From Liolophura sinensis (taxonomy: Eukaryota; Mollusca; Polyplacophora; Chitonida; Chitonidae): 64,000 nucleotides of DNA. The stretch lies in assembly GCF_032854445.1 (NCBI RefSeq), contig NC_088300.1, positions 70,530,984 through 70,594,983 of the forward strand, read 5' to 3'. This document shows positions 1 through 64,000 of this stretch, one piece after another. The notes under the pieces are model-generated. The model had not been told where the DNA came from and made no database searches. It saw only the letters and a list, made by a program, of their open reading frames with translations. How positions within the stretch are numbered: position 1 is the stretch's first letter; every line of letters starts with the position of its first letter. Both the position numbers and the translations under genes were made by a program.

Positions 1-95
1 AACATGTCAGTATATCGACTGAATTTGACTTTATGACGATATTAGTATGCACCTTACAGTTTTAGATATTCACCAAGGAGCATAGTACATGTGGT

Positions 96-241
96 GTCAG
101 TTGACAGGTTCTATACATGTACCTGTCAGTTGACAGGTTCCATACATGTACATGTCAGTTGACAGGTTCCACACACTGACATGTATGAGTCAGTTGACAG
201 GCTCTATACATGTACATATACGTGTCAGTTGACAGGTTCAA
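96..241. repeat. short minisatellite, about 29-35 bp unit, 5 copies
   Basis: The core GTCAGTTGACAGGTTC recurs at about 96, 125, 154, 188 and 224, separated by variable TACATGTA-rich spacers. The spacer length changes between copies (29 to 35 bp), so this is an imperfect array. It lies in the presumed second intron of the MFSD10-like gene. Confidence 0.85.
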
Positions 242-283
242 TAGATAACAAATATTTATTTGAAAAGCTTCGTTTTAATTTGA

Positions 284-1072
284 GTATCACATTTTCTATG
301 CCATACCATTGTGAGTACATTTAGAAAGAGCATTATACCAGTATCACACCTTCTATACCATACTATTGTGAGTACATTCAGAAAGAATGTTACACCAGTA
401 TCACAATTTCTATACCATACCATTATGAGTACACTCAGAAAGAGCATTATACCAGTATCACACCTTCTATACCATAGTACTGTGAGTACATTCAGAAAGA
501 ATGTTACACCAGTATCACACTTTCTATACCATACCATTGTGAGTACATTCAGAAAGAGCATTATACCAGTATCACACCTTCTATACCATACTACTGTGAG
601 TACATTCAGAAAGAATGTTACACCAGTATCACACTTTCTATACCATACCATTGTGAGTACACTCAGAAAGAGCATTATACCAGTATCACACCTTCTATAC
701 CATAGTACTGTCAGTACATTCAGAAAGAATGTTACACCAGTATCACACTTTCTATACCATACCACTGTGAGTACATTCAGAAAAAGTGTTATACCAGTAT
801 CACATTTTCTATATCATACCATTGTGAGTACATTAAGAAAGAGCATTATACCAGTATCACACCTTCTATACCATACTACTGTGAGTACATTCAGAAAGAA
901 TGTTACACCAGTATCACACTTTCTATACCATACCATTGTGAGTACATTCAGAAAAAGTGTTATGCCAGTATCATATTTTCTATACCATACCATTGTGAGT
1001 ACATTCAAAAAGAGTGTTACACCAGTATCACATTTTCTATACCATACCATAGTGAATACATTCAGACAAAGT
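284..1072. repeat. 57-bp minisatellite with alternating A/B units (114-bp higher-order period)
   Basis: There are about 13 full units of 57 bp plus a partial one. Each contains GTGAGTACATTCAGAAA followed by ACCAGTATCACA and TTCTATACCATA. Two unit types alternate for most of the array: type A carries AGAGCATTATACC and CACACCTTC, type B carries AGAATGTTACACC and CACACTTTC. The repeat period is therefore often 114 bp. A third variant (AAAAGTGTTA) appears near the right end. Because 57 is a multiple of 3, the array is open in several frames on both strands (for example + 311-1267). The translation is a pure repeat and is not considered a gene. Confidence 0.95.
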
Positions 1073-1134
1073 GTTTTGACTTTAACTTCAATGGTTAACC
1101 AAATACCTGGCCTAATGCAAGAGTTTTGCAATTA

Positions 1135-1288
1135 TGCTCCCTCTCCAGGAGTACATGGAAAGGTCTGTCAGCAACTTGAGAATGGTCATGGGTTTGCTCC
1201 GAGCTCTGCCCAGTTTCCTAATTCTGGTCGCTGTTGTATAAGTGAAATATTCTCGAGCACGGGGTAAAACACGAATCAAATAAATAAA
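1135..1288 (+). mobile_element. SINE (family 1), 5'-truncated copy
   Basis: The sense strand is plus. The copy has the body of the dominant SINE of this window: GTCTGTCAGCAACTTGAG, then GGGTTTGCTCCGAGCTCTGC, GTATAAGTGAAATATTCT, and the tail AATCAAATAAATAAAT. The tRNA-like head is missing. It is clearly diverged from copies such as 26454-26703. It sits in the intron left of MFSD10 coding exon 2. Confidence 0.85.
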
Positions 1289-1598
1289 TCAGTTATGCTG
1301 CTATGACAATATTTCAAAATAACATACATGTACACATAATGAATTTGTATATAAACACGTTTTATATATCAAAAGCTGAACTATTAGATATGTCGTTCAT
1401 GATATAAAGAGCCATCAACAAAACAATCACATCTGTACACTATGCCAAACTCCATTATACATAAATAAATAACATGTTTAAATTCACAACCATAAACAAT
1501 ATCTACATGATTAAGATTACATTTTACATAACACATACATGCAGAGACAAAGCTTGAGGATGGTTTAATAGTACAGGTAAAAAATTCAGATGTCTTAC

Positions 1599-1695
1599 CC
1601 CCAAACAAAACAGAATTCCATCTGGGAGTGTCTGGAGCCCCGACAAGTTCCCTAAACCCAGTTACAGACTGCTTCAGCACATGGTACAGGCCATC
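1599..1695 (-). CDS. MFSD10: MFSD10-like transporter, second coding exon
   Basis: This 97-nt exon on the minus strand begins after a TGATGTAG acceptor (reading from 1700) and ends at the donor GTAAGA (GT at 1598-1597). It enters in phase 0 and leaves in phase 1. It translates to 32 residues ending in PRWNSVLFGG. The same R-(Y/W)-N-S-V-L-F-G-G block follows the first transmembrane helix in vertebrate MFSD10, just ahead of TM2. It joins in frame to the exon ending at 2213. The rest of the gene lies beyond the left edge; no further exon is visible in 1-1598, which holds minisatellites and a SINE. Confidence 0.85.
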
Positions 1696-2212
1696 CTACA
1701 TCAGACATGTCACATTATAAAGGCATGTACATGTACTGTAGGCATGTATTTCACAAAAACTGCATAAAATAGCATGTTTAGATGCTAAATGTAACCATAA
1801 ATCTATGCAATTTGTTTTTGTACTTAAATCTTCACTTTTTAAGTTATTAAGCTGTATGTATAATGTACACTATACCACTGCCCTTAAAAAATATACACTA
1901 TGCAGATAGAATTCACACGTAAAATGGTATTTTTTAACATTTCTAAGCATCCCATACTCTTAATAGTTCTTATATGGATTTGTGTAATATTATGCAATGC
2001 AATCAATTTTATCAGAGTTCTAAATATTCTGTCAGCATCCTTAACAAAAGGGTCAAAGTCAGCACGACACTGAATAAGTCGTATTTAAATTTTATTGTAA
2101 CTGATGTTTAAAAAAGCATTAATTACTTCAACCCGATTGCATTTAAATTTTACTTTAATTGAACTAAAAAGTGAATTCATCAATTACTTTAATCTATAAT
2201 TATCAAACTCAC

Positions 2213-2461
2213 CTGATCTTTTTGACCATAATAATCCAGCAGTGATGGCAAAAGGGGCAGAATAACTGTAAATCCCAGCAGATCAAAGATCAAGGATGCA
2301 AATATGACATATACAGTTTTACTGGTGGGCTCCTTGCTGTCATGTTTGCCATCTCTCTCCTCACCATACTCAGCTGCATTTTTATTTCTTGACGCATCTG
2401 GATTCTTTGCATAGGGTGTATCTCTTGATCTGGTCTGCATGGCTTCAATAAATCACCTTCT
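2213..2461 (-). CDS. MFSD10: MFSD10-like major facilitator transporter, first coding exon
   Basis: Coding starts at ATG 2440-2438 (minus strand) and runs 76 codons to the donor at 2212-2211 (CAG|GTGAGT), phase 0. About 40 hydrophilic residues come first, then one transmembrane helix containing DLLGFTVILPLLP. That helix is typical of TM1 in MFSD10 (tetracycline-transporter-like MFS protein), a 12-TM protein of inner membranes and plasma membrane with roles reported in organic anion transport and apoptosis. Upstream, a pyrimidine-rich tract ending in CATTCAG gives an acceptor at 2463-2462, so this exon probably includes about 21 nt of 5' UTR and is preceded by a noncoding exon. The pieces shown are the N-terminal roughly 108 residues of a protein usually near 450. 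Identification rests on the joined exon 1/exon 2 block and is good; paralogues cannot be excluded without the rest. Confidence 0.85.
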
Positions 2462-3059
2462 CTGAATGGAGTGAGGAAAGCAGAAATGCACAGTGGTTAC
2501 AGTAAATATGGTATGTTCAAACCATACTTGAATTCTATGAAGGTAAGTTCTGCGTCCCTCCCTACACAATACACACTAATTTATATATATTTATATATAT
2601 CTAATTTATCTTATTTCTTATTTCAAAATATGTATTCATAATAATTTATAGAGGCTGGTTAAATGACCTAAAACTTGACTGATTGCAAGCCACAAGAACT
2701 GTTATCTGGCTAACATGTGCTGCACGTCCCCTACCTACATACCGTTACCATTCTAGGAGTTCAGAAACTTTACCACCTCCATGTATGCAGTTAAGCTTAC
2801 TCATCACTTTGTAAATTAAATTGTTCAGCGAGATAAATGTGATACCTGCATTCTCGTTCGACATTTATCTGGTCAGTTTATACATCCGTGAATGTTAGAA
2901 ATAAAAAGTACATGTAATGACTTCTGAACTTTTGCGGACATGAAAGGGAAAAAAAGGTTGGTGGGTTGGGGGTGGGGGAGGTGGGTATAACAGCTTGCAT
3001 GATATCAGAGTCTGAGAGTTGAATCTTTCTCCGTGGTTACCCAATAAATAAGCAAACGA
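2462..3059. other. non-coding stretch, presumed 5' UTR intron
   Basis: No gene, RNA or dispersed repeat was recognised. It contains an A/T-only stretch around 2580-2600 and a G-rich tract at about 2956-2987 (GGTTGGTGGGTTGGGGGTGG). Confidence 0.4.
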
Positions 3060-3445
3060 GTCAAAATGAACATTTATCCCCCGCCGATTCGCTACTTCTG
3101 AGTTTGACAGTATCAGTTTGTTTGGTGAGCTTACCGATCAATAATTTCGTTGTTGTTGTTTCACAAGTCCGGGATGGTAACAATTTTCAGAGCTATATGT
3201 TTATGAGTGTTAAAAACCCGGTATATCGCCTGAGTTGACCATAGGCTCTCAGCGTGTACTCACCAGGACGTATGGTAGCGTAGTCAGGTAGACGGCAGCT
3301 AATCTCCAAATGACACGACTGATTTTCATGTTTGACAGACTTCCGTGAACTCACATGGCCCGGTACCCAGAATGCACCCCGGGTCACGTGGGTATACAAA
3401 CCCACAGCGATGTCGGGCCTGTGCTCACTGACATGTGTCAAGCAG
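3060..3445 (-). promoter_or_regulatory. probable promoter / noncoding first exon region of MFSD10-like gene
   Basis: This is inferred. The stretch is richer in CG dinucleotides than its surroundings (around 3060-3080 and 3270-3420). On the minus strand it holds a plausible donor, TTGATCG|GTAAGC (GT at 3134-3133), facing the acceptor at 2463. No TATA box was identified. An ORF covering 3193-3441 has no recognisable protein. Confidence 0.35.
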
Positions 3446-3651
3446 AAAAAGTTTACCTTGGAACATTAACTTGTTTGCCACGATTAATATTGCCACCAAA
3501 CAAAATTAAAACAAACTTTAAGTAAATATATTGTCATTTGTTTAAATAGTGTTTTGGTGAGGTGTTGTAGGCTATGTCCCTGGCACACCGACTTTACTAG
3601 GATGGTTTCAATTTTGTAAATTATTCTTACATATGTGTACTCCTGCCTATA

Positions 3652-5322
3652 GATCCACAGTTAGCACTCTGGATATAGATGCCTGTCTTGGTACGTGCAG
3701 ACCCACTCTTGGCACTCAGGATATAGATGCCTGTCTTGGTACGTGCAGACCCACTCTTGGCACTCAGGATATAGATGCCTGTATTGGTAAGCCCTACATG
3801 TACACTCACGCTTAGCAGTCAGGATATAGATGCCTGTCTTGGTACATATTCACCCACGCTTGGCGTTAGGGATATAGATGCCCCTCTTGGTACCTGTACA
3901 CCCAAGCTTGGCGTTCGGGATATAGATGCCTGTCTTGGTACATATTCACCCACGCTTGGCGTTAGGGATATAGATGCCCCCCCCCCCCCTTGGTACATGT
4001 ACACCCACGCTTGGCGTTAGGGATATAGATGCCCCCCCCCCCCCCCTTGGTACATGTACACCCACGCTTGGCGTTAGGGATATAGATGCCCCCCCTCCCC
4101 CCTTGGTACATGTACACCCACGCTTGGCGTTAGGGATATAGATGCCCCTCTTGGTACCTGTACACCCAAGCTTGGCGTTCGGGATATAGATGCCTGTCTT
4201 GGTACGTGTATGCCCACGCTTGGCGTTCGTGATATAGATGCCTGTCTTGGTACATGTACCCCCACGCTTAGCACTCAAGATATAGATGCCAATCTTGTTA
4301 CATGTACACCTACGTTTGTCACCGAGGATACAGATGACAATCTTGGTACATGCACACCCAAGCTTGGCATTCAGGATATAGATGCCTGTCTTGGTACATG
4401 CACACCCAAGCTTGGCACTCAGGATATAGATGCCTGTCTTGGTACATGCACACCCACGCTTGGCACTCAGGATATAGATGCCGGTCTTGGTACATGTACA
4501 CCCACGCTTGGGACCGAGGATACAGATGACAATCTTGGTACATGTCCATCTACGCTTAGCACTCAGGATATAGATGCCTGTCTTGGTACATGTCCATCTA
4601 CGTTTGGCACTCAGGATATGGATGCCTGTCTTGGTACATGTACAACCACGCATCCTTATTGACACCTGCTCTGATACGTGTACACCCACGCTTGGCGCTC
4701 ACGATATGGATACCAATCTTGGAACGTGTACATCCATGCTCCGCGCTCAGGATATAGACGTCTGTCTTGGTACATGAACATCCATGCTTCGCGCTCATGA
4801 TGCAGGTGTCTCTCTTGGTGCATGTACATCCACGCTATATTGGAGCTCAAGATATATGAATGCAACTACTGATACATGTACGTGCACACTTAGCGTTCAA
4901 GATATAATTGCATGTCGTTGTACAGGTACACCCACGCTTAGCGTTCAATACATAGATGCAAATCTTAGTACATGTACATCCACATCTGGCGCTCAGGATA
5001 TAGACGCCTGTCTTGGTAGATGTACATCCAAACTTCGCGCTAAAGATATACATACAAATTTTTGGTACATGTACATTCGGGTCTTGGACCTCAGGCTATA
5101 CAAATGCCAATCTTGTTTCATCTACATTTACGCCTGACGTTCAAGATACAGATACCAGTCTTTGTACATACGCAGCCACTGTTCGTGTTAAAAATATAGA
5201 TGCATGTCTTGGTACATGTACACCCACGGTTCTTTCTAAGGAAATAGATGTTAATGTTGGCACATGTACACCCACGCTTGGCGCTCAGGGTACAGATGCT
5301 TGTCTCGGTACTGGTACACCAT
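3652..5322. repeat. 48-bp minisatellite, about 34 units, with inserted poly-C tracts
   Basis: The unit is about 48 bp and contains GATATAGATGCCTGTCTTGG, then TACATGTACACCCACGCTTG and a variable gcactcag/gcgttcgg junction. Units diverge towards the right end (4860-5320). In three consecutive units the CCTGTCTT segment is replaced by C runs: 13 C at 3977-3989, 15 C at 4032-4046, and 7+6 C at 4089-4102. The frame-neutral unit length gives repetitive ORFs on both strands across 3627-5324. These are rejected as genes. Confidence 0.95.
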
Positions 5323-5332
5323 AAATACCGAT

Positions 5333-5582
5333 GAATCTATGCGTCGAAACAGGATGGACCAAGATGGACGTTTCGGATCAATAATCGCAAGGCCAGTTCC
5401 AACGACATTTATCACAAACTACCAAAGATCTAAGAAAGTATATGTATATGAAAGTATAAGAAAGTACGAGATTGGGACGGAATCATGCAAAGAGAAGCTG
5501 TCAACAGTTTTCAGTACTGTTGGAAAGATGCAAGGATTGTTCTAGGTGAATGGGTGAACTCAGTATTCAGATCGTGTACCAT
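5333..5582 (+). repeat. left copy of a local ~250-bp direct duplication
   Basis: This copy starts GAATCTATGCGTCGAAA and contains GGAATCATGCAAAGAGAA and TCAGTATTCA. The same order of motifs occurs at 6071-6321 with substitutions and small indels. It begins exactly where the 48-bp minisatellite ends. No protein or known element was recognised. Confidence 0.7.
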
Positions 5583-6070
5583 GCTAGTATATAAGTTGTT
5601 GATGATAAAAATGTACCTTTGTTGCCCTTTGATTGGCGTTGTTCATATGTTAAAAGTGATATACAGTCCCTAACTTCCGCTCAAGCGGAACTAGACACAA
5701 TCATAAAGCAAAGTACTAGATATTCTGGACGCTCTGTCCATAATAACTTACAAGAGAACTATGCTCATTCTTAATTACTCAAGACACTTAGAGTGAAGCC
5801 GTGTGGTGGAATAACCTTGACGCACCAGTTTTTGCATTAATAACTTGTGACGTTGACTGAAATCGTCACACAACACAAACTGTTCAAGTAAGGATAATTT
5901 ACAAGGTCAAAATTTAAACTATTCCTCTTGTCCACAGGAAACCGTTTTGATCTTTTTAGAAATACAGGTCCAGATAACATCAACCATCTGGAGAATCTGT
6001 AGCTTGCCGGCCACAACTAAGATTCATATTTTATTATCGGCAACTTATATACTAACATGACACTCGGTTT
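5583..6070. other. non-coding spacer between duplicate copies
   Basis: No gene or RNA was recognised. It is unique-looking AT-rich sequence. Confidence 0.4.
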
Positions 6071-6321
6071 GAATCTATGCGTCGAAATAGGCATTGGTAT
6101 ACCAGCCCTCAACCGAGGTGGTTATTACAGCTCAGTAATCGGAAGGCCATTTTCCAAAGGCGACGTTTAACACAAAGCACCAAAGAATTAAAACAGTATA
6201 TAAAGTACGAATTAGAACGGAATCATGAAAAGAGAAACATTCAACAGTTTCAATGATGTAAAAGTGCAAAGTGTGTTTATAAGCAAATGAATGAAATCAG
6301 TATTCATATAGTGTCTGTAAC
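6071..6321 (+). repeat. right copy of the local direct duplication
   Basis: This matches 5333-5582 from GAATCTATGCGTCGAAAT through GGAATCATGAAAAGAGAAAC to TCAGTATTCATA. Its right half is followed at once by an inverted copy (6326-6414), producing a foldback structure. Confidence 0.7.
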
Positions 6322-6414
6322 ATAGACAATTTGATTTCACTCATTTGCCTAGAACATACCGTGCGTATTTCCACCCTTAACGTAAACTGTTGACAGTTTC
6401 TCTTTGCATGACTT
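6221..6414. repeat. imperfect inverted repeat (foldback), arms ~90-105 bp
   Basis: The reverse complement of 6326-6414 (ATGCAAAGAGAAACTGTCAA ... GTTCTAGGCAAATGAGTGAA) matches the 3' part of the direct duplication. It is closer to the 5333-5582 copy than to its immediate neighbour. The dyad centre is near 6325. This could be a decayed foldback element or a rearrangement. No target-site duplication was identified. Confidence 0.6.
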
Positions 6415-6599
6415 TGCATTACTCTGATATCTGGTCCAAGGACGTGAAGCCATAGTTGACATTTATTAATTCAATTATTTTTTTACAACCTTTGCTAAAG
6501 GCTTAATTACCACATAATGTGATCTTATTCTTTACGGGAAGTGTGATGCATTTTTGCCTTGAAATATACGAGGATTGCATTCTCGATACCACCAGACTG

Positions 6600-6965
6600 C
6601 TGTGAGTGAGTGAGTGAGTGAGTGCTTGGGACATAAAGTCGTACTTAACATTTTTTCAGTCATATGACGACGAAGGAATACTTAGAGTGCATGTTATGTG
6701 CCTCCTTGTTGCAGGACGGATTCCCACCGCTCTTTTATCTAGTGCTGCTTCACTAAGACGGTTTACCGAAGGCAAGTAAGCTGCCTCGCCAGAGCCATTA
6801 TACTGATACGGGTCAACCAGTCGTTGCACTATCCTTCATGCTGAACGTCAAGCGAGGAAGTTACAACTTCCTCTTTTAAGGTCTTATGTGTGACTCGACC
6901 CAGGATTGATTCAGGATCTACCGCTCCCGAAGCGGACGCTCTGCCAGCTTTGCTACCGGTGTAAC
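6600..6965 (-). mobile_element. SINE (family 2) with tRNA-like head and (CACT)n tail
   Basis: Read on the minus strand, the element begins with a tRNA-like head around 6960 (GGCAGAGCGTCCGCTTCGGG, then a B-box-like GGGTCGAGTC). It continues through a roughly 250-bp body and ends in a (CACT)n tail, seen as GTGAGTGAGTGAGTGAGTG on plus. The block CAGTCATATGACGACGAAGG is shared with the copy at 7215-7565 and, in part, with 35829-35925. Pol III-derived, non-autonomous, not protein-coding. Confidence 0.8.
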
Positions 6966-7214
6966 AGACTGCTGTGTGATGACTGCATATGTGACCAGTG
7001 TTAGACCATGCATATAATACAACACATATGATTTGGGACGTGAATTTCACATAACTTGCATACTGCATAGGCCAATGGACATCCTTATAAGCATCTTAGC
7101 TTTCAGCTCCATCTTAAAGATACATAAAATACATAAGATACGTATATGCCCATCAGTGAATGGGAGCAAATGACCAGTTCAGCCGAATTTTAAACACCCG
7201 TCTATTTGTGAGAA

Positions 7215-7565
7215 GAATGAATGAATGAGTGCTTGGAGTTTAAGGTCGCACTTAACAGTTTTTCAGTCATATGGTGACGAAGAGTCATTAGGTGTGAGTA
7301 CATATACCGTGTCTTCTTGAGGCAGAGCGAGTCCATGCCGCCAAAGTGCTGCCGCAACTGAAGCATCATGGCGAAGACACTAGAGATGACACCCCACCCA
7401 GTCACGTTATACTGACTACGGGTCAACCAGTCCTTCCTTCCTCTTACCTTTCAGTGCCCAACGTTAGCGAGGCAGCAACAAGTGGCATTTTCTGAGTCTT
7501 TGTTATGGCCTGACTCGGGTTTGATCCCAGGTCTCCTGACTTCGAGGCGGATGCTTCTATAATCT
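7215..7565 (-). mobile_element. SINE (family 2), diverged copy
   Basis: This has the same architecture as 6600-6965. The GAATGAATGAATGAGTGCTT tail is on the left, followed by TCAGTCATATGGTGACGAAG, CGGGTCAACCAGTCCTTCC, and a tRNA-derived head on the right containing GGGTTTGATCCCAGG in plus orientation. Several indels separate the two copies, so both are old. Confidence 0.75.
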
Positions 7566-7596
7566 TCTTTGTGTACTGCAGTTTAGACAATAGAAA

Positions 7597-7660
7597 CCTT
7601 GTCCCGTGTACTAGAATCCTCGTCCCGTATACTAGAAACCTTGTCCCGCATACTAGAAAA
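7597..7660. repeat. 22-bp tandem repeat, 3 copies
   Basis: The unit is close to CTTGTCCCGTATACTAGAAA and occurs three times with small changes (ACCTTGTCCCGTGTACTAGA, CCTCGTCCCGTATACTAGAA, CCTTGTCCCGCATACTAGAA). Confidence 0.85.
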
Positions 7661-8299
7661 GTGAGGGGAACCATTCTGTAAGCTCTTAGTGTATGCTGCG
7701 AGGTATTCATTAGCCAGTGTATTTCCACTGCGTATTAATGTGTCGTCATGCGATATAGATACACATTGAAGGGTCTTTTTAAACATTTACATTAACAGTT
7801 GAAATTAAACCCTAATTAGGGTAAGTGGACAGAGGTCAAAGTTCATCGGTTATGTTTGACCATTTGAAAATTGTCACATTGTCGTCACTGGTCTGTTTTT
7901 ACTCGCCAAGCTATGCCACAGAGGTTTACATTGCCAAGGATATAGGAAAATGTGTATATTACATCTCAGATATCTTCATATACAGTTGTATATTTCACCG
8001 CATCGGTGCCCGGTAATTATTGCTTTACTGTCAAAAAGGCCTTTGCGAAATACCCCGCTTGCCCCTGTTGACTGCAACAGGCTGAAAGGGCTTTCGGTAT
8101 GTAAAACTTCTATACTACCCATTTGAACATTGCATCTCCCATATTCGAATGTAGGCTGTTTACTTCAGTCGCATTCATTCTTTAAAAATTCCCTTTAACA
8201 TTCCCCAATTATTCGTAAACAAAGCCACAAAGAACTAATAAAAAAGAACCGGCTTCGTACGCCTACTGATTTAGTTAATGTTTTGTTACTATCTGTTGA
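7661..8299. other. non-coding stretch, nothing recognised
   Basis: There is no open frame with recognisable protein similarity, no tRNA fold and no array. Confidence 0.4.
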
Positions 8300-8446
8300 T
8301 TGTCTGATTGGTGTTTTGCGCCGTATGAAAGGATATTTCACTTTCACGACGGCGGTCAGCATTATGGTGGGAGGAAATCGGGCAGAGCCCAGGGGAAACA
8401 CACGACCATCCGCAGGTTGCTGAAAACCTTCCCACGTAAGGGAGCC
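8300..8446 (-). mobile_element. SINE (family 1), partial copy
   Basis: The 3' half is present in minus orientation: GATTGGTGTTTTGCGCCGTA at the left (tail side), GCGGTCAGCATTATGGTGGG in the middle, CCGCAGGTTGCTG and CTTCCCACGTA at the right. The tRNA-derived head is absent. Confidence 0.85.
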
Positions 8447-9737
8447 CATTATATTGCAATGTAGCAACTTAATTTCCTTGTCAGTAATTTTGACAAAGTT
8501 CAAATGATGCTTGATTGTTTCTTAGGGGAGCAGATATTTATGCCAATGTCCAATATAAAATAACCAATTTCCCAGATCTTGCCATGAACTTCCACGCTTT
8601 TGTTTCACCCACTTGTAAATCGTTTTGGTAACTACTTACATTCGTGTATCTTTAGTGTACAAGCTTACTGTTATCTAGGCGGGAGTTAAGATAAAGTAAT
8701 GGATGTCATCAGTGACTTTGGAAGCGGGGATGCAGGGGTGGCCCGTGCTCCCGCACTTTCAAAAGTAAGGGGGAGGGGGTGATTGGGGGGGGGGGGTGTT
8801 AGCATATGCTCTGGCCCCATCTCACTTTTCGACCTAACCATATAAACCAAAAATACACCACAGTGAATGTTCATTGTTTTCTTCACTGTTTTAATTTGTT
8901 CAAGCAGATTGACGCACTGTAATTTTATAGTGGAGATATTTTAGCCTGAAATTTTGTAATTTGCACAACTGGGCAATGTAACGCAGCATTCAAGCAAAGT
9001 GAAAACTCACATCCATTAATTTCCCCGGAAGGTCTCTTACCCTTCAGCACTCAGGAAAACTCTATTTGCCCTATTTTGCAGTATTTGCCCTATTTCATGG
9101 CATATTTTCAGCAAGGCGATAATACTTACAAACGATGCTAATATTTTATAAAGCCATGCCTGCATGCTTTCTATCACAAAACACGTAAGAATATAAATAA
9201 CGAATTTATCTAGCTTTTTTTATCATAATGCTGGATTGGAATTCCCTTTGGCGATTTTTTGGCTTCTATTTGACCGTTCAGATGATCTCCATCTTAGCAC
9301 ACAAATTTTCAATATTTTCAAGTTAAAGGCTCCTCTCCCACCTCTCATTTACTTCCTACGCCCCTGGTCATTTTCAGAGTGAATTTTAGCCCAAACATGT
9401 GTGTCACATACCAGAAAGTCCAACCCCCAAGCAGCAAAAGTATTGGGCTTTACGAATACACAAACAAAAGCTATTACGTTCGCTTATGTCATTACTTTGT
9501 CAATAACTGCAGTCTTTGTATACACTCACCATTCGACTATAAACAGGCAAGCCAAACTGTCGATACGGGGTTATTCGCTACCATATCAATACTGATCATA
9601 TTAGCGCGTCTGCGTTACTTTTGCTGTTACTTTAAGTTATGGATAGGAATCACACGTGTATATAATAAAAGGCTATCTCTGTTTCCATGAGCAGAACCAT
9701 CTTCAACAACCATTGCCTAAGTAGATCCAATATTTTT

Positions 9738-9768
<31 letters not shown>

Positions 9769-12700
9769 ATTTTCACGTTAGTCATCGCGGACATCGTTCG
9801 TCAAGAGAATGCTGAAGTATCGGTGTCTCACGATTGCTTTCAGCCTCAGACTTGTAACACCCCGTCAAGAATATTCATGTTTTATTCACGGTTCCTTGTT
9901 ACAGCGTATTCGTTCAATGCTATCACAATTTTCAATCGGCGCACAGACTGCTTATACCTGTATGTAATTCGCTTATTACGATATTTATAATTTACCACTG
10001 AGCCATCTGCCTACTTCATCATTTATATTATCTTTGCCTTTGTCAGCGCCATCAGCTGTGTTTTGATTTTCTCCGTTTATTAAATTCCGTATTTGGAAGA
10101 CCAATGCGTTTCTTGTCAATGGTCATCTACGGCTGTCCACATCGTTGTTTCCCCTCGGAATGTTCGCTTCTTCGACAATATTCCTTATATAAAGGTTATG
10201 TTTTGTGCAGGCTGCTTCTGTGGGAATTAGGTTTGGAGCATACCATAAGGCTGGGCCGGATTGCGCAAAGCTATTGTGAGCGCCGATGTTACATCAATGT
10301 TTAACAGCTCTGTAACATGTGTTAACTCCCATGATGGTATAGAGGCAATCAAATCATAACTTACGTACATGCAACAGCGCATACGTTGTAGATGAATCCT
10401 ATGTTCAGCACACTGCGTTAACGACCACAAGCAACTGTTATCCTGCTCTCTTCATGACCACTGCCAATGTCAGTTTGATCGATTTTTTCTCAAAGGGCCA
10501 CTTCATATACATGTATAGTGAATTTGAAAGTCGTAAATAGCCAAGTATTTCTAATCTCATACTTAGTCCATGTGTCATTCTAAAAGGTTTTGTCTTTTGT
10601 ACGATGACAGCAAGATGTAGCAAGGAATCTGTTTTGTTCTGCTATCTATCACACATGACCTTTGATAGTATATATCTAAATACTGAATTCAATTCTTAAG
10701 ACAAAGAGATTAAGTCCCACCTCGTGGCACTCAAAATACTGGTTCAATTTCATGGTATAATAGTAATTTAAAAAAAAGTAGCACCTTCTACGATTATAAA
10801 TAAGGATGAGGAAGACAGTTTATAGATAAAACTACCAAATGTATCAAACAAAAGTTTTATAAATTTTATAGAATCATTTAAATACTTTCCAGAGCCTCGA
10901 GAAACGAGTCCACCGTACACAAGTTGTACATTCTCAGTGTAACGGGTTTCTTCTAGATTGGAAACTTTTCTCCTAGACACATATGATTCCTTTAATAGAT
11001 GCAAATGTTTTTACTTGATACAAAGTTCTTCTAGATGCAAATGTTTTCGTCAGCGAGTAAATGTCTTTCCCCAGGTTGTATAACATGCAGGCATTCTCGG
11101 CTGTGCAGGTTAGGATTCCAGGCGATTGAAACCTGTTCTCCAGTTTTCTACAGCACAAATCCAAGAGGTATTTAAACTTATTATCGGGTGTCAACCACAG
11201 TATGCCAATATATAGAAACCCTTTTCACCACAGAAATAATCCTTTTCCATGCTGAAGACCATTTCCACTTTGGTGACAACTTTCCTTTTTAATCCATACA
11301 CTTTCGGATATTGTCATTTTTACATCTCCGAAATCTTTTGTTGCATTTAAGAGAACATAAACGAAGTGATGAAGTCAGTGTCATTTAAAGCCCCATGTGA
11401 AAACTGATGTGACATCACTTCCCTTTCTTCAAAGAATTTCCCTTATTTGGCTAGGGAGCAATTTGAAGATAATTATTTTCTGCAAAATCATCTCCAATGA
11501 ACTACCCTGGGATCACTATGATAAGTTTTAATGGATTATTAATGTGAAAACCTTTTTGAAAATATGATTTCAAAAACCCGTCTTAGAAAATAATTGATTT
11601 TTGTGGAACTTTTTGGAAAGAAAACATACAAAAAAGGAAGAAAAGCTGAAGTTTATCTGGACACAGTTTGTTTTTGTTGCCTTTCAGATAAGGCACATGA
11701 TACTTTTGACTTTAATGTTCACTTTAGGCAGACCGGTGAATTTATGGGTCACTCACTGTACAATAAATACCTAAGCCTGTATAGGCCTGTATGCATTATC
11801 GGGATCATGGGAAAAATCGCATACAAGTAGTGCTACGCACATGTCCACACTCTTCTCTTTCACATGAAAGATGTATTCTTACAATTTGACATGCTTTTAA
11901 GATTGATCTCTTTATAAAGGCCACTACACGACATATACGTACAATGGAGGCTGTCAAAATGAAAAGCTAATCCTTTCAATGTTAACTGAAAGTAGATACA
12001 TGTAGGGCTAATCCTCGACATTAAACTTATTTGCCACTTGAGCGGACCTTGTTATAGCCTTACAGCATTTTCTATTCCACGCACTTCATAGGACAACTGG
12101 TTGTACGGACTAGGACAGGGGTGCGTGATATTACATGGTTTGACAGCCTCTCGTAATAGCCCGCTTTGACATCATCGACCTACTGCCGTTCACTCTTCAC
12201 GCCACATCATTCACGGCTCAGATGAAGCCCAACTGGAATATATTGACCCACGTCATACATGTTCATGGGCGCCAGTAGCTACACGGGAACATAACTGGGC
12301 TGACAAGTAAGTGGATCGGTAGCGTGTATAAATAAAATACCTGTATTGCCTTTCGAATCCAGGTCATATTCTCGCCATGCATGCACACCCATGTCTATTG
12401 GAGATACCTAGCCTGTACATGAAGCCAGGTGAGTTTTAAATGACTTTATTCTGTGGAAAACATTCCAAAGGGGTCGTCAGACATATTCAGTATGTTACCT
12501 ATGACTATGAGGACGCGGCACCCATGTTCTCCGACGATTCCCACCTTTAAAGGTAAAGTGTATAATGGGCGATAATATAGTTAGAAATGGGCTATTGCCT
12601 CCCACTGGACATACCCGTTAGCTGATTACATACGGCATCAAAACCAGGTCAGCTACGACAGGCCAGATTCATCGGGGCTGTCACTTGTTCATTACCTGTA

Positions 12701-14927
12701 TTACATTTACAATTCAGCAGTAAAAAGCGTCCACGGTAACAAATTGGTGATGATTTCACGGCGTTTTGTAACAGGTGTTCAAGATGCAGGAGGTTGTATT
12801 TGACATCAGTATATACCTGCCTTCAGATTGAGTCTGCAAGCTTGCACCGGCTGTAAGTTTTATGCCTAGGGATGTTTTTAGCTCAGTTTAAACCTATTTG
12901 ATTTTATCAACATTTGTAGACTGCATATCCTAAAAGCAATCTGCTGTTTGTTGTTTAAATTAATAACATGTATCAGTATTATCTAGAACCTATATATCTA
13001 CTCAGGTTATGTTTACACGAAATACTTTAACTGTGGATGCTTATATGGAATATATATATAGGCTACTGATATATACTCGGGTGTTCCCGTATAAAAGGCT
13101 GGGCTTCTTTATAAACGCTGTTATGATATATGATTATAAGATTCTTGTCTGGTGTTACATGCCCAAGAAGTGAAATATGAAATGTGGAAATCTGTATCAT
13201 CTGAAAATCAATAATTGCACAAGCATGTGGCCTGAGAAAAAAAGTGGTCCATGTGGATCGATACTGTTGAAATGAGCTCGTGTGTGTGTAGTGATAAATC
13301 ATGACAAAAGTAATGGGCATTTAGTGGATCGGAATCCCACTAGAGGCTGTTCTCCTCGGCGAGTGGGGTAAGTGATTGCTTTAGTTACAGATATTGGTCA
13401 GATGTTGTACACAATACAATCACCTGGGGCTAGTCTAAAGTACAACGAGTGTAAATACATATACAACCGAAAATGCGCAGGGCATCTAGCGTAGGCGATC
13501 TGCTTCACTGCATCTCACAGTATTTAATTAAATTTGATGTACGGACATCATTTAATTGTACATCTAATTATATGAAATAATTTATGTAAAAGTGACGATA
13601 TAAGCCTTTGATCATCGCCAAGGTTTGCAAACGGAGAATGTGATGTGGTTTGAGTTGAGCACGAAAACAAACTCATTAACTCATTGATAGTATACGGGTT
13701 ATTCAGTACACGATATGAACGAAGTATACACCTGTGGACGGTTAACATGGGGTTAGTGTACGACAGCTATCTGTAAACTGGCTCGTGTGTTTCCTTAAAC
13801 GTAGTTTCGGGCGAAAGTTCTGAAATATGTTCATAAACAATGTTGGTTACTGGAATCAATCAGGCTTTACATGTTTATGACAGATAGCCTACTTTTACTG
13901 AAATATTTCCATTCGAAGTCATTTTCCAGGGCGGTGTACCAGCCGAAGAGGATAGATGTACCACCCAGTTGAGTCTGACCATTTTTTTTGTCTTTATCTA
14001 AACGTATCACACGTATATCTACATAAGACGATGAAACTTCGGATAAACCCAAGCTTTTCCCTCATAAGTCGAAATGCATGCATGTCAGCTGTCAGAATCA
14101 GCTTAACATTGGGTACTTGTATCAACTTTTGAATTGATAGTTACGCCTGAAATTCGGTACGCCTGGCATTAGGATAAAGCTCAAATTAAGTTCAAATTAG
14201 TTTACTTTTGTGAATTATTATACAGTCATATAACATATGGTATTAATTTCAACTCGTTTCATCATTTTGTATATTTGCAAATGCAATCCTGCCATTTCGC
14301 CCGTGTGAGATATAAATATATGAATATTAATATAAACTGCATAGGAGCCTGTAAACCTTTTATTAATAATTTTGGATATATGTCAACTGACTATAAATAC
14401 ACTGTAAATAGATATTTTTTATACAAGGATGACCTGTCAAAGCGCACTGACCGTCATGCACATCGCATTAGCTAAAACCCCTGAATCTTTCCTTACATTC
14501 AGACATTCTTGTCAACTGAATTCAATTAATCCACCAGATTATGTTCGGGCAATTTCACCAGTTCCCGCTCTCATCCGAGCCTTGAGAATTTCGTCTATAA
14601 ACTGTTATAGGAGTCTTCGCTTTTATCTCTGTTAGAGGCATTTAACCATTTGTGCATGTGGCATTTAGAATGGTCTTAAAAAGCTGAATTACACTGGAAC
14701 TAAATGGGACTTAAATTCAGAGCATCCTCTTGTGTAACGAGGATATCTGGTTTAAATGATAGGATAACCTGCCACGCATGGTTGTCAGACAGTCCACCAC
14801 GAATCCCTAGCATCAATACCTTATCATGTCGCCATTTAAGGCTTGTTCTGTACCGCCAGATTTCCCAAGCTTGCTCAACATGGCTTAGCATTTTCTGCTA
14901 ATTGTCTGTTCATCTCATGCACAGCTC
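8447..14927. other. 6.5 kb gene-poor stretch
   Basis: No gene could be supported. Simple-sequence tracts include a G run at about 8785-8796 and a T-run/G-run composite at 9732-9768. Around 9380-10080 several hydrophobic open frames occur that vaguely recall transmembrane helices but cannot be joined. At 12900-13300 and 14275-14640 only short uninterpretable frames are present. Confidence 0.5.
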
Positions 14928-15163
14928 TGGCCCCGGGATCACGAAGCAATCTTAGACTTAAGTCAAAAGTTTAAATCGGATTTAAAATATATATTTATCA
15001 TATACAAGGTCGAAATACCGCATCAGAGAGTAAATTCTGGATAAGTTATTGTAAAACAAATTTCAGCTAAAATAACGGAAAGGAACTTTCCAAATTTAAT
15101 GATTGAAATTTTGAATTTACTAGTAAGCCTAAGAACGCTTCGCCTGATATACGCGGGGACTGC
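14928..15163. mobile_element. probable MITE with degenerate terminal inverted repeats
   Basis: The left end has ATCACGAAGCAATCTTAGAC. The right end, read on minus, has CAGGCGAAGCGTTCTTAGGC. Both are preceded by a CCCC(G) tract. The termini are about 30-35 bp with several mismatches and indels around an AT-rich non-coding core. The assignment is from the inverted ends only. Confidence 0.45.
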
Positions 15164-18100
15164 TGACAAAAAGAAGTCGTGGGCCGTTTACAGAGTTATT
15201 TGTTGAAGACCACCAATAAATAAATACAAATAAATAGCTATACATAGCTTCCGATTGCTGATTATGTGGCCGTTCACGTAACTTCACAAGAAGTCGTATT
15301 TCACCGGTGTGGTGTGACCATTTGCCAGCTATCACGCTGCCGCCCCTGCGCTGGTTTATCCCTCTGTCCTGTAGTCTTGTATATATTTCAACTGTATACC
15401 GCTCTTCTAAATTTACTTCGATTTTCTTACAACTGTTTTCACAAATTTACATATATTGTCTGCTAACTATACTTGTGTGGTAAATGGACGTGTTGTCTAT
15501 TTTATCCATTTCGTAAAATTGTAACCAGTGTGTGAGAAAACCTGCTTTCTTCTGAAACCCACCAATCCCTTCTACATGGAGATCATTTGGGAGTATGTGT
15601 CATTTCATTCATTTTCAGACAATCTTGTCCCTTTCTCTCGTCTATGAGACCTTGATTTGTGATCTAGTATAGCACATGGTATACATTTGTTCTTTATGTG
15701 GCACAAGAACTCTACATTGATCTTTCCTAAATGAAGTTGGCTCAAGAGAACATGAATCTGTCCGCTCTATACCCAACCAAAGACCGATCGTATCAGCAGA
15801 TTGAGCCCCGGAGAACAGCTTTATCAACCCCAGGCTGATTTTGACACGTTGGGCTCCTAATCTCAATTGCTTTGTCGCCCTTTTGACCATATAAAATATG
15901 ACACAGTCCTGAAGTAGGATAGACCTTCCTGATTGACCCTCAACTTCTTACAACCCACAAGTATTAGTTCCGATAGATTTTTCCTTTCCGCGATGCAGAC
16001 ACTTCGGAGCCAAGTAAAAGTTTTATAACATAAGCCTTCCTGCTGTAGAATTAATTTTTTATCAGATGATCTTCCTTCGGGAAGAGGTTTCCTAGCCAAC
16101 AAGCCTGCGTGACCCTAATTTGTCATGATACATTCATAACACACTACCGCCTTGGCTTTTGTACATAATCTCATCTTTCCATGGCAAATATGTTTTCTAC
16201 TCGAAGCCTGACACCATCTTCACATACGAGTTTCCACATAGTCACACTTTTAAACAATACTACCAGATGTTCTGTAAACGCATCTATCTTTAACAGCAAG
16301 TCGTCTACTTGAACCCGGAAAACATCTGCAAGCCCGAAGCCCTATAATGATATCAACTGCCATTCCAAGGTGATCTCTTCTTATCGAAAATATTTTCTAC
16401 TGGAAGCCTCAGAACGTTTTCAGCTCTGGTACTCTAGACTTTCATGCTTGTACTTAAAGCCACCAGCCGTGCCAAACAGTTTCTTCCTCAGCTAAGAGGC
16501 TTCCTACTCGAATCCTGCCTATCTCTTCAGGACCGAAGTTTGCGTACATATATCGGTATATTACCACAGATAACATGTCTGGTATCTTATGTTACAGTGC
16601 ATGATAAGAAGTAAGTGGTGACCAGCTGATTCCAGCCTTTGTCAGTGAATCTTTTTTTATTCACATAATAAGTTCATTTTGATTCCCTAGAATTTGTTAG
16701 ATCATAGTCGTAGCGTGACGATTTCAATCAACGTCACAACTCAATACCACAAAAATTATAGTATGTCAGAAATATTCCACCAAATGCATTTATCCATAAA
16801 TTATACAGTGAATATGAATCTCTTGTTAGTAAATGTGGAGATAGGAAATGAGTGTCCAGAATCTCTGCTTTATAATTGTATCTAATTTCGCTTTGCCCGT
16901 GGCTATGGGAGCTGTGTATCTATTGTGTTATATAATCGCAACGTTGTAGATATCTGAACAGTTGCAAATAAAAGAACACGTGAGACGCATATTTTGATCA
17001 TCGACACCATATACACGATTTGCATGATCGTTAAATTTAAGCGCCTAGAACACTACTTTCTTTCCTGTGTCGTTGAAAACTGTTAGCCGCTTTTCTGTAC
17101 ATCTTTATCCAAATTTCGAACTTAATATACTTTCTCAGATCTTTGGTGGTTTTGTATTGGGCGTCGTTTTTGAAATTGGTCTTGTAATTATTGATCTGGA
17201 CCGACCACTGTGGTTGATGGTTATACCTTTGTGGCCTGTGTGAAGGTATAAAAATGATGACATTTCCTTCCATTTCATTATCAGTTATGTTCTTCTCGCT
17301 TTTACGGCTGGGAACCCATTTGGTTGTTTTATTCTAGTAGCATACATTTTGTTCTCATCACCAACACCACACAAAATTTTGACTTTCTGCGTCTTGGCTT
17401 TTGTACCGTTCACCCTAAGTTAAATAGTGGGTTTCGCGACTGTCTAAGCAGCTACAGAAAAATCGCTGCAATTTGAAGCCAAGCAGAGAGAATCCGTTCG
17501 AGGAACAAACAGAAAATAAATCACGCAATTGCTGATCGCATGGGCGTCTTGACATTACTGCGGATCCTTGCGCCCGTTTGAACGTGCATATAACCAGCGT
17601 GTATATCGCTGAGAATGCTTTTATGTGGACTGACATTTTGAGTTCAGGGAAAGTTCTGTTTTATTTAGGCAAGACTCAAGACTTGTTTCTGGCCAGGGCT
17701 TACATAGCCCACTGTTGTCTTCCCTGTTCGTGGCCGTAATTAATCGTAACGATGACGCCCGAGGCTATTTCCAGTCACTTTTGTCTACGCAGTTCGGGGA
17801 GAAAAAGGCCGAAGCTAACAAAGCGAGCGGTGTGTTCGTCTGCCCTTCGCAGCTACCCAAGTCGCCCGTCTTACCCGTCCGTTTACTTCAGCGATGTCAT
17901 GCTTCGTAGTTAAGAAATATACGTGAAAGTTATTTATATATGTTCACACATCTACGGCACTAAATCTAAAAACCGACCAAATAAAGCAAGAAAAAGATCA
18001 GAATTACTTCCATAAAAATTCCGATGTGTTTACGTTTTTTTTAATTACTTTTTGAACTGACTCAATCTTGGCTGGAAGCTCTTGGCTATGACGACACCTT

Positions 18101-18837
18101 ATATGTAAGAACATTTAAGTGCAAAAGGTAAGAATGTTGATGGAGGTATGTTACGTAAACGTATCGAGCTTAAAAACTCCCTTGACTTCTGAACTGTCGA
18201 GATTTTGTCTGTCAAGGGCTTCGATGAGGATTTAGGACCTGTCTGCAATGTGTCAGATTTCATTTTTAGATAGTCCCTTATTAGCTGTGTAAGGTTTGAT
18301 GTGACAGGTTCGACATGTATTTGTGCAGTTATGTAATCTAGGTGCGTGCAGGTGGAGTTTAATACGGAAATAATGCACATTTATGTGGCAGGCAAACAAG
18401 ATATTTCCACCTTTATTCCCAAAATAGAGACCTGTATCTGGGCTATTAAAAATAATAAGAACTTTACGTAATGTAAAATGGTCTCCCATTGTTTGTATTG
18501 TATAAGTCGCTGCCTGCATATTTGTCACACATGTGTTTGGATCTTGATGGACTGCGTCTGTCTGGTAATTTACTTGATTTACAACACATATGTATATGAA
18601 ATTCTATCTTACATGCGCCTTTACAATGCTTGATCACCCTTGATCTATAGCTGGGATCTTAACATCTTCGAATGCGCTACACTAGCGTATAGTGCCTGAT
18701 TTGTTTAAACGTTCGCTAGGATTTTATGTTTAATAATCGGAGCGGTTTTTGTGATAACTGTCATGTAACGTTTTTGCATATAACGGTCAAGAATCCACAT
18801 CCTGGAAAGAGTGTAACGACCAATACACCGTGAATCG
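15164..18837. other. 3.7 kb non-coding stretch
   Basis: No gene was supported. A segment at 17690-17910 is comparatively CG-rich with an ATG-less 64-codon frame; it could be a promoter or 5' UTR region, but nothing decides this. Confidence 0.45.
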
Positions 18838-19078
18838 CCAAGATTGTTAGTGTGGTCATGTGTCTGGCTGAAGTGAACTTCAAAGATGATCAGTCTGATC
18901 AGGTGCCTAGCTAGGATGAATCCCTAAGATGGTCAGTCTGCTCGCGTGCCCAGCTGGGGTGAATCCCGAAGATTGTTAGTCTGCTCGCGTGCCTAGCTAG
19001 GGTGAATCTCGAAGATTGTTAGTCTGCTCGCTAGCCTAGCGAGTATGATTCTCCAAGATTGTTAGTTTGATCACGTCA
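18838..19078. repeat. ~43-bp minisatellite, about 5 diverged units
   Basis: Units resemble AAGATTGTTAGTCTGCTCGC followed by GTGCCTAGCTAGGGTGAAT. The edge units are strongly diverged and the inner three are more alike. Several copies contain the palindrome CTAGCTAG or variants. Confidence 0.85.
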
Positions 19079-21379
19079 CTTGCTGAAGGAAACCACTAAA
19101 ATTTAGCTGTAAGTTTGCACTGAAGCTCCTCATTGACTTAATGTTAAAATATAGGATGTCAAAAATTTAACCAACCAACAGACTACGTGATGGACCAATA
19201 CACCGACCGACAGACAGAGCCTTTTAATAACTGTCTTTCTATATATGCCTCATAGCCTTTTAACTGCTTGGAATAGCTAAAACTTAGTATTTTCATGGAA
19301 TTCCAAAGTTGCCTGTCTGGTCAGGTGTCTAACTGTTCATTATTAACGTATAAATACGCTCTAACTAATTGGACTAGAGTGGTCGTGTGTATTTTAAGAA
19401 CATTCCTTTGGTACCTATGTAAAATTGCTCTGGGTTGTATTTTCTCTAGAATTCTCAACGTTCGAATCTGAAAGGGCTCCGCTGCAGTAAGTATTGTAAG
19501 ACTGCATAGTTTCAGTAAATGATTTAAAGAGTGACAATGAATTAACATATCTTAGAATGGAGGGGTGTAGCCAAATCGACCATGTCATTGCTTTCTAGTG
19601 CAACATTTTTAATGGTTCAAAGTGAATGACTGAGGCTCAACGCCACACTGGCGCTTATTTCAGCCGAAGTGTGGCAAGGTTCAAACTGAGTGAGACCTAA
19701 CCACGACAGATATGGGAACATTATTGAAATATAAAGAAACAAAGAAAATGGGTATTTTATTCATTCTTTTATGATTAGTTCAATAATTGATTAATTTCAG
19801 ACTATTAGGCAATTGATTAACCTGAAAAACATCATACCAAATCTCAGACATATGTATTAATCTGTTAAATATAGGTATTCACAATGAATCAAGAACAATG
19901 GCTGTAAATAAATATAGTTTCTTTTTTTCTGAACCAGTTAGCAAACGATCATATATATTGTATGAGGCTTTATTCATACAGTTGTGTGCATCGGGTAAGC
20001 TTCTTGAGAAAGCTAACTGGGCATTTTCCGGATAACATCGAGGCATAAACGTGTCCTAGTTTTTACTCACTTAAACCATGTCATTCGTTTTGGGCCAGAA
20101 CTTCCTGAATAGGCCACCCCAACCCGTTCCCACGCCCCTCCTCCCTAAATCATAGTTCACGAGCAAATGTACTGAAATCTTAACTAAATGCAAAATTTCA
20201 GTCAGCCATAGTCAAACCTGTTCCTCCAGTCTGCGTTAGCTTTAGCCCCCTGGCCGATAGGCCAGTGATCATCCTTCTCTCTTAAATATGTTACGAAATT
20301 AAACCACGTTTACCACCTTTGTTGTAGGTTTCCGCATATTGTTCATATGAAATGTACATCCAGAGGTGTTATTTTAAAAACCTATAGTGTACAAGTTTAT
20401 CTCAACCCCCACTGACAAAAACAACAACTTGGTTTGATCAGCTAAGCTCTTGGAAAAATAAAAAACAGTGACGTACATGAGGAGATATGTTAAAAGGCAT
20501 ATCTATTACAAGTGGTGTTTACTTCGTGAAAGTTCCGTGTATGCAAATCACAGGAGCACAAAGGTGTGATCATGAGCCAGGGCCAGTTGGCCGTCACTTT
20601 GGCTACCGAGTAAAATTTACGTGTATACATTTACAGGTGTCTTTCTTGTGAGCCCTGCCATCAGCCCCAATAATAGACCTACCGCCACTCACAGTATGTG
20701 CGTGTTGACAGACTAACCTGCGCCAGATATGCTGTTTTGTGTAAAGCGTTATTGGGAATCAGCGGTGCATGACGGAACAGCCACAGCGAATGGCATTATC
20801 ATAATAACCATCGTCTACAGATATTCCCCTTTTTATGTATGTACGTGTATACGACAAACTAGGATTAACGCGCTTCTCGTTCCTTGTCCCGTTTCTTACG
20901 AAACAGGTTTTTCTTTTCGACATTAGATGAACCCTGTTTTCCAATGTTTATCTTTGGTTATGCGTATGAGCTTGAATTGTTATCGCTTTTTCATACATGC
21001 ACTGAATTCATTGTTTAGCAGAAGCTATTATGTTTCATTTGTTAAAGACGACTTTATATTAACCAGTAAAACAATATATGTTTTACTTGGCTTATACAGG
21101 GTGAATTCACATGGCGTTAACGCTTACTATTAGCTTCGTTTCTTCAATATAAGAAATGTTTGCAAATAAAAGCGATCCAACACCAAACACTGTAATATTT
21201 GTTATCTGGTCAGAAGTGTTTGGTTATGTACAACCACTGGAGATTCTAAACAGTAATTATTTTATTCATATTCACATCGCTCGTGCTCTCAGCACCATGC
21301 CTGAAGCGGAAGTAAGTAATTGGGAAATAAGCGTACGTTGCATGGGAAACCCACGTTTTTATTCGAAACAAAGTTAAAG
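19079..21379. other. 2.3 kb non-coding stretch
   Basis: No gene, RNA or array was recognised. Short frames (for example + 20729-20926) have no recognisable content. Confidence 0.4.
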
Positions 21380-21546
21380 CAGCACCAGCAAGGTGCAAGA
21401 TGGGAACAAAACGGTGCAAGCAGGACAAGCAAGGTGCAACATGGGAACAAAACAGTCCAAGAAGGACAAGCAAGGTGCAACATGGGAACAAAACAGTCCA
21501 AGCAGGACAAGAAGAGTTCGACATGGGAACAAAAAAGTGCAAGCAT
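21380..21546. repeat. 41-bp minisatellite, about 4 units
   Basis: The unit contains GTGCAACATGGGAACAAAAC and AGTCCAAGCAGGACAAGCAA. It aligns with the 39-bp unit that starts about 110 bp to the right, so the two arrays share an ancestor. Overlapping open frames here on both strands are repeat artefacts. Confidence 0.9.
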
Positions 21547-21659
21547 GTTGAAAGCACAACAATACAAACAATTATCAATCCGCCACTTTGGCAAAAGAGA
21601 CCAGCCATGACAAGCGTAGAGCTACACGCTCAAAGCACTATGCAACTAGGACAAACAAC

Positions 21660-21942
21660 GTGCCACATTGGCAAAAGTGTGCAAGCAAGACACATGATGT
21701 GCCACAATGGCAAAAGTGTGCAAGCAAGACACATGATGTCCCACAATGGCATAAGTGTGCAAGCAAGACACATGATGTGCTACATTGGCAGAAGCGTGCA
21801 AACAAGGCACATGGTGTGCCACATTGGCAAAGGTCTGCAAGCAAGACACATGATGTGCCATATTGGCAAAGGCGTGCAAGCAAGACACATGATGTGCCAC
21901 ATGGACAAAGGTGTGCAAGCAAGACACATGATGCGCCACATT
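21660..21942. repeat. 39-bp minisatellite, about 7 units
   Basis: The unit contains GTGCCACATTGGCAAAAGTG and TGCAAGCAAGACACATGAT. Because 39 is a multiple of 3, at least four frames are open across it. These translations are low-complexity and rejected as genes. Confidence 0.93.
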
Positions 21943-21979
21943 GATTTTCTTAATTCTTGTCGTGGAACTGAGAACATAT

Positions 21980-24285
21980 ACTTTATTTGTCCACTCCCTT
22001 GTCATTGATGTAATTGTTTAATTGAGACAAAATCTACTTTGATTGTCCATTTTCTTGAGATGGATGTAATCAATGAATTGACACAAGCATTTGGTTTGAT
22101 TGTCAGATTCCTTCTCATGGATATAATCGTTGAATTACGACAAGTACATCCACTTTGATTGTGGGGGATGTAATCATTAAATTGGGACAATCATTTATTT
22201 TAACTACCAAATGCCTTGTCATGAATGTAATTCTTCAATTAAGACATAATTTACTTTCCACTGATTGTGCATTTGCTTGACATGGATGTTATCAATGAGT
22301 TGAGACAATCATTTGCTTTGATTGTCAAACTCCTTGTAATTGATGTAATCTTTAAATTAGAACAAGCATCCACGTTGATTGTCCTGGTCCTCTTCGTGGA
22401 TTGCATTGGACAAGTTCATCTACTTTGATCGTCCAAGTCCTTGTCATGATGTAATCATTGGATTGGGACAAGCACATCTACTTTGATTGCCCAAGTCCTT
22501 GTCATGATGTAATCATTGAATTGGGACAAGCACATCTACTTTAATTGTCCATTTCCTTGTCATGATGTAATCATTGGATCTGGACAAGCACATCTACTTT
22601 GATTGTCCATTTCCTCGTCATAATGTAATCATTGGATTGGGACAAGCACATCTACTTTGATTGTCCAAGTCTTTGTCATGATGTAATCATTGGATTGGAA
22701 TAAGCACATCTACTTTGATTGTCCATTTCCTTGTCATAATGTAATCATTGGATTTGGACAAGCACATCTACTTTGATTGTCCATTTCCTCGTCATAATGT
22801 AATCATTGGATCTGGACAAGCACATCTACTTTGATTGTCCATTTCCTCGTCATAATGTAATCATTGGATTTGGACAAGCACATCTACTTTGATTGTCCAT
22901 TTCCTTGTCATAATGTAATCATTGGATCTGGACAAGCACATCTACTTTGATTGTCCAAGTCTTTGTCATGATGTAATCATTGGATTGGGACAAGCACATC
23001 TACTTTGATTGTCCAAGTCCTTGTCATGATGTAATCATTGGATTTGGACAAGCACATCTACTTTGATTGTCCAAGTCTTTGTCATGATGTAATCATTAGA
23101 TGGGGACAAGCACATCTACTTTGATTGTCCAAGTCCTTGTCATGATGTAATCATTGGATTGGAACAAGCTCATCTACTTTGATTGTCCAAGTCCTTGTCA
23201 TGATGTAATCATTGGATTGAGGCAAGCACATCTACTTTGATTGTCCAAGTCCTTGTCATGATGTAATCATTAGATGGGGACAAGCACATCTACTTTGATT
23301 GTCCAAGTCCTTGTCATGATGTAATCATTGGATTGGAACAAGCTCATCTACTTTGATTGCCCATTTCCTTGTCATAATGTAATCATTGGATTTGGACAAG
23401 CACATCTACTTTGATCGTCCAAGTCTTTGTCATAATGTAATCATTGGATTTGGACAAGCACATCTACTTTGATTGTCCATTTCCTTGTCATGATGTAATC
23501 ATTGGTTTGGGACAAGCACATCTACTTTGATTGTCCAAGTCCTTGTCATGATGTAATCATTGGTTTGGGACAAGCACATCTACTTTGATCGTCCAAGTCT
23601 TTGTCATAATGTAATCATTGGATTGGGACAAGCACATCTACTTTGATTGTCCAAGTCCTTGTCATGATGTAATCATTGGATTGGAATAAGCACATCTACT
23701 TTGATTGTCCAAGTCCTTGTCATGATGTAATCATTGGATTGGGACAAGCACATCTACTTTGATTGTCCAAGTCCTTGTCATGATGTAATCATTGAATTGG
23801 GACAAGCACATCTACTTTGATTGTCCATTTCCTTGTCATGATGTAATCATTGGATTTGGACAAGCACATCCACTTTGATCGTCCAAGTCTTTGTCATGAT
23901 GTAATCATTGGATTGGGACAAGCACATCTACTTTGATTGTCCAAGTCCTTGTCATGATGTAATCATTGGATTGGGACAAGCACATCTACTTTGATTGTCC
24001 AAGTCCTTGTCATGATGTAATCATTGGATTGGAATAAGCACATCTACTTTGATTGCCCAAGTCCTTGTCATGATGTAATCATTGGACTGGAACAGGCATA
24101 TTTACTTTGATTGTCCAAGTCCACGTCATGATGTAATCGTTGGATTGGGACAAGCACATCTACTTTGATTGTCCAAGTCTTTGCCATGATGTAATCATTG
24201 TATTGGGACAAGCACATCTACTTTGATTGTCCAAGGCCTTGTCTTGGACAAGGATTTACTTTGATTTCAAGTTCTCCTCATGAAC
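21980..24285. repeat. 58-bp minisatellite, about 39 units (2.3 kb)
   Basis: The consensus contains GTCCAAGTCCTTGTCATGAT, GTAATCATTGGATTGGGACA and AGCACATCTACTTTGATT. The left 400 bp are strongly diverged with indels; from about 22430 rightwards units are nearly identical, and the last units decay again. Variants (CCATTTCC versus CCAAGTCC, ATAATG versus ATGATG, GGATTTGG versus GGATTGGG) recur in blocks. One block containing CATTAGATGGGGACAAG and GGATTGGAACAAGCTC is repeated at about 23095 and 23269, a spacing of three units. Confidence 0.97.
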
Positions 24286-25240
24286 AACCTGAAACAGAAA
24301 TTTTTTCGCACGTTTCGATAAATATATCCCAGCTTTGTTTTAAATCTGCGTGAAATTAGTCAATCTACATTCTAAATGTAGGTATATTTTACTCTCTCGT
24401 GTGTTGTTATGATGAATATAAAAGGCATTGTATGATAACAAAATCACATAAATAACATAATGTTACTAACGTTTCTCATACTGCAATGAAAACAACAGCA
24501 ACTTCAATGGTTCATCGTGATGAATTGAAACATGGTACATGGCTTCACCAAATTACAGATCAAGTGGGCTAGTACGTCCATCTTGCACAAATTCATCGCG
24601 TTGAACTGAAACTCAGACTTAGAAGTTCCAGGTCAAGTTTGAATATCGGGTCCTTTTGTCTATTTTCTAAAACATTATAGCCGTTTTTGGCGTCTTTTGG
24701 TTTTTGAAAAATATATGAGGAAAAGGGAAGGGCGGCTTACTTCACTACCTGTCCGGAGCCTTCTTGGCAAATACTTACAAAACCTAATTGTCACGTATGA
24801 CATTCTTATACCACTCACAAACCATGCAGCGACGTTTTATGTGTTCATGGTGTTCCACCCACCTTGCAATCTTCAGAAAAGTTTTTAGTCAATATTTTAC
24901 TGAAAAATCCACAGGTCTACACTTGCGTCTTGGGCGATTGAAAGTTTTCCCTTAAGTCTCATTGTTGGAACCGTCGCATTTCAGTTAAGTGTCACATCGA
25001 CCTAGGCTTCAATTTGACAATACTGCTCTGTTCTGACTAAGCAGTCAAATGTGCGATGGGAGTTACCTCCCCTGGATAGAATCATTTTACAAGAATTAAA
25101 TCCATCACGAAAGTTGGAATTTATTTGGTGTACAGGTATTATCATGATGTTCAACTGATTATCTTTACACCAAAATACATTAGGTTATGTGATAAATGTG
25201 ATTCTGTGATACTATAAAAGAGTGTTTTTTGTTTTCACAG
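24286..25240. other. non-coding region upstream of the pLGIC gene
   Basis: This runs from the end of the 58-bp array to the acceptor at 25239-25240. It must contain intron sequence of the pLGIC gene, because the first visible exon starts at an acceptor. No TATA box, 5' UTR exon or signal-peptide-coding exon was recognised. Confidence 0.4.
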
Positions 25241-25329
25241 ATGACTCCAAAAATTAGAGCACCTTATATTCCAGGATTACCTGAAAATAATGAGTTACTC
25301 AAGCAGTCCGCCACCTACGCCGCCTACAG
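25241..25329 (+). CDS. pLGIC exon 1 (5' UTR plus first 13 codons)
   Basis: The exon follows the acceptor TTTTCACAG (AG at 25239-25240) and ends at the donor GTAAAC (25330). The in-frame ATG at 25290 encodes MSYSSSPPPTPPT. An out-of-frame ATG at 25241 opens an overlapping frame, and the in-frame TGA at 25242 closes the coding frame upstream. Confidence 0.75.
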
Positions 25330-28300
25330 GTAAACTCACTGTCTTCTGTTATAAAAGAACAAATAAAAAACCCACTAATCTATCAGTCATAGATACTACT
25401 TAGCTTAGTTTTTGAAAATTTTGGTACAATTGCCCGAAAGAGCATGTAGGCATGAATATAATTTGCATTGCTTAATTCCCTGAACGACAAATCAAAATGT
25501 ATGTGTTGTTTCTCCTGCCTATATCACTTCTTCAGTCCTTCGGGATCACTGAAATGTGTTGACTGCTTTCTAATTTCTTACTTTATCTTAGTTCTTTAGT
25601 GGTTTGTTTTACAATCTGTTTTGTAAATTGGTTTTGCGATTTTTTGACCTGGATCGTTCATTATAGTTGATTATGAGTCTCAGCTAAGGCTCACAGATTT
25701 TGGAAATATGCCATTCTGATGTAAATTTTCTGTTTGACCCCACAGTAAAGGAGCGTAAGCTAAGTCTGCTGGTTGAACCGGTGTCGCATAAGGACTACGA
25801 CAGACTGAACTCTGAAAACTCCAACGACTTACAGACCATCTTATCCAGAAACAATGATTTGATCAAAAGAAACGCCAAGGCCTTCAGAAATCTGACTGAA
25901 GCTTTGAAATCTGGAGACGATGATACCACCACGTCCAGAGCCTCATTCCTCTCTGGCGTCAGGAGACAGTTTAAGGTAGGAGGGTCATACGGGTATTAGC
26001 GTCTTTGTGAAATTCCTCGCGGGCGCCCCCGTGTGAAGTTTCAATAGGGAAGTAGGTAAACGAACACAGACACCTGAAGATATCAATTATCATTGGCCTC
26101 TAATTTAAGCGTTTTTTGTTGTTGTTGTTGTGTAACACCATAATCCCTTTTCCATGTATACGATGGTGGTTAGTTTTGTGCTTGAGGAATCCTGTGTGCC
26201 TGAGGTAAACCACCCACCCACGTTTGACAAGTTATGGATGAACCGACCGACTTTTGACGTACAGATAAGCATTCCATATTTGTAAACAAGACAAATGGTC
26301 TTCGACGAATGCAAGGCTGTAAAACGGGCCTAACAGGCCTAACAGCACCATGGATCACTTATTGTTTGCATCGAAAGCAGCGCGAACAATGAAAGCGGTG
26401 AAATTTGGAAATTCCTTGCCCATGTCTGAGGTTGAATTGGCCTAGCGGTTGGATTTATTTATTTATTTGATTGGTGATTTACCCCGTACTCAAGAATATT
26501 TCACTTATACGAAGGCGGCCAGAATTATTCTGGGAGGAAAGCCGGCAGAGCTCGGGGAAACCCACGACCATCCGCAGGTTGCTGAACGACCTTCCCACGC
26601 ACGACCGGAGAGCAAGCCAGCATGAAATGAACTTGAACTCACAGCGACCGCATTGGTGGAAGGCTCCTGGGTCACTGCGCCGTGCTGGCGTACTTAACCG
26701 CTCGGCCTAGTGGTTGGAGTTGCGCACCTTATTACAGAACCATGTACAGCTGAAACATATCGAACGCTGAGAGACACCACCTGGTTAAACTCAGATGATC
26801 AATGGATAAATTTTATTGCTGCAATACTGCCGATATGGCGTTTAGCCACAATCATTCATTCATTAATTCAGTTGATTACTTAATAGGTGGGATTATTACG
26901 ATGAGTACAACAACTGTAGTCAAAGCTGAATAGACGAAGCTTGTGTCGCCGGTTGAATTTCAAGCAGTGAAGTCAGTGTTGTGTTTGGTTTGCAGGTACC
27001 CACAGAAGTGAGGTGTTCAATATTACAGATCCTGAATCTGAACATCCCCGAGCAACAGTTTGAAGCGGAGATACTGTTGGAGGCTCGCTGGAGGGATGCC
27101 GCTTTCCGGGGACTACGGGACACAGTTAGTACAATCATCAGTTACTGTGTAAAATCCAGTCGCCTTGAGACATACTGGATATAACGTCATTATCGGAAAA
27201 GTTAAGGAGCTGAAGTAACAGTTTCGTAAAAAGCCCCTGGATATCAGTATGTTCTCAATGTCTGCAGTGGACCAAAAAATAGCGACCAAGGATTAACTTT
27301 CATTAACTTTCTGATAAATTTTATTTATTTAATTGATTGATGTTTCACGCCGCTCTAAAGAAAATTTCACTTATACGACGGCGGCCGGCATTATGATGGG
27401 AGGAAAGCGGGCAGAGCTCGGGGGAATCCCACGGCGATCCACAGGTTGCTGGAAGACCTTTCCACGTACGACCGGAGAGGAAGCCATCATGAGGGAACTC
27501 AGTGTGAGAGGCTTGTTGGTCAATGTGTTGAGCTGGCACGCCAGCCAAATCTGCCACGGAGGCCACCGCTTCTAATTAATGCCTGTGGAATGCGCCAAAG
27601 TTTTCAGATAGCTTAAGTACAATTTTTACGTTTTAAAAATATATTTACCTATTTCTTACAAGACTTTGCTGTGAATCTCCGATCAGAGTAAAATGCAATC
27701 AACAGGAACCAATTTCTTAAAAACATTTAAAAGTTAGGCCATGGAGATATATATGAACCTCCATATATACCTCCATGGGTAGACTAACCCTAGATTCAGC
27801 GAATGTATTATATTAGTTAAGAATAAACATGTATATAAACAACTAAAGTTGGTTGCCTGTTTCTGTTACAGGAGTTTGCCACAGTGGATTTTGAACGATA
27901 CTGGAACCCGAAGTTAATCATTGCTAACGTCAAAGGGGATTTGGACTATGATTCGGTGTTCCAGTTAATCATTCCATCCCACGTGGTGGCAGAGGACCCC
28001 ACGGTGGTCATGCTGAGGAAATGTAAAGGAAGATTCCACCATAAGTTTAACCTGCAGCAGTACCCTTTTGACACACAGGTATAATGCATATATATAGGAA
28101 TATAGAAGTAATGAGAAACGACTGCTGGATTTTGGTACCATGGCTGACCTGTTTTATGCAATCTTATGAATGCCCATTTCAAGCGTCTGTACATCTACTT
28201 TGTATATCCTTCATCAGTGTGCCGCGTTTTTTTTTTCTGTGTTTTTATGTTTGTTTTTCATTGGACGACTTTTCATGCCTAAGTAATTGAGCCAAAGCTG

Positions 28301-31300
28301 TGTAGTATATTGTTCATTGCTGTCTGTTGGTAAGCGCGCTAGCACAGCGCAATGACACAGGAGCCCCTCACCAATGCGGTCGCTGTGAGCTCAAGTCCAG
28401 CTCATGCTGACTTCCTCTCTGGTCGTACCTGGAGAAAGTCTGCCAGCAACCTGCGTGTTTTTAATCTCAATCCATGTTATTAGAAATTACATTCTCCACT
28501 CTAAGTTAAGAGCTGTATATATGTTTATGACCACCGCAGTTTAGAATTAAGCGTTTCTTAGAACAAACTGAGATACATGGTAGTACACCTGCTCACAATA
28601 GCCGTAACCTTTTCCTGGGTTTCCTGGGTTTAACCCTGCTACTTAAAAATTCTATTTATCCTAAGTATAGCCTGGATTTCTCACATCAGCCGGCAATGAG
28701 AAACGACTCTCAAACTAAACTGTTAATGTTTCATACACTCTCTATAAGATTAATTGCAACACATTGTTTAGGGTAAGGGAATTAACAGAAGATTTATTTG
28801 TTTATTTTTGCAAGAGGTCATCAGTTTATCGATAACACTGTATATCTTGACATGTAATATCCTTTACCACTTACGTAAATGTATCCCTATGAAATCCTTA
28901 GCCAATTTCTTACATATCATAGCTTGGATGGACGTGTGAATTAAACATTATTATGGTATTATTTTTGCAGGAACTAAGTATACGAGTGACGTCAGCCCGA
29001 TCCACCAATGAGATTGACCTGCGGGAGAGCAAGGTTCGGACGAGTATGATCCATCTGGAGTCTGTACAGATCAGAGGGGACTGGCACGTCTACAGTCACA
29101 TCGATGTCACCAAGGATTGTGTCTCAGAACTGTCACGAAGGATTGTCACCAAACCAGTCTTAACTTTCCGCTGCTATGTGTCACGGAGATTAGGTTATCT
29201 GTGGTGGAATGTCTTCTTGGAAGTGGTACGTTTCTGCATTTGTGACAGGTTTCGCTCGCCATTATATATCCTAACTTTCTGACACAAGACGATAGATACG
29301 ATACCCAAAATATATTTTATATTTACCAAATCTGACATTCAGCATTTTGTGAAGCTCCATTTCGTGTCACTCTTTCGAGCTTGACACAAATTTGTACACG
29401 TACATTTATAAACGAATTTTTGGTCCGAAGCTCGTAAAGCCATTCATTGACGTATCACCTGTCATGACAGGATTTGGTGAGCTTTTGTCAAAGTACTCTT
29501 TTGTAAAGATCGGCAATTCCAAATATTGAATCTGATCCTTATGCTTTTCAGTTTATGATCGGGCTTATGTCATTCCTAACAATGGCCATGCCTCCCGATT
29601 CGTCCGAACGCCTTCTTGCCGACTTGCTATTGGTGATAACATTACTGGTGTTTCGCTACAAGTCTGCTCAGACAAGTGAAAAGGTCTCCTTCTTATCCTA
29701 CCTGGTAAGTGTTAAAATCTGAGCTATAAAGGTCTGCTAAATTGGAACAATTCATTTCATTAATACGTTTCAAGATGGCTTATGGGGAAAGAACAGTAGT
29801 TTCTATAATGTTTAACACATCACTGACTCAAACAGGCTGGCTATTCTGGTTGTAAACCATCGGCTGGTTTATTGTCTGCCTGTACACTGTGAGAGCACAT
29901 GGTCAGAGCATGACGTAATGATGGTGACGTCGTGTTACAGTCATAGGTGCGACATTACATCTCTCCATTTCTTTGAATTAAAACTCTCTTGAGTACACAT
30001 CAATAGGAGACTACCTTCGGAGTACATTCAAATAATCATGACATCTGATAACAGTCAGTATTATGCTTAACAGAGGAAATTCAGTGAAACAGAACTAAAG
30101 TATTTGAGGTACTTGTATGTTTCTCACCTGCTGTTTCTGTTGTTTTCTTAAGCGTGATCGACAAACCGACGAAAAGTGATTATTTTTCCACAGTAGTGTT
30201 ACAAGTCTTCCCTTTTGCGGGCATGAGGAAGGCTGTAACCGCAGTAACAACATAGTGATTCACCTTCAACTTTATTAGTTGACAGTCCACCATTACGAGA
30301 TTGTGAACGATTACGATTTAAAGACTTACCACGGGCGTGACGGCGACGCGTGACTGACGATTTGAACTATCATTGTTCGACGAATAGTGGACAGCAGCTG
30401 CACGGCCTGTAGCTCACTGAAATCGAGGGCACGACCAGCATCGAGTAGTTCTCTCAGGGTCAAGTTTCACGTAAGGCACGACGTCTTAGTCGTTGTGAAG
30501 TACACGAAAGGACGATTTGTGACGCGATCTCCTTGTCAACGTCATTGAAATCACAGCGTTTTGATAACTGTCTCAAACGAGTGTGGTAAGAGTCGATGGA
30601 TTCTGTGTCACCCTCTTTCGCTTGGAGAAAATTATAGATTTCATAGGCAGTGTTCACATGAGGGGTGAAGTACGTAGGCTACTTAATTTCTCTGTCGCTG
30701 TTATAATCATCTGCCTCACCAGTGTCTGTCAACGTGTCGAATATCTCATCTACATCCGGGCCAGCGTAGTGTAGAAGTAATGCACGCTTGCGTGACTGAT
30801 TATCAATGTCCAGGGCTACCATCAGCCGTTCAAAACATGAGATCTATTTAGCCCAGCGAGGACCTATGTTCCCGTCTGCATGGAAGTCAAAACTTGGGAA
30901 AGATGGGAGCCTCTTAGCCATTGTCACATATATTTCATTAAAGTTCATTGATTATTACTGCTACACACATTTGAAATCACTGGAGACTGTGACAGGATTG
31001 GCAAAATTCAGCAGACGATAGACTGCGATAACAGGCAGGGACAGTGACGCATTATGCAGTGCTCAGTTGTCGTTATTGACGACAGACAGTTCAACCTCCG
31101 CCTCTCGATAATCGAGCGGGAGTAGTGGAAAAACCCTCACAAAGTCTTTTGGCACAATATAATGTTTAACACATCAATGACTCAAACAGACTGGCTATTC
31201 TGGTTGTAAAACATCGGTTGTTTTATTGTCTGCTTGCGTCTGCCTGTACTCTGTGAGAGCGCATGGTCAGAGCATGACGTAATGACGGTGACGTCGTGTT

Positions 31301-33346
31301 ACAGTCATAAATGCGATATTACAGTTTCGATTATTCATTAATGCTTACATCACCATAATATACACAACCTGAAATGCACGTATATCTGGTAAAGGGGAGG
31401 TAAACGTCATCGAACTTAAGGAATGAAAAAGTCATTGAAGAACTCCTTGAGCTAAGACCCCAAAGCTCATTTGCACGTACAGATTAAAATGGTGCTTGAA
31501 CAATGCCCAGCGGTCCTATAACCATGCATTGTAGCTAGAACCTGACGATTGGGAAACCAATCTGGGTGATACATGGCAAACTGAAGGTTTCAAACTTCTG
31601 AGCTCTTCACGATAAAACCGTGAGGACCAAAACCACACAGAGCCGTTAGCCTGCAGGCTTGCGCGCTTCCATCCACGACAATCAAAACCTCAAACCTAAA
31701 AGAAACAGACTAAATTGTTAAAACAACTGTTAAAATTCGTGCAATATGAGTGGCAATACCTTGTTGTAAATTCCTTTATCTTTAAATGGAGTAGGCTATA
31801 CAAGGAAGAATATGAGAGAGCTATACACAAATTTATATTCGAATAAATTTGTATAATGTGTAGTCACTATTCATCTCATCCGCTTGTTTCACTTTACAGG
31901 ATATTTACACCATTGCCACGTTAATGTACCTTCTGTTGGTGTGTCTAATGAACGCGGTCACAGCAGTGGTTGTCAGGGAACATGGCGGCAGCATGGACAT
32001 GTCACCAGACGGTGCTGTCATCGTCGTCATGGCTTGCCTTTACTTCGGTTTCCATGGTATCATCTTTGGTTACATCTTCATTACGGTAAGTTTGACCAGA
32101 TTAGTGGTTGTAATAAATGTATAAACTAGCTTGGACATGCATGGTGCGTCATCTGACCGGGCTTTAAACTGCCCGGACGATTTGTACCGATATTCACGAA
32201 ACAAACCGCTACAATACTAACATTTGGCCAGGTAGTGCCTTCGTATATGTTCTTCAGTCTGTTCTCTACAAAGTACACTATACAATATTTATAGAAAATG
32301 CAACGAATCTTGTCCGGTTGTAAAAATTGAATATGGACTGTTGCGTGACTTTTTTGACGGATGCACCTTCACTGTTGTTATCCTAATTGCAATCATTTGC
32401 ACGAATGAGTCCAGAGACATCTGTCCGTCCTTACCGAAATTTCAATGAACGAACGTAACAGTTAAGCATCTATCTCCTTAATGAATGTGTATATTGGGGC
32501 TCTGATTAAATCACTGAAAACTACGACGGGGAAATATGGCTCACTCACGTCTTCTGCATATTTTGCTCCCATTCTTTAAAACAGTAGATAGAAAGTGTTA
32601 AGAGATATGACGCCGAATACGCTATATTTGTTAAGCGATCTCTTCTCCCTTACATTATTCAAGAGTACAGAAAGTGCTCAGTCTTTCATGGGAAACAATT
32701 TTTTTTCGCTTTGCTATTCAGGTGTACAGAACTCGAATTGTTGTTTCCAGGAAAGAAGAGGAATATAGGGTTAGTAATAGTTTTAAAAATGATAAGTGAT
32801 GTAAAATCCATGGAGATTTGAGTGTAACAGCTAAACTCATCTTGGTCTCCTAGACCAGTTCCAGACATAAATTCACACAAAACAACCAAAATAACAAAAA
32901 TCAGTGAGATCGATTTCAAAACAGACCTCGTACAGTGTAGATTTTATCTGTGTATGTAATATGTTATGCAACAGCTATGCTGAATTCAACTCGTGTTAAA
33001 CACGGGCTTACAATGTAGATCATTCAGTAATGTGATCTAGGACTATCTTGAGTGAACAATGTATAATAGTAATTGTTTCTTGACATTTGTGCCAGTATAT
33101 ATTCTCACCCAACGATGAATGCCTGTACATTTGAATTTATTGTTCAAAATTTGAATTTCTCAAAAAAACAGGATAGCTAAAAGCCCTTTCAAATAATGAT
33201 TTGATAATTTCAAATACTCTTCTTTGTTTCTTCAGTCTCGATTAGCGCAGCAGTTTTCCGCCGGTTCACCTGACATATCCTTTGGCCAGTGGGAACACGG
33301 GATCAACGACTCTTTCACCAATCACGACACGTCAATGTTATACTGA
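25241..33346 (+). CDS. pentameric ligand-gated ion channel subunit lacking the Cys-loop cysteines (complete, 8 coding exons)
   Basis: Coding exons: 25290-25329, 25746-25975, 26996-27124, 27872-28078, 28971-29225, 29552-29704, 31900-32085, 33236-33346. All borders are GT..AG; the first intron is phase 1 and the rest phase 0. The product is 436 residues. Order: polar N-terminus (1-90), extracellular beta-sandwich (about 91-275; SILQILNLNI, YWNPKL, then the Pro-loop YPFDTQ at 197-202), TM1 about 279-303, TM2 about 306-325, TM3 starting at LDIYTIATLMY, a loop of only about 13 residues, TM4 about 377-399, and a 37-residue tail. The two cysteines that normally bracket the loop around PFD are His and Leu here; the proline is kept. 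No vicinal Cys pair marks a nicotinic alpha subunit. Such proteins are plasma-membrane channels assembling as pentamers; the ligand cannot be inferred. ATG 25290 is preceded in frame by TGA at 25242. No signal peptide is visible, which is odd for this family. Confidence 0.9.
25746..25975 (+). CDS. pLGIC exon 2 (N-terminal hydrophilic region)
   Basis: The acceptor is CCCCACAG and the donor GTAGGA. It encodes residues 14-90, charged and Ser/Thr-rich with no hydrophobic segment, ending RRQFK. It may form an N-terminal helix ahead of the beta-sandwich. Confidence 0.88.
26000..26438. other. intron 2 sequence of the pLGIC gene
   Basis: No element was recognised in this part. It contains a short GTT-repeat at about 26117-26130 and the doublet AGGCCTAACAGGCCTAACAG near 26334. 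Confidence 0.4.
26454..26703 (-). mobile_element. SINE (family 1), near full-length, in pLGIC intron 2
   Basis: In minus orientation all parts are present: tail (TTATTTATTTGATTGG on plus), ACTCAAGAATATTTCACTTA, a GC-rich middle with CCGCAGGTTGCTG, and a tRNA-like head at the right with B-box-like GGACTTGAA-type sequence (plus: CTTGAACTCACAGCGACC). It is flanked by an apparent 15-bp direct repeat GGCCTAG(C/T)GGTTGGA at 26439-26453 and 26704-26718, which may be the target-site duplication although it resembles the head's own A box. Confidence 0.9.
26996..27124 (+). CDS. pLGIC exon 3 (first beta strands of ligand-binding domain)
   Basis: The acceptor is TTTGCAG and the donor GTTAGT. Residues 91-133 include VRCSILQILNLNI and EILLEARWRD, which match the beta1-beta2 pattern of the superfamily (V-x-x-x-I-L-Q-I-L and L-x-x-x-W-x-D). 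Confidence 0.92.
27319..27567 (-). mobile_element. SINE (family 1), near full-length, in pLGIC intron 3
   Basis: Minus orientation. From left to right on plus: TTTATTTATTTAATTGATTG tail, CACTTATACGACGGCGGCC, ACAGGTTGCTGG, CCACGTACGACCGGAGAGG, and the head end GCCACGGAGGCCACC. The head region is rearranged compared with 26454-26703. Confidence 0.9.
27739..27776. repeat. imperfect palindrome in pLGIC intron 3
   Basis: CATGGAGATATATATGAA is followed closely by TCCATATATACCTCCATG. The arms of 18 bp match with two mismatches and the loop is very short. Possible cruciform or hairpin; function unknown. Confidence 0.6.
27872..28078 (+). CDS. pLGIC exon 4 (W-N-P-K-L motif to Pro-loop)
   Basis: The acceptor is TCTGTTACAG and the donor GTATAA. 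Residues 134-202 contain YWNPKLIIANV, the usual W-x-P-x-L segment, and end in QQYPFDTQ. The first cysteine of the canonical Cys-loop is His at its position; another Cys lies further upstream (LRKCKG). Confidence 0.92.
28327..28458 (+). mobile_element. SINE (family 1), 5' half only, in pLGIC intron 4
   Basis: Plus orientation. A-box-like TGGTAAGCGCGCTAGC, then AATGCGGTCGCTGTGAGCTC (B box region), GTCCAGCTCATGCTGACTTC and GTCTGCCAGCAACCTGCG. It stops before the 3' body and tail. Confidence 0.88.
28971..29225 (+). CDS. pLGIC exon 5 (rest of extracellular domain to start of TM1)
   Basis: The acceptor is TTTTTGCAG and the donor GTACGT. Residues 203-287 start with ELSIRV, where the second canonical Cys would be Leu, include GDWHVY, and end in RRLGYLWWNVFLEV entering TM1. 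Confidence 0.92.
29552..29704 (+). CDS. pLGIC exon 6 (end of TM1 and TM2)
   Basis: The acceptor is GCTTTTCAG and the donor GTAAGT. Residues 288-338 carry LMSFLTMAMPP (TM1 end), then SSERLLADLLLVITLLVF and the M2-M3 linker KVSFLSYL. By hand alignment Glu-1' and Arg0' are kept, while 2', 6', 9' and 13' are Leu, Leu, Ile and Val. Confidence 0.92.
29799..29803. repeat. target-site duplication (GTTTC), left copy
   Basis: GTTTC immediately precedes the left LTR (29804). The identical 5 bp follow the right LTR at 31324-31328. Confidence 0.75.
29804..29959 (-). repeat. 3' LTR of the compact retroelement
   Basis: This matches 31158-31323 from TATAATGTTTAACACATCA to ATTACA (plus orientation), including CATGGTCAGAGCATGACGTA. 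Confidence 0.85.
30150..30921 (-). pseudogene. decayed gypsy-type gag
   Basis: An ATG at 30921 (minus) opens a frame interrupted by two in-frame TAG codons. An open block at 30657-30460 contains SIDSYHTRLRQLSKRCDF and then RLRRRALRE, which match the retrotransposon Gag (capsid-type) domain common in Ty3/gypsy elements of animals. Downstream, in a shifted frame, CYCGYSLPHAR resembles the beginning of a zinc-knuckle-like Cys motif. Stops and frameshifts make it non-functional. No protease, reverse transcriptase or integrase is present. Confidence 0.8.
31158..31323 (-). repeat. 5' LTR of the compact retroelement
   Basis: This is the right-hand copy in plus coordinates. It has about 10 extra bases (TGCTTGCGTC region near 31230) compared with the left copy. 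It is followed by the GTTTC duplication at 31324-31328. Confidence 0.85.
31324..31328. repeat. target-site duplication (GTTTC), right copy
   Basis: Identical to 29799-29803. Five bp is a usual length for Ty3/gypsy insertions. Confidence 0.75.
31329..31899. other. rest of pLGIC intron 6
   Basis: No gene was recognised. It includes a small perfect hairpin, ACAAATTTAT...ATAAATTTGT, near 31829-31854. Confidence 0.4.
31900..32085 (+). CDS. pLGIC exon 7 (TM3, short loop, TM4)
   Basis: The acceptor is CACTTTACAG and the donor GTAAGT. Residues 339-400 hold DIYTIATLMYLLLVCLMNA (TM3), a short loop with REHGGSMDMSPDG, and VMACLYFGFHGIIFGYIF (TM4). Typical animal subunits have 80 or more residues in the M3-M4 loop. 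Confidence 0.92.
32086..33235. other. pLGIC intron 7
   Basis: AT-rich sequence of about 1.15 kb with no recognised element. Confidence 0.5.
33236..33346 (+). CDS. pLGIC exon 8 (C-terminal tail and stop)
   Basis: The acceptor is TTGTTTCTTCAG. It encodes 36 polar residues ending HDTSMLY, then TGA at 33344-33346. After TM4 this tail would be extracellular. No consensus AATAAA signal was found close downstream. Confidence 0.8.
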   Translation, partial: SRLAQQFSAGSPDISFGQWEHGINDSFTNHDTSMLY

Positions 33347-33898
33347 TCCGGTTGCCATAGTGACCGTGCTTCTGGTGCCTTTTTTCAAAATGGCCTTCTT
33401 GCCTCAAAACGGACAATGCAACAAACTGACTTAACACAGAGACTTGTATATGCATCCAGTTAACGTATTGTAAATAATGCAGTCGCCTTTAATTCCACAT
33501 AAATTCACATTCGAAAGTCACAAATTTTGGATTGTAAGAAACAAAAGCCTGCAGCTCATTTGGATGACGTAGTCATTTGCAAATATATATGTATATGTAT
33601 TGCATGAAACAGAATATGACAGTGAAATATTGTATATACATGAATGAAGCTCAAAAGAATTTTTTTGTGCAGCTGCTTTACAATGTAATCAATAAGAAAT
33701 TACCAGTGTAGGTCGTTTGGAACCCAAGCAGGTTTTACTTATCTAACCAGATGATTCTATTTAAAGCCTCATTTTTCACTAAATAGTAGTAACAAATTTT
33801 CATGTTTAAAACTGTTAGAAAAGCACAGAAATTGTTTTAATACTGAAGCATTTCAAGGCTTCCATGCTGACGTTTTTAACATGTGTGTTTCTCTACAG

Positions 33899-34057
33899 AT
33901 TCATTCGAAGGTCATGACCTTCCTGTCTTCCACGATATACCCAGAGAATCTCAAAGTAGAGAACAGCCATTACTTAATCCAAGATTATAGTTCACATTGT
34001 GCCATAGTTTGGAGCGGTCACTTGCTTCATCATATTACTGTATTGTGGATTATTTAG
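33899..34057 (+). CDS. candidate alternative terminal exon of the pLGIC gene
   Basis: A good acceptor (GTGTTTCTCTACAG, AG at 33897-33898) is followed by sequence open in two frames. In phase 0, directly joinable to exon 7 (donor 32086), it runs 52 codons to TAG 34055-34057. In phase 1 it runs to TAG 33988-33990 and reads like a polar tail containing REQPLLNP; that frame would need an upstream exon ending in phase 1. Neither reading is confirmed. It could be an alternative 3' exon, a decayed exon or chance. Confidence 0.35.
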   Translation: MHSKVMTFLSSTIYPENLKVENSHYLIQDYSSHCAIVWSGHLLHHITVLWII

Positions 34058-34542
34058 ATTATTGTTTAAAAATTGCTGCTAGTCGAAAATTTTGCAATTT
34101 TTATTGTTGTTGTAAATCTTTTTTATACAGAATTTGCAGCGAAATATAACAATATATTTATTTTAATTTACATATATTATTGTATAGGGCCTGTCTTAAA
34201 CCGAAATGGCTGCAAGCATGGATGTGTTGTAAACAGCATGGCTGTTTGCATGAATGTTCCGGCATATTTTGATTTTTATATCACTGGAAGATTGGGTCAC
34301 AGAGAAATCGGAAAGAATGGAACTAACGGGACAAAAAGTTATTTATAAGTACAGACTGTAGGCCTATAGGCCTATAATCCACCTTTTATCTAGCATTTCA
34401 AAGTTGTTTGGATCACACTAAATGGAACTGAATTACAAGGAGTATTTTGAAAAACTGTCATAACAAATGATAAGACGATCCCAATATAGGCTAATCTTGT
34501 TTCTGTACTGGGATGATCATGCACATGCACATAAACGGTTGC

Positions 34543-35277
34543 TTACATTACCATAACAAACGATCCCTATATAGGCTACTCTTGTGTCGTTCACATTACC
34601 ATAACAAACGATCCCTACATAGGCTACTCTTGTGTTGTTACATTACCATAACAAACGATCCCTATATAGGCTACTCTTGTGTCATTCACATTACCATAAA
34701 AACGATCCCTATATAGGATACTCTTGTGTTGTTTACATTACCATAGCAAACGATCCCTACATAGGCTACTCTTGTGTTGTTACATTACTATAACAAACGA
34801 TCCCTATATAGGCTACTCTTGTGTTGTTTACATTACCATAACAAACGATCCCTATATAGGCTACTCTTGTGTTGTTTACATTACCATAGCAAACGATCCC
34901 TATATATGCTACTCTTGTGTTGTTACATGACCATAACAAACGATCCCTATATAGGCTACTCTTGTGTTGTTTACATTACCATAACAACCAATCCCTATAT
35001 AGGCTACTCTTGTGTTGTTTACATTACCATAACAAACGATCCCTACATAGGCTACTCTTGTGTTGTTTACATTACCATAACAAACGATCCCTATATAGGC
35101 TACTCTTGTGTTGTTACATTACCGTAACAAACGATCCCTATATAGGCTACTCTTGTGTTGTTTACACTACCATAACAAACGATCCCTATATAGGCTACTC
35201 TTGTGTTGTTTATATTACCATAACAAACGATCCCTATATAGGCTACTCTTGTGTTGTTTACATTACCATAACAATAG
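34543..35277. repeat. 48-bp minisatellite, about 15 units, between duplicated flanks
   Basis: The unit contains TTACATTACCATAACAAACG and ATCCCTATATAGGCTACTCT then TGTGTTGTT. Lengths alternate between 48 and 46 bp depending on TGTTGTTTACATT versus TGTTGTTACATT. The left flank (about 34495-34530, CTTGTTTCTGTACTGGGATG, ATCATGCACATG) and the right flank (about 35283-35315, CTTGTTATAGAACTGGAATG, ATCATGAACATG) also resemble each other, so the array sits inside a larger duplication. The open frames on plus here are artefacts. Confidence 0.95.
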
Positions 35278-35828
35278 AATATTCTTGTTATAGAACTGGA
35301 ATGATCATGAACATGACATCCTCTGGCGGTTGGTTATGGATCAAACGTTATAGAATTATTCATGTCTGTTCTCATATGTTCTGACGCGGTCCTCCCTCAG
35401 TGAAATGCTGTATTTAACTTTGTACAAATTTACATCACGTTGCAACCCCATATATAATTTATATCTACGGGTATAGTTACAGCAAAATATTAATTACTGT
35501 CTTGTACATATTCTGCTGGATAAAAAAAAATATTTGTTGAAAAAAAAAGTGCCCTGCAGTTTTGTTTTAAAAACAAAAGAACAGTTAAAAAGAATCGAGC
35601 TGATACGATACGCTTTAACGAGGGCCTATATCTGCGGGTCCCTTTTTTTGCCTTCATGAAGTCAAGCGATATGACACGCAGATGTCGTCGCCGATGAAAT
35701 GAGCAAAATTATATATTATAATTATATAGCCATAGCTTTATTACCCTTATAGTGCACTAACCGAGTTAAACGATACATGCACATGTAAATCTATACACTG
35801 TTGGTCGCATGCATGGCTTCTTCATTTG
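35278..35828. other. non-coding stretch, nothing recognised
   Basis: Only AT-rich unique sequence with short A runs (for example 35521-35548). Confidence 0.4.
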
Positions 35829-35925
35829 TGGGGTTTTACTTAATACTTAACAATTTTTATAGTTCCTATGATGACGAGGAGTCAGGTGTGTGTGCTTCTT
35901 GGTCTACTGTGGCATGATGATTCCA
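35829..35925 (-). mobile_element. SINE (family 2), tail-side fragment
   Basis: GGGTTTTACTTAATACTTAA, then GATGACGAGGAGTCAGGTGT and GTGCTTCTTGG correspond to the tail-proximal part of the copies at 6600 and 7215. The head is absent. Confidence 0.6.
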
Positions 35926-37133
35926 TCAAAATTGTGTAATTTGCGTAGTACATTCACAATGACGTGTAACAGCGGCACACACAGTTTGTACCATACATAT
36001 GTCATTGTTTTGGCACGGTCGATTTTAGAGAGTCACTGAATCTGGAAATCGAAATACTTTGGACGCTTTGCCTCTTGGATTATTTCTTTATATCTGGTTT
36101 CGAACGCCTTATTCTAAAGATTTGTTTTACGTATATGGCGGCGCTGTCATGAAACCGGCGTGCCAGGAGTAAACCAAAGCGACTGACCAGGTATCTGAAA
36201 AACCTATTTAATTAGAACCGCAGCCGGATTCGAGCCATCCAAAAACCTTAAGGACAAGGCTTAAGTAATATCTCAGCCAGAGAGATATCAATAACCAGAG
36301 AGGTATCAATTTAACTCCTGCTGTGCTTTGCTACACAGCGCACTATGTCACAGAAACTGAAACCAGCATGCAAATAACGAGTTCTGTATATAGGCCTAAT
36401 AAAACATTTTCCGCATGCAACCAATTCAAATGGAAACAGTATTAAGCAGCTAAGGATACAGTGTCAAGTCTCAAGCGGTAAATCATGAGCTCTAGGCCTA
36501 CCGGTACAGTATATATATGCCATACAAACAATACTAGCATCTGAAAAACTCTGTGTGTTCTATTTTCATCGCTACATGATACATTTCTATACTCAGCGAT
36601 CAGTTACCCATTTGTTTTCTTGCTCACGAAAGCGTTCTGTTTGGTCTCAAATTACCCATTTCATTTTGAACGATACAATAAAACCAGGGTATGTATATAC
36701 TGCATGGAATTTCAAGTCGTCCAGTTTATGATTCGCTTTAATCTACATGATTGCTCTCGATGGCACAGGGGACAAATTTAAACATGTGATAGGCTGGTCA
36801 AGCAAATGGCACATATATATAATGGCTATATATTTCGCAGAACACAAGGCCCTATCCCACAACCAGTGCAAGGTGGTGCCATTCCCGATAGCCATGCACA
36901 TAATGACAAGATTTCGTTCACATTCAAACTTTTGTCCAGTACTTTTACCGTGATTAGAGGCATTCAGCCCATAGCAGAGTACGTCGTTATGCGTGTTACA
37001 TACACAAGCAATAAGGATTAACAACACACTGAACCTCAAAGCCTAGATCAGAATATTGATTTTTATATCAACCTCTGTCGAGTTGCATAGAGCGTACATG
37101 GAAGGGAGGCTACTTGTACGGACATGTACTCCA

Positions 37134-37135
<2 letters not shown>
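35926..37135. other. 1.2 kb non-coding stretch
   Basis: No gene was recognised. Opposed overlapping frames at 36743-37039 lack any recognisable domain. Confidence 0.4.

Positions 37136-37169
<34 letters not shown>
37136..37169. repeat. (TA)n microsatellite
   Basis: An uninterrupted TA dinucleotide run of about 16 repeats. Confidence 0.98.
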
Positions 37170-37170
<1 letters not shown>

Positions 37171-37671
37171 CACATCTACTGATGAAGATGTTCGTTTGAA
37201 TCAACGTTTAGGAATCGAAAGACCTATATATGCCACTCCGCTACACAAGTCAAGATTTATGTACGATATTGATTATTTTGGGGAACGAAAGATTGAATTT
37301 CAATACGCCTGTATCGATTGCCTATATGATGCATGTATTAATCTGTTAGTAATTCATGCACCAGCCTGAGAACAAGCCTTCCATCGCCTCTCTACCAAGT
37401 AAACACGTATACACCTCCTGGCGTGATATTCTAGTTGAATCAGTCAAGATCGCATTAAATGAGTCACCTTTTGCCCTACAACAGCTTTTCGGGCCCGTGC
37501 CGGATTGGCATGAGAAGAATAATACACAGCTTGGGCCCAAATCACTTCAAGCTGGAAAGATTGCCCTCTACATGTGTAAGTGCGACACTTACAACGACTG
37601 AATCATTGTCCAATATTAACGACCTTGATTATGGTCATACTAGCCTTGTCCTTGTATAACCCGTTGCTGGG

Positions 37672-37850
37672 GAGCGAGTCGTGGTCGAGTGGTTAAGGCG
37701 CTTTCCTTTCAATCGCTAGGACAACACTGGGCAGGGAATTTGTGGATTCCCCATCCCTCTTCGTATTTCTTGGGATTTAATTGGTTCGTTATGTTTTCTA
37801 AAGTTCGTAAAGACCACATGCAGCCGTGGTATATAACTCCACAACTTACG
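37672..37850 (+). mobile_element. SINE (family 3), tRNA-Ser/Leu-like head
   Basis: The A-box-like GTGGTCGAGTGGTTAAGGCG is typical of long-arm (Ser/Leu) tRNA genes, but the fold does not continue as a tRNA. The body shares GGGAATTTGTGGATT and CCCC with the element at 55640. It is therefore annotated as a tRNA-derived repeat, not a tRNA gene. Confidence 0.6.
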
Positions 37851-37960
37851 TATAGCTAGATATGTTTGAATTTGTTAGCATACACATGTACATTTGTGAG
37901 TCATTTTGAGTCACAATCCATATACATAAATATATATGTATAGTGCGTATATAAATGCAT

Positions 37961-38169
37961 TATTTCATATCCGTTTAAGTCCAGCTCATCCTGGCTTCCT
38001 CTCCGGCCATAAGTGGGAAGCTCTGCCAGCAACCTGCGGATTGTCGTGGGTTTCCCCCGGCTCTGTTCGGTTTCCTCCCACCATAACGCTGGCCGCCGTC
38101 GTATAAATGGAATATTCTTGAGTACGGCGTATACCACCAATCAAATAAATAAATAAATATTTCATATCC
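37961..38169 (+). mobile_element. SINE (family 1), 5'-truncated copy with perfect 12-bp target-site duplication
   Basis: The body at 37973-38157 begins within the head (GTTTAAGTCCAGCTCATCC), continues with CTCTGCCAGCAACCTGCGG, CTTGAGTACGGCGTATACC and the AATAAATAAATAA tail. It is flanked by identical TATTTCATATCC at 37961-37972 and 38158-38169. This is a clean case of LINE-mediated insertion and defines the family's 3' end. Confidence 0.92.
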
Positions 38170-38636
38170 TGCATGGGTATACTCAGAATTTTAATATTCT
38201 GTTTTTAAACATTTTTATACACAAAGACATGATAAACTTTTTGTGTGCATCTCAGCTACGTGTACTTCTTTGTGGACATCATCTCAGTCACATGTTTAAA
38301 AGCAGAAATTAAGACCACTGCAAACTGTACCTGAAACTGGCATTACCTACTATTTTTCTAAAGATTTTTACCACTCATGCCATTAAATAAAGACAAATTG
38401 TTTGGATTCTTTGCTGGGCTTAATGGATCACTTTAACAAGTTTTGTTTTCTTTTACAATAAACCTGGTATTTAAAAATCAATTAAAGTTTCAGATAGGGG
38501 TTAAGTAGCCTTTCCTGTGAAGTTTACCTTCATTTTTTTCTTTCACTTTAAATGAAATCATCTTCGTTTCTATAGCCCTTTTTTTTTTACACCGCTCCGC
38601 TGCCATCCCAAGTCCTAACCACTGTCAATTGATAGC
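38170..38636. other. non-coding stretch, nothing recognised
   Basis: AT-rich unique sequence. A T run occurs near 38578-38588. Confidence 0.4.
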
Positions 38637-38957
38637 TCAGTAGATGTCACTCCTTACATTCCGTACATGTTTCTTGCACATATAGTTCACTTTCCGCATC
38701 TTTGTGTACTCTTCGTATAAGCGGCCATCAGCTCTGACTTCGGCTAAAATAATAAAGCATCCAGTGTTAGACCTACATTTCTTCCCCACTCTACAAAACG
38801 CTTCACCGGGCTGAAGAGATAAAACATCTATACAATAACGGCTTCTCTGGCCTGTATTCCATTCTGATGAATGAGTATTTAACCATTGTTTGAGTTCAGC
38901 AGCTATAAGACCAAACATATATGAAACATGGAAACTTCTGTTCATAGTTGTGTTCAT
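38637..38957 (-). CDS. hypothetical 106-residue ORF or exon
   Basis: An ATG at 38957-38955 (minus) opens 106 codons to the stop at 38637. The residues are well mixed and not repeat-like, with VLSLQPGEAFCRVGKKC, then NTGCFIILAEVRADGRLY and five cysteines in total. It may instead be a spliced exon: on minus, TTTGGTCTTATAG gives an acceptor at 38904-38903, and ACGGAAT|GTAAGG gives a possible donor near the 3' end. I do not recognise the family. No signal peptide is clear. A 15-bp-arm palindrome overlaps the start codon. It could be a decayed exon. Confidence 0.4.
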   Translation of the reverse strand: MNTTMNRSFHVSYMFGLIAAELKQWLNTHSSEWNTGQRSRYCIDVLSLQPGEAFCRVGKKCRSNTGCFIILAEVRADGRLYEEYTKMRKVNYMCKKHVRNVRSDIY

Positions 38958-38991
38958 ATACTTATCGCATAGAAATATGCGATAAGTATAT
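38956..38991. repeat. perfect hairpin, 15-bp arms, 6-nt loop
   Basis: The left arm ATATACTTATCGCAT (38956-38970), loop AGAAAT and right arm ATGCGATAAGTATAT (38977-38991) pair without mismatch. It is an AT-rich dyad next to the start of the 38957 ORF on minus. Confidence 0.85.
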
Positions 38992-41336
38992 ACATATGGA
39001 AACTTGAAAACGGGTTTTCATTGGAATCCACATCTATGTACAGTCTCTGTTAGAACAGGTAAGATGTAACAATACAAGCAGAAGCCATGATATACACATT
39101 CTTTCGAACATGAAGTATCTATTTCTGTACCTATTTGGTCCAGGATATAGTCCGTTGGCATGGAAACATGTTTTACTAATGCTACTGTCAACTGGCGGTT
39201 AATATTTTTATTACATATACATACATGTGTTACACATGTATAGACGTGGTTTCCCCGTTGTTACGAAATGTTACGAAGAAGATTATATTTTGTCGTTTTC
39301 CCCATATCTATCAGTGGCAATTATTCAATGGGGTCTGCAAAAATAAACAAACGTTCAACGAACAAAGGATAGACTAAAATTACATTTACTGGGCAGCAAT
39401 TCTTATAACAACTGATAAATGTATCAACGATAGGAAAGTGTTCTCATAAATAAGGAATGTTGTTGAATAGAGAGGTATGCTAATAGAAGATAGCCCTGGT
39501 TGAAGTGTATACAGGGTTGTGCTAAACAGGTAACTAACTCAAATTCACACTATGATCCACAATAAGTACAATTCAGTGTCAAAGAGGGTGCTATAGCTTC
39601 CATGGTCAACTGGACATTTAAGAAGGCAAGATAGTTTGGCTCACTGCATTCATGTATGAATGGTCTAAAGGGTTGACCGGTTAATTAAGTAGGTTTAACG
39701 AGTAGAGGTCAAAAGTGCGCTAATGCCAACGCAATGTACGCGATGTGTGGTGTGATCAGCCGCCAGGACTGTAAACTCTCACACAGTGATATCCCAAGTT
39801 TCTACGGAACTGGCCAGCCGCCACGGCATGCCACTCACAGCTTTCCATTACAGAGCAGTCTAACTCTATTGCTCGTCACGAGTTGAATCGAGGCCAGTAA
39901 CAGGCTCTGATGGGTACCTAGATCAGCAACATTCAGCAAACGTAGATCTGTAAAGTAAAACAAAGGTTGATCGTCGTTAGACGCCATGAGGTGACTACAC
40001 TTTTTATCATCAGGGAACTTCAACAGAAAGACAACAGCCTCATTTCATAATTCACCATATGAATGCTCAGATATTTTCTATAAAAATATCAAGGGACTTA
40101 GTCACCAACTTATCTTCCCACTTCCCTACCGGTCGCCGGTAGACTTTTTCTGCTTCAGCGCTTGTTGCTGTGCAGTGGCTACTAGGTCTGAATTCCAGAC
40201 TATCGCAGGTATATAGTCAAACTCTCATGTGATTGAACATCACATATGTAAATGCACTATACAGAGAATCGATGGATATTTAATCTGAGATGTGAGAGGG
40301 TTTTCCTTAACGACAAAGTACAGATCACACGGAATCTAGCATCCCCATGTGGTCATTATACACATACAGTTGTATATCCTATTACATGTCAACTGACTGA
40401 TTCGTACAGAGATTAAATTCTTCCGTTGAAAATTACAACCCTTGTGTTAGACTAAACAAGAAAGTAAGTTTAAAGCATGTATATTTGTGATTCTCATACT
40501 GAAACACCGAATATCAGACATATATGACAGCCTTGAAGAACATCCACATTACGTTCTCAAAGGCGGATGAACATGTCTGTGATATATGTCTATACACAAG
40601 CAAATGTATATACATATATACAGGGTAATATACATACTGAGACCAGGCAGCAAGATTAACGTTTACTCTGTATAAAGGAACCATTTCCATGCTCAATCAA
40701 CACGTAGAAGCTATAAAACCTTTTTGTCACTTGCATATCTTGACCCTATAGCCTATGTTCACATATATACGAAGAGTGTTCGTGTCCATCCCAAAAAGAA
40801 CGTACAAATAACGGCTAAAAGATTACACTTCAAAGTGACGACATACACATTTTCTGGTTAGCCGCCTTCGTCCGTACGTGCCTGGAATACATATTGGCAT
40901 ATTTATACGTCTATCGCTGCTAACATATATTATAACGCGCTTACGTCATACTACGAATGCATGCATGCTGAAAAGGTATATTTATACATTTAACTTCTTT
41001 TACAACATAAGCGTGATCTTTAGCAGTTAATTTGAATTGTACAGCATCCTACGATATACTTCAACAAATAAAAAATCTAAGTTTATAGTGTACGCTTACA
41101 TTTACATTTAATTATGTAGTGTAAGTAAATTGCTTCGGCTGTCACGCGCCGAAAACACTTCAAATTCTAAAGTATATTTGCCAATTAAATACGCTCCAAA
41201 AACGTGACGTAATAAAGATGAACAAATAAATATGCAATAGATACACATGGAACATGTAATCTTCCTTGTCAAAAAGTTTCAATACGTGCCTTGATATAAA
41301 TACCAACGGTCATAATCATAGTTAAAAGAGATAATG
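38992..41336. other. 2.3 kb non-coding stretch
   Basis: No gene, RNA or array was recognised. Overlapping short frames at 39835-40023 and 40514-40696 have no recognisable content. Confidence 0.4.
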
Positions 41337-41357
41337 TTTTTTTTTTTTTTTTTTTTT
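41337..41357. repeat. poly-T tract (21 nt)
   Basis: An uninterrupted run of T (A on the minus strand). It may be the tail of an unrecognised retroposed sequence. Confidence 0.95.
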
Positions 41358-41649
41358 AAAGAAATGGTGGTTCAAGCCCCTGCGACCTTGAAAAGATAGG
41401 CCAAGGTCCACAAAAACCCCCCAAAACAAAAGTATTCTTTGTGATTAGCTGCACGTGTAGCACCAGGTTGATAAAAATGATTTTAAGGCTTCAACAGATA
41501 TTCCTACCACGATAACATGCTTGTCACAAAAGATAAATTAAATGACCGTGAAAAACATTGGCCAAGAACACCAAATATGAAAAGATTTCATCCAATTAAA
41601 CGCCTGTGTGAACATGTCGTATAACTTTGGTACTCCTGGTTAAAAGCGT

Positions 41650-41810
41650 TCAAGAGCCCGGGGGAAATCCATGACCAACCGCAGGTTGATGTCAGACCTT
41701 CCCACCTACGACCAGAGACGAAGCTAACATGAGCTGGGCCTGAACTCACAGCGACCGCATTGATGAAAGGTTCCTGGGCCATTGCGCTGCGCGGGCACGC
41801 TACACACTAG
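41650..41810 (-). mobile_element. SINE (family 1), 3'-truncated copy
   Basis: In minus orientation the head and middle are present (plus: AGAGCCCGGGGGAAATCCAT, CCGCAGGTTGATG, CTGAACTCACAGCGACCGCA, GCGCGGGCACGCTA). The tail portion is missing. Confidence 0.88.
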
Positions 41811-42127
41811 ATCACAGAAGCTGATGTCAATTAAAAGCAATAGGGTTCCTTTGATGACAATGTGCACATGTGGTAGAGTTTGATCAAAAATACTCTAAGA
41901 TCTATCGTTTACACGCGTGTTCCAAAAAAGCCTATATCTTTATTGACCAAGATGACATGAAAAAAATTGCCCAAAGTCACCGACAATCAATACGGTTTTT
42001 CCCAGTGCCTACGTGTACGTGTAGTGCAAGTTTGGTAAACCTATAAACAAGTGGTCAAGAGATGGAGTGTTTATAACAAAGTGGACGAAAGCTGGACTGA
42101 GGCGGACCGCTGCGACAATACCACTTG

Positions 42128-42331
42128 GTTATTATTTATTTACTTGGTGTTTTACGTCGTATTCAAGAATATTTCACTTATATGTCGGTGTCTAGCATTA
42201 TGGTGGGAAAAAATTGGACAGAACCAGTCGGAGAGGAAGCCAGCAGGAGCTCACAGCGACCGCAATTGTGAGCGGCTCCTGGGTCATCGCGCCGCACTGG
42301 GACGCTAACCACCTCGGCTACGGAGGCCACT
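42128..42331 (-). mobile_element. SINE (family 1) with internal deletion
   Basis: Minus orientation. The tail (TTATTTATTTACTTGGTGTT) and CAAGAATATTTCACTTATAT join directly to the head half (GAGAGGAAGCCAGCAGGAGC, CTACGGAGGCCAC). The segment with the CCGCAGGTTGCTG block is deleted. Confidence 0.88.
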
Positions 42332-45300
42332 TATAGGCCATTTTTGGCAGAGGGGTAAAAAGTACAATTGTCATGGGTCCCCGTGTCGGTGCATGTAGAT
42401 ATGCACCTATACGCAGTCAAACAGTTACGCACAATGTGGCATATAACCCTGTACCGCAGGTGGTTGAAAGCTTTTAGCTGTGGTTTAAAGGAGACAAGCG
42501 CCCCACGGCCAATGTCAGTATATTGTTACAGTATACAAAGGTCAAAAAGATATGTCATTTGTTTTTCAGTGGATGAGACTGAGTGAGTTTTGTTTGTGAC
42601 TGACATCTACAAAATGAATGAAATATTTAACAAAAATGCCTTGTCACATCATGATTAACCTGATAGGTATTAACTCTACACTACAACAACACACATTACA
42701 AAAACAATCTATTTAAAGACGTAACACTCTTAAATAGACCACTTAGCGAAAGAGTTCAAAAACATGAGCACGGGTACATAGTAATTGCGAATTCTGTTAG
42801 TGGCCGATATAACAAACGTCAGTGACAATCCTTTACAGTTTAAGATATATGGTTTTTAGCTCTTTATCCATAATTGTGACTACTTTATAGTTCCCATCGA
42901 TACAATATGAGAGAGAGTTTATACACTCGATTTTATGGGAGCATATATACAAAAAAAAAAACAACAACAAAAAAGTTGTACTGTATGAACACAAACTTCC
43001 CAACAAAAGTCTTGTCTATCTTGTGTTGAATTAATACAAGGTCTTGAGTTTAAAGAATTGAACACAAGGTGTGTTGTATGTTATACACAATACTTGTTGC
43101 AAAATACGTTGTTGTTCGTGTTGTATTGCATAAATTACCTCATTTTGGTTCAACACAAACATTTGCATTTCATATTTATTTAACACCTTTTCGTATTGGG
43201 GTAACACATTTCTGTGTTTCTGTTGTATTGTTGCGATAGATTTCAACACAAGTGATTTTTGGTGAGCATGTGTACATATACGAGCCTAATATAATGCTAC
43301 ATCTACATAAGCTAGATATACAGCATATTATGTCAGGCTCATTCGTAAATGTGCTTGCAGAGGAAACTCTTGCTTTGTATCTTTGCTTTGGGTTTACTGT
43401 CATTTCAATGTTATTTCGGTACATTATCAAGATGTTGTCTCCTTGACACATTTAAACTAGACATGGATGACACTGGATCACCGACCCTTATATATATTCA
43501 TGTATATGAAAGTCACTCCGTGTAAACTGTGTATACTTCAAGTGACATAGACATCACCTGCATCAATTTAAGGGAAACTCTTCTGCGAAGGCGTCCATCA
43601 GGGGCCGGGGATTGATTTTCTTCGGCCGTCTAAATTCTACACCCAATTCTTTTCTCTGTGCATAAACAGTCACCAATACTCATTATCATATACCGTTTAT
43701 ATGCACACACAAAAATCTCGACCTTGGTTGGTAGGTATTCATACCCTTAAACCCTCGTAAAGATTTTTAGCGGCAGGCCCACAAATATAACTCGCGGTTG
43801 AGCTTTCATATCACTACAAGACATGCCTATACAAGAAAGAGAAGTCAATTTTCAGAAAACACAAGTCTTCACTGAAGTATTGCCATGCCCCAAAGGTACC
43901 AAATTAATCACACAGACATCTAGGACTAACAGATATCGGTGTTTGATCTGTCAGAAGATGCAAGTTGGTTCCGCGTCACTAACGAGACATGAAGTTATTG
44001 CCATGAGGGCAATGGTGCATTTAATAATTAGATGGCTTACAATGTACATATCAAGGTTGTGCCTCCTGACCTAATTACCCCCATCAACGGGGCTATTATA
44101 TAGATATGGACCATGTGTGTCCTCAGGGATAAAAAACGCTTTATGATTTTTCACGTTTTCAGAAGAAAAAAAAATGGAAAACTTCCATAAACCCAGGTGT
44201 GTGGTTTTATTAAAATGCAAGCCAAGCTTTCGAGAGATGTCACTTTTTTGGACCATATACATGTATATCACATATGAAAATTATAATGATCTCACATGCG
44301 CTGATCTGTCGCAGCCTGTTTCCTGTGGCAACTGAATTTGGGAATGCGACCCTTTAGAGACTTTAGCGGAGCTCTTCGAAATCATACCATATCCTGTAGT
44401 TACAATAAACCAACGAGTTGTTGAGATCAAAAACACGCAGTAATTTAACACACTGTCAATGCACGGAAAAACATTGCGAAAACATTCTGTATGGCATTTA
44501 CTTCAATAAAATCGTGTTGTTTTACACAACGTGTAGTCTTTATAAAATCTTTAAATTATCACAGTTTTTCGTGAACTTTCGAGAAGATGTACATATTATA
44601 TGCTACAAAAAGCACGTGGCACGTCACGTGTATGTTCACGGTTCAGTGAGGCAAACGTTTAAAGTCCATAAAAACGAAACTGTCATCCAGTCACTGGATC
44701 GAGAAAACGTCGTGAGGTGACCCGAACAGTTAAATTAGCTTCACGCAGGGAAAAGTAAATATTATGTTAATTCTCCATCGCAGCACAAACGTCGCCTCAC
44801 AAATGTTTTACTTCTTTTCGACATTTCACATTTACATAAACTATATTTGTCATTTCCTTAAAGTGTCAACGAACCAGTTACTAATATAGGCCTATTTTAT
44901 TTACAACCTCTGTCTTAAAAGAGGCATTAAACAAGCCTCTTAAATCAACAAGTAAATGGTGCATACTTACCCAAGCTATAACACAAAGCCGAACAACATG
45001 GATAATGGCATACACATCGGGACTTAACTGGGGTATTCGAAGGTCAGGTTTGTCAGTTAAAGCACTGGTATGATCTCGACAAGGATCTGTAGTTTTTACT
45101 GCATATGTGAAGTAGAATTACTATCAATTATAGTAATATATAATAAAGGCTTTGGTGGCAATTATATCTGCAATAAATACATGCAAGAGTGTCTACGTGA
45201 TTTGACAGCATAAATCCATCTCGACAGCCTTTTTAGGGTATGTGACGAAGTTGGTGCCATGGTGGCATCTTCGACACCGACATGTGTAGCAATTAAATAT

Positions 45301-45336
45301 AACCAATGCAAAACCGAACACAAAAGTAACTCTTAC
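42332..45336. other. 3 kb non-coding stretch
   Basis: No gene was supported. At 43010-43260 the words GTGTTG/CAACAC recur irregularly, and 42954-42973 is an A/CAA-rich tract. A frame at 43823-44074 contains a CxxC but no complete zinc finger. Confidence 0.4.
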
Positions 45337-45470
45337 TTAAGCAAGTAGTTCCAGGTAAGATCGTCTTAGGTGCTGCTGTCTCAGACGTAAAGTTCTGAGT
45401 TCCTCTGCCATCTTTTGGATCGTTCTCAATACCTGACGTTCAGCTAACCTCTTCAACAAAGACGGAAAAA
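45337..45470 (-). CDS. terminal exon of an unidentified coiled-coil-like protein
   Basis: On minus, the acceptor TTGTGTGTGTCTTCAG (AG at 45472-45471) is followed by 2 nt and then 43 codons ending in TAA (45339-45337). The peptide FPSLLKRLAERQVLRTIQKM continues as a charged, leucine-rich helix (EELRTLRLRQQHLRRSYLEL). The heptad-like Leu spacing and the clean acceptor support a real last exon. It enters in phase 1, whereas the exon at 46379-46825 leaves in phase 0, so at least one short exon between them is not seen, or they belong to different transcripts. Confidence 0.6.
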
Positions 45471-45956
45471 CTGAAGACACACACAACAATTCGATGAGAG
45501 ACGAATGAATGATTAAGGCAAGTTACACAAGATGACGGAGATGGGAGATGACGTGAGTGACCAACTGTAGACTGACGGATATACATGACTCACAAGTGTG
45601 TAGAAAACTAGAAGCATATCAAGGGCACTAATATTCCAGTAATCGTAGGGCCAGAAATGACATGATATCACTGGGTGTATATCACCTTTGCGCATGAAGA
45701 AAACTACATAAAAAGTAAATACCGGTTTATACTCGAAGTGGACATAAACCATCAGAAGGGCTGTATTAAATGTCAGCTGAAAGATAACACGAAACTGTCC
45801 CCATGAACATGAAAACAATTTCGATCAAGATTGTTTATGTGCAGCAATGTTGTTCAAAGATTAAATTTACATGTGTACATGCCGTCGCCTATAACACTTT
45901 GGCTGCATGGTTGAAAGTTTTGCGAAAGAGCATGTAAAACAAAAGGCTAACAAAGA

Positions 45957-46092
45957 ATTTATTTATTTATTTATTTGATTGGCGTTTTACGCCGTACTCA
46001 AGAATATTTCACTTATACGACGCGGTCAGTATTATGGTTGGAAGAAACCGGGCAGAGCCCGAGGAAAACCCACGACCATCTGCAGGTTGCTA
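45957..46092 (-). mobile_element. SINE (family 1), 3' half only
   Basis: Minus orientation. (TTTA)n tail, GATTGGCGTTTTACGCCGTA, CTCAAGAATATTTCACTTAT, GGTTGGAAGAAACCGGGCAG and the CTGCAGGTTGCTAA end. It lies in the presumed intron between the two exons of the unidentified gene. Confidence 0.9.
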
Positions 46093-46378
46093 ATAAAGAA
46101 TTAAGTTTATGGAAGATGTTCCTCTTTGTAAGGCATTTCGTCTAGAACTTCTAAAACAACTTATGTTTTCAGGCAACAGCATACTGTCATGCAACCACCG
46201 AATATAAAACGTATCCAATCATAAATGATAGGTATCACTTTTTCATTTAAAAACAATAAACCAAAAAATATATAAATGACACGTATCAGTTCTTCGATTT
46301 ACAAAAAGGAAACAAAACAACAAAAAAACAACAAAAAAACAACAACATTATATTAATCCGTTCGTAAGGCAAACTTAC

Positions 46379-46825
46379 TTTGTTAAAGTCACGCTTCACC
46401 TTCTGTCTGTCTTGGTTTGGAGATTCTGGGAAGTCATATATTTCGGAAGACTGTATTTCTTGCCTTGGTGGCGTAAGACCTGCATTCTCAGAGTCTTGTA
46501 GAGGTGTCTTTTGGAATTCTCTCTGTTCCATACGTAGACAACTTTTCGGTTCTGAGCATATCTTGTGGGCTACTTTAGCCTTGGGTTTTTTTGCTCTTGT
46601 CAGTTTTACTTTCACTGCCTTTTTACTTCCCTGAATTTGAATTTGGCTGGATTTCTGTGATCGACCAATCAAATCCAACATGTCACCAGCATCATCTCTC
46701 TGCATCAAGCCGCTAACCTCGTTTCCTGTTTCTCTTCCTGACTCAAACCGCATATGGTTTTTCTCTCGATATGGCGTCCGGAATCGCTGAGACAGGGGCA
46801 TCTTACCAATTTCACTCTGCAGTTT
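46379..46825 (-). CDS. internal exon of an unidentified lysine-rich protein
   Basis: On minus, the acceptor TTTTTCTTCCTTCAG (AG at 46827-46826) and the donor AAA|GTAAGT (GT at 46378-46377) bound 447 nt, exactly 149 codons, open in phase 0. It starts KLQSEIGKMPLSQRFRTPYR, contains a basic run (KKAVKVKLTRAKKPKAK) that could act as a nuclear or nucleolar signal, and ends with acidic/proline-rich sequence (PPRQEIQSSEIYDFPESP). It is strongly hydrophilic and probably disordered. I do not recognise the family. An ATG lies 9 codons in, but the upstream reading frame and good acceptor favour an internal exon. Confidence 0.65.
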
Positions 46826-48325
46826 CTGAAGGAAGAAAAATATATTACATTATGGACGAGAATTTTTTTAACGCTAAAACAGAAGATATATATGCATGCC
46901 ACATACATGTTTACATGAACGCACTGAGAGAGTAAATGCTGATATCCATGCACGGAGCAACGGTTCCTGAATATGAATATGTTAAAAACAATTTGTCCAT
47001 TTCGCCGCTTCCGCTTAAATATATATATGTAAAGATTATAGTTAGATAGATGAATTATTTGTATACTCAAAGCAGATAAAAGTATGTAGGTAACACATAT
47101 GCCATATATATATAACGGTGGAGTAATTTGTGGGTGGATGCGCGGAGGAACTACTGGTCTGATCAGGTTAAGGCCCATTTCCGACAATAAGCCTGTAACA
47201 CTGTAAGACCAAGCGTTTAGGAAATGAGCGAATAACTAAACACATAACTGTAACAGATTTTAATCATTTCGGTATGTTTTAGGTGTGTTTACGTTAACAT
47301 GGTGTTTATTCTCTTAAACACAATGTCTTTCGTGAGTGAACGCATGGAGATGTTTAGTTGGTTAACATAACGTTTGACTTTAATCATAGTGTTCAGTATA
47401 ATTTAACGCCTGAAGTGTTGATACCACTTCCATCTGTTTATAGTCTGTAACAGATTTCAAACACATGGAAATGTTTATTTTGGTATAATCTAAACAAGAC
47501 GTTTACAACATGCTTCATGTCATGTATATGGTCAAATCAAGAGTTTGTTGATAGGATACGCTTTCGTGAGATCCTGCTCTTCAATGCCAAACAAATATTG
47601 CTGAAATAAATAACAATCCGCTCGACACTGTTCGCTGGATAACAGCGGGACTACTTATGTGCCCACCACCGACCTTTGCCAAGATAGTGGCTAACTTTCT
47701 CACAGTTGTGACAAATGTCAGATTCTAGGAATCAAATCTAACGAACAATTTACTACCTATAACTCAGTAAGCCCTCCATGAGAATAAGCAGCCAACAGGT
47801 AAGAAGTTTATATATAACAATGAATTTGTACAATCTTTTCTTTTTTCCAGCCAGTCACCGATTCATACACTTTGCATAATGTTTTCTTCTTTCTTTTTCT
47901 GTTCAAATGCAATGAACAGAAAAAAGTTAGTCAATCCTTAAATAATTCTAAATACTAAAATTAGTATCAGTAGTTCGAATATTCTCATGTCTGTATGAAG
48001 TAGATCTAAAAAGCGCAACAGAATTTGAAAAACAATAAAACAGTATAAATACAAGTGACAGAAATCTGAACATATTTATTCAATTTGTACTCAGACTAAA
48101 TCAATATAAGTGTATTTTAAAACACCTTTGCACGTGCAATCGCAACCTTGTCATCGTCAGTTTCTCAATATACATAAACTTTTGATGGCGTAATCAAAAT
48201 ACCAGCAGAGGACTATAGGGAGGGCACTAAAGCTTAGCAATAGAAGCCAATAAATTAAAAGAATAGCTCAAATTACTGTCAAAATATCAAACTCTTACTC
48301 AGGAAATTTAAAGAAGTGCTAAATT
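46826..48325. other. presumed intron, nothing recognised
   Basis: No coding segment was found. CTGTAACAGATTT occurs twice, near 47249 and 47446. A perfect 12-bp-arm hairpin (TTTTTCTGTTCA / TGAACAGAAAAA) lies at 47894-47924. Confidence 0.4.
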
Positions 48326-48399
48326 TTACGAACTATTCCAGACTGAATACATAATATTCCAAAAGAAGCAAAAGTATAACGGTTCGCTGCACATTATGG

Positions 48400-48522
48400 T
48401 AACTCCTTCACACACAAATGCGCAGATCAATTGTCCACTGTTCGAGAATAGCCTTATTTGGAGAGGAGCAAATTTCAGTGTCATCAGTTGTCTTTCCTCA
48501 TCTTGACATGGACTCTCCTGTA
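48400..48522 (-). CDS. possible upstream exon of the unidentified minus-strand gene
   Basis: On minus, TTTTTACGTTACAG is a fair acceptor, followed by ESPCQDEERQLMTLKF in one frame. A second frame (SSPNKAILEQWTIDLRIC) is also open and would join in phase 0 to the exon at 46825 through a GTGTGA donor. The correct frame cannot be decided by eye. Confidence 0.3.
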
Positions 48523-49118
48523 ACGTAAAAAGGCACAAAAATTGAAAAAATGTAACAACCTGGCAACCTATATGGTGTCTTTCATACATGAGTTTGCAGG
48601 AAATGGGTGGATAAGCTGTTCCTACATTGTCATTTTTGGGTAAGGAGAAATCATGGCTTTTATAATGTCACAAATTCTATATTTCCGCCACAAACACAGC
48701 AAAATGTTTCTTTCTACATATATAAGTTTATAATGATTTGGAAAATCCTAGGAAGAAGTCAATGATTAGTACTGGACTGGATACAGGCATGAACCAGTAG
48801 TAGTTTTCTATTTTACAATTCAGCAAATCAGAGACTATTCAGTATATTTCAGACTTGTTTAATGAAGGAAATGGAAACAATATACTTGCCATTAGTTCTG
48901 TAACAATGCTTTTGGTTTTCTTCGCTTTGCCTCTGCCATGTTTAGTCAGTAAATTTTATGATGGGCAGCATTCTTCAGAGCCTTAATTTGAAATGACATC
49001 GGAAATTTTAGTTGTAAACGTCACTGTAAAACAGCTTACAACAGTGTTTTCATGTGGATTTTAAAGAGGAATAATAGAATTTGGTCTCACAGCTGTTTTG
49101 TACTTCAATAAACGTACT

Positions 49119-49334
49119 TTAAAAAATAAAAATGCATAGAAAAACATAAAAAATAATTACATTACGAAAATGTATCTCCTGTTCAGATACAAGTACACAA
49201 AGGTTATGATGATCATCATTTACATCTGTTTCTCCACTCACACTATTGTCATCATTATTTGTATACAATGCACTCTTGTGCTTCTCACTCACATGTACTC
49301 TAAAGGTCCCCATTTCGTTGTCGAATAATTGCAT
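49119..49334 (-). CDS. possible exon, Asn/Asp-rich
   Basis: The minus frame has LFDNEMGTFRVHVSEKHKSA, then an Asn/Asp/His-rich stretch and CVLVSEQEIHF, followed by possible donors (TTC|GTAATG or AAT|GTAATT). No clear acceptor lies upstream, so an ATG start at 49334 is possible. It may be the 5' part of the gene represented by 46379-46825. No family was recognised. Confidence 0.3.
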   Translation of the reverse strand: MQLFDNEMGTFRVHVSEKHKSALYTNNDDNSVSGETDVNDDHHNLCVLVSEQEIHFRNVIIFYVFLCIFIF

Positions 49335-50361
49335 TTTAAAATATCACAGTGAAATACAAAGTTTGGTTTGTGTATGGGCAACACCATTATTGTACGTTGC
49401 AATGATAGCACAGGAAGCAGTTAAATACAGTGAGGAAACCAAACTAACCAGAAATTTAAACACAAAAGCGTCTCTTTGGAATGTGACTTCATACGTACCA
49501 ATGCATAACTGAACTGAACAAAACAAAACGGAAGTAACAAAGAAGTCACAGAGGGGATGCCTTCCATATAAAACATAATATTTAATTGCTTAATTTAACT
49601 AGAGCTGCGAAGGGGGCACTTACATATCGCACATTTACGTCGCAGACCTACTAGTATGCACTTATCAGGTTTCTGTAAACATTAGTCAACATCAAGTTGT
49701 TGTTGTACAGTTGTTGTGACAGCGGAGGCTACCCAATTCATAATGAGTATAGACCTACAACCAGGTTACGTCAGATACGGCAGTTATTTAAATATGTGTT
49801 GAAATATACTGTGCCGGGCACACCAAGAATAAAACAACACATACTGACCAAAAATAGAACCTCCACTTTCCACTTCCAGCAGATGGCTGCACACTCCCAC
49901 CACATGCACGTCAGTGGAAAAAGTAAAACCGCACGAAACATAAACACATCATTTAGACGTATATAAGCGTGCAACTGAGCGTGATGAGATTATCTTCCTA
50001 TTAAAATGTAAACACGTCTTACGTCTTACGTCTTACTCTAAGCAAGGCATTTATGAGGGATAATAGGACATCGCATATAGGCCTACTTATTTGATTTATT
50101 GTTGTCCTAACAATACCAGACCCAACAATATACTAACCTCAACTATGCTTTAATTCCTCTTCATTACAGATGGTTTATTTCATAATTTGAAAATTGTTTT
50201 AAAACGTCCATTAAATATGATGCCTTTATTTCGAGAGAGAATCCAAAAATGATACAAATATATTAAGAGTATGAGTCAGAGATGTCCGTCAATGAGACCA
50301 TTACAGGCTATATAGATCTGGGTGTTCTCTATAAAGTCCATAACTGGATGTTTAAAAATGA
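49335..50361. other. non-coding stretch, nothing recognised
   Basis: Overlapping frames at 49697-49974 on both strands have no recognisable domain. Confidence 0.35.
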
Positions 50362-50630
50362 TTTTATTTATTGGTTTATTTATTTCATGGATGTTTAATA
50401 CGTCGCAATCAAGAACATTTCAGCATTTGGGTGGGAAAAAAAACGAGCATACCCCGGGGAAAACCCATACACAACCATGCGTATTGCTGCAGGTTGCTGG
50501 CTGACCTTGCCACGTACGACCGGAGAGGAAGCCAGCATGGCTGGACTTGAACTCACAGCGACCCCATTGGTGTGTGGCTCCTGACACATTGTGCAGCGCT
50601 ATCACACAAACAACTTGGTCACAAGGCATC
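50362..50630 (-). mobile_element. SINE (family 1), near full-length, diverged
   Basis: Minus orientation. TTTATTTATTTCATGG tail, GGTGGGAAAAAAAACGAGC, TTGCTGCAGGTTGCTGGC, CACGTACGACCGGAGAGGAA, GACTTGAACTCACAGCGACC, and head remnants to about 50630. It shows many private changes. Confidence 0.9.
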
Positions 50631-51103
50631 ACGCCACTGCACCGTCTATGAACTGAATGCATCATAATCATATGGCATTACACATTTTTGAACGTTTCAA
50701 AAATTAAGAAATACGCTGTGATCACTGCAGTAAAAAAGGAAGTGTCCATTGTTTTTGGACGAGGCCGCAAAATCGCTTATCACAGCGTATACGCCATGAA
50801 TGAAGCCAATATTTCTATTCCAACACATCACCCTTTAACATGTATTTTACACTCATTTTCAGTTTTTACTCCCTTTCGATTTTCAAACTGATACCTATGT
50901 ATATTCACCCCTTTATTTTGATTACACTTCTTTTGAGTCGATCGCTCCATGAAAGTGTCCATTTCACAGAACTACATTGTCAACATGTGGAGAACCAATT
51001 AGAAAGCCGCATTTCGCACGTGATATGTCCAAGCCCGTTGTTGGTTGAGTAATATTCGTAAAGTAAGTCTTCGCGCGAAGATTTCAGTCGGGAGTGTTGA
51101 AAT

Positions 51104-51301
51104 ATGGAAATAAAAAAGATGAGATTGACAGACGGCAGTCATGAACGGGATATTCAGCTAACAAGGCGACAAGCGCTACGCAAGAAGCTTCGACAGTCAG
51201 CAGTAGTGAATGCACTCAGTAAACACGTACGCCGGTACCGTAAGCAGAATGTCACTTGCTACGAACTCTCGGCTAGCTCAACTGCTTTGTGCAGCCACTG
51301 A
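51104..51301 (+). CDS. small basic ORF overlapping the 51210 frame
   Basis: The first ATG (51104) of a CG-rich segment gives 65 codons: MEIKKMRLTDGSHERDIQLT, then a very basic stretch (RRQALRKKLRQ). It overlaps the 51210 frame in another phase, and at most one is likely to be a main product. No family was recognised. It could be an upstream ORF. Confidence 0.25.
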   Translation: MEIKKMRLTDGSHERDIQLTRRQALRKKLRQSAVVNALSKHVRRYRKQNVTCYELSASSTALCSH

Positions 51302-51415
51302 CAACATGAAGCCCTGGACGAATGCCTGCAAGCTGGGATATTTTCGACACTTACTTGCCCCGGTCAACAGATATTCGCGCGCCCAGTATGCCACACAAAC
51401 ATCGGAAAAAAATAG
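51210..51415 (+). CDS. possible first coding exon with mitochondrial-type N-terminus
   Basis: ATG 51210 opens 68 codons plus 2 nt to the donor AATAG|GTAGGG (GT at 51416). The first 30 residues are rich in Ser, Ala and Arg with no acidic residue (for example TVSRMSLATNSRLAQLLCAA), as in matrix-targeting presequences. It lies in a CG-richer stretch (51040-51420) suggestive of a promoter and first exon. No matching phase-2 downstream exon was identified before 55 kb, so the gene is unproven. Confidence 0.3.
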
Positions 51416-51420
51416 GTAGG

Positions 51421-54400
51421 GTTTTTATGTGGGCGCTGGAAAAGACTTTATTTGCCACTTAAAATGATAAAGACTGGACGTTTTTGACTGGACATGATCA
51501 TCATAATTTCGATGCAAGATTAAAATAAATAAATTAACATGTTTACGTAGAATTTTGCTGTTGCTTTTCGTTGTTTATACTTCGTAGTTGCTTAGTGTAC
51601 ATAGATCTGTCAACGAGTGTAAGTAAGCTGCCCTCAAGTTAAACACTTACATGTAGATTGTACGGTTTCATGCTGATGACGTCATATAGTTTGCTTTCAT
51701 ACGTTTAAACTGCATGCAGTACCAACCTATCCTCCCTACGGTTGGAACAACCCTGCTGAACGCTCTGACGTTACTCTTCGACAACGGTGTTGGATGGCAT
51801 GCAAAAATTCACTGCATATTTGACGGTCCGATATATCCAGTCGACGTCTCTATTTTCTGTGTTGTACACATTTGGCAGATGTGTTTGAATGTCCTATTAC
51901 ATGCATGTCATCTCTGGTAATCAGGCCTATATATGCTTTTACCAACCACTTTACCACATTAAATAATATCTAAACACACCAGTAAACACTGCATTTAGAA
52001 AGTAAATGTATAAATGTTTTAATGAACAGCTGAATCGTCACCAGTGGGAGATGAACTTGAGCTGCCGCACGTATATTGGTCAAAGAAGAGTTATAACTTG
52101 ACCTCTGTCAAGATGTAACAGTGATGATATAGACACTGGCATGAAATAGAGAAAGCTGTAGTTTACATATATAATTCTGTTATAGCACTACTATAATATA
52201 TGTTAAATCCATACCATTTTGCAAAATTGTTGTGAATAAAATGAGGAAATTGCATCCAAAAGGAATTGTCTTTGAGTCATTTGTTCGGTCGGGGTTCTCG
52301 AGGGCCGTGTGGTATAAATATACACATAGAAATCAGTTATGTATAAATCAAAACATGGTGTGACCTATTTTCAACAAACCTATAAATAGAAACTCAAAAT
52401 TATAGGCTACATGAAAAATGAATAATTCCTATATACATTAACACATAGTATTGTTATGGACATGAATGCATGGGTCATGGTAAATAATTACCAAAATGAC
52501 CTAAGTTTACACAACATTTTACAAAAAGATTTGTAGTGAAAATGAGAACAATGGAGTTAATATTCACTGCCTATAACCATGTGCATGTCTATATATTAGC
52601 GAAGTCCGTAAATATATGAATATTTCGACGAAATGTACATGCTAGGTATATAGATCAGTATTCGGCCTATATATATGCGTCAGTTTTGTTTACTCTCAAC
52701 TTAGTTTATTTGTTGGTCTCAGTAAAGACTCCTGTATTAGTTTCACTTAAACAAATAAGTGTGCCAAACAAATTTGTTAAAATAGATTACTAATTTTTTA
52801 AAACAAATTTTCAATTCATAATTAATAACGATTTTACAACTAACTGGAAATCCTTATATTTGTTGAAAGGCATAAATGCCATTGTCATCAGGTATTTTAT
52901 ACACCCTGTTCGAATTGCCGATCGACCCACATGGCTTACACAGGACTATACTTGGAATATGAAGTGATGGAGCATTACCCTTCTGAGTGGTAACACCGGA
53001 TAAACTACGAGGTAAATAATTGGACAGGCCTAGTCCTTATTATCGGTTAAATTCAGGAAACTCAGCAAAAGCAAGTTTAATCAGTGTGAATCTCTTTCAA
53101 TGTCTGACGCAGATATAGCGTCAGTGTAGACAGTGTACTGTATAGGCTTACCTTCGTTGTGGGAGTTTTATACAGTAGACAGTCCTTCACACGGTTCTGT
53201 TTATCAATGCGTGGCTTCAGTGAATAAAGCAAAGCTTGTAACTTCACACGTCAACACATTTGTACTAGAGCTGCTGATCAACAAATGATCTATTCATGCA
53301 CAACACTATAGTAAGACTTATTTATGCTGAAATTAAAGTAGGTCATGTAGGCTGTGTCAGACAGGAAAACATGTACTTTCGATCTCATCAACTGTTAATC
53401 AACCACCGGAAATGGCCGCTAACTCATAGCTATATCAGAATTAGTATTCTACAATACCTGTAGGCCTATGGTGATTATGGTAATTAAGTCAGGTAGGAAT
53501 AAGTCAGTAAACTAAGTAGGCCCAAGTCTTGCTGTTACCAGTAAATTAGCTCTTTGATGCTATATTTATATACCGGTAGGCCTTTAAAAATTGTACATAA
53601 ACGCATAGGGGCCTACCCCCCCTCCCCCCTTCCCAAAATAAGCAAACAAAAAACAAACAAAATAAAAAAATACACGTACATTTATCTGATATAGGCTTAT
53701 AATACCATATATGTTATGCATGGCTATTCGTCATGGTCTATAGGCTTACATCTCTTAAAAAGAAGTAGGCGTATAGATGATAACAGTTTAGCTCTCGCTG
53801 TTTCACAATCAAGATTTAAATTTAACGTCATTAAAGTGGAAAGTCGGCGCATTTGAATAGCACTGCACTCTGACAGTTGTGCAGGCTTCAAGAACAAAAG
53901 GAACAAAATATTATTGGTTTCTAAATTTTACAATGGCGACATGGTAAACAATAATTTTGTTGTTACTATACAGCACCTGTCGCCTAACACAGCATTCGGT
54001 CACGGTTTTTTTACGCTACAGGCTAGCTGTTAATCGATTCTGGCCACCACACTTGGCGTTGTCACTTCTCCGTGTTGAGCAGACGATCTGACACGCCTTC
54101 ATGGTTTCTATAGTAACGGCCTTGACCCTGCACTTGGGGACTCCCCCCACCGTTCACCTGGCAGGCGCACCCATTTTTTTTTAAAGGAAACTTTTTATCT
54201 GTTTCGACGTCAGTGAGGAACTTTCTGTGCATGACTAAAGGAAAAGAAAAGCATTTGGAAATCACACGTACTGTCCCATCCCATTTTGATTTTATGTACA
54301 GATGAAAATCTAGTATGAGGCATGTATTCTGCTTAAAGGTTTTTTCTTTAAAAAATCGTCTTATAACTCAGTAACCAGGACAAAAAATATTACTACTCCT

Positions 54401-54639
54401 ACATTTTCTGGGAGAATAGTTTGTTTACAGTTTTTTCAAGACTGGGCTATAACCACACAATAACTGTGCGATTATTTTTAGTCGGGGAATAACCTTCTTT
54501 CTCTCCCCTCCTTCTCGAACTCTGAGAACAAGCACTGATGCAGCTGGGGAAGGGGTATCTACACAAAAAACATCTCAGCTGATTATACATATACATCATC
54601 CGTGGCCAAATAAGCATGAATAATCTTGTGGACATATGC
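51421..54639. other. 3.2 kb non-coding stretch
   Basis: No gene was supported. A C-rich/A-rich tract occurs at 53615-53670. The word TAGGCCTA recurs across this part (near 53462, 53578). Confidence 0.4.
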
Positions 54640-55050
54640 GGTCGAATTTGCTGGCGTTTGACAGCTGTCGGGGAAATTCGTGTACGTGAATCAGAACTCG
54701 CTACCTCCTCCCCCCAAAGAACGAAGTGGTTTCTGCTGCGCGGAAGGGGGCGCTACATTTAGTGACGTCAAGAGTAATGAATACTGGCTTGATGCTTAGC
54801 GAGGCGTTCACACAAAGCACAGAGCCATTCTCAGCGAAGAAGTACGATGACCTGAAACGAAGCATCAGCATTCGTGTTGTGGGCTGAGGTGACGGCCAGA
54901 GTTACTTGCGAAAACAGTAGTAATTAAGGCGTAATCATTGGAACTGTTCGATCGAGAGTTACTTTCAGTTTTCTCTCGAAATTAGGCCTTGCAGCTACCC
55001 CTTCTTGGTGTAAACGGCTCTTGGTTTGTTCATCAGCTGATCGCGGCGAG
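54640..55050 (+). promoter_or_regulatory. promoter and 5' UTR of the amine oxidase gene
   Basis: This is inferred from position and base composition. The 400 bp before ATG 55051 are richer in CG dinucleotides than the flanks, and there is no intervening acceptor that must be used. No TATA box was identified. Confidence 0.5.
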
Positions 55051-55246
55051 ATGAACGGAATGAAGACAGCCGTGAACCCTGCTAAGGGCGATCGAAGCTT
55101 GACTGAAAACCCACAAATTTTAATCATCGGGGCTGGTATCGCTGGTATTTCGTGTGGGGAATACCTTACACGAAATGGTCTTACGAATTTTAAAATTCTG
55201 GAAGCCACAGACCGCACGGGTGGTCGAATATGGAGCGTGGAGCTGG
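55051..55246 (+). CDS. flavin-containing amine oxidase (polyamine/spermine oxidase-like), first coding exon
   Basis: ATG 55051 opens 65 codons plus 1 nt to the donor G|GTAGGT (GT at 55247). The dinucleotide-binding fold is plain: PQILIIGAGIAGISCGEYL with the GxGxxG loop at residues 27-32, then the ribose-binding Glu51 in KILEATDRTGGRI with the GGR motif at 57-59. This start of the protein matches FAD-dependent amine oxidases of the polyamine oxidase (PAOX/SMOX) group. Those enzymes oxidise spermine, spermidine or their acetyl forms and release hydrogen peroxide. The exon joins in phase 1 to 63962. A second Met at codon 4 is an alternative start. The rest of the enzyme is outside the window, so the substrate class and peroxisomal or cytosolic location cannot be told. 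MAO- or LSD1-like relatives are less likely. Confidence 0.85.
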
Positions 55247-55451
55247 GTAGGTATTTTTAACCACTGCCTGGGTGCCTTCCCTTTTCTGTGTTGTTAATAC
55301 TACAACCGCCTGGGGACCAGCTGTACGGATAACATACATTCAGAAAATGGCTTTCAATCTTTCTGAATGAATGCATCCTGTCTGTTTAACCTTTTACATC
55401 AACCTGAAATAATAATGCTTGGGCTTACAGTTACACACTTGGCTCAATGAC

Positions 55452-55455
<4 letters not shown>

Positions 55456-55495
<40 letters not shown>
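55456..55495. repeat. (TA)n microsatellite
   Basis: About 20 uninterrupted TA dinucleotides. Confidence 0.98.
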
Positions 55496-55498
<3 letters not shown>

Positions 55499-55639
55499 TA
55501 CACATGTACTTATTCAGGTAACAGCATTACATGTACATGTAAAGTTACAGAATAATCCTTGGGATAACATGGGATTGGGAGTATTTATGAAATATGAGTG
55601 AAATTTGTATGTATAAACGAAAATTTGTGAGATTTTAGG

Positions 55640-55975
55640 GCCTTGAGAGCAGATTGCGGGCACAATTAGTGGTTGAAATTCTTGTCTTTAAGTTGATAGT
55701 GATGCACAAGGTTGCAAGTTCAACCCTAGAATTGAACAGGGAATTTGTGGATTACCCCGCTTTTAACATTTGTTAACAACAACACTCGTGAGCTTGGTCT
55801 CTTCTACCAACAAGGTGGACATATCTGTGTGCCATGCAAGGGAAAGTTTTTCAGTAACTTGCCAAAGGTTGTTGGTTTACTGCGGTTTCGACTGCCCATC
55901 CAACTTGTATTGTATTTTGTACAAGTGAAGCAGTTTTGAGTATGGTATTAAACAGCAATGAAATAAATAAAATAA
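55640..55975 (+). mobile_element. SINE (family 3), tRNA-derived, in amine oxidase intron 1
   Basis: The head resembles a tRNA: AATTAGTGGTTGAAATTCTT (A-box side) and GGTTGCAAGTTCAACCC (B-box side). The body contains GGGAATTTGTGGATTACCCC and CCAAAGGTTGTTGGTTTACT. It ends in AATAAATAAAATAAA. It shares the GGGAATTTGTGGATT block with 37672-37850. Confidence 0.7.
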
Positions 55976-55981
55976 ATGAAC

Positions 55982-56138
55982 TGGGCCTAGTTGTTCAAAA
56001 GTGTATTGGCAGTTAAGCCTGGTATTAACTTTAGTCTGGAGTAAAGTTCCATTAGTTTTGCATTAGGTCAAAACTGGTATTAAGACTCAAGCCTGGCTTA
56101 AATTTTAATACCCTGTTGAATAACCAGCCTCTGGCATG
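55982..56138. mobile_element. MITE with ~24-bp terminal inverted repeats
   Basis: The left end GGCCTAGTTGTTCAAAAGTG and the right end (read on minus) GGCTGGTTATTCAACAGGG are imperfect inverted repeats. They bound a roughly 155-bp AT-rich core with no coding capacity. It lies directly behind the SINE tail. Confidence 0.6.
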
Positions 56139-59100
56139 TAGTGTCTTAGATTTTCCGGCATTGCCATAAACCCATCAAATACAGTTAACTTTGACAACCG
56201 GAACTTAATAAAAACTGTCACTAGATTAATGTATCTTCTTATGACTACCCGTTACCCGTTGTCTTTGTAGAGGGTATGCAACAACAGCTTTTTTGGTGTG
56301 CCCCCAGGCTTATGTCTTGAAATTGGCAGAGTAAATCAAGGCAGATGAAACTCTAAACTTGCTGCTTCAGTTCATCTCATCACTCAAGAAAATATTTCAA
56401 TCACATGTATTTCATGTTTTGTATATACTAGCATCAGATATCTAAATCACCCATAGTACATTCTGTACAGTAAATTCACATTGGACAACATTAAGTACAT
56501 GACTAACCTTACCTCGTTGAAATCATAGTAATGCCTACCGCATAGAGAATCAATATTGGCCTGTGTACAGATGACACATACATGTAGAAGTCATCAGTGA
56601 GCAATAACTTACAAATAGGTTTAGTTTCTAAGGTTATGATAGTTTGTGTGGCCACATGTATTACGGATCATGTACCTTTGTCGTCACTCTGTGAGAACTT
56701 ATGATATTCTGTATTGGCATTTGATTGTGGATTGGAGCTTGTGCGCTAATAAGAGTAATATTGCTTGTGCAACATGTGTAGTGTCTTGAGCTTAGTGATA
56801 GTAACTGAAACCAGGATCTAAACCTTGCTCAATTTGAAACCTCCATATAGATTCATGTTCATTGAAAACAGGATTTGATGATGTCATATGTGTACATGAA
56901 TGTATCCATACATGTGACTTATCCCTATCATGACGTGTGTGTTTATTTGTGTTTTCTTTTTAAGTGACCTGTACACTGTTGTGTCTGTAATGAAGGCATG
57001 GTATTCCCAATCCTGTCTGACATTACTTATATAGGTCAGCATGTCTTCAAAAGAGGTCCTTTAGTTACAGTTGACTGACAGCTGTTATAGTGGGCAAACA
57101 TCAGATATACACATGTACATGTAGGAGCAGACTCTGTACTCAGAGAAACCTTAATATGTGTTGGTATATAGTAGTTATACTTTTTGATACAGCCGTAAGT
57201 ATTTGCATGGAGAAACATGCATAGTGGGCAGAAAATCTAGCATCTTCCTGTACATAGGTGAATGGCAGTGGCAACTATACAGTATGTCTTTTCATGTACT
57301 AGTATGTGTGTACTTGTAACAGTAAGACCATAATAAAAATTCTCCAAACGAGATTGACTTATTTTTTCTAAAATTTGGGACACCCCATCTGCTCATTTTA
57401 GCCATATATATGTAATTCTAGCGGGAATATTGAGTTTCTTTTTCTTGCATGGTTAGACCACCTTATGAACAACCTACTCACATCTTTACTTTTCCAAAAG
57501 GCTGGTAAAGAAATGTAATATTCTACTTTCAACTCTACTAATATGTCCCAAATTTTAGAAGAATTAGGGCAACTGGGTTTATAACTGAGTATTTGACAGA
57601 TTTAGTTACGTGGATCAAGATGTTTGTGAACTATTAAAGTATTATTTTGTAGAATTTCTTTAATAGTTAGAGTGTGTACATCTACATCACACATGTACAT
57701 TGTTCACGTGCCAGCAGTGATGCTTGTGCATATCTGTGAAGCACAATGTAGTGGTATTTTGAACTTACCTGGTCTTGCTCTCCAGCTGTTAGCTAGACAC
57801 TATGCTATCTGTGACGGTATCAGGTTTTGAATGACCACGTCAGTCATGTTGGGCCATTAATTGATGCTGCATTACATATTGAAAATGTACTTATTAAGTT
57901 CACATGAAGCCAATACAGGTGATGTCTTTTTACCTGCCATAAAGCTTTGCTCAAACTTGTGTCCGTAAAGCAGCAAAACAGGAAATGTCAGTGAGGTAAC
58001 CCTTGATGTATAAGGTTTTTAGCAGTTTGTCAGTCTAATGTGGATTGCTGCCATTTCCTACGCTGTCGCTGTCACAAGTGCAACAAATTAGAAACTAATT
58101 GATATTACTGACCTTTTGGGTAACTTGAATGCATTTTATATTCTTCTTAAAAAAGAGGTCTGTATTTAGAATCATAAGAATTCACATTAGTTGTGTTGTA
58201 TTTTATAGTCAGGCTTTGTGTGCAGTGTTGCTGGGTAGCCACATAAACATGTGCAGTTGACATGGTGCAGTTGACAGTGTTTGACTGTGTCAAATATCCT
58301 CTAGCTCTGAGGGGGAAAACAGCTGCAAGTGTGTGCAGAGGGTCTGCTTGGGCCAGTTGACATCCTCAGGGATTAGGGCGCTATGTTCCACATTCGTGCA
58401 ACCCAGATGCTTTACAAAATCTCTTAAGACTAAGATTTTTTCGAAGTCTGCCCAGCATTTGACAATAACTTACATATGTACCTTGCTACCTGCCATCTGT
58501 TTTTTAAGTGTTCAGAGATACAGTAGTACAGGATGTACAGGTACTGTACATGTACAATTGTAAGTTTAACTGTGAATGCACTTGCTAGTATATTTACATG
58601 TGCAGTAGTTGGAGATGATCCCAAATGTTGTATGTACATGTAGTTATTCTGTTGGTTTTGGGAAGTAGTTAATGTAGCTACATGTAGGTTGTGAAACGGT
58701 GCTTTCATGAAATATTAAGTTGAAGGATACTTTAGTATATCTTCTATTCTGATAGTTCATATAAAATCTGTTCTAGAGCTCCATGTTCTATAAAAGTACA
58801 TGAACAGTTGATTCTTCGGTCATTAATTATTGACTCCTGTTGTCAAGGTCTCAGCATGTCTGCTCCCACGTCTTGGCCTTGTAAAGGCCTACCTCTATAT
58901 GGCTGCACTGGGGGCAGCTGTTGGCTCCATTTAAACCAAATGACAGTGTCAAATATGAGATGAAAAAGAAGCCATGTCCACTTAAATCTTTGTAATGCTG
59001 ACAATGATTACAGCTAACTGGCTACTGTTCATACATTGGGTAGCCTATAAAGCTGGCTATCACTTGTCATGATTATATTTAGAAGACAGTGGTGTAGGCC

Positions 59101-59189
59101 TACATGTGACATAAAATAATGATTTCAATGAAGATGTTAAGGAGCCCTGTCTGTTCATGTGGCTTGAGGTGTCTCTTTCCTTCATTCAG

Positions 59190-59347
59190 GTTAGGCCTTG
59201 TTGGATCAATCTGGTAAATTGTTCAGATCTTTGTGTAGTTCTGTCTGATTGTGCCTTGTTGTATCAATCTGGAAAACAGTTCAGATCTTTGTGTAGTTCT
59301 TTCTGATTGTGCCTTGTTGGATCAATCTGGAAAATTGTTCAGATCTT
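59190..59347. repeat. ~58-bp tandem repeat, 2.6 copies
   Basis: GCCTTGTTGGATCAATCTGG, AAATTGTTCAGATCTTTGTG and TAGTTCTTTCTGATTG recur three times (the last one incomplete) with few changes. Confidence 0.9.
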
Positions 59348-62300
59348 CAGTAACTATTGCTGGTTAGGACGTCAGGTATAATATACTGGTTTTGTCACCT
59401 GTGTTTCCAGGGCCTAAAATCCAGGCAGCTGTCTTAAGAATGGTATTTACATGTACATGTGTATGGCAAGAGTCTCAACCTTATTTAGGCAGCACATACT
59501 GTTGCAGCCTGATGGCTCTAGAAATCATGGGTCTCCTCAGTGGTAAGAAGATAAATCTGAACTTAAGAGACAACAGGTCCTGTGTTCATCAGGTCTCTGG
59601 AGAGCAGGTAGTGCTGAAGATTGAGGTACTAACAAGTGTGTAGTAGTAATGTTATACCATGTAAAAATGATTATAAATGGCATATGGTAAGCCCCATTCA
59701 CACTAGTTTTTCAAAGTGAACTATCATTTGTATGGAATAGAGTTGGTCGTATTCTGATTGGACTGGTCCCAGTTGATGAATTGATATGACCTTGTGAACA
59801 CGGCTGTATCATAGCAGATTGTATGAATGCAGAAATGATGTTGGTGGTGAATTTATATACAACATTTGTTTGTGTAGCGGGGCTCCAGTGTTTAAAAGTA
59901 GAAATATTTGTCCACATATGTCTGACTTTCTTGACTGCAATTTGTGAAACTTTGTACCTTCAAACATGTATTCACTGGAATAGATGTAGTTTTGCGGTGT
60001 TAAGATGTGATCTATTCTACTCAGAAAGTGGTACAGGACGTGTATATTTGTAGTAGCGGAGGGATGAAAATAGTAACCAAAATTGTTCTACAGCAGATTG
60101 GCAAGATTAGAAAATAAAACATACATGTAGGTTACATATGTATTTATGCCGCAAAGAGAAACACATCGGCTTACTAATGCAGTCTTGGTTACCTGTATCG
60201 CGAATGGAACACACATGTAGAGAAGAGTGCTGGTGCAGCACTGCCAGATAAGATAATGTTGTACAGCTGTGTCATCGGCTCATTCATACAGTCTAGCGAA
60301 TAATTAATAGTGTTTTGATCAATATCGCGGTTACCTTGATTTCATGTACAGTAGTTCTGGCTGTGAACGAGTCGAAGCTAGATTACATGGGCTGCCAGTG
60401 GCAAATGTACATGTATAAATATGCTATCCTTGCAAACTGCTTCTATTAAAGAATGGAATCCATGATGCATTGGTGTGTGGTTGATGTGTGTGGAATTTTC
60501 TTAGGCCGACTTTAAGTAGTGTAACATACTGCTAGTCTACAAAAACTCACTTTTCATTGTTGACAAAATATATTGTCCCTGAATTTTTCACGACGCTGCA
60601 GAAATACCTGTACATGCATAGCGCTGACATGCATACATAGCAGCAGTAGGTGTCCCTGAATTTCGAAGAAGACAGTTGGATAGCATGCATCATGAAGTAA
60701 TTGTAGATAAGATGATATGGTACTAGATATGCCTGTATCTGTTGCAGGTGATTGTATAGTATATCAAGTCTTGTGTATCCACGTCTTGTGTATCATCAAG
60801 TCTTGTGTAATGTAGTGTGGCAGATTGGATAAATGTGAACTTGAGCCCTGACTGATATATGAGGCTGGTTAGAAATAGGTTAGAAATATGCAGTCTCAGT
60901 CAGTGTTTCGCATGCAGGTGGGACTGAGAGTGAAAATAAACAATTAGAGCATGGCTATGTGGCACACAGCCACAGGTATATAAACCAGGGCTCAAGCCAA
61001 AAGTTCAGTCTGAGATCATATGATCCACAGTCTGACGTCTGAGCTGGCCAGCTTGAACGTGAACTGCGGGGCATATGTATCTTCTTACGAGGAGACAAAA
61101 AATCGACTTCCATAAGTGATGCTCTGGAGACATGCATGTGGATGTTCCTGATCAGTGTTACTGTGTGTATAGTACTGTGATTTTATGGACATGCGTAAGT
61201 GATGACCCAGTTAGACGTTCAAGTGCCAGTGCACCAAGGAGGTATGACTGCCCCAGAATTATTAAATATACAAACATGTATACATACCCCAGGCCTACCA
61301 ATCTATAGTCATGTGTCCAAACCTACAGTTTTAGGTCAGCTGCATGAACATGAACCTTTGCTGACGGTGCAGTGAAGGTATTAAAATTTAGATTAATGCA
61401 CATAAATTTATTCATAATTTTATGAAATTCTCATGTAAAGTTGACTAATGGTGTAACTGTACACATGTGACATTTTATATATCCGTGTGACATTTTATTT
61501 AGTTTTAGCAAACGTAGCAAATTTTTTGTGAGCGTAAAATTTTACAGGACGTATGTTAATATGGTTGAATGTGCACACTTTGTTAACTGGATAATTATTT
61601 CAATTGTTTATTAATTAATTAATTTCATTAACTAGACTTAAAAACCACTTTAATGCAGTGGAAAACATAAAATTTGAAATCTGTAGGGTTGGTTGAAAAT
61701 ACTCTGTCACATGTACTGTTGATATGCTACATGTATCCGTATGAGCTGGTTTGTGAGAAATTCAAATCAGACTGTGAGAACAGTTTATGATCTTTGTTAC
61801 GTACATACATACATGTACATGTTAATGTGAAAGTACATGATGTGCCATTGGATATGCTGTAGAATCGTTGGATCAGTACATGTATGTTGCTCTCACCCAG
61901 TTATATTTTATCAGAGCAGGTTATCATTATGAGCACTGTGAAGTCCTCATTGCTGGGAGGTTAGCCCAGACCACATGTTTTATTCCTCAGGATTCAGTAA
62001 GTTGTTTGACCCTGTGTCAGACATGAAGGGAGTGAACTTGTCCCTTCTGGTACAGCTCATCAGTAGTTCTGACCTTAGGACTCTCACCCTGCTTCACCCC
62101 CAGCATGACAACACAGCTCAGAGCATGTGCTTCTGTCTGACAAAGATTTAGATCTGAACGCTTGCTCTTTTGTAAATAAGTTCAAAGATTACCACGGCTA
62201 TTTTCGGCAACCTAGTTAACAATGTCAACTTTAGGATACTTAAAATAGCCATTGGTGCTCCCTGTGCTTTGAGTTTCAGTAGTGAAAAACTTAGCTTTGT

Positions 62301-62869
62301 GGCTGATTTGGTGTTTTAAGAGTGTCCTGTTGAGAATAGCATGGTGCACATTGTACTGAAAAAAGTGCTTTAGTGGTTGAAAAGGTTTACAGTACTCCAG
62401 TTGGAAAGAAAACAACATATTCTGTGCCACTAAAACATTCCATTAATCAAAAGACAAACACGTCTGTAACCTTTTGTAAAATGGATCAAAATCAGAATTA
62501 TTGACTTAGAAGACAATCCTTCTGCCTACCCATCCTATGACGTCTCTTTGCTATTGATTTCTTTAAATCAGCCTGTTCATCTACCTTCCATGAGGATTCA
62601 TTAAATGCAATAATGATGATATGACTGAGGAGCTTTGTGGTTAGGCTGTTGGGAACTGTATGATCCAATGAAGGTCAGTGTCCTGGCTGTTTACAGCTCT
62701 GGGGAACTCTCATGAAGACAGTCTTTTGATCTTCACTGATTGGCCCTTAACGAACACTGCATGGTGCTCATAGGTAGAGCAGGAAATGCATACAGGGTAA
62801 CATTTTCACTTGTTCTTTCTCTGTCTACAAGTGTGTATGTACACACATGTATGTATACAGTGTTCAGCA

Positions 62870-63019
62870 CATTCACATCAATCAGCACAAACAGTGTATC
62901 AATCAGCACAAACAGTGGCACTGTATCAAACAGTGTATCAGTCAGCACAAACAGTGACACTGTACGAAACAGTGTATCAATCAGCACAAACAGTGGCACT
63001 GTACCAAACAGTGTATCAA
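62870..63019. repeat. 39-bp tandem repeat, about 3.5 copies
   Basis: The unit CAATCAGCACAAACAGTGGC plus ACTGTATCAAACAGTGTAT repeats. The first unit is shortened to 21 bp. The internal CAAACAGTG doublet shows each unit is itself a partial duplication. The plus frames open here are artefacts of the repeat. Confidence 0.92.
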
Positions 63020-63961
63020 TTTAGCTTAACTATTTTTTTGGTACTTTCATGCCAGAAAGCCTCAGTGTCAGGCGAATGACGTGTTAGTTTCCATAGTAAC
63101 CCAGAAAAGTCCTCAGGTCTTCTTGTTTTAATTAAATGCATTCTTTTCAAACTATGAATCAGTCTGTGCTTTTTTGCATGTACTGTATTAAGTATCATAT
63201 ACCGTTGTGTTAACCATCGTCTCATTAGCTTGAGCACTTCTGCTGCATGCTCATTGTCCTTTTGTCATGTAGAATCCCACAGTGTACACGTAGTTTGAGG
63301 AGTAAAGAAGAGATCATGACCAAATTAAGTCCACATCTTGCGTCAGTAAGAATGTAGACAAATGTTACAATTGATATACTTTGTCATGTACATGTAATTG
63401 TTGAGCCTTGCCCTTTGCTGGCTCATGCACCTGGAGAGTTGATCTCACCTCAGACAGTTTGCCCCTGGAGAGTTAGGCAGCAAGCTTGACTTCAGCTTTC
63501 ACTTTAAGTAGTTCAACTACTTGTTTAAGGTCTGGATGGAGGGTGTGTGGTATTTTACACTGTGCACTCCAGCTTCTTCCACCCACAGCCTTGACAAATT
63601 TCTGCTAATGGTGTTAATACCAATCAATTAAATAATATAATTGATTTTTCAACTAATAGGTAGGGGTAAGGGGCATCAGTTAAATTTGCGCACGAATTCA
63701 GTAGTTCTTCTTTGGTTCATTGGTGTTCTAATGGTTTTGTCTTGCCAACAACTACGTATTCCACTCATTGCACTAAAATATTTGCTTGTTTAAATCCATC
63801 TCTTATTCTAGACATTGTTCAGGAAGTGAAATATTCTTGAACACCATTCAACTTCATGTACATATACGTAAAGAAATCAGACAAAACTGTACTTACTTGT
63901 ATTTTGTAAAAAGTTTTACAAAACTGTTTTTTAATTATTTGTTTGTTTCCTATGTTGATAG

Positions 63962-64000
63962 ATAATGAAGGTGGGAAGGCAGAGATGGGTGCCAACTGGA
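63962..64000 (+). CDS. amine oxidase second coding exon (cut by window end)
   Basis: After the acceptor TGTTGATAG (AG at 63960-63961), AT completes the phase-1 codon and the frame reads DNEGGKAEMGANW. This matches the E-x-G-A-(N/H/T)-W-I-H-G segment of polyamine oxidases that follows the GGR motif, where the FAD-contacting residues lie. The exon continues past the window. Confidence 0.85.
   Translation, partial: MMKVGRQRWVPTG

What the first reader, a model, noticed from the sequence alone, without database searches (positions are those of the whole stretch)
25241..33346. A complete pLGIC subunit without the disulphide Cys-loop
The eight exons give a phase-consistent 436-residue subunit with beta-sandwich and four TM segments, but the two cysteines that define animal Cys-loop receptors are His and Leu around YPFDTQ. 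The proline of the loop is kept. Prokaryotic homologues also lack the disulphide (established), so this may belong to a poorly described animal lineage rather than a simple loss.
Basis: partly seen in the sequence, partly recalled or inferred. Interest (0 to 1): 0.75.

Follow-up and report, generated by a model that had tools for sequence, protein, structure and literature searches.

The report
Disulphide-free animal ion-channel receptor gene
This animal gene encodes a subunit of a neurotransmitter-receptor-like channel that lacks the family's signature disulphide bond; it is one of six such genes in this genome, and their charge pattern hints, without proof, that the sensing domain may face the inside of the cell.

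Summary
Confirmed and corrected. The gene is real, but I model nine exons and 452 residues: a 48-nt in-frame exon (32722-32769) was missed. The two Cys-loop cysteines are His and Leu around YPFDTQ.

It does not look like a simple loss. Five paralogues share the exon plan and lack both cysteines. The six form one clade (100/99) that groups with prokaryotic channels (92/83), outside 18 sampled Cys-loop stretches of this genome; their profile matches ELIC best among solved structures. Animal 'Cys-less' receptors, mostly lophotrochozoan, are in print (PMC4795631, PMC9874803), so the lineage is known but hardly studied.

New here: (1) the missed exon encodes a conserved basic stretch right after M4; with a short acidic M3-M4 turn, lysine and arginine lean to the normally extracellular side in 6 of 6 genes (12-16 against 1-5). 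(2) Neither gene whose start I could model has a signal peptide. The positive-inside rule then predicts a cytosolic ligand-binding domain, an inverted receptor: unproven, about 35%. (3) The window subunit lost the polar pore rings and M2-M3 proline of its paralogues, so it is probably accessory.

The parts
25241..25329 (+). exon A: acceptor at 25241, 5' untranslated part, start ATG at 25290 (MSYSSSPPPTPPT), donor after 25329
   Evidence: in-frame TGA at 25242-25244 rules out an upstream start if this acceptor (11 pyrimidines of 12) is used; a weaker in-frame acceptor at 25275 (8 of 12) is not excluded
25746..25975 (+). exon B: N-terminal charged, helix-like extension (about 77 aa) without a hydrophobic signal peptide
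   Evidence: codon score 16.2 (the codon table included this exon, so partly circular); similarity to paralogue P2's N-terminal exon, score reached by 17 of 5000 shuffles
26996..27124 (+). exon C: beta1-beta2 of the ligand-binding domain (VPTEVRCSILQ...)
   Evidence: matching exon in all five paralogues (129 nt in four, 138 nt in P4)
27872..28078 (+). exon D: LBD core to the Pro-loop (HKFNLQQYPFDTQ)
28971..29225 (+). exon E: second Cys-loop position (Leu), beta7-beta10, conserved Trp, pre-M1 Arg, first half of M1; conserved Cys in beta10
   Evidence: W150, C180, R184 invariant in six genes
29552..29704 (+). exon F: rest of M1, M2 pore helix, M2-M3 loop; 2' L, 6' L, 9' I, 13' V; M2-M3 Pro lost
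31900..32085 (+). exon G: M3, 13-aa acidic turn REHGGSMDMSPDG, M4
   Evidence: 48-nt phase-0 exon in 5 of 6 genes, 60 nt and looser in the sixth
33236..33346 (+). exon I: C-terminal tail and stop
   Evidence: not traced in the paralogues

Best explanation
The gene encodes a subunit of a Cys-less (Pro-loop) pentameric ligand-gated ion channel, one of six paralogues of an old clade that most likely descends from a disulphide-free ancestor rather than from a Cys-loop receptor that lost its cysteines. Shown here: the exon model, the shared exon plan, the missing cysteines, the tree position and the residue losses. Inferred: five subunits assemble round the M2 helices; a ligand at the interface of the beta-sandwiches moves the Pro-loop against the pre-M1 arginine and the M2-M3 loop and opens the pore. 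The paralogues have ELIC-like pores and could form channels. The window subunit, with aliphatic rings at 2', 6', 9' and 13' and no M2-M3 proline, probably does not conduct as a homopentamer and acts as an accessory or regulatory subunit. Orientation is left open: the charge pattern favours a cytosolic ligand-binding domain, ancestry favours an extracellular one.
For: Pfam LBD in 6 of 6 members. ELIC is the best solved relative of the six-gene profile. Exon borders and phase 0 from C to H shared by six. Clade of six 100/99, with prokaryotes 92/83. H/L at the Cys positions here, E/L in the five paralogues: the polar/hydrophobic pattern that PMC4795631 reports for bacterial loops. Pore Q/T/L/A at 2', 6', 9', 13' in P1, P3 and P5 equals ELIC; the window has L/L/I/V.
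Against: No expression, assembly or current data. Searched alone, the window protein matches chimeric and eukaryotic receptor chains before ELIC. Pfam's transmembrane model matches 4 of 6 members at 0.01, not the window. The window row has a long branch (1.29 changes per column; ELIC 1.26, GlyR beta 1.33), so relaxed constraint is possible. The M1 proline is missing in 6 of 6. The tree has one Cys-loop row outside the nAChR-like group and six prokaryotes. Confidence lowered from 0.85 on re-reading.
Confidence: 0.8

Rival explanations
1. Inverted topology: the six proteins are inserted without a signal peptide, with the N-terminal ligand-binding domain and the C-terminus in the cytosol, so the channel senses a cytosolic ligand or sits in an internal membrane. 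This is a sub-case of the best explanation.
For: K+R on the normally cytosolic side 1-5, on the normally extracellular side 12-16, in 6 of 6 genes; five prokaryotic controls 4-6 against 3-6; 17 readable canonical M4 tails of the same genome carry 0-2 K+R, the six carry 6-9 in up to 20 residues. No signal peptide in the window or P2 models: best 11-aa hydropathy 0.55 and 1.7, five prokaryotic N-termini 2.8-3.5. P2's start exon has an in-frame stop upstream and only weak acceptors between.
Against: Prokaryotic relatives have signal peptides (passages of PMC549065). Basic pre-M1 and M2-M3 residues occur in ordinary receptors too, so the argument rests mainly on the M3-M4 turn and the tail. N-glycosylation sequons are not depleted: 4 seen, 4.6 expected. 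LBD cysteine counts are 4, 2, 3, 2, 2, 1, so some disulphides remain possible; the window has two near M1. The start exon is unknown in P1 and P3 and only guessed in P4 and P5.
Confidence: 0.35
2. Conventional topology with a basic latch: the basic stretch after M4 lies beside the acidic Pro-loop and stabilises it by salt bridges in place of the missing disulphide.
For: Five paralogues have Pro-loop net charge -3 to -6 and tail net +5 to +8; the window has -1 and +2, so both charges are weakest in the same gene.
Against: One contrast among six genes; no structure model; a latch would not need the M3-M4 turn to lose its basic residues. Compatible with either orientation.
Confidence: 0.3
3. Secondary loss of the cysteines from a canonical Cys-loop receptor.
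For: Such losses are reported in nematodes, one spider species and one tunicate (PMC4795631); the window protein alone matches eukaryotic chains before ELIC.
Against: Clade outside all 20 Cys-loop rows; five Cys-less paralogues; ELIC is the closest solved relative of the profile.
Confidence: 0.06
4. Decaying gene or pseudogene.
For: Long branch, lost prolines, hydrophobic pore.
Against: Nine exons open, splice sites intact, no stop; D of YPFD and pre-M1 R kept.
Confidence: 0.06

Closest known systems
Cys-less Pro-loop receptors of invertebrates and protists (Jaiteh, Taly, Henin 2016, PMC4795631)
   Same: [F/Y]PxD loop without cysteines, beta9 aromatic and pre-M1 Arg, animal genome, grouping with disulphide-free channels
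   Different: the window subunit lacks the M2-M3 proline; the basic post-M4 exon and the charge inversion are not mentioned in the abstract, sections 7-8 and passages that I read, and 'signal peptide' does not occur in the text
Schistosome Cys-less LGICs (Johnson et al. 2023, PMC9874803)
   Same: distinct Cys-less animal clade with several paralogues per genome
   Different: all of theirs are reported to carry Glu just before M2 (called -2' there; numbering may differ by one from mine); here the residue before the Arg at 0' is E in the window, D in P2, N in P1, P3 and P5, A in P4
ELIC (Erwinia ligand-gated ion channel)
   Same: best solved relative of the profile; P5 has the same residues at 0', 2', 6', 9', 13', 16'
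   Different: prokaryotic; M1 proline present; the profile match ends before M4, so the tails were not compared
nAChR/GABA-A/glycine Cys-loop receptors
   Same: fold and four-helix plan
   Different: the Cys pair stands in 18 of 18 sampled stretches of this genome (17 by pattern, L047 by eye); M4 tails hardly basic

Membership tests
Cys-less Pro-loop receptors | [F/Y]PxD loop with no flanking cysteines | tested here: met
   HKFNLQQYPFDTQEL
Cys-less Pro-loop receptors | pre-M1 Arg and beta9 aromatic | tested here: met
   invariant W150 and R184 in six genes
Cys-less Pro-loop receptors | proline in M1 (77% of superfamily) and in the M2-M3 loop (88%); common, not defining | tested here: not met
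   M1: absent in 6 of 6; M2-M3: absent in the window, present in 5 of 5 paralogues
Cys-less Pro-loop receptors | four transmembrane helices | tested here: met
   read by eye from the alignment; no predictor run; Pfam transmembrane model matches 4 of 6 members, not the window
Cys-less Pro-loop receptors | places with the published protist and lophotrochozoan clade | not testable with these tools
   no such sequences held; only separation from Cys-loop rows and grouping with prokaryotes shown
Cys-loop receptors | two cysteines 13 residues apart | tested here: not met
   His and Leu
pLGIC with extracellular LBD | N-terminal signal peptide | tested here: inconclusive
   none in the window or P2 models; 12.7-kb upstream scan found none, but its positive control was uninformative
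pLGIC with extracellular LBD | M3-M4 loop cytosolic by the positive-inside rule | tested here: not met
   0-2 K+R in the turn, 6-9 in up to 20 residues after M4, in 6 of 6 genes; segments cut by eye
pLGIC | pentamer and ligand-gated current | not testable with these tools
   needs experiment

The most novel reading that the evidence does not exclude
The six genes are 'inside-out' pentameric receptors: signal-peptide-free, with the ligand-binding domain, M2-M3 loop and basic C-tail in the cytosol, so an animal branch of the neurotransmitter-receptor superfamily would sense intracellular ligands; a reducing cytosol would also explain why no disulphide is needed.
Probability: 0.35. Interest if true: 0.9.

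Novelty: new variant of a known kind. Interest (0 to 1): 0.6.

Why it matters
The disulphide is usually taken as the defining mark of animal receptors of this superfamily. An animal clade with the disulphide-free plan bears on when the cysteines arose and how the fold manages without them. If the orientation is inverted, it would be a rare case of a homologous channel family flipped in the membrane, and it can be tested with one tagged protein.

Tried and rejected
Start at 25241: rejected, in-frame TGA at 25242. Secondary loss: disfavoured by the tree. Sequon depletion as a sign of cytosolic location: no signal, 4 against 4.6 expected. Signal-peptide exon scan of 12.7 kb upstream (hydropathy 2.0 or more, donor 5 of 7 or more): none; but the same kind of scan in four canonical genes (2.3-2.6 kb each) gave two low-scoring candidates in one and none in three, so the scan proves little. 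N-terminal exons: P1 and P3 not found; the best candidates of P4 and P5 lack a signal peptide but are unproven. The codon score used there was trained on the same exons that it was said to recognise, so its good scores for known exons are partly circular. Exon D of P5 was set 3 nt inside its likely acceptor; this drops one residue only. Relatives in viral contigs: none of 24 pattern matches confirmed. Plasmid collection: no match. Prokaryotic genomes: 6 of 38 pattern matches confirmed; L018 was left out of tree and controls because its longest frame was not the receptor frame, leaving five plus ELIC in the tree and five in the charge control. A search of five genomes of one group added only the genome already held. 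No Rfam match in the window. Alvinella receptors (PMC4801368) and diatom channels (PMC11085791) were looked at in passages only: the former have the disulphide, the latter say nothing of topology. Structure prediction was not run: the tool takes proteins that the DNA gives letter for letter, which a spliced protein is not.
Full report
Observation. The finding is real. Splice sites and phases were read from the window. A ninth exon, 32722-32769 (48 nt, phase 0), lies between M4 and the tail and was missed; with it the protein has 452 residues. It rests on conservation in the paralogues, not on RNA. Position 25241 is the acceptor of the first coding exon, not a start: the reading frame has a TGA at 25242-25244. 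A weaker in-frame acceptor at 25275 is not excluded. Pfam finds the neurotransmitter-gated LBD (2.7e-10). The Pro-loop is HKFNLQQYPFDTQEL: His and Leu at the cysteine positions, proline and aspartate kept.

Relatives in the same genome. The window lies in a 609-Mb genome in 632 contigs with many receptor exons (152 matches to the LBD model, with 150 of 234 candidates scored and the list cut off). Searches with exon E of the window, P2 and P4 and exons D+E of P3 led to six loci: the window gene, C6:40.81 Mb (P1), C6:25.64 Mb (P2), C4:9.18 Mb (P3), C11:29.51 Mb (P4) and C8:21.05 Mb (P5); the window query saw five of them, the other three queries all six. The models share phase-0 borders of exons C to H; exon lengths differ slightly and P4 has one extra intron in exon E. 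All six lack both cysteines: first position H (window) or E (five), second position L in six.

Placement. The profile of the six finds ELIC first among solved structures (8.4e-26); the window protein alone finds a GLIC-glycine receptor chimera, glycine receptor beta and nAChR beta chains before ELIC. In a tree of 32 rows (six Cys-less, six prokaryotic, 20 Cys-loop of which 18 are partial stretches of this genome) the six form a clade, 100/99, next to ELIC, 93/89, and with all prokaryotes, 92/83; the 18 stretches with nAChR beta form a clade, 100/99, and GlyR beta stands alone. The 18 stretches were chosen from the 152 LBD matches. The tree lacks other animals' and protists' Cys-less rows, and the window row has a long branch, so the deep placement is provisional. 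Jaiteh et al. (PMC4795631; abstract, sections 7 and 8 and searched passages read) have 69 Cys-less metazoan sequences and a eukaryotic Cys-less clade whose animal part is dominated by Lophotrochozoa. Johnson et al. (PMC9874803; parts 1 and 2 of 3 read) describe a Cys-less clade in schistosomes with relatives in annelids, molluscs, flatworms and deuterostomes, and cite planarian homologues expressed in mechanosensory neurons. So the lineage is known.

What is unusual. Exon H encodes a basic segment directly after M4: VYRTRIVVSRKEEEYR in the window, AFRRRRLMSKKDREYK, TSTRRRLMKRKDRRYK, PCKRRRLMNLKDREYR, ALRRRRTMNQKDSAYR in P1, P2, P3, P5, and a looser PGRKRREIHAKHKAHRQFLL in P4. The M3-M4 turn is 7-14 residues with 0-2 K+R and net charge -1 or -2. 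Counting pre-M1 (15 residues), M2-M3 and post-M4 (up to 20) against M1-M2 and M3-M4, K+R is 12-16 against 1-5 in 6 of 6. Five prokaryotic controls give 3-6 against 4-6. For canonical receptors, 18 of 106 transmembrane-model matches were fetched for their M4 end; one was unreadable, and 17 tails carry 0-2 K+R; these exons were not tied to their own LBD exons. In seven of them the last 20 residues before M4 hold 2-5 K+R, and in three genes the first 20 after M3 hold 3-5. Segments were cut by eye. The window model starts in exon A and P2 in exon B; neither has a signal-peptide-like stretch (best 11-residue hydropathy 0.55 and 1.7; five prokaryotic N-termini, trimmed by eye to a plausible Met, 2.8-3.5). 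In P2 an in-frame stop lies upstream and only weak acceptors lie between. Taken at face value, the positive-inside rule (recalled knowledge) puts the C-terminus in the cytosol and, with four helices, the ligand-binding domain too. Four paper searches for inverted or unusual topology of this superfamily listed no such report (listings only: 15 of 121, 15 of 893, 12 of 348 and 10 of 39 papers shown).

Limits of that reading. Basic residues before M1 and in M2-M3 are ordinary in this superfamily (2-4 and 0-3 in the controls). Sequons are neither depleted nor enriched (4 against 4.6). LBD cysteines number 4, 2, 3, 2, 2 and 1 in the window and P1-P5; only the one in beta10 is shared by six, P5 has no second, but the window's two near M1 and others could pair. 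The starts of P1 and P3 were not found, those of P4 and P5 are only candidates. The upstream signal-peptide scan was negative, but its positive control did not show that it works. A rival is that the basic tail pairs with the acidic Pro-loop: loop charge -3 to -6 and tail charge +5 to +8 in the paralogues, -1 and +2 in the window.

The window subunit itself. P1, P3 and P5 carry Q, T, L, A at 2', 6', 9', 13', as ELIC does; the window carries L, L, I, V, has Glu where ELIC has the M1 proline, and lacks the M2-M3 proline that its five paralogues keep (prime numbers set from the conserved Arg taken as 0'). I infer an accessory subunit that does not conduct alone.

Verdict. A genuine, intact-looking Cys-less pLGIC gene of a known but nearly unstudied animal clade; the anatomy of the whole clade raises a testable question about membrane orientation.

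Noticed in passing
window 29804-31323: The intron between exons F and G holds two direct repeats of about 156-166 nt, 92-93% alike, about 1.36 kb apart, flanking a gag-like fragment on the minus strand (Retrotrans_gag, E 0.015, below cut-off): probably a small LTR element.
   Followed up: partly
window 54928-55260 (+): Open frame matching flavin amine oxidoreductase (PF01593, 6.9e-9, above cut-off): part of an amine oxidase-like gene.
   Followed up: partly
window 1-1300, 3900-5200, 21200-22100, 34500-35400: Tandem arrays with periods of 57, 48, 39 and 41, and about 47-48 nt; those with periods 57, 48 and 39 hold long open frames, as expected for periods that are multiples of three.
   Followed up: no
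L001-L013 (five paralogue loci) and window exon E: One cysteine in beta10, about six residues before M1 as cut, is invariant in all six genes and has no possible partner in the P5 LBD: a lipid attachment site if cytosolic?.
   Followed up: no
G000, LBD model search: None of the six Cys-less loci is in the printed rows of the exon-wise LBD family search (the list was cut off), so this clade is easily overlooked by family searches on raw genomes.
   Followed up: no
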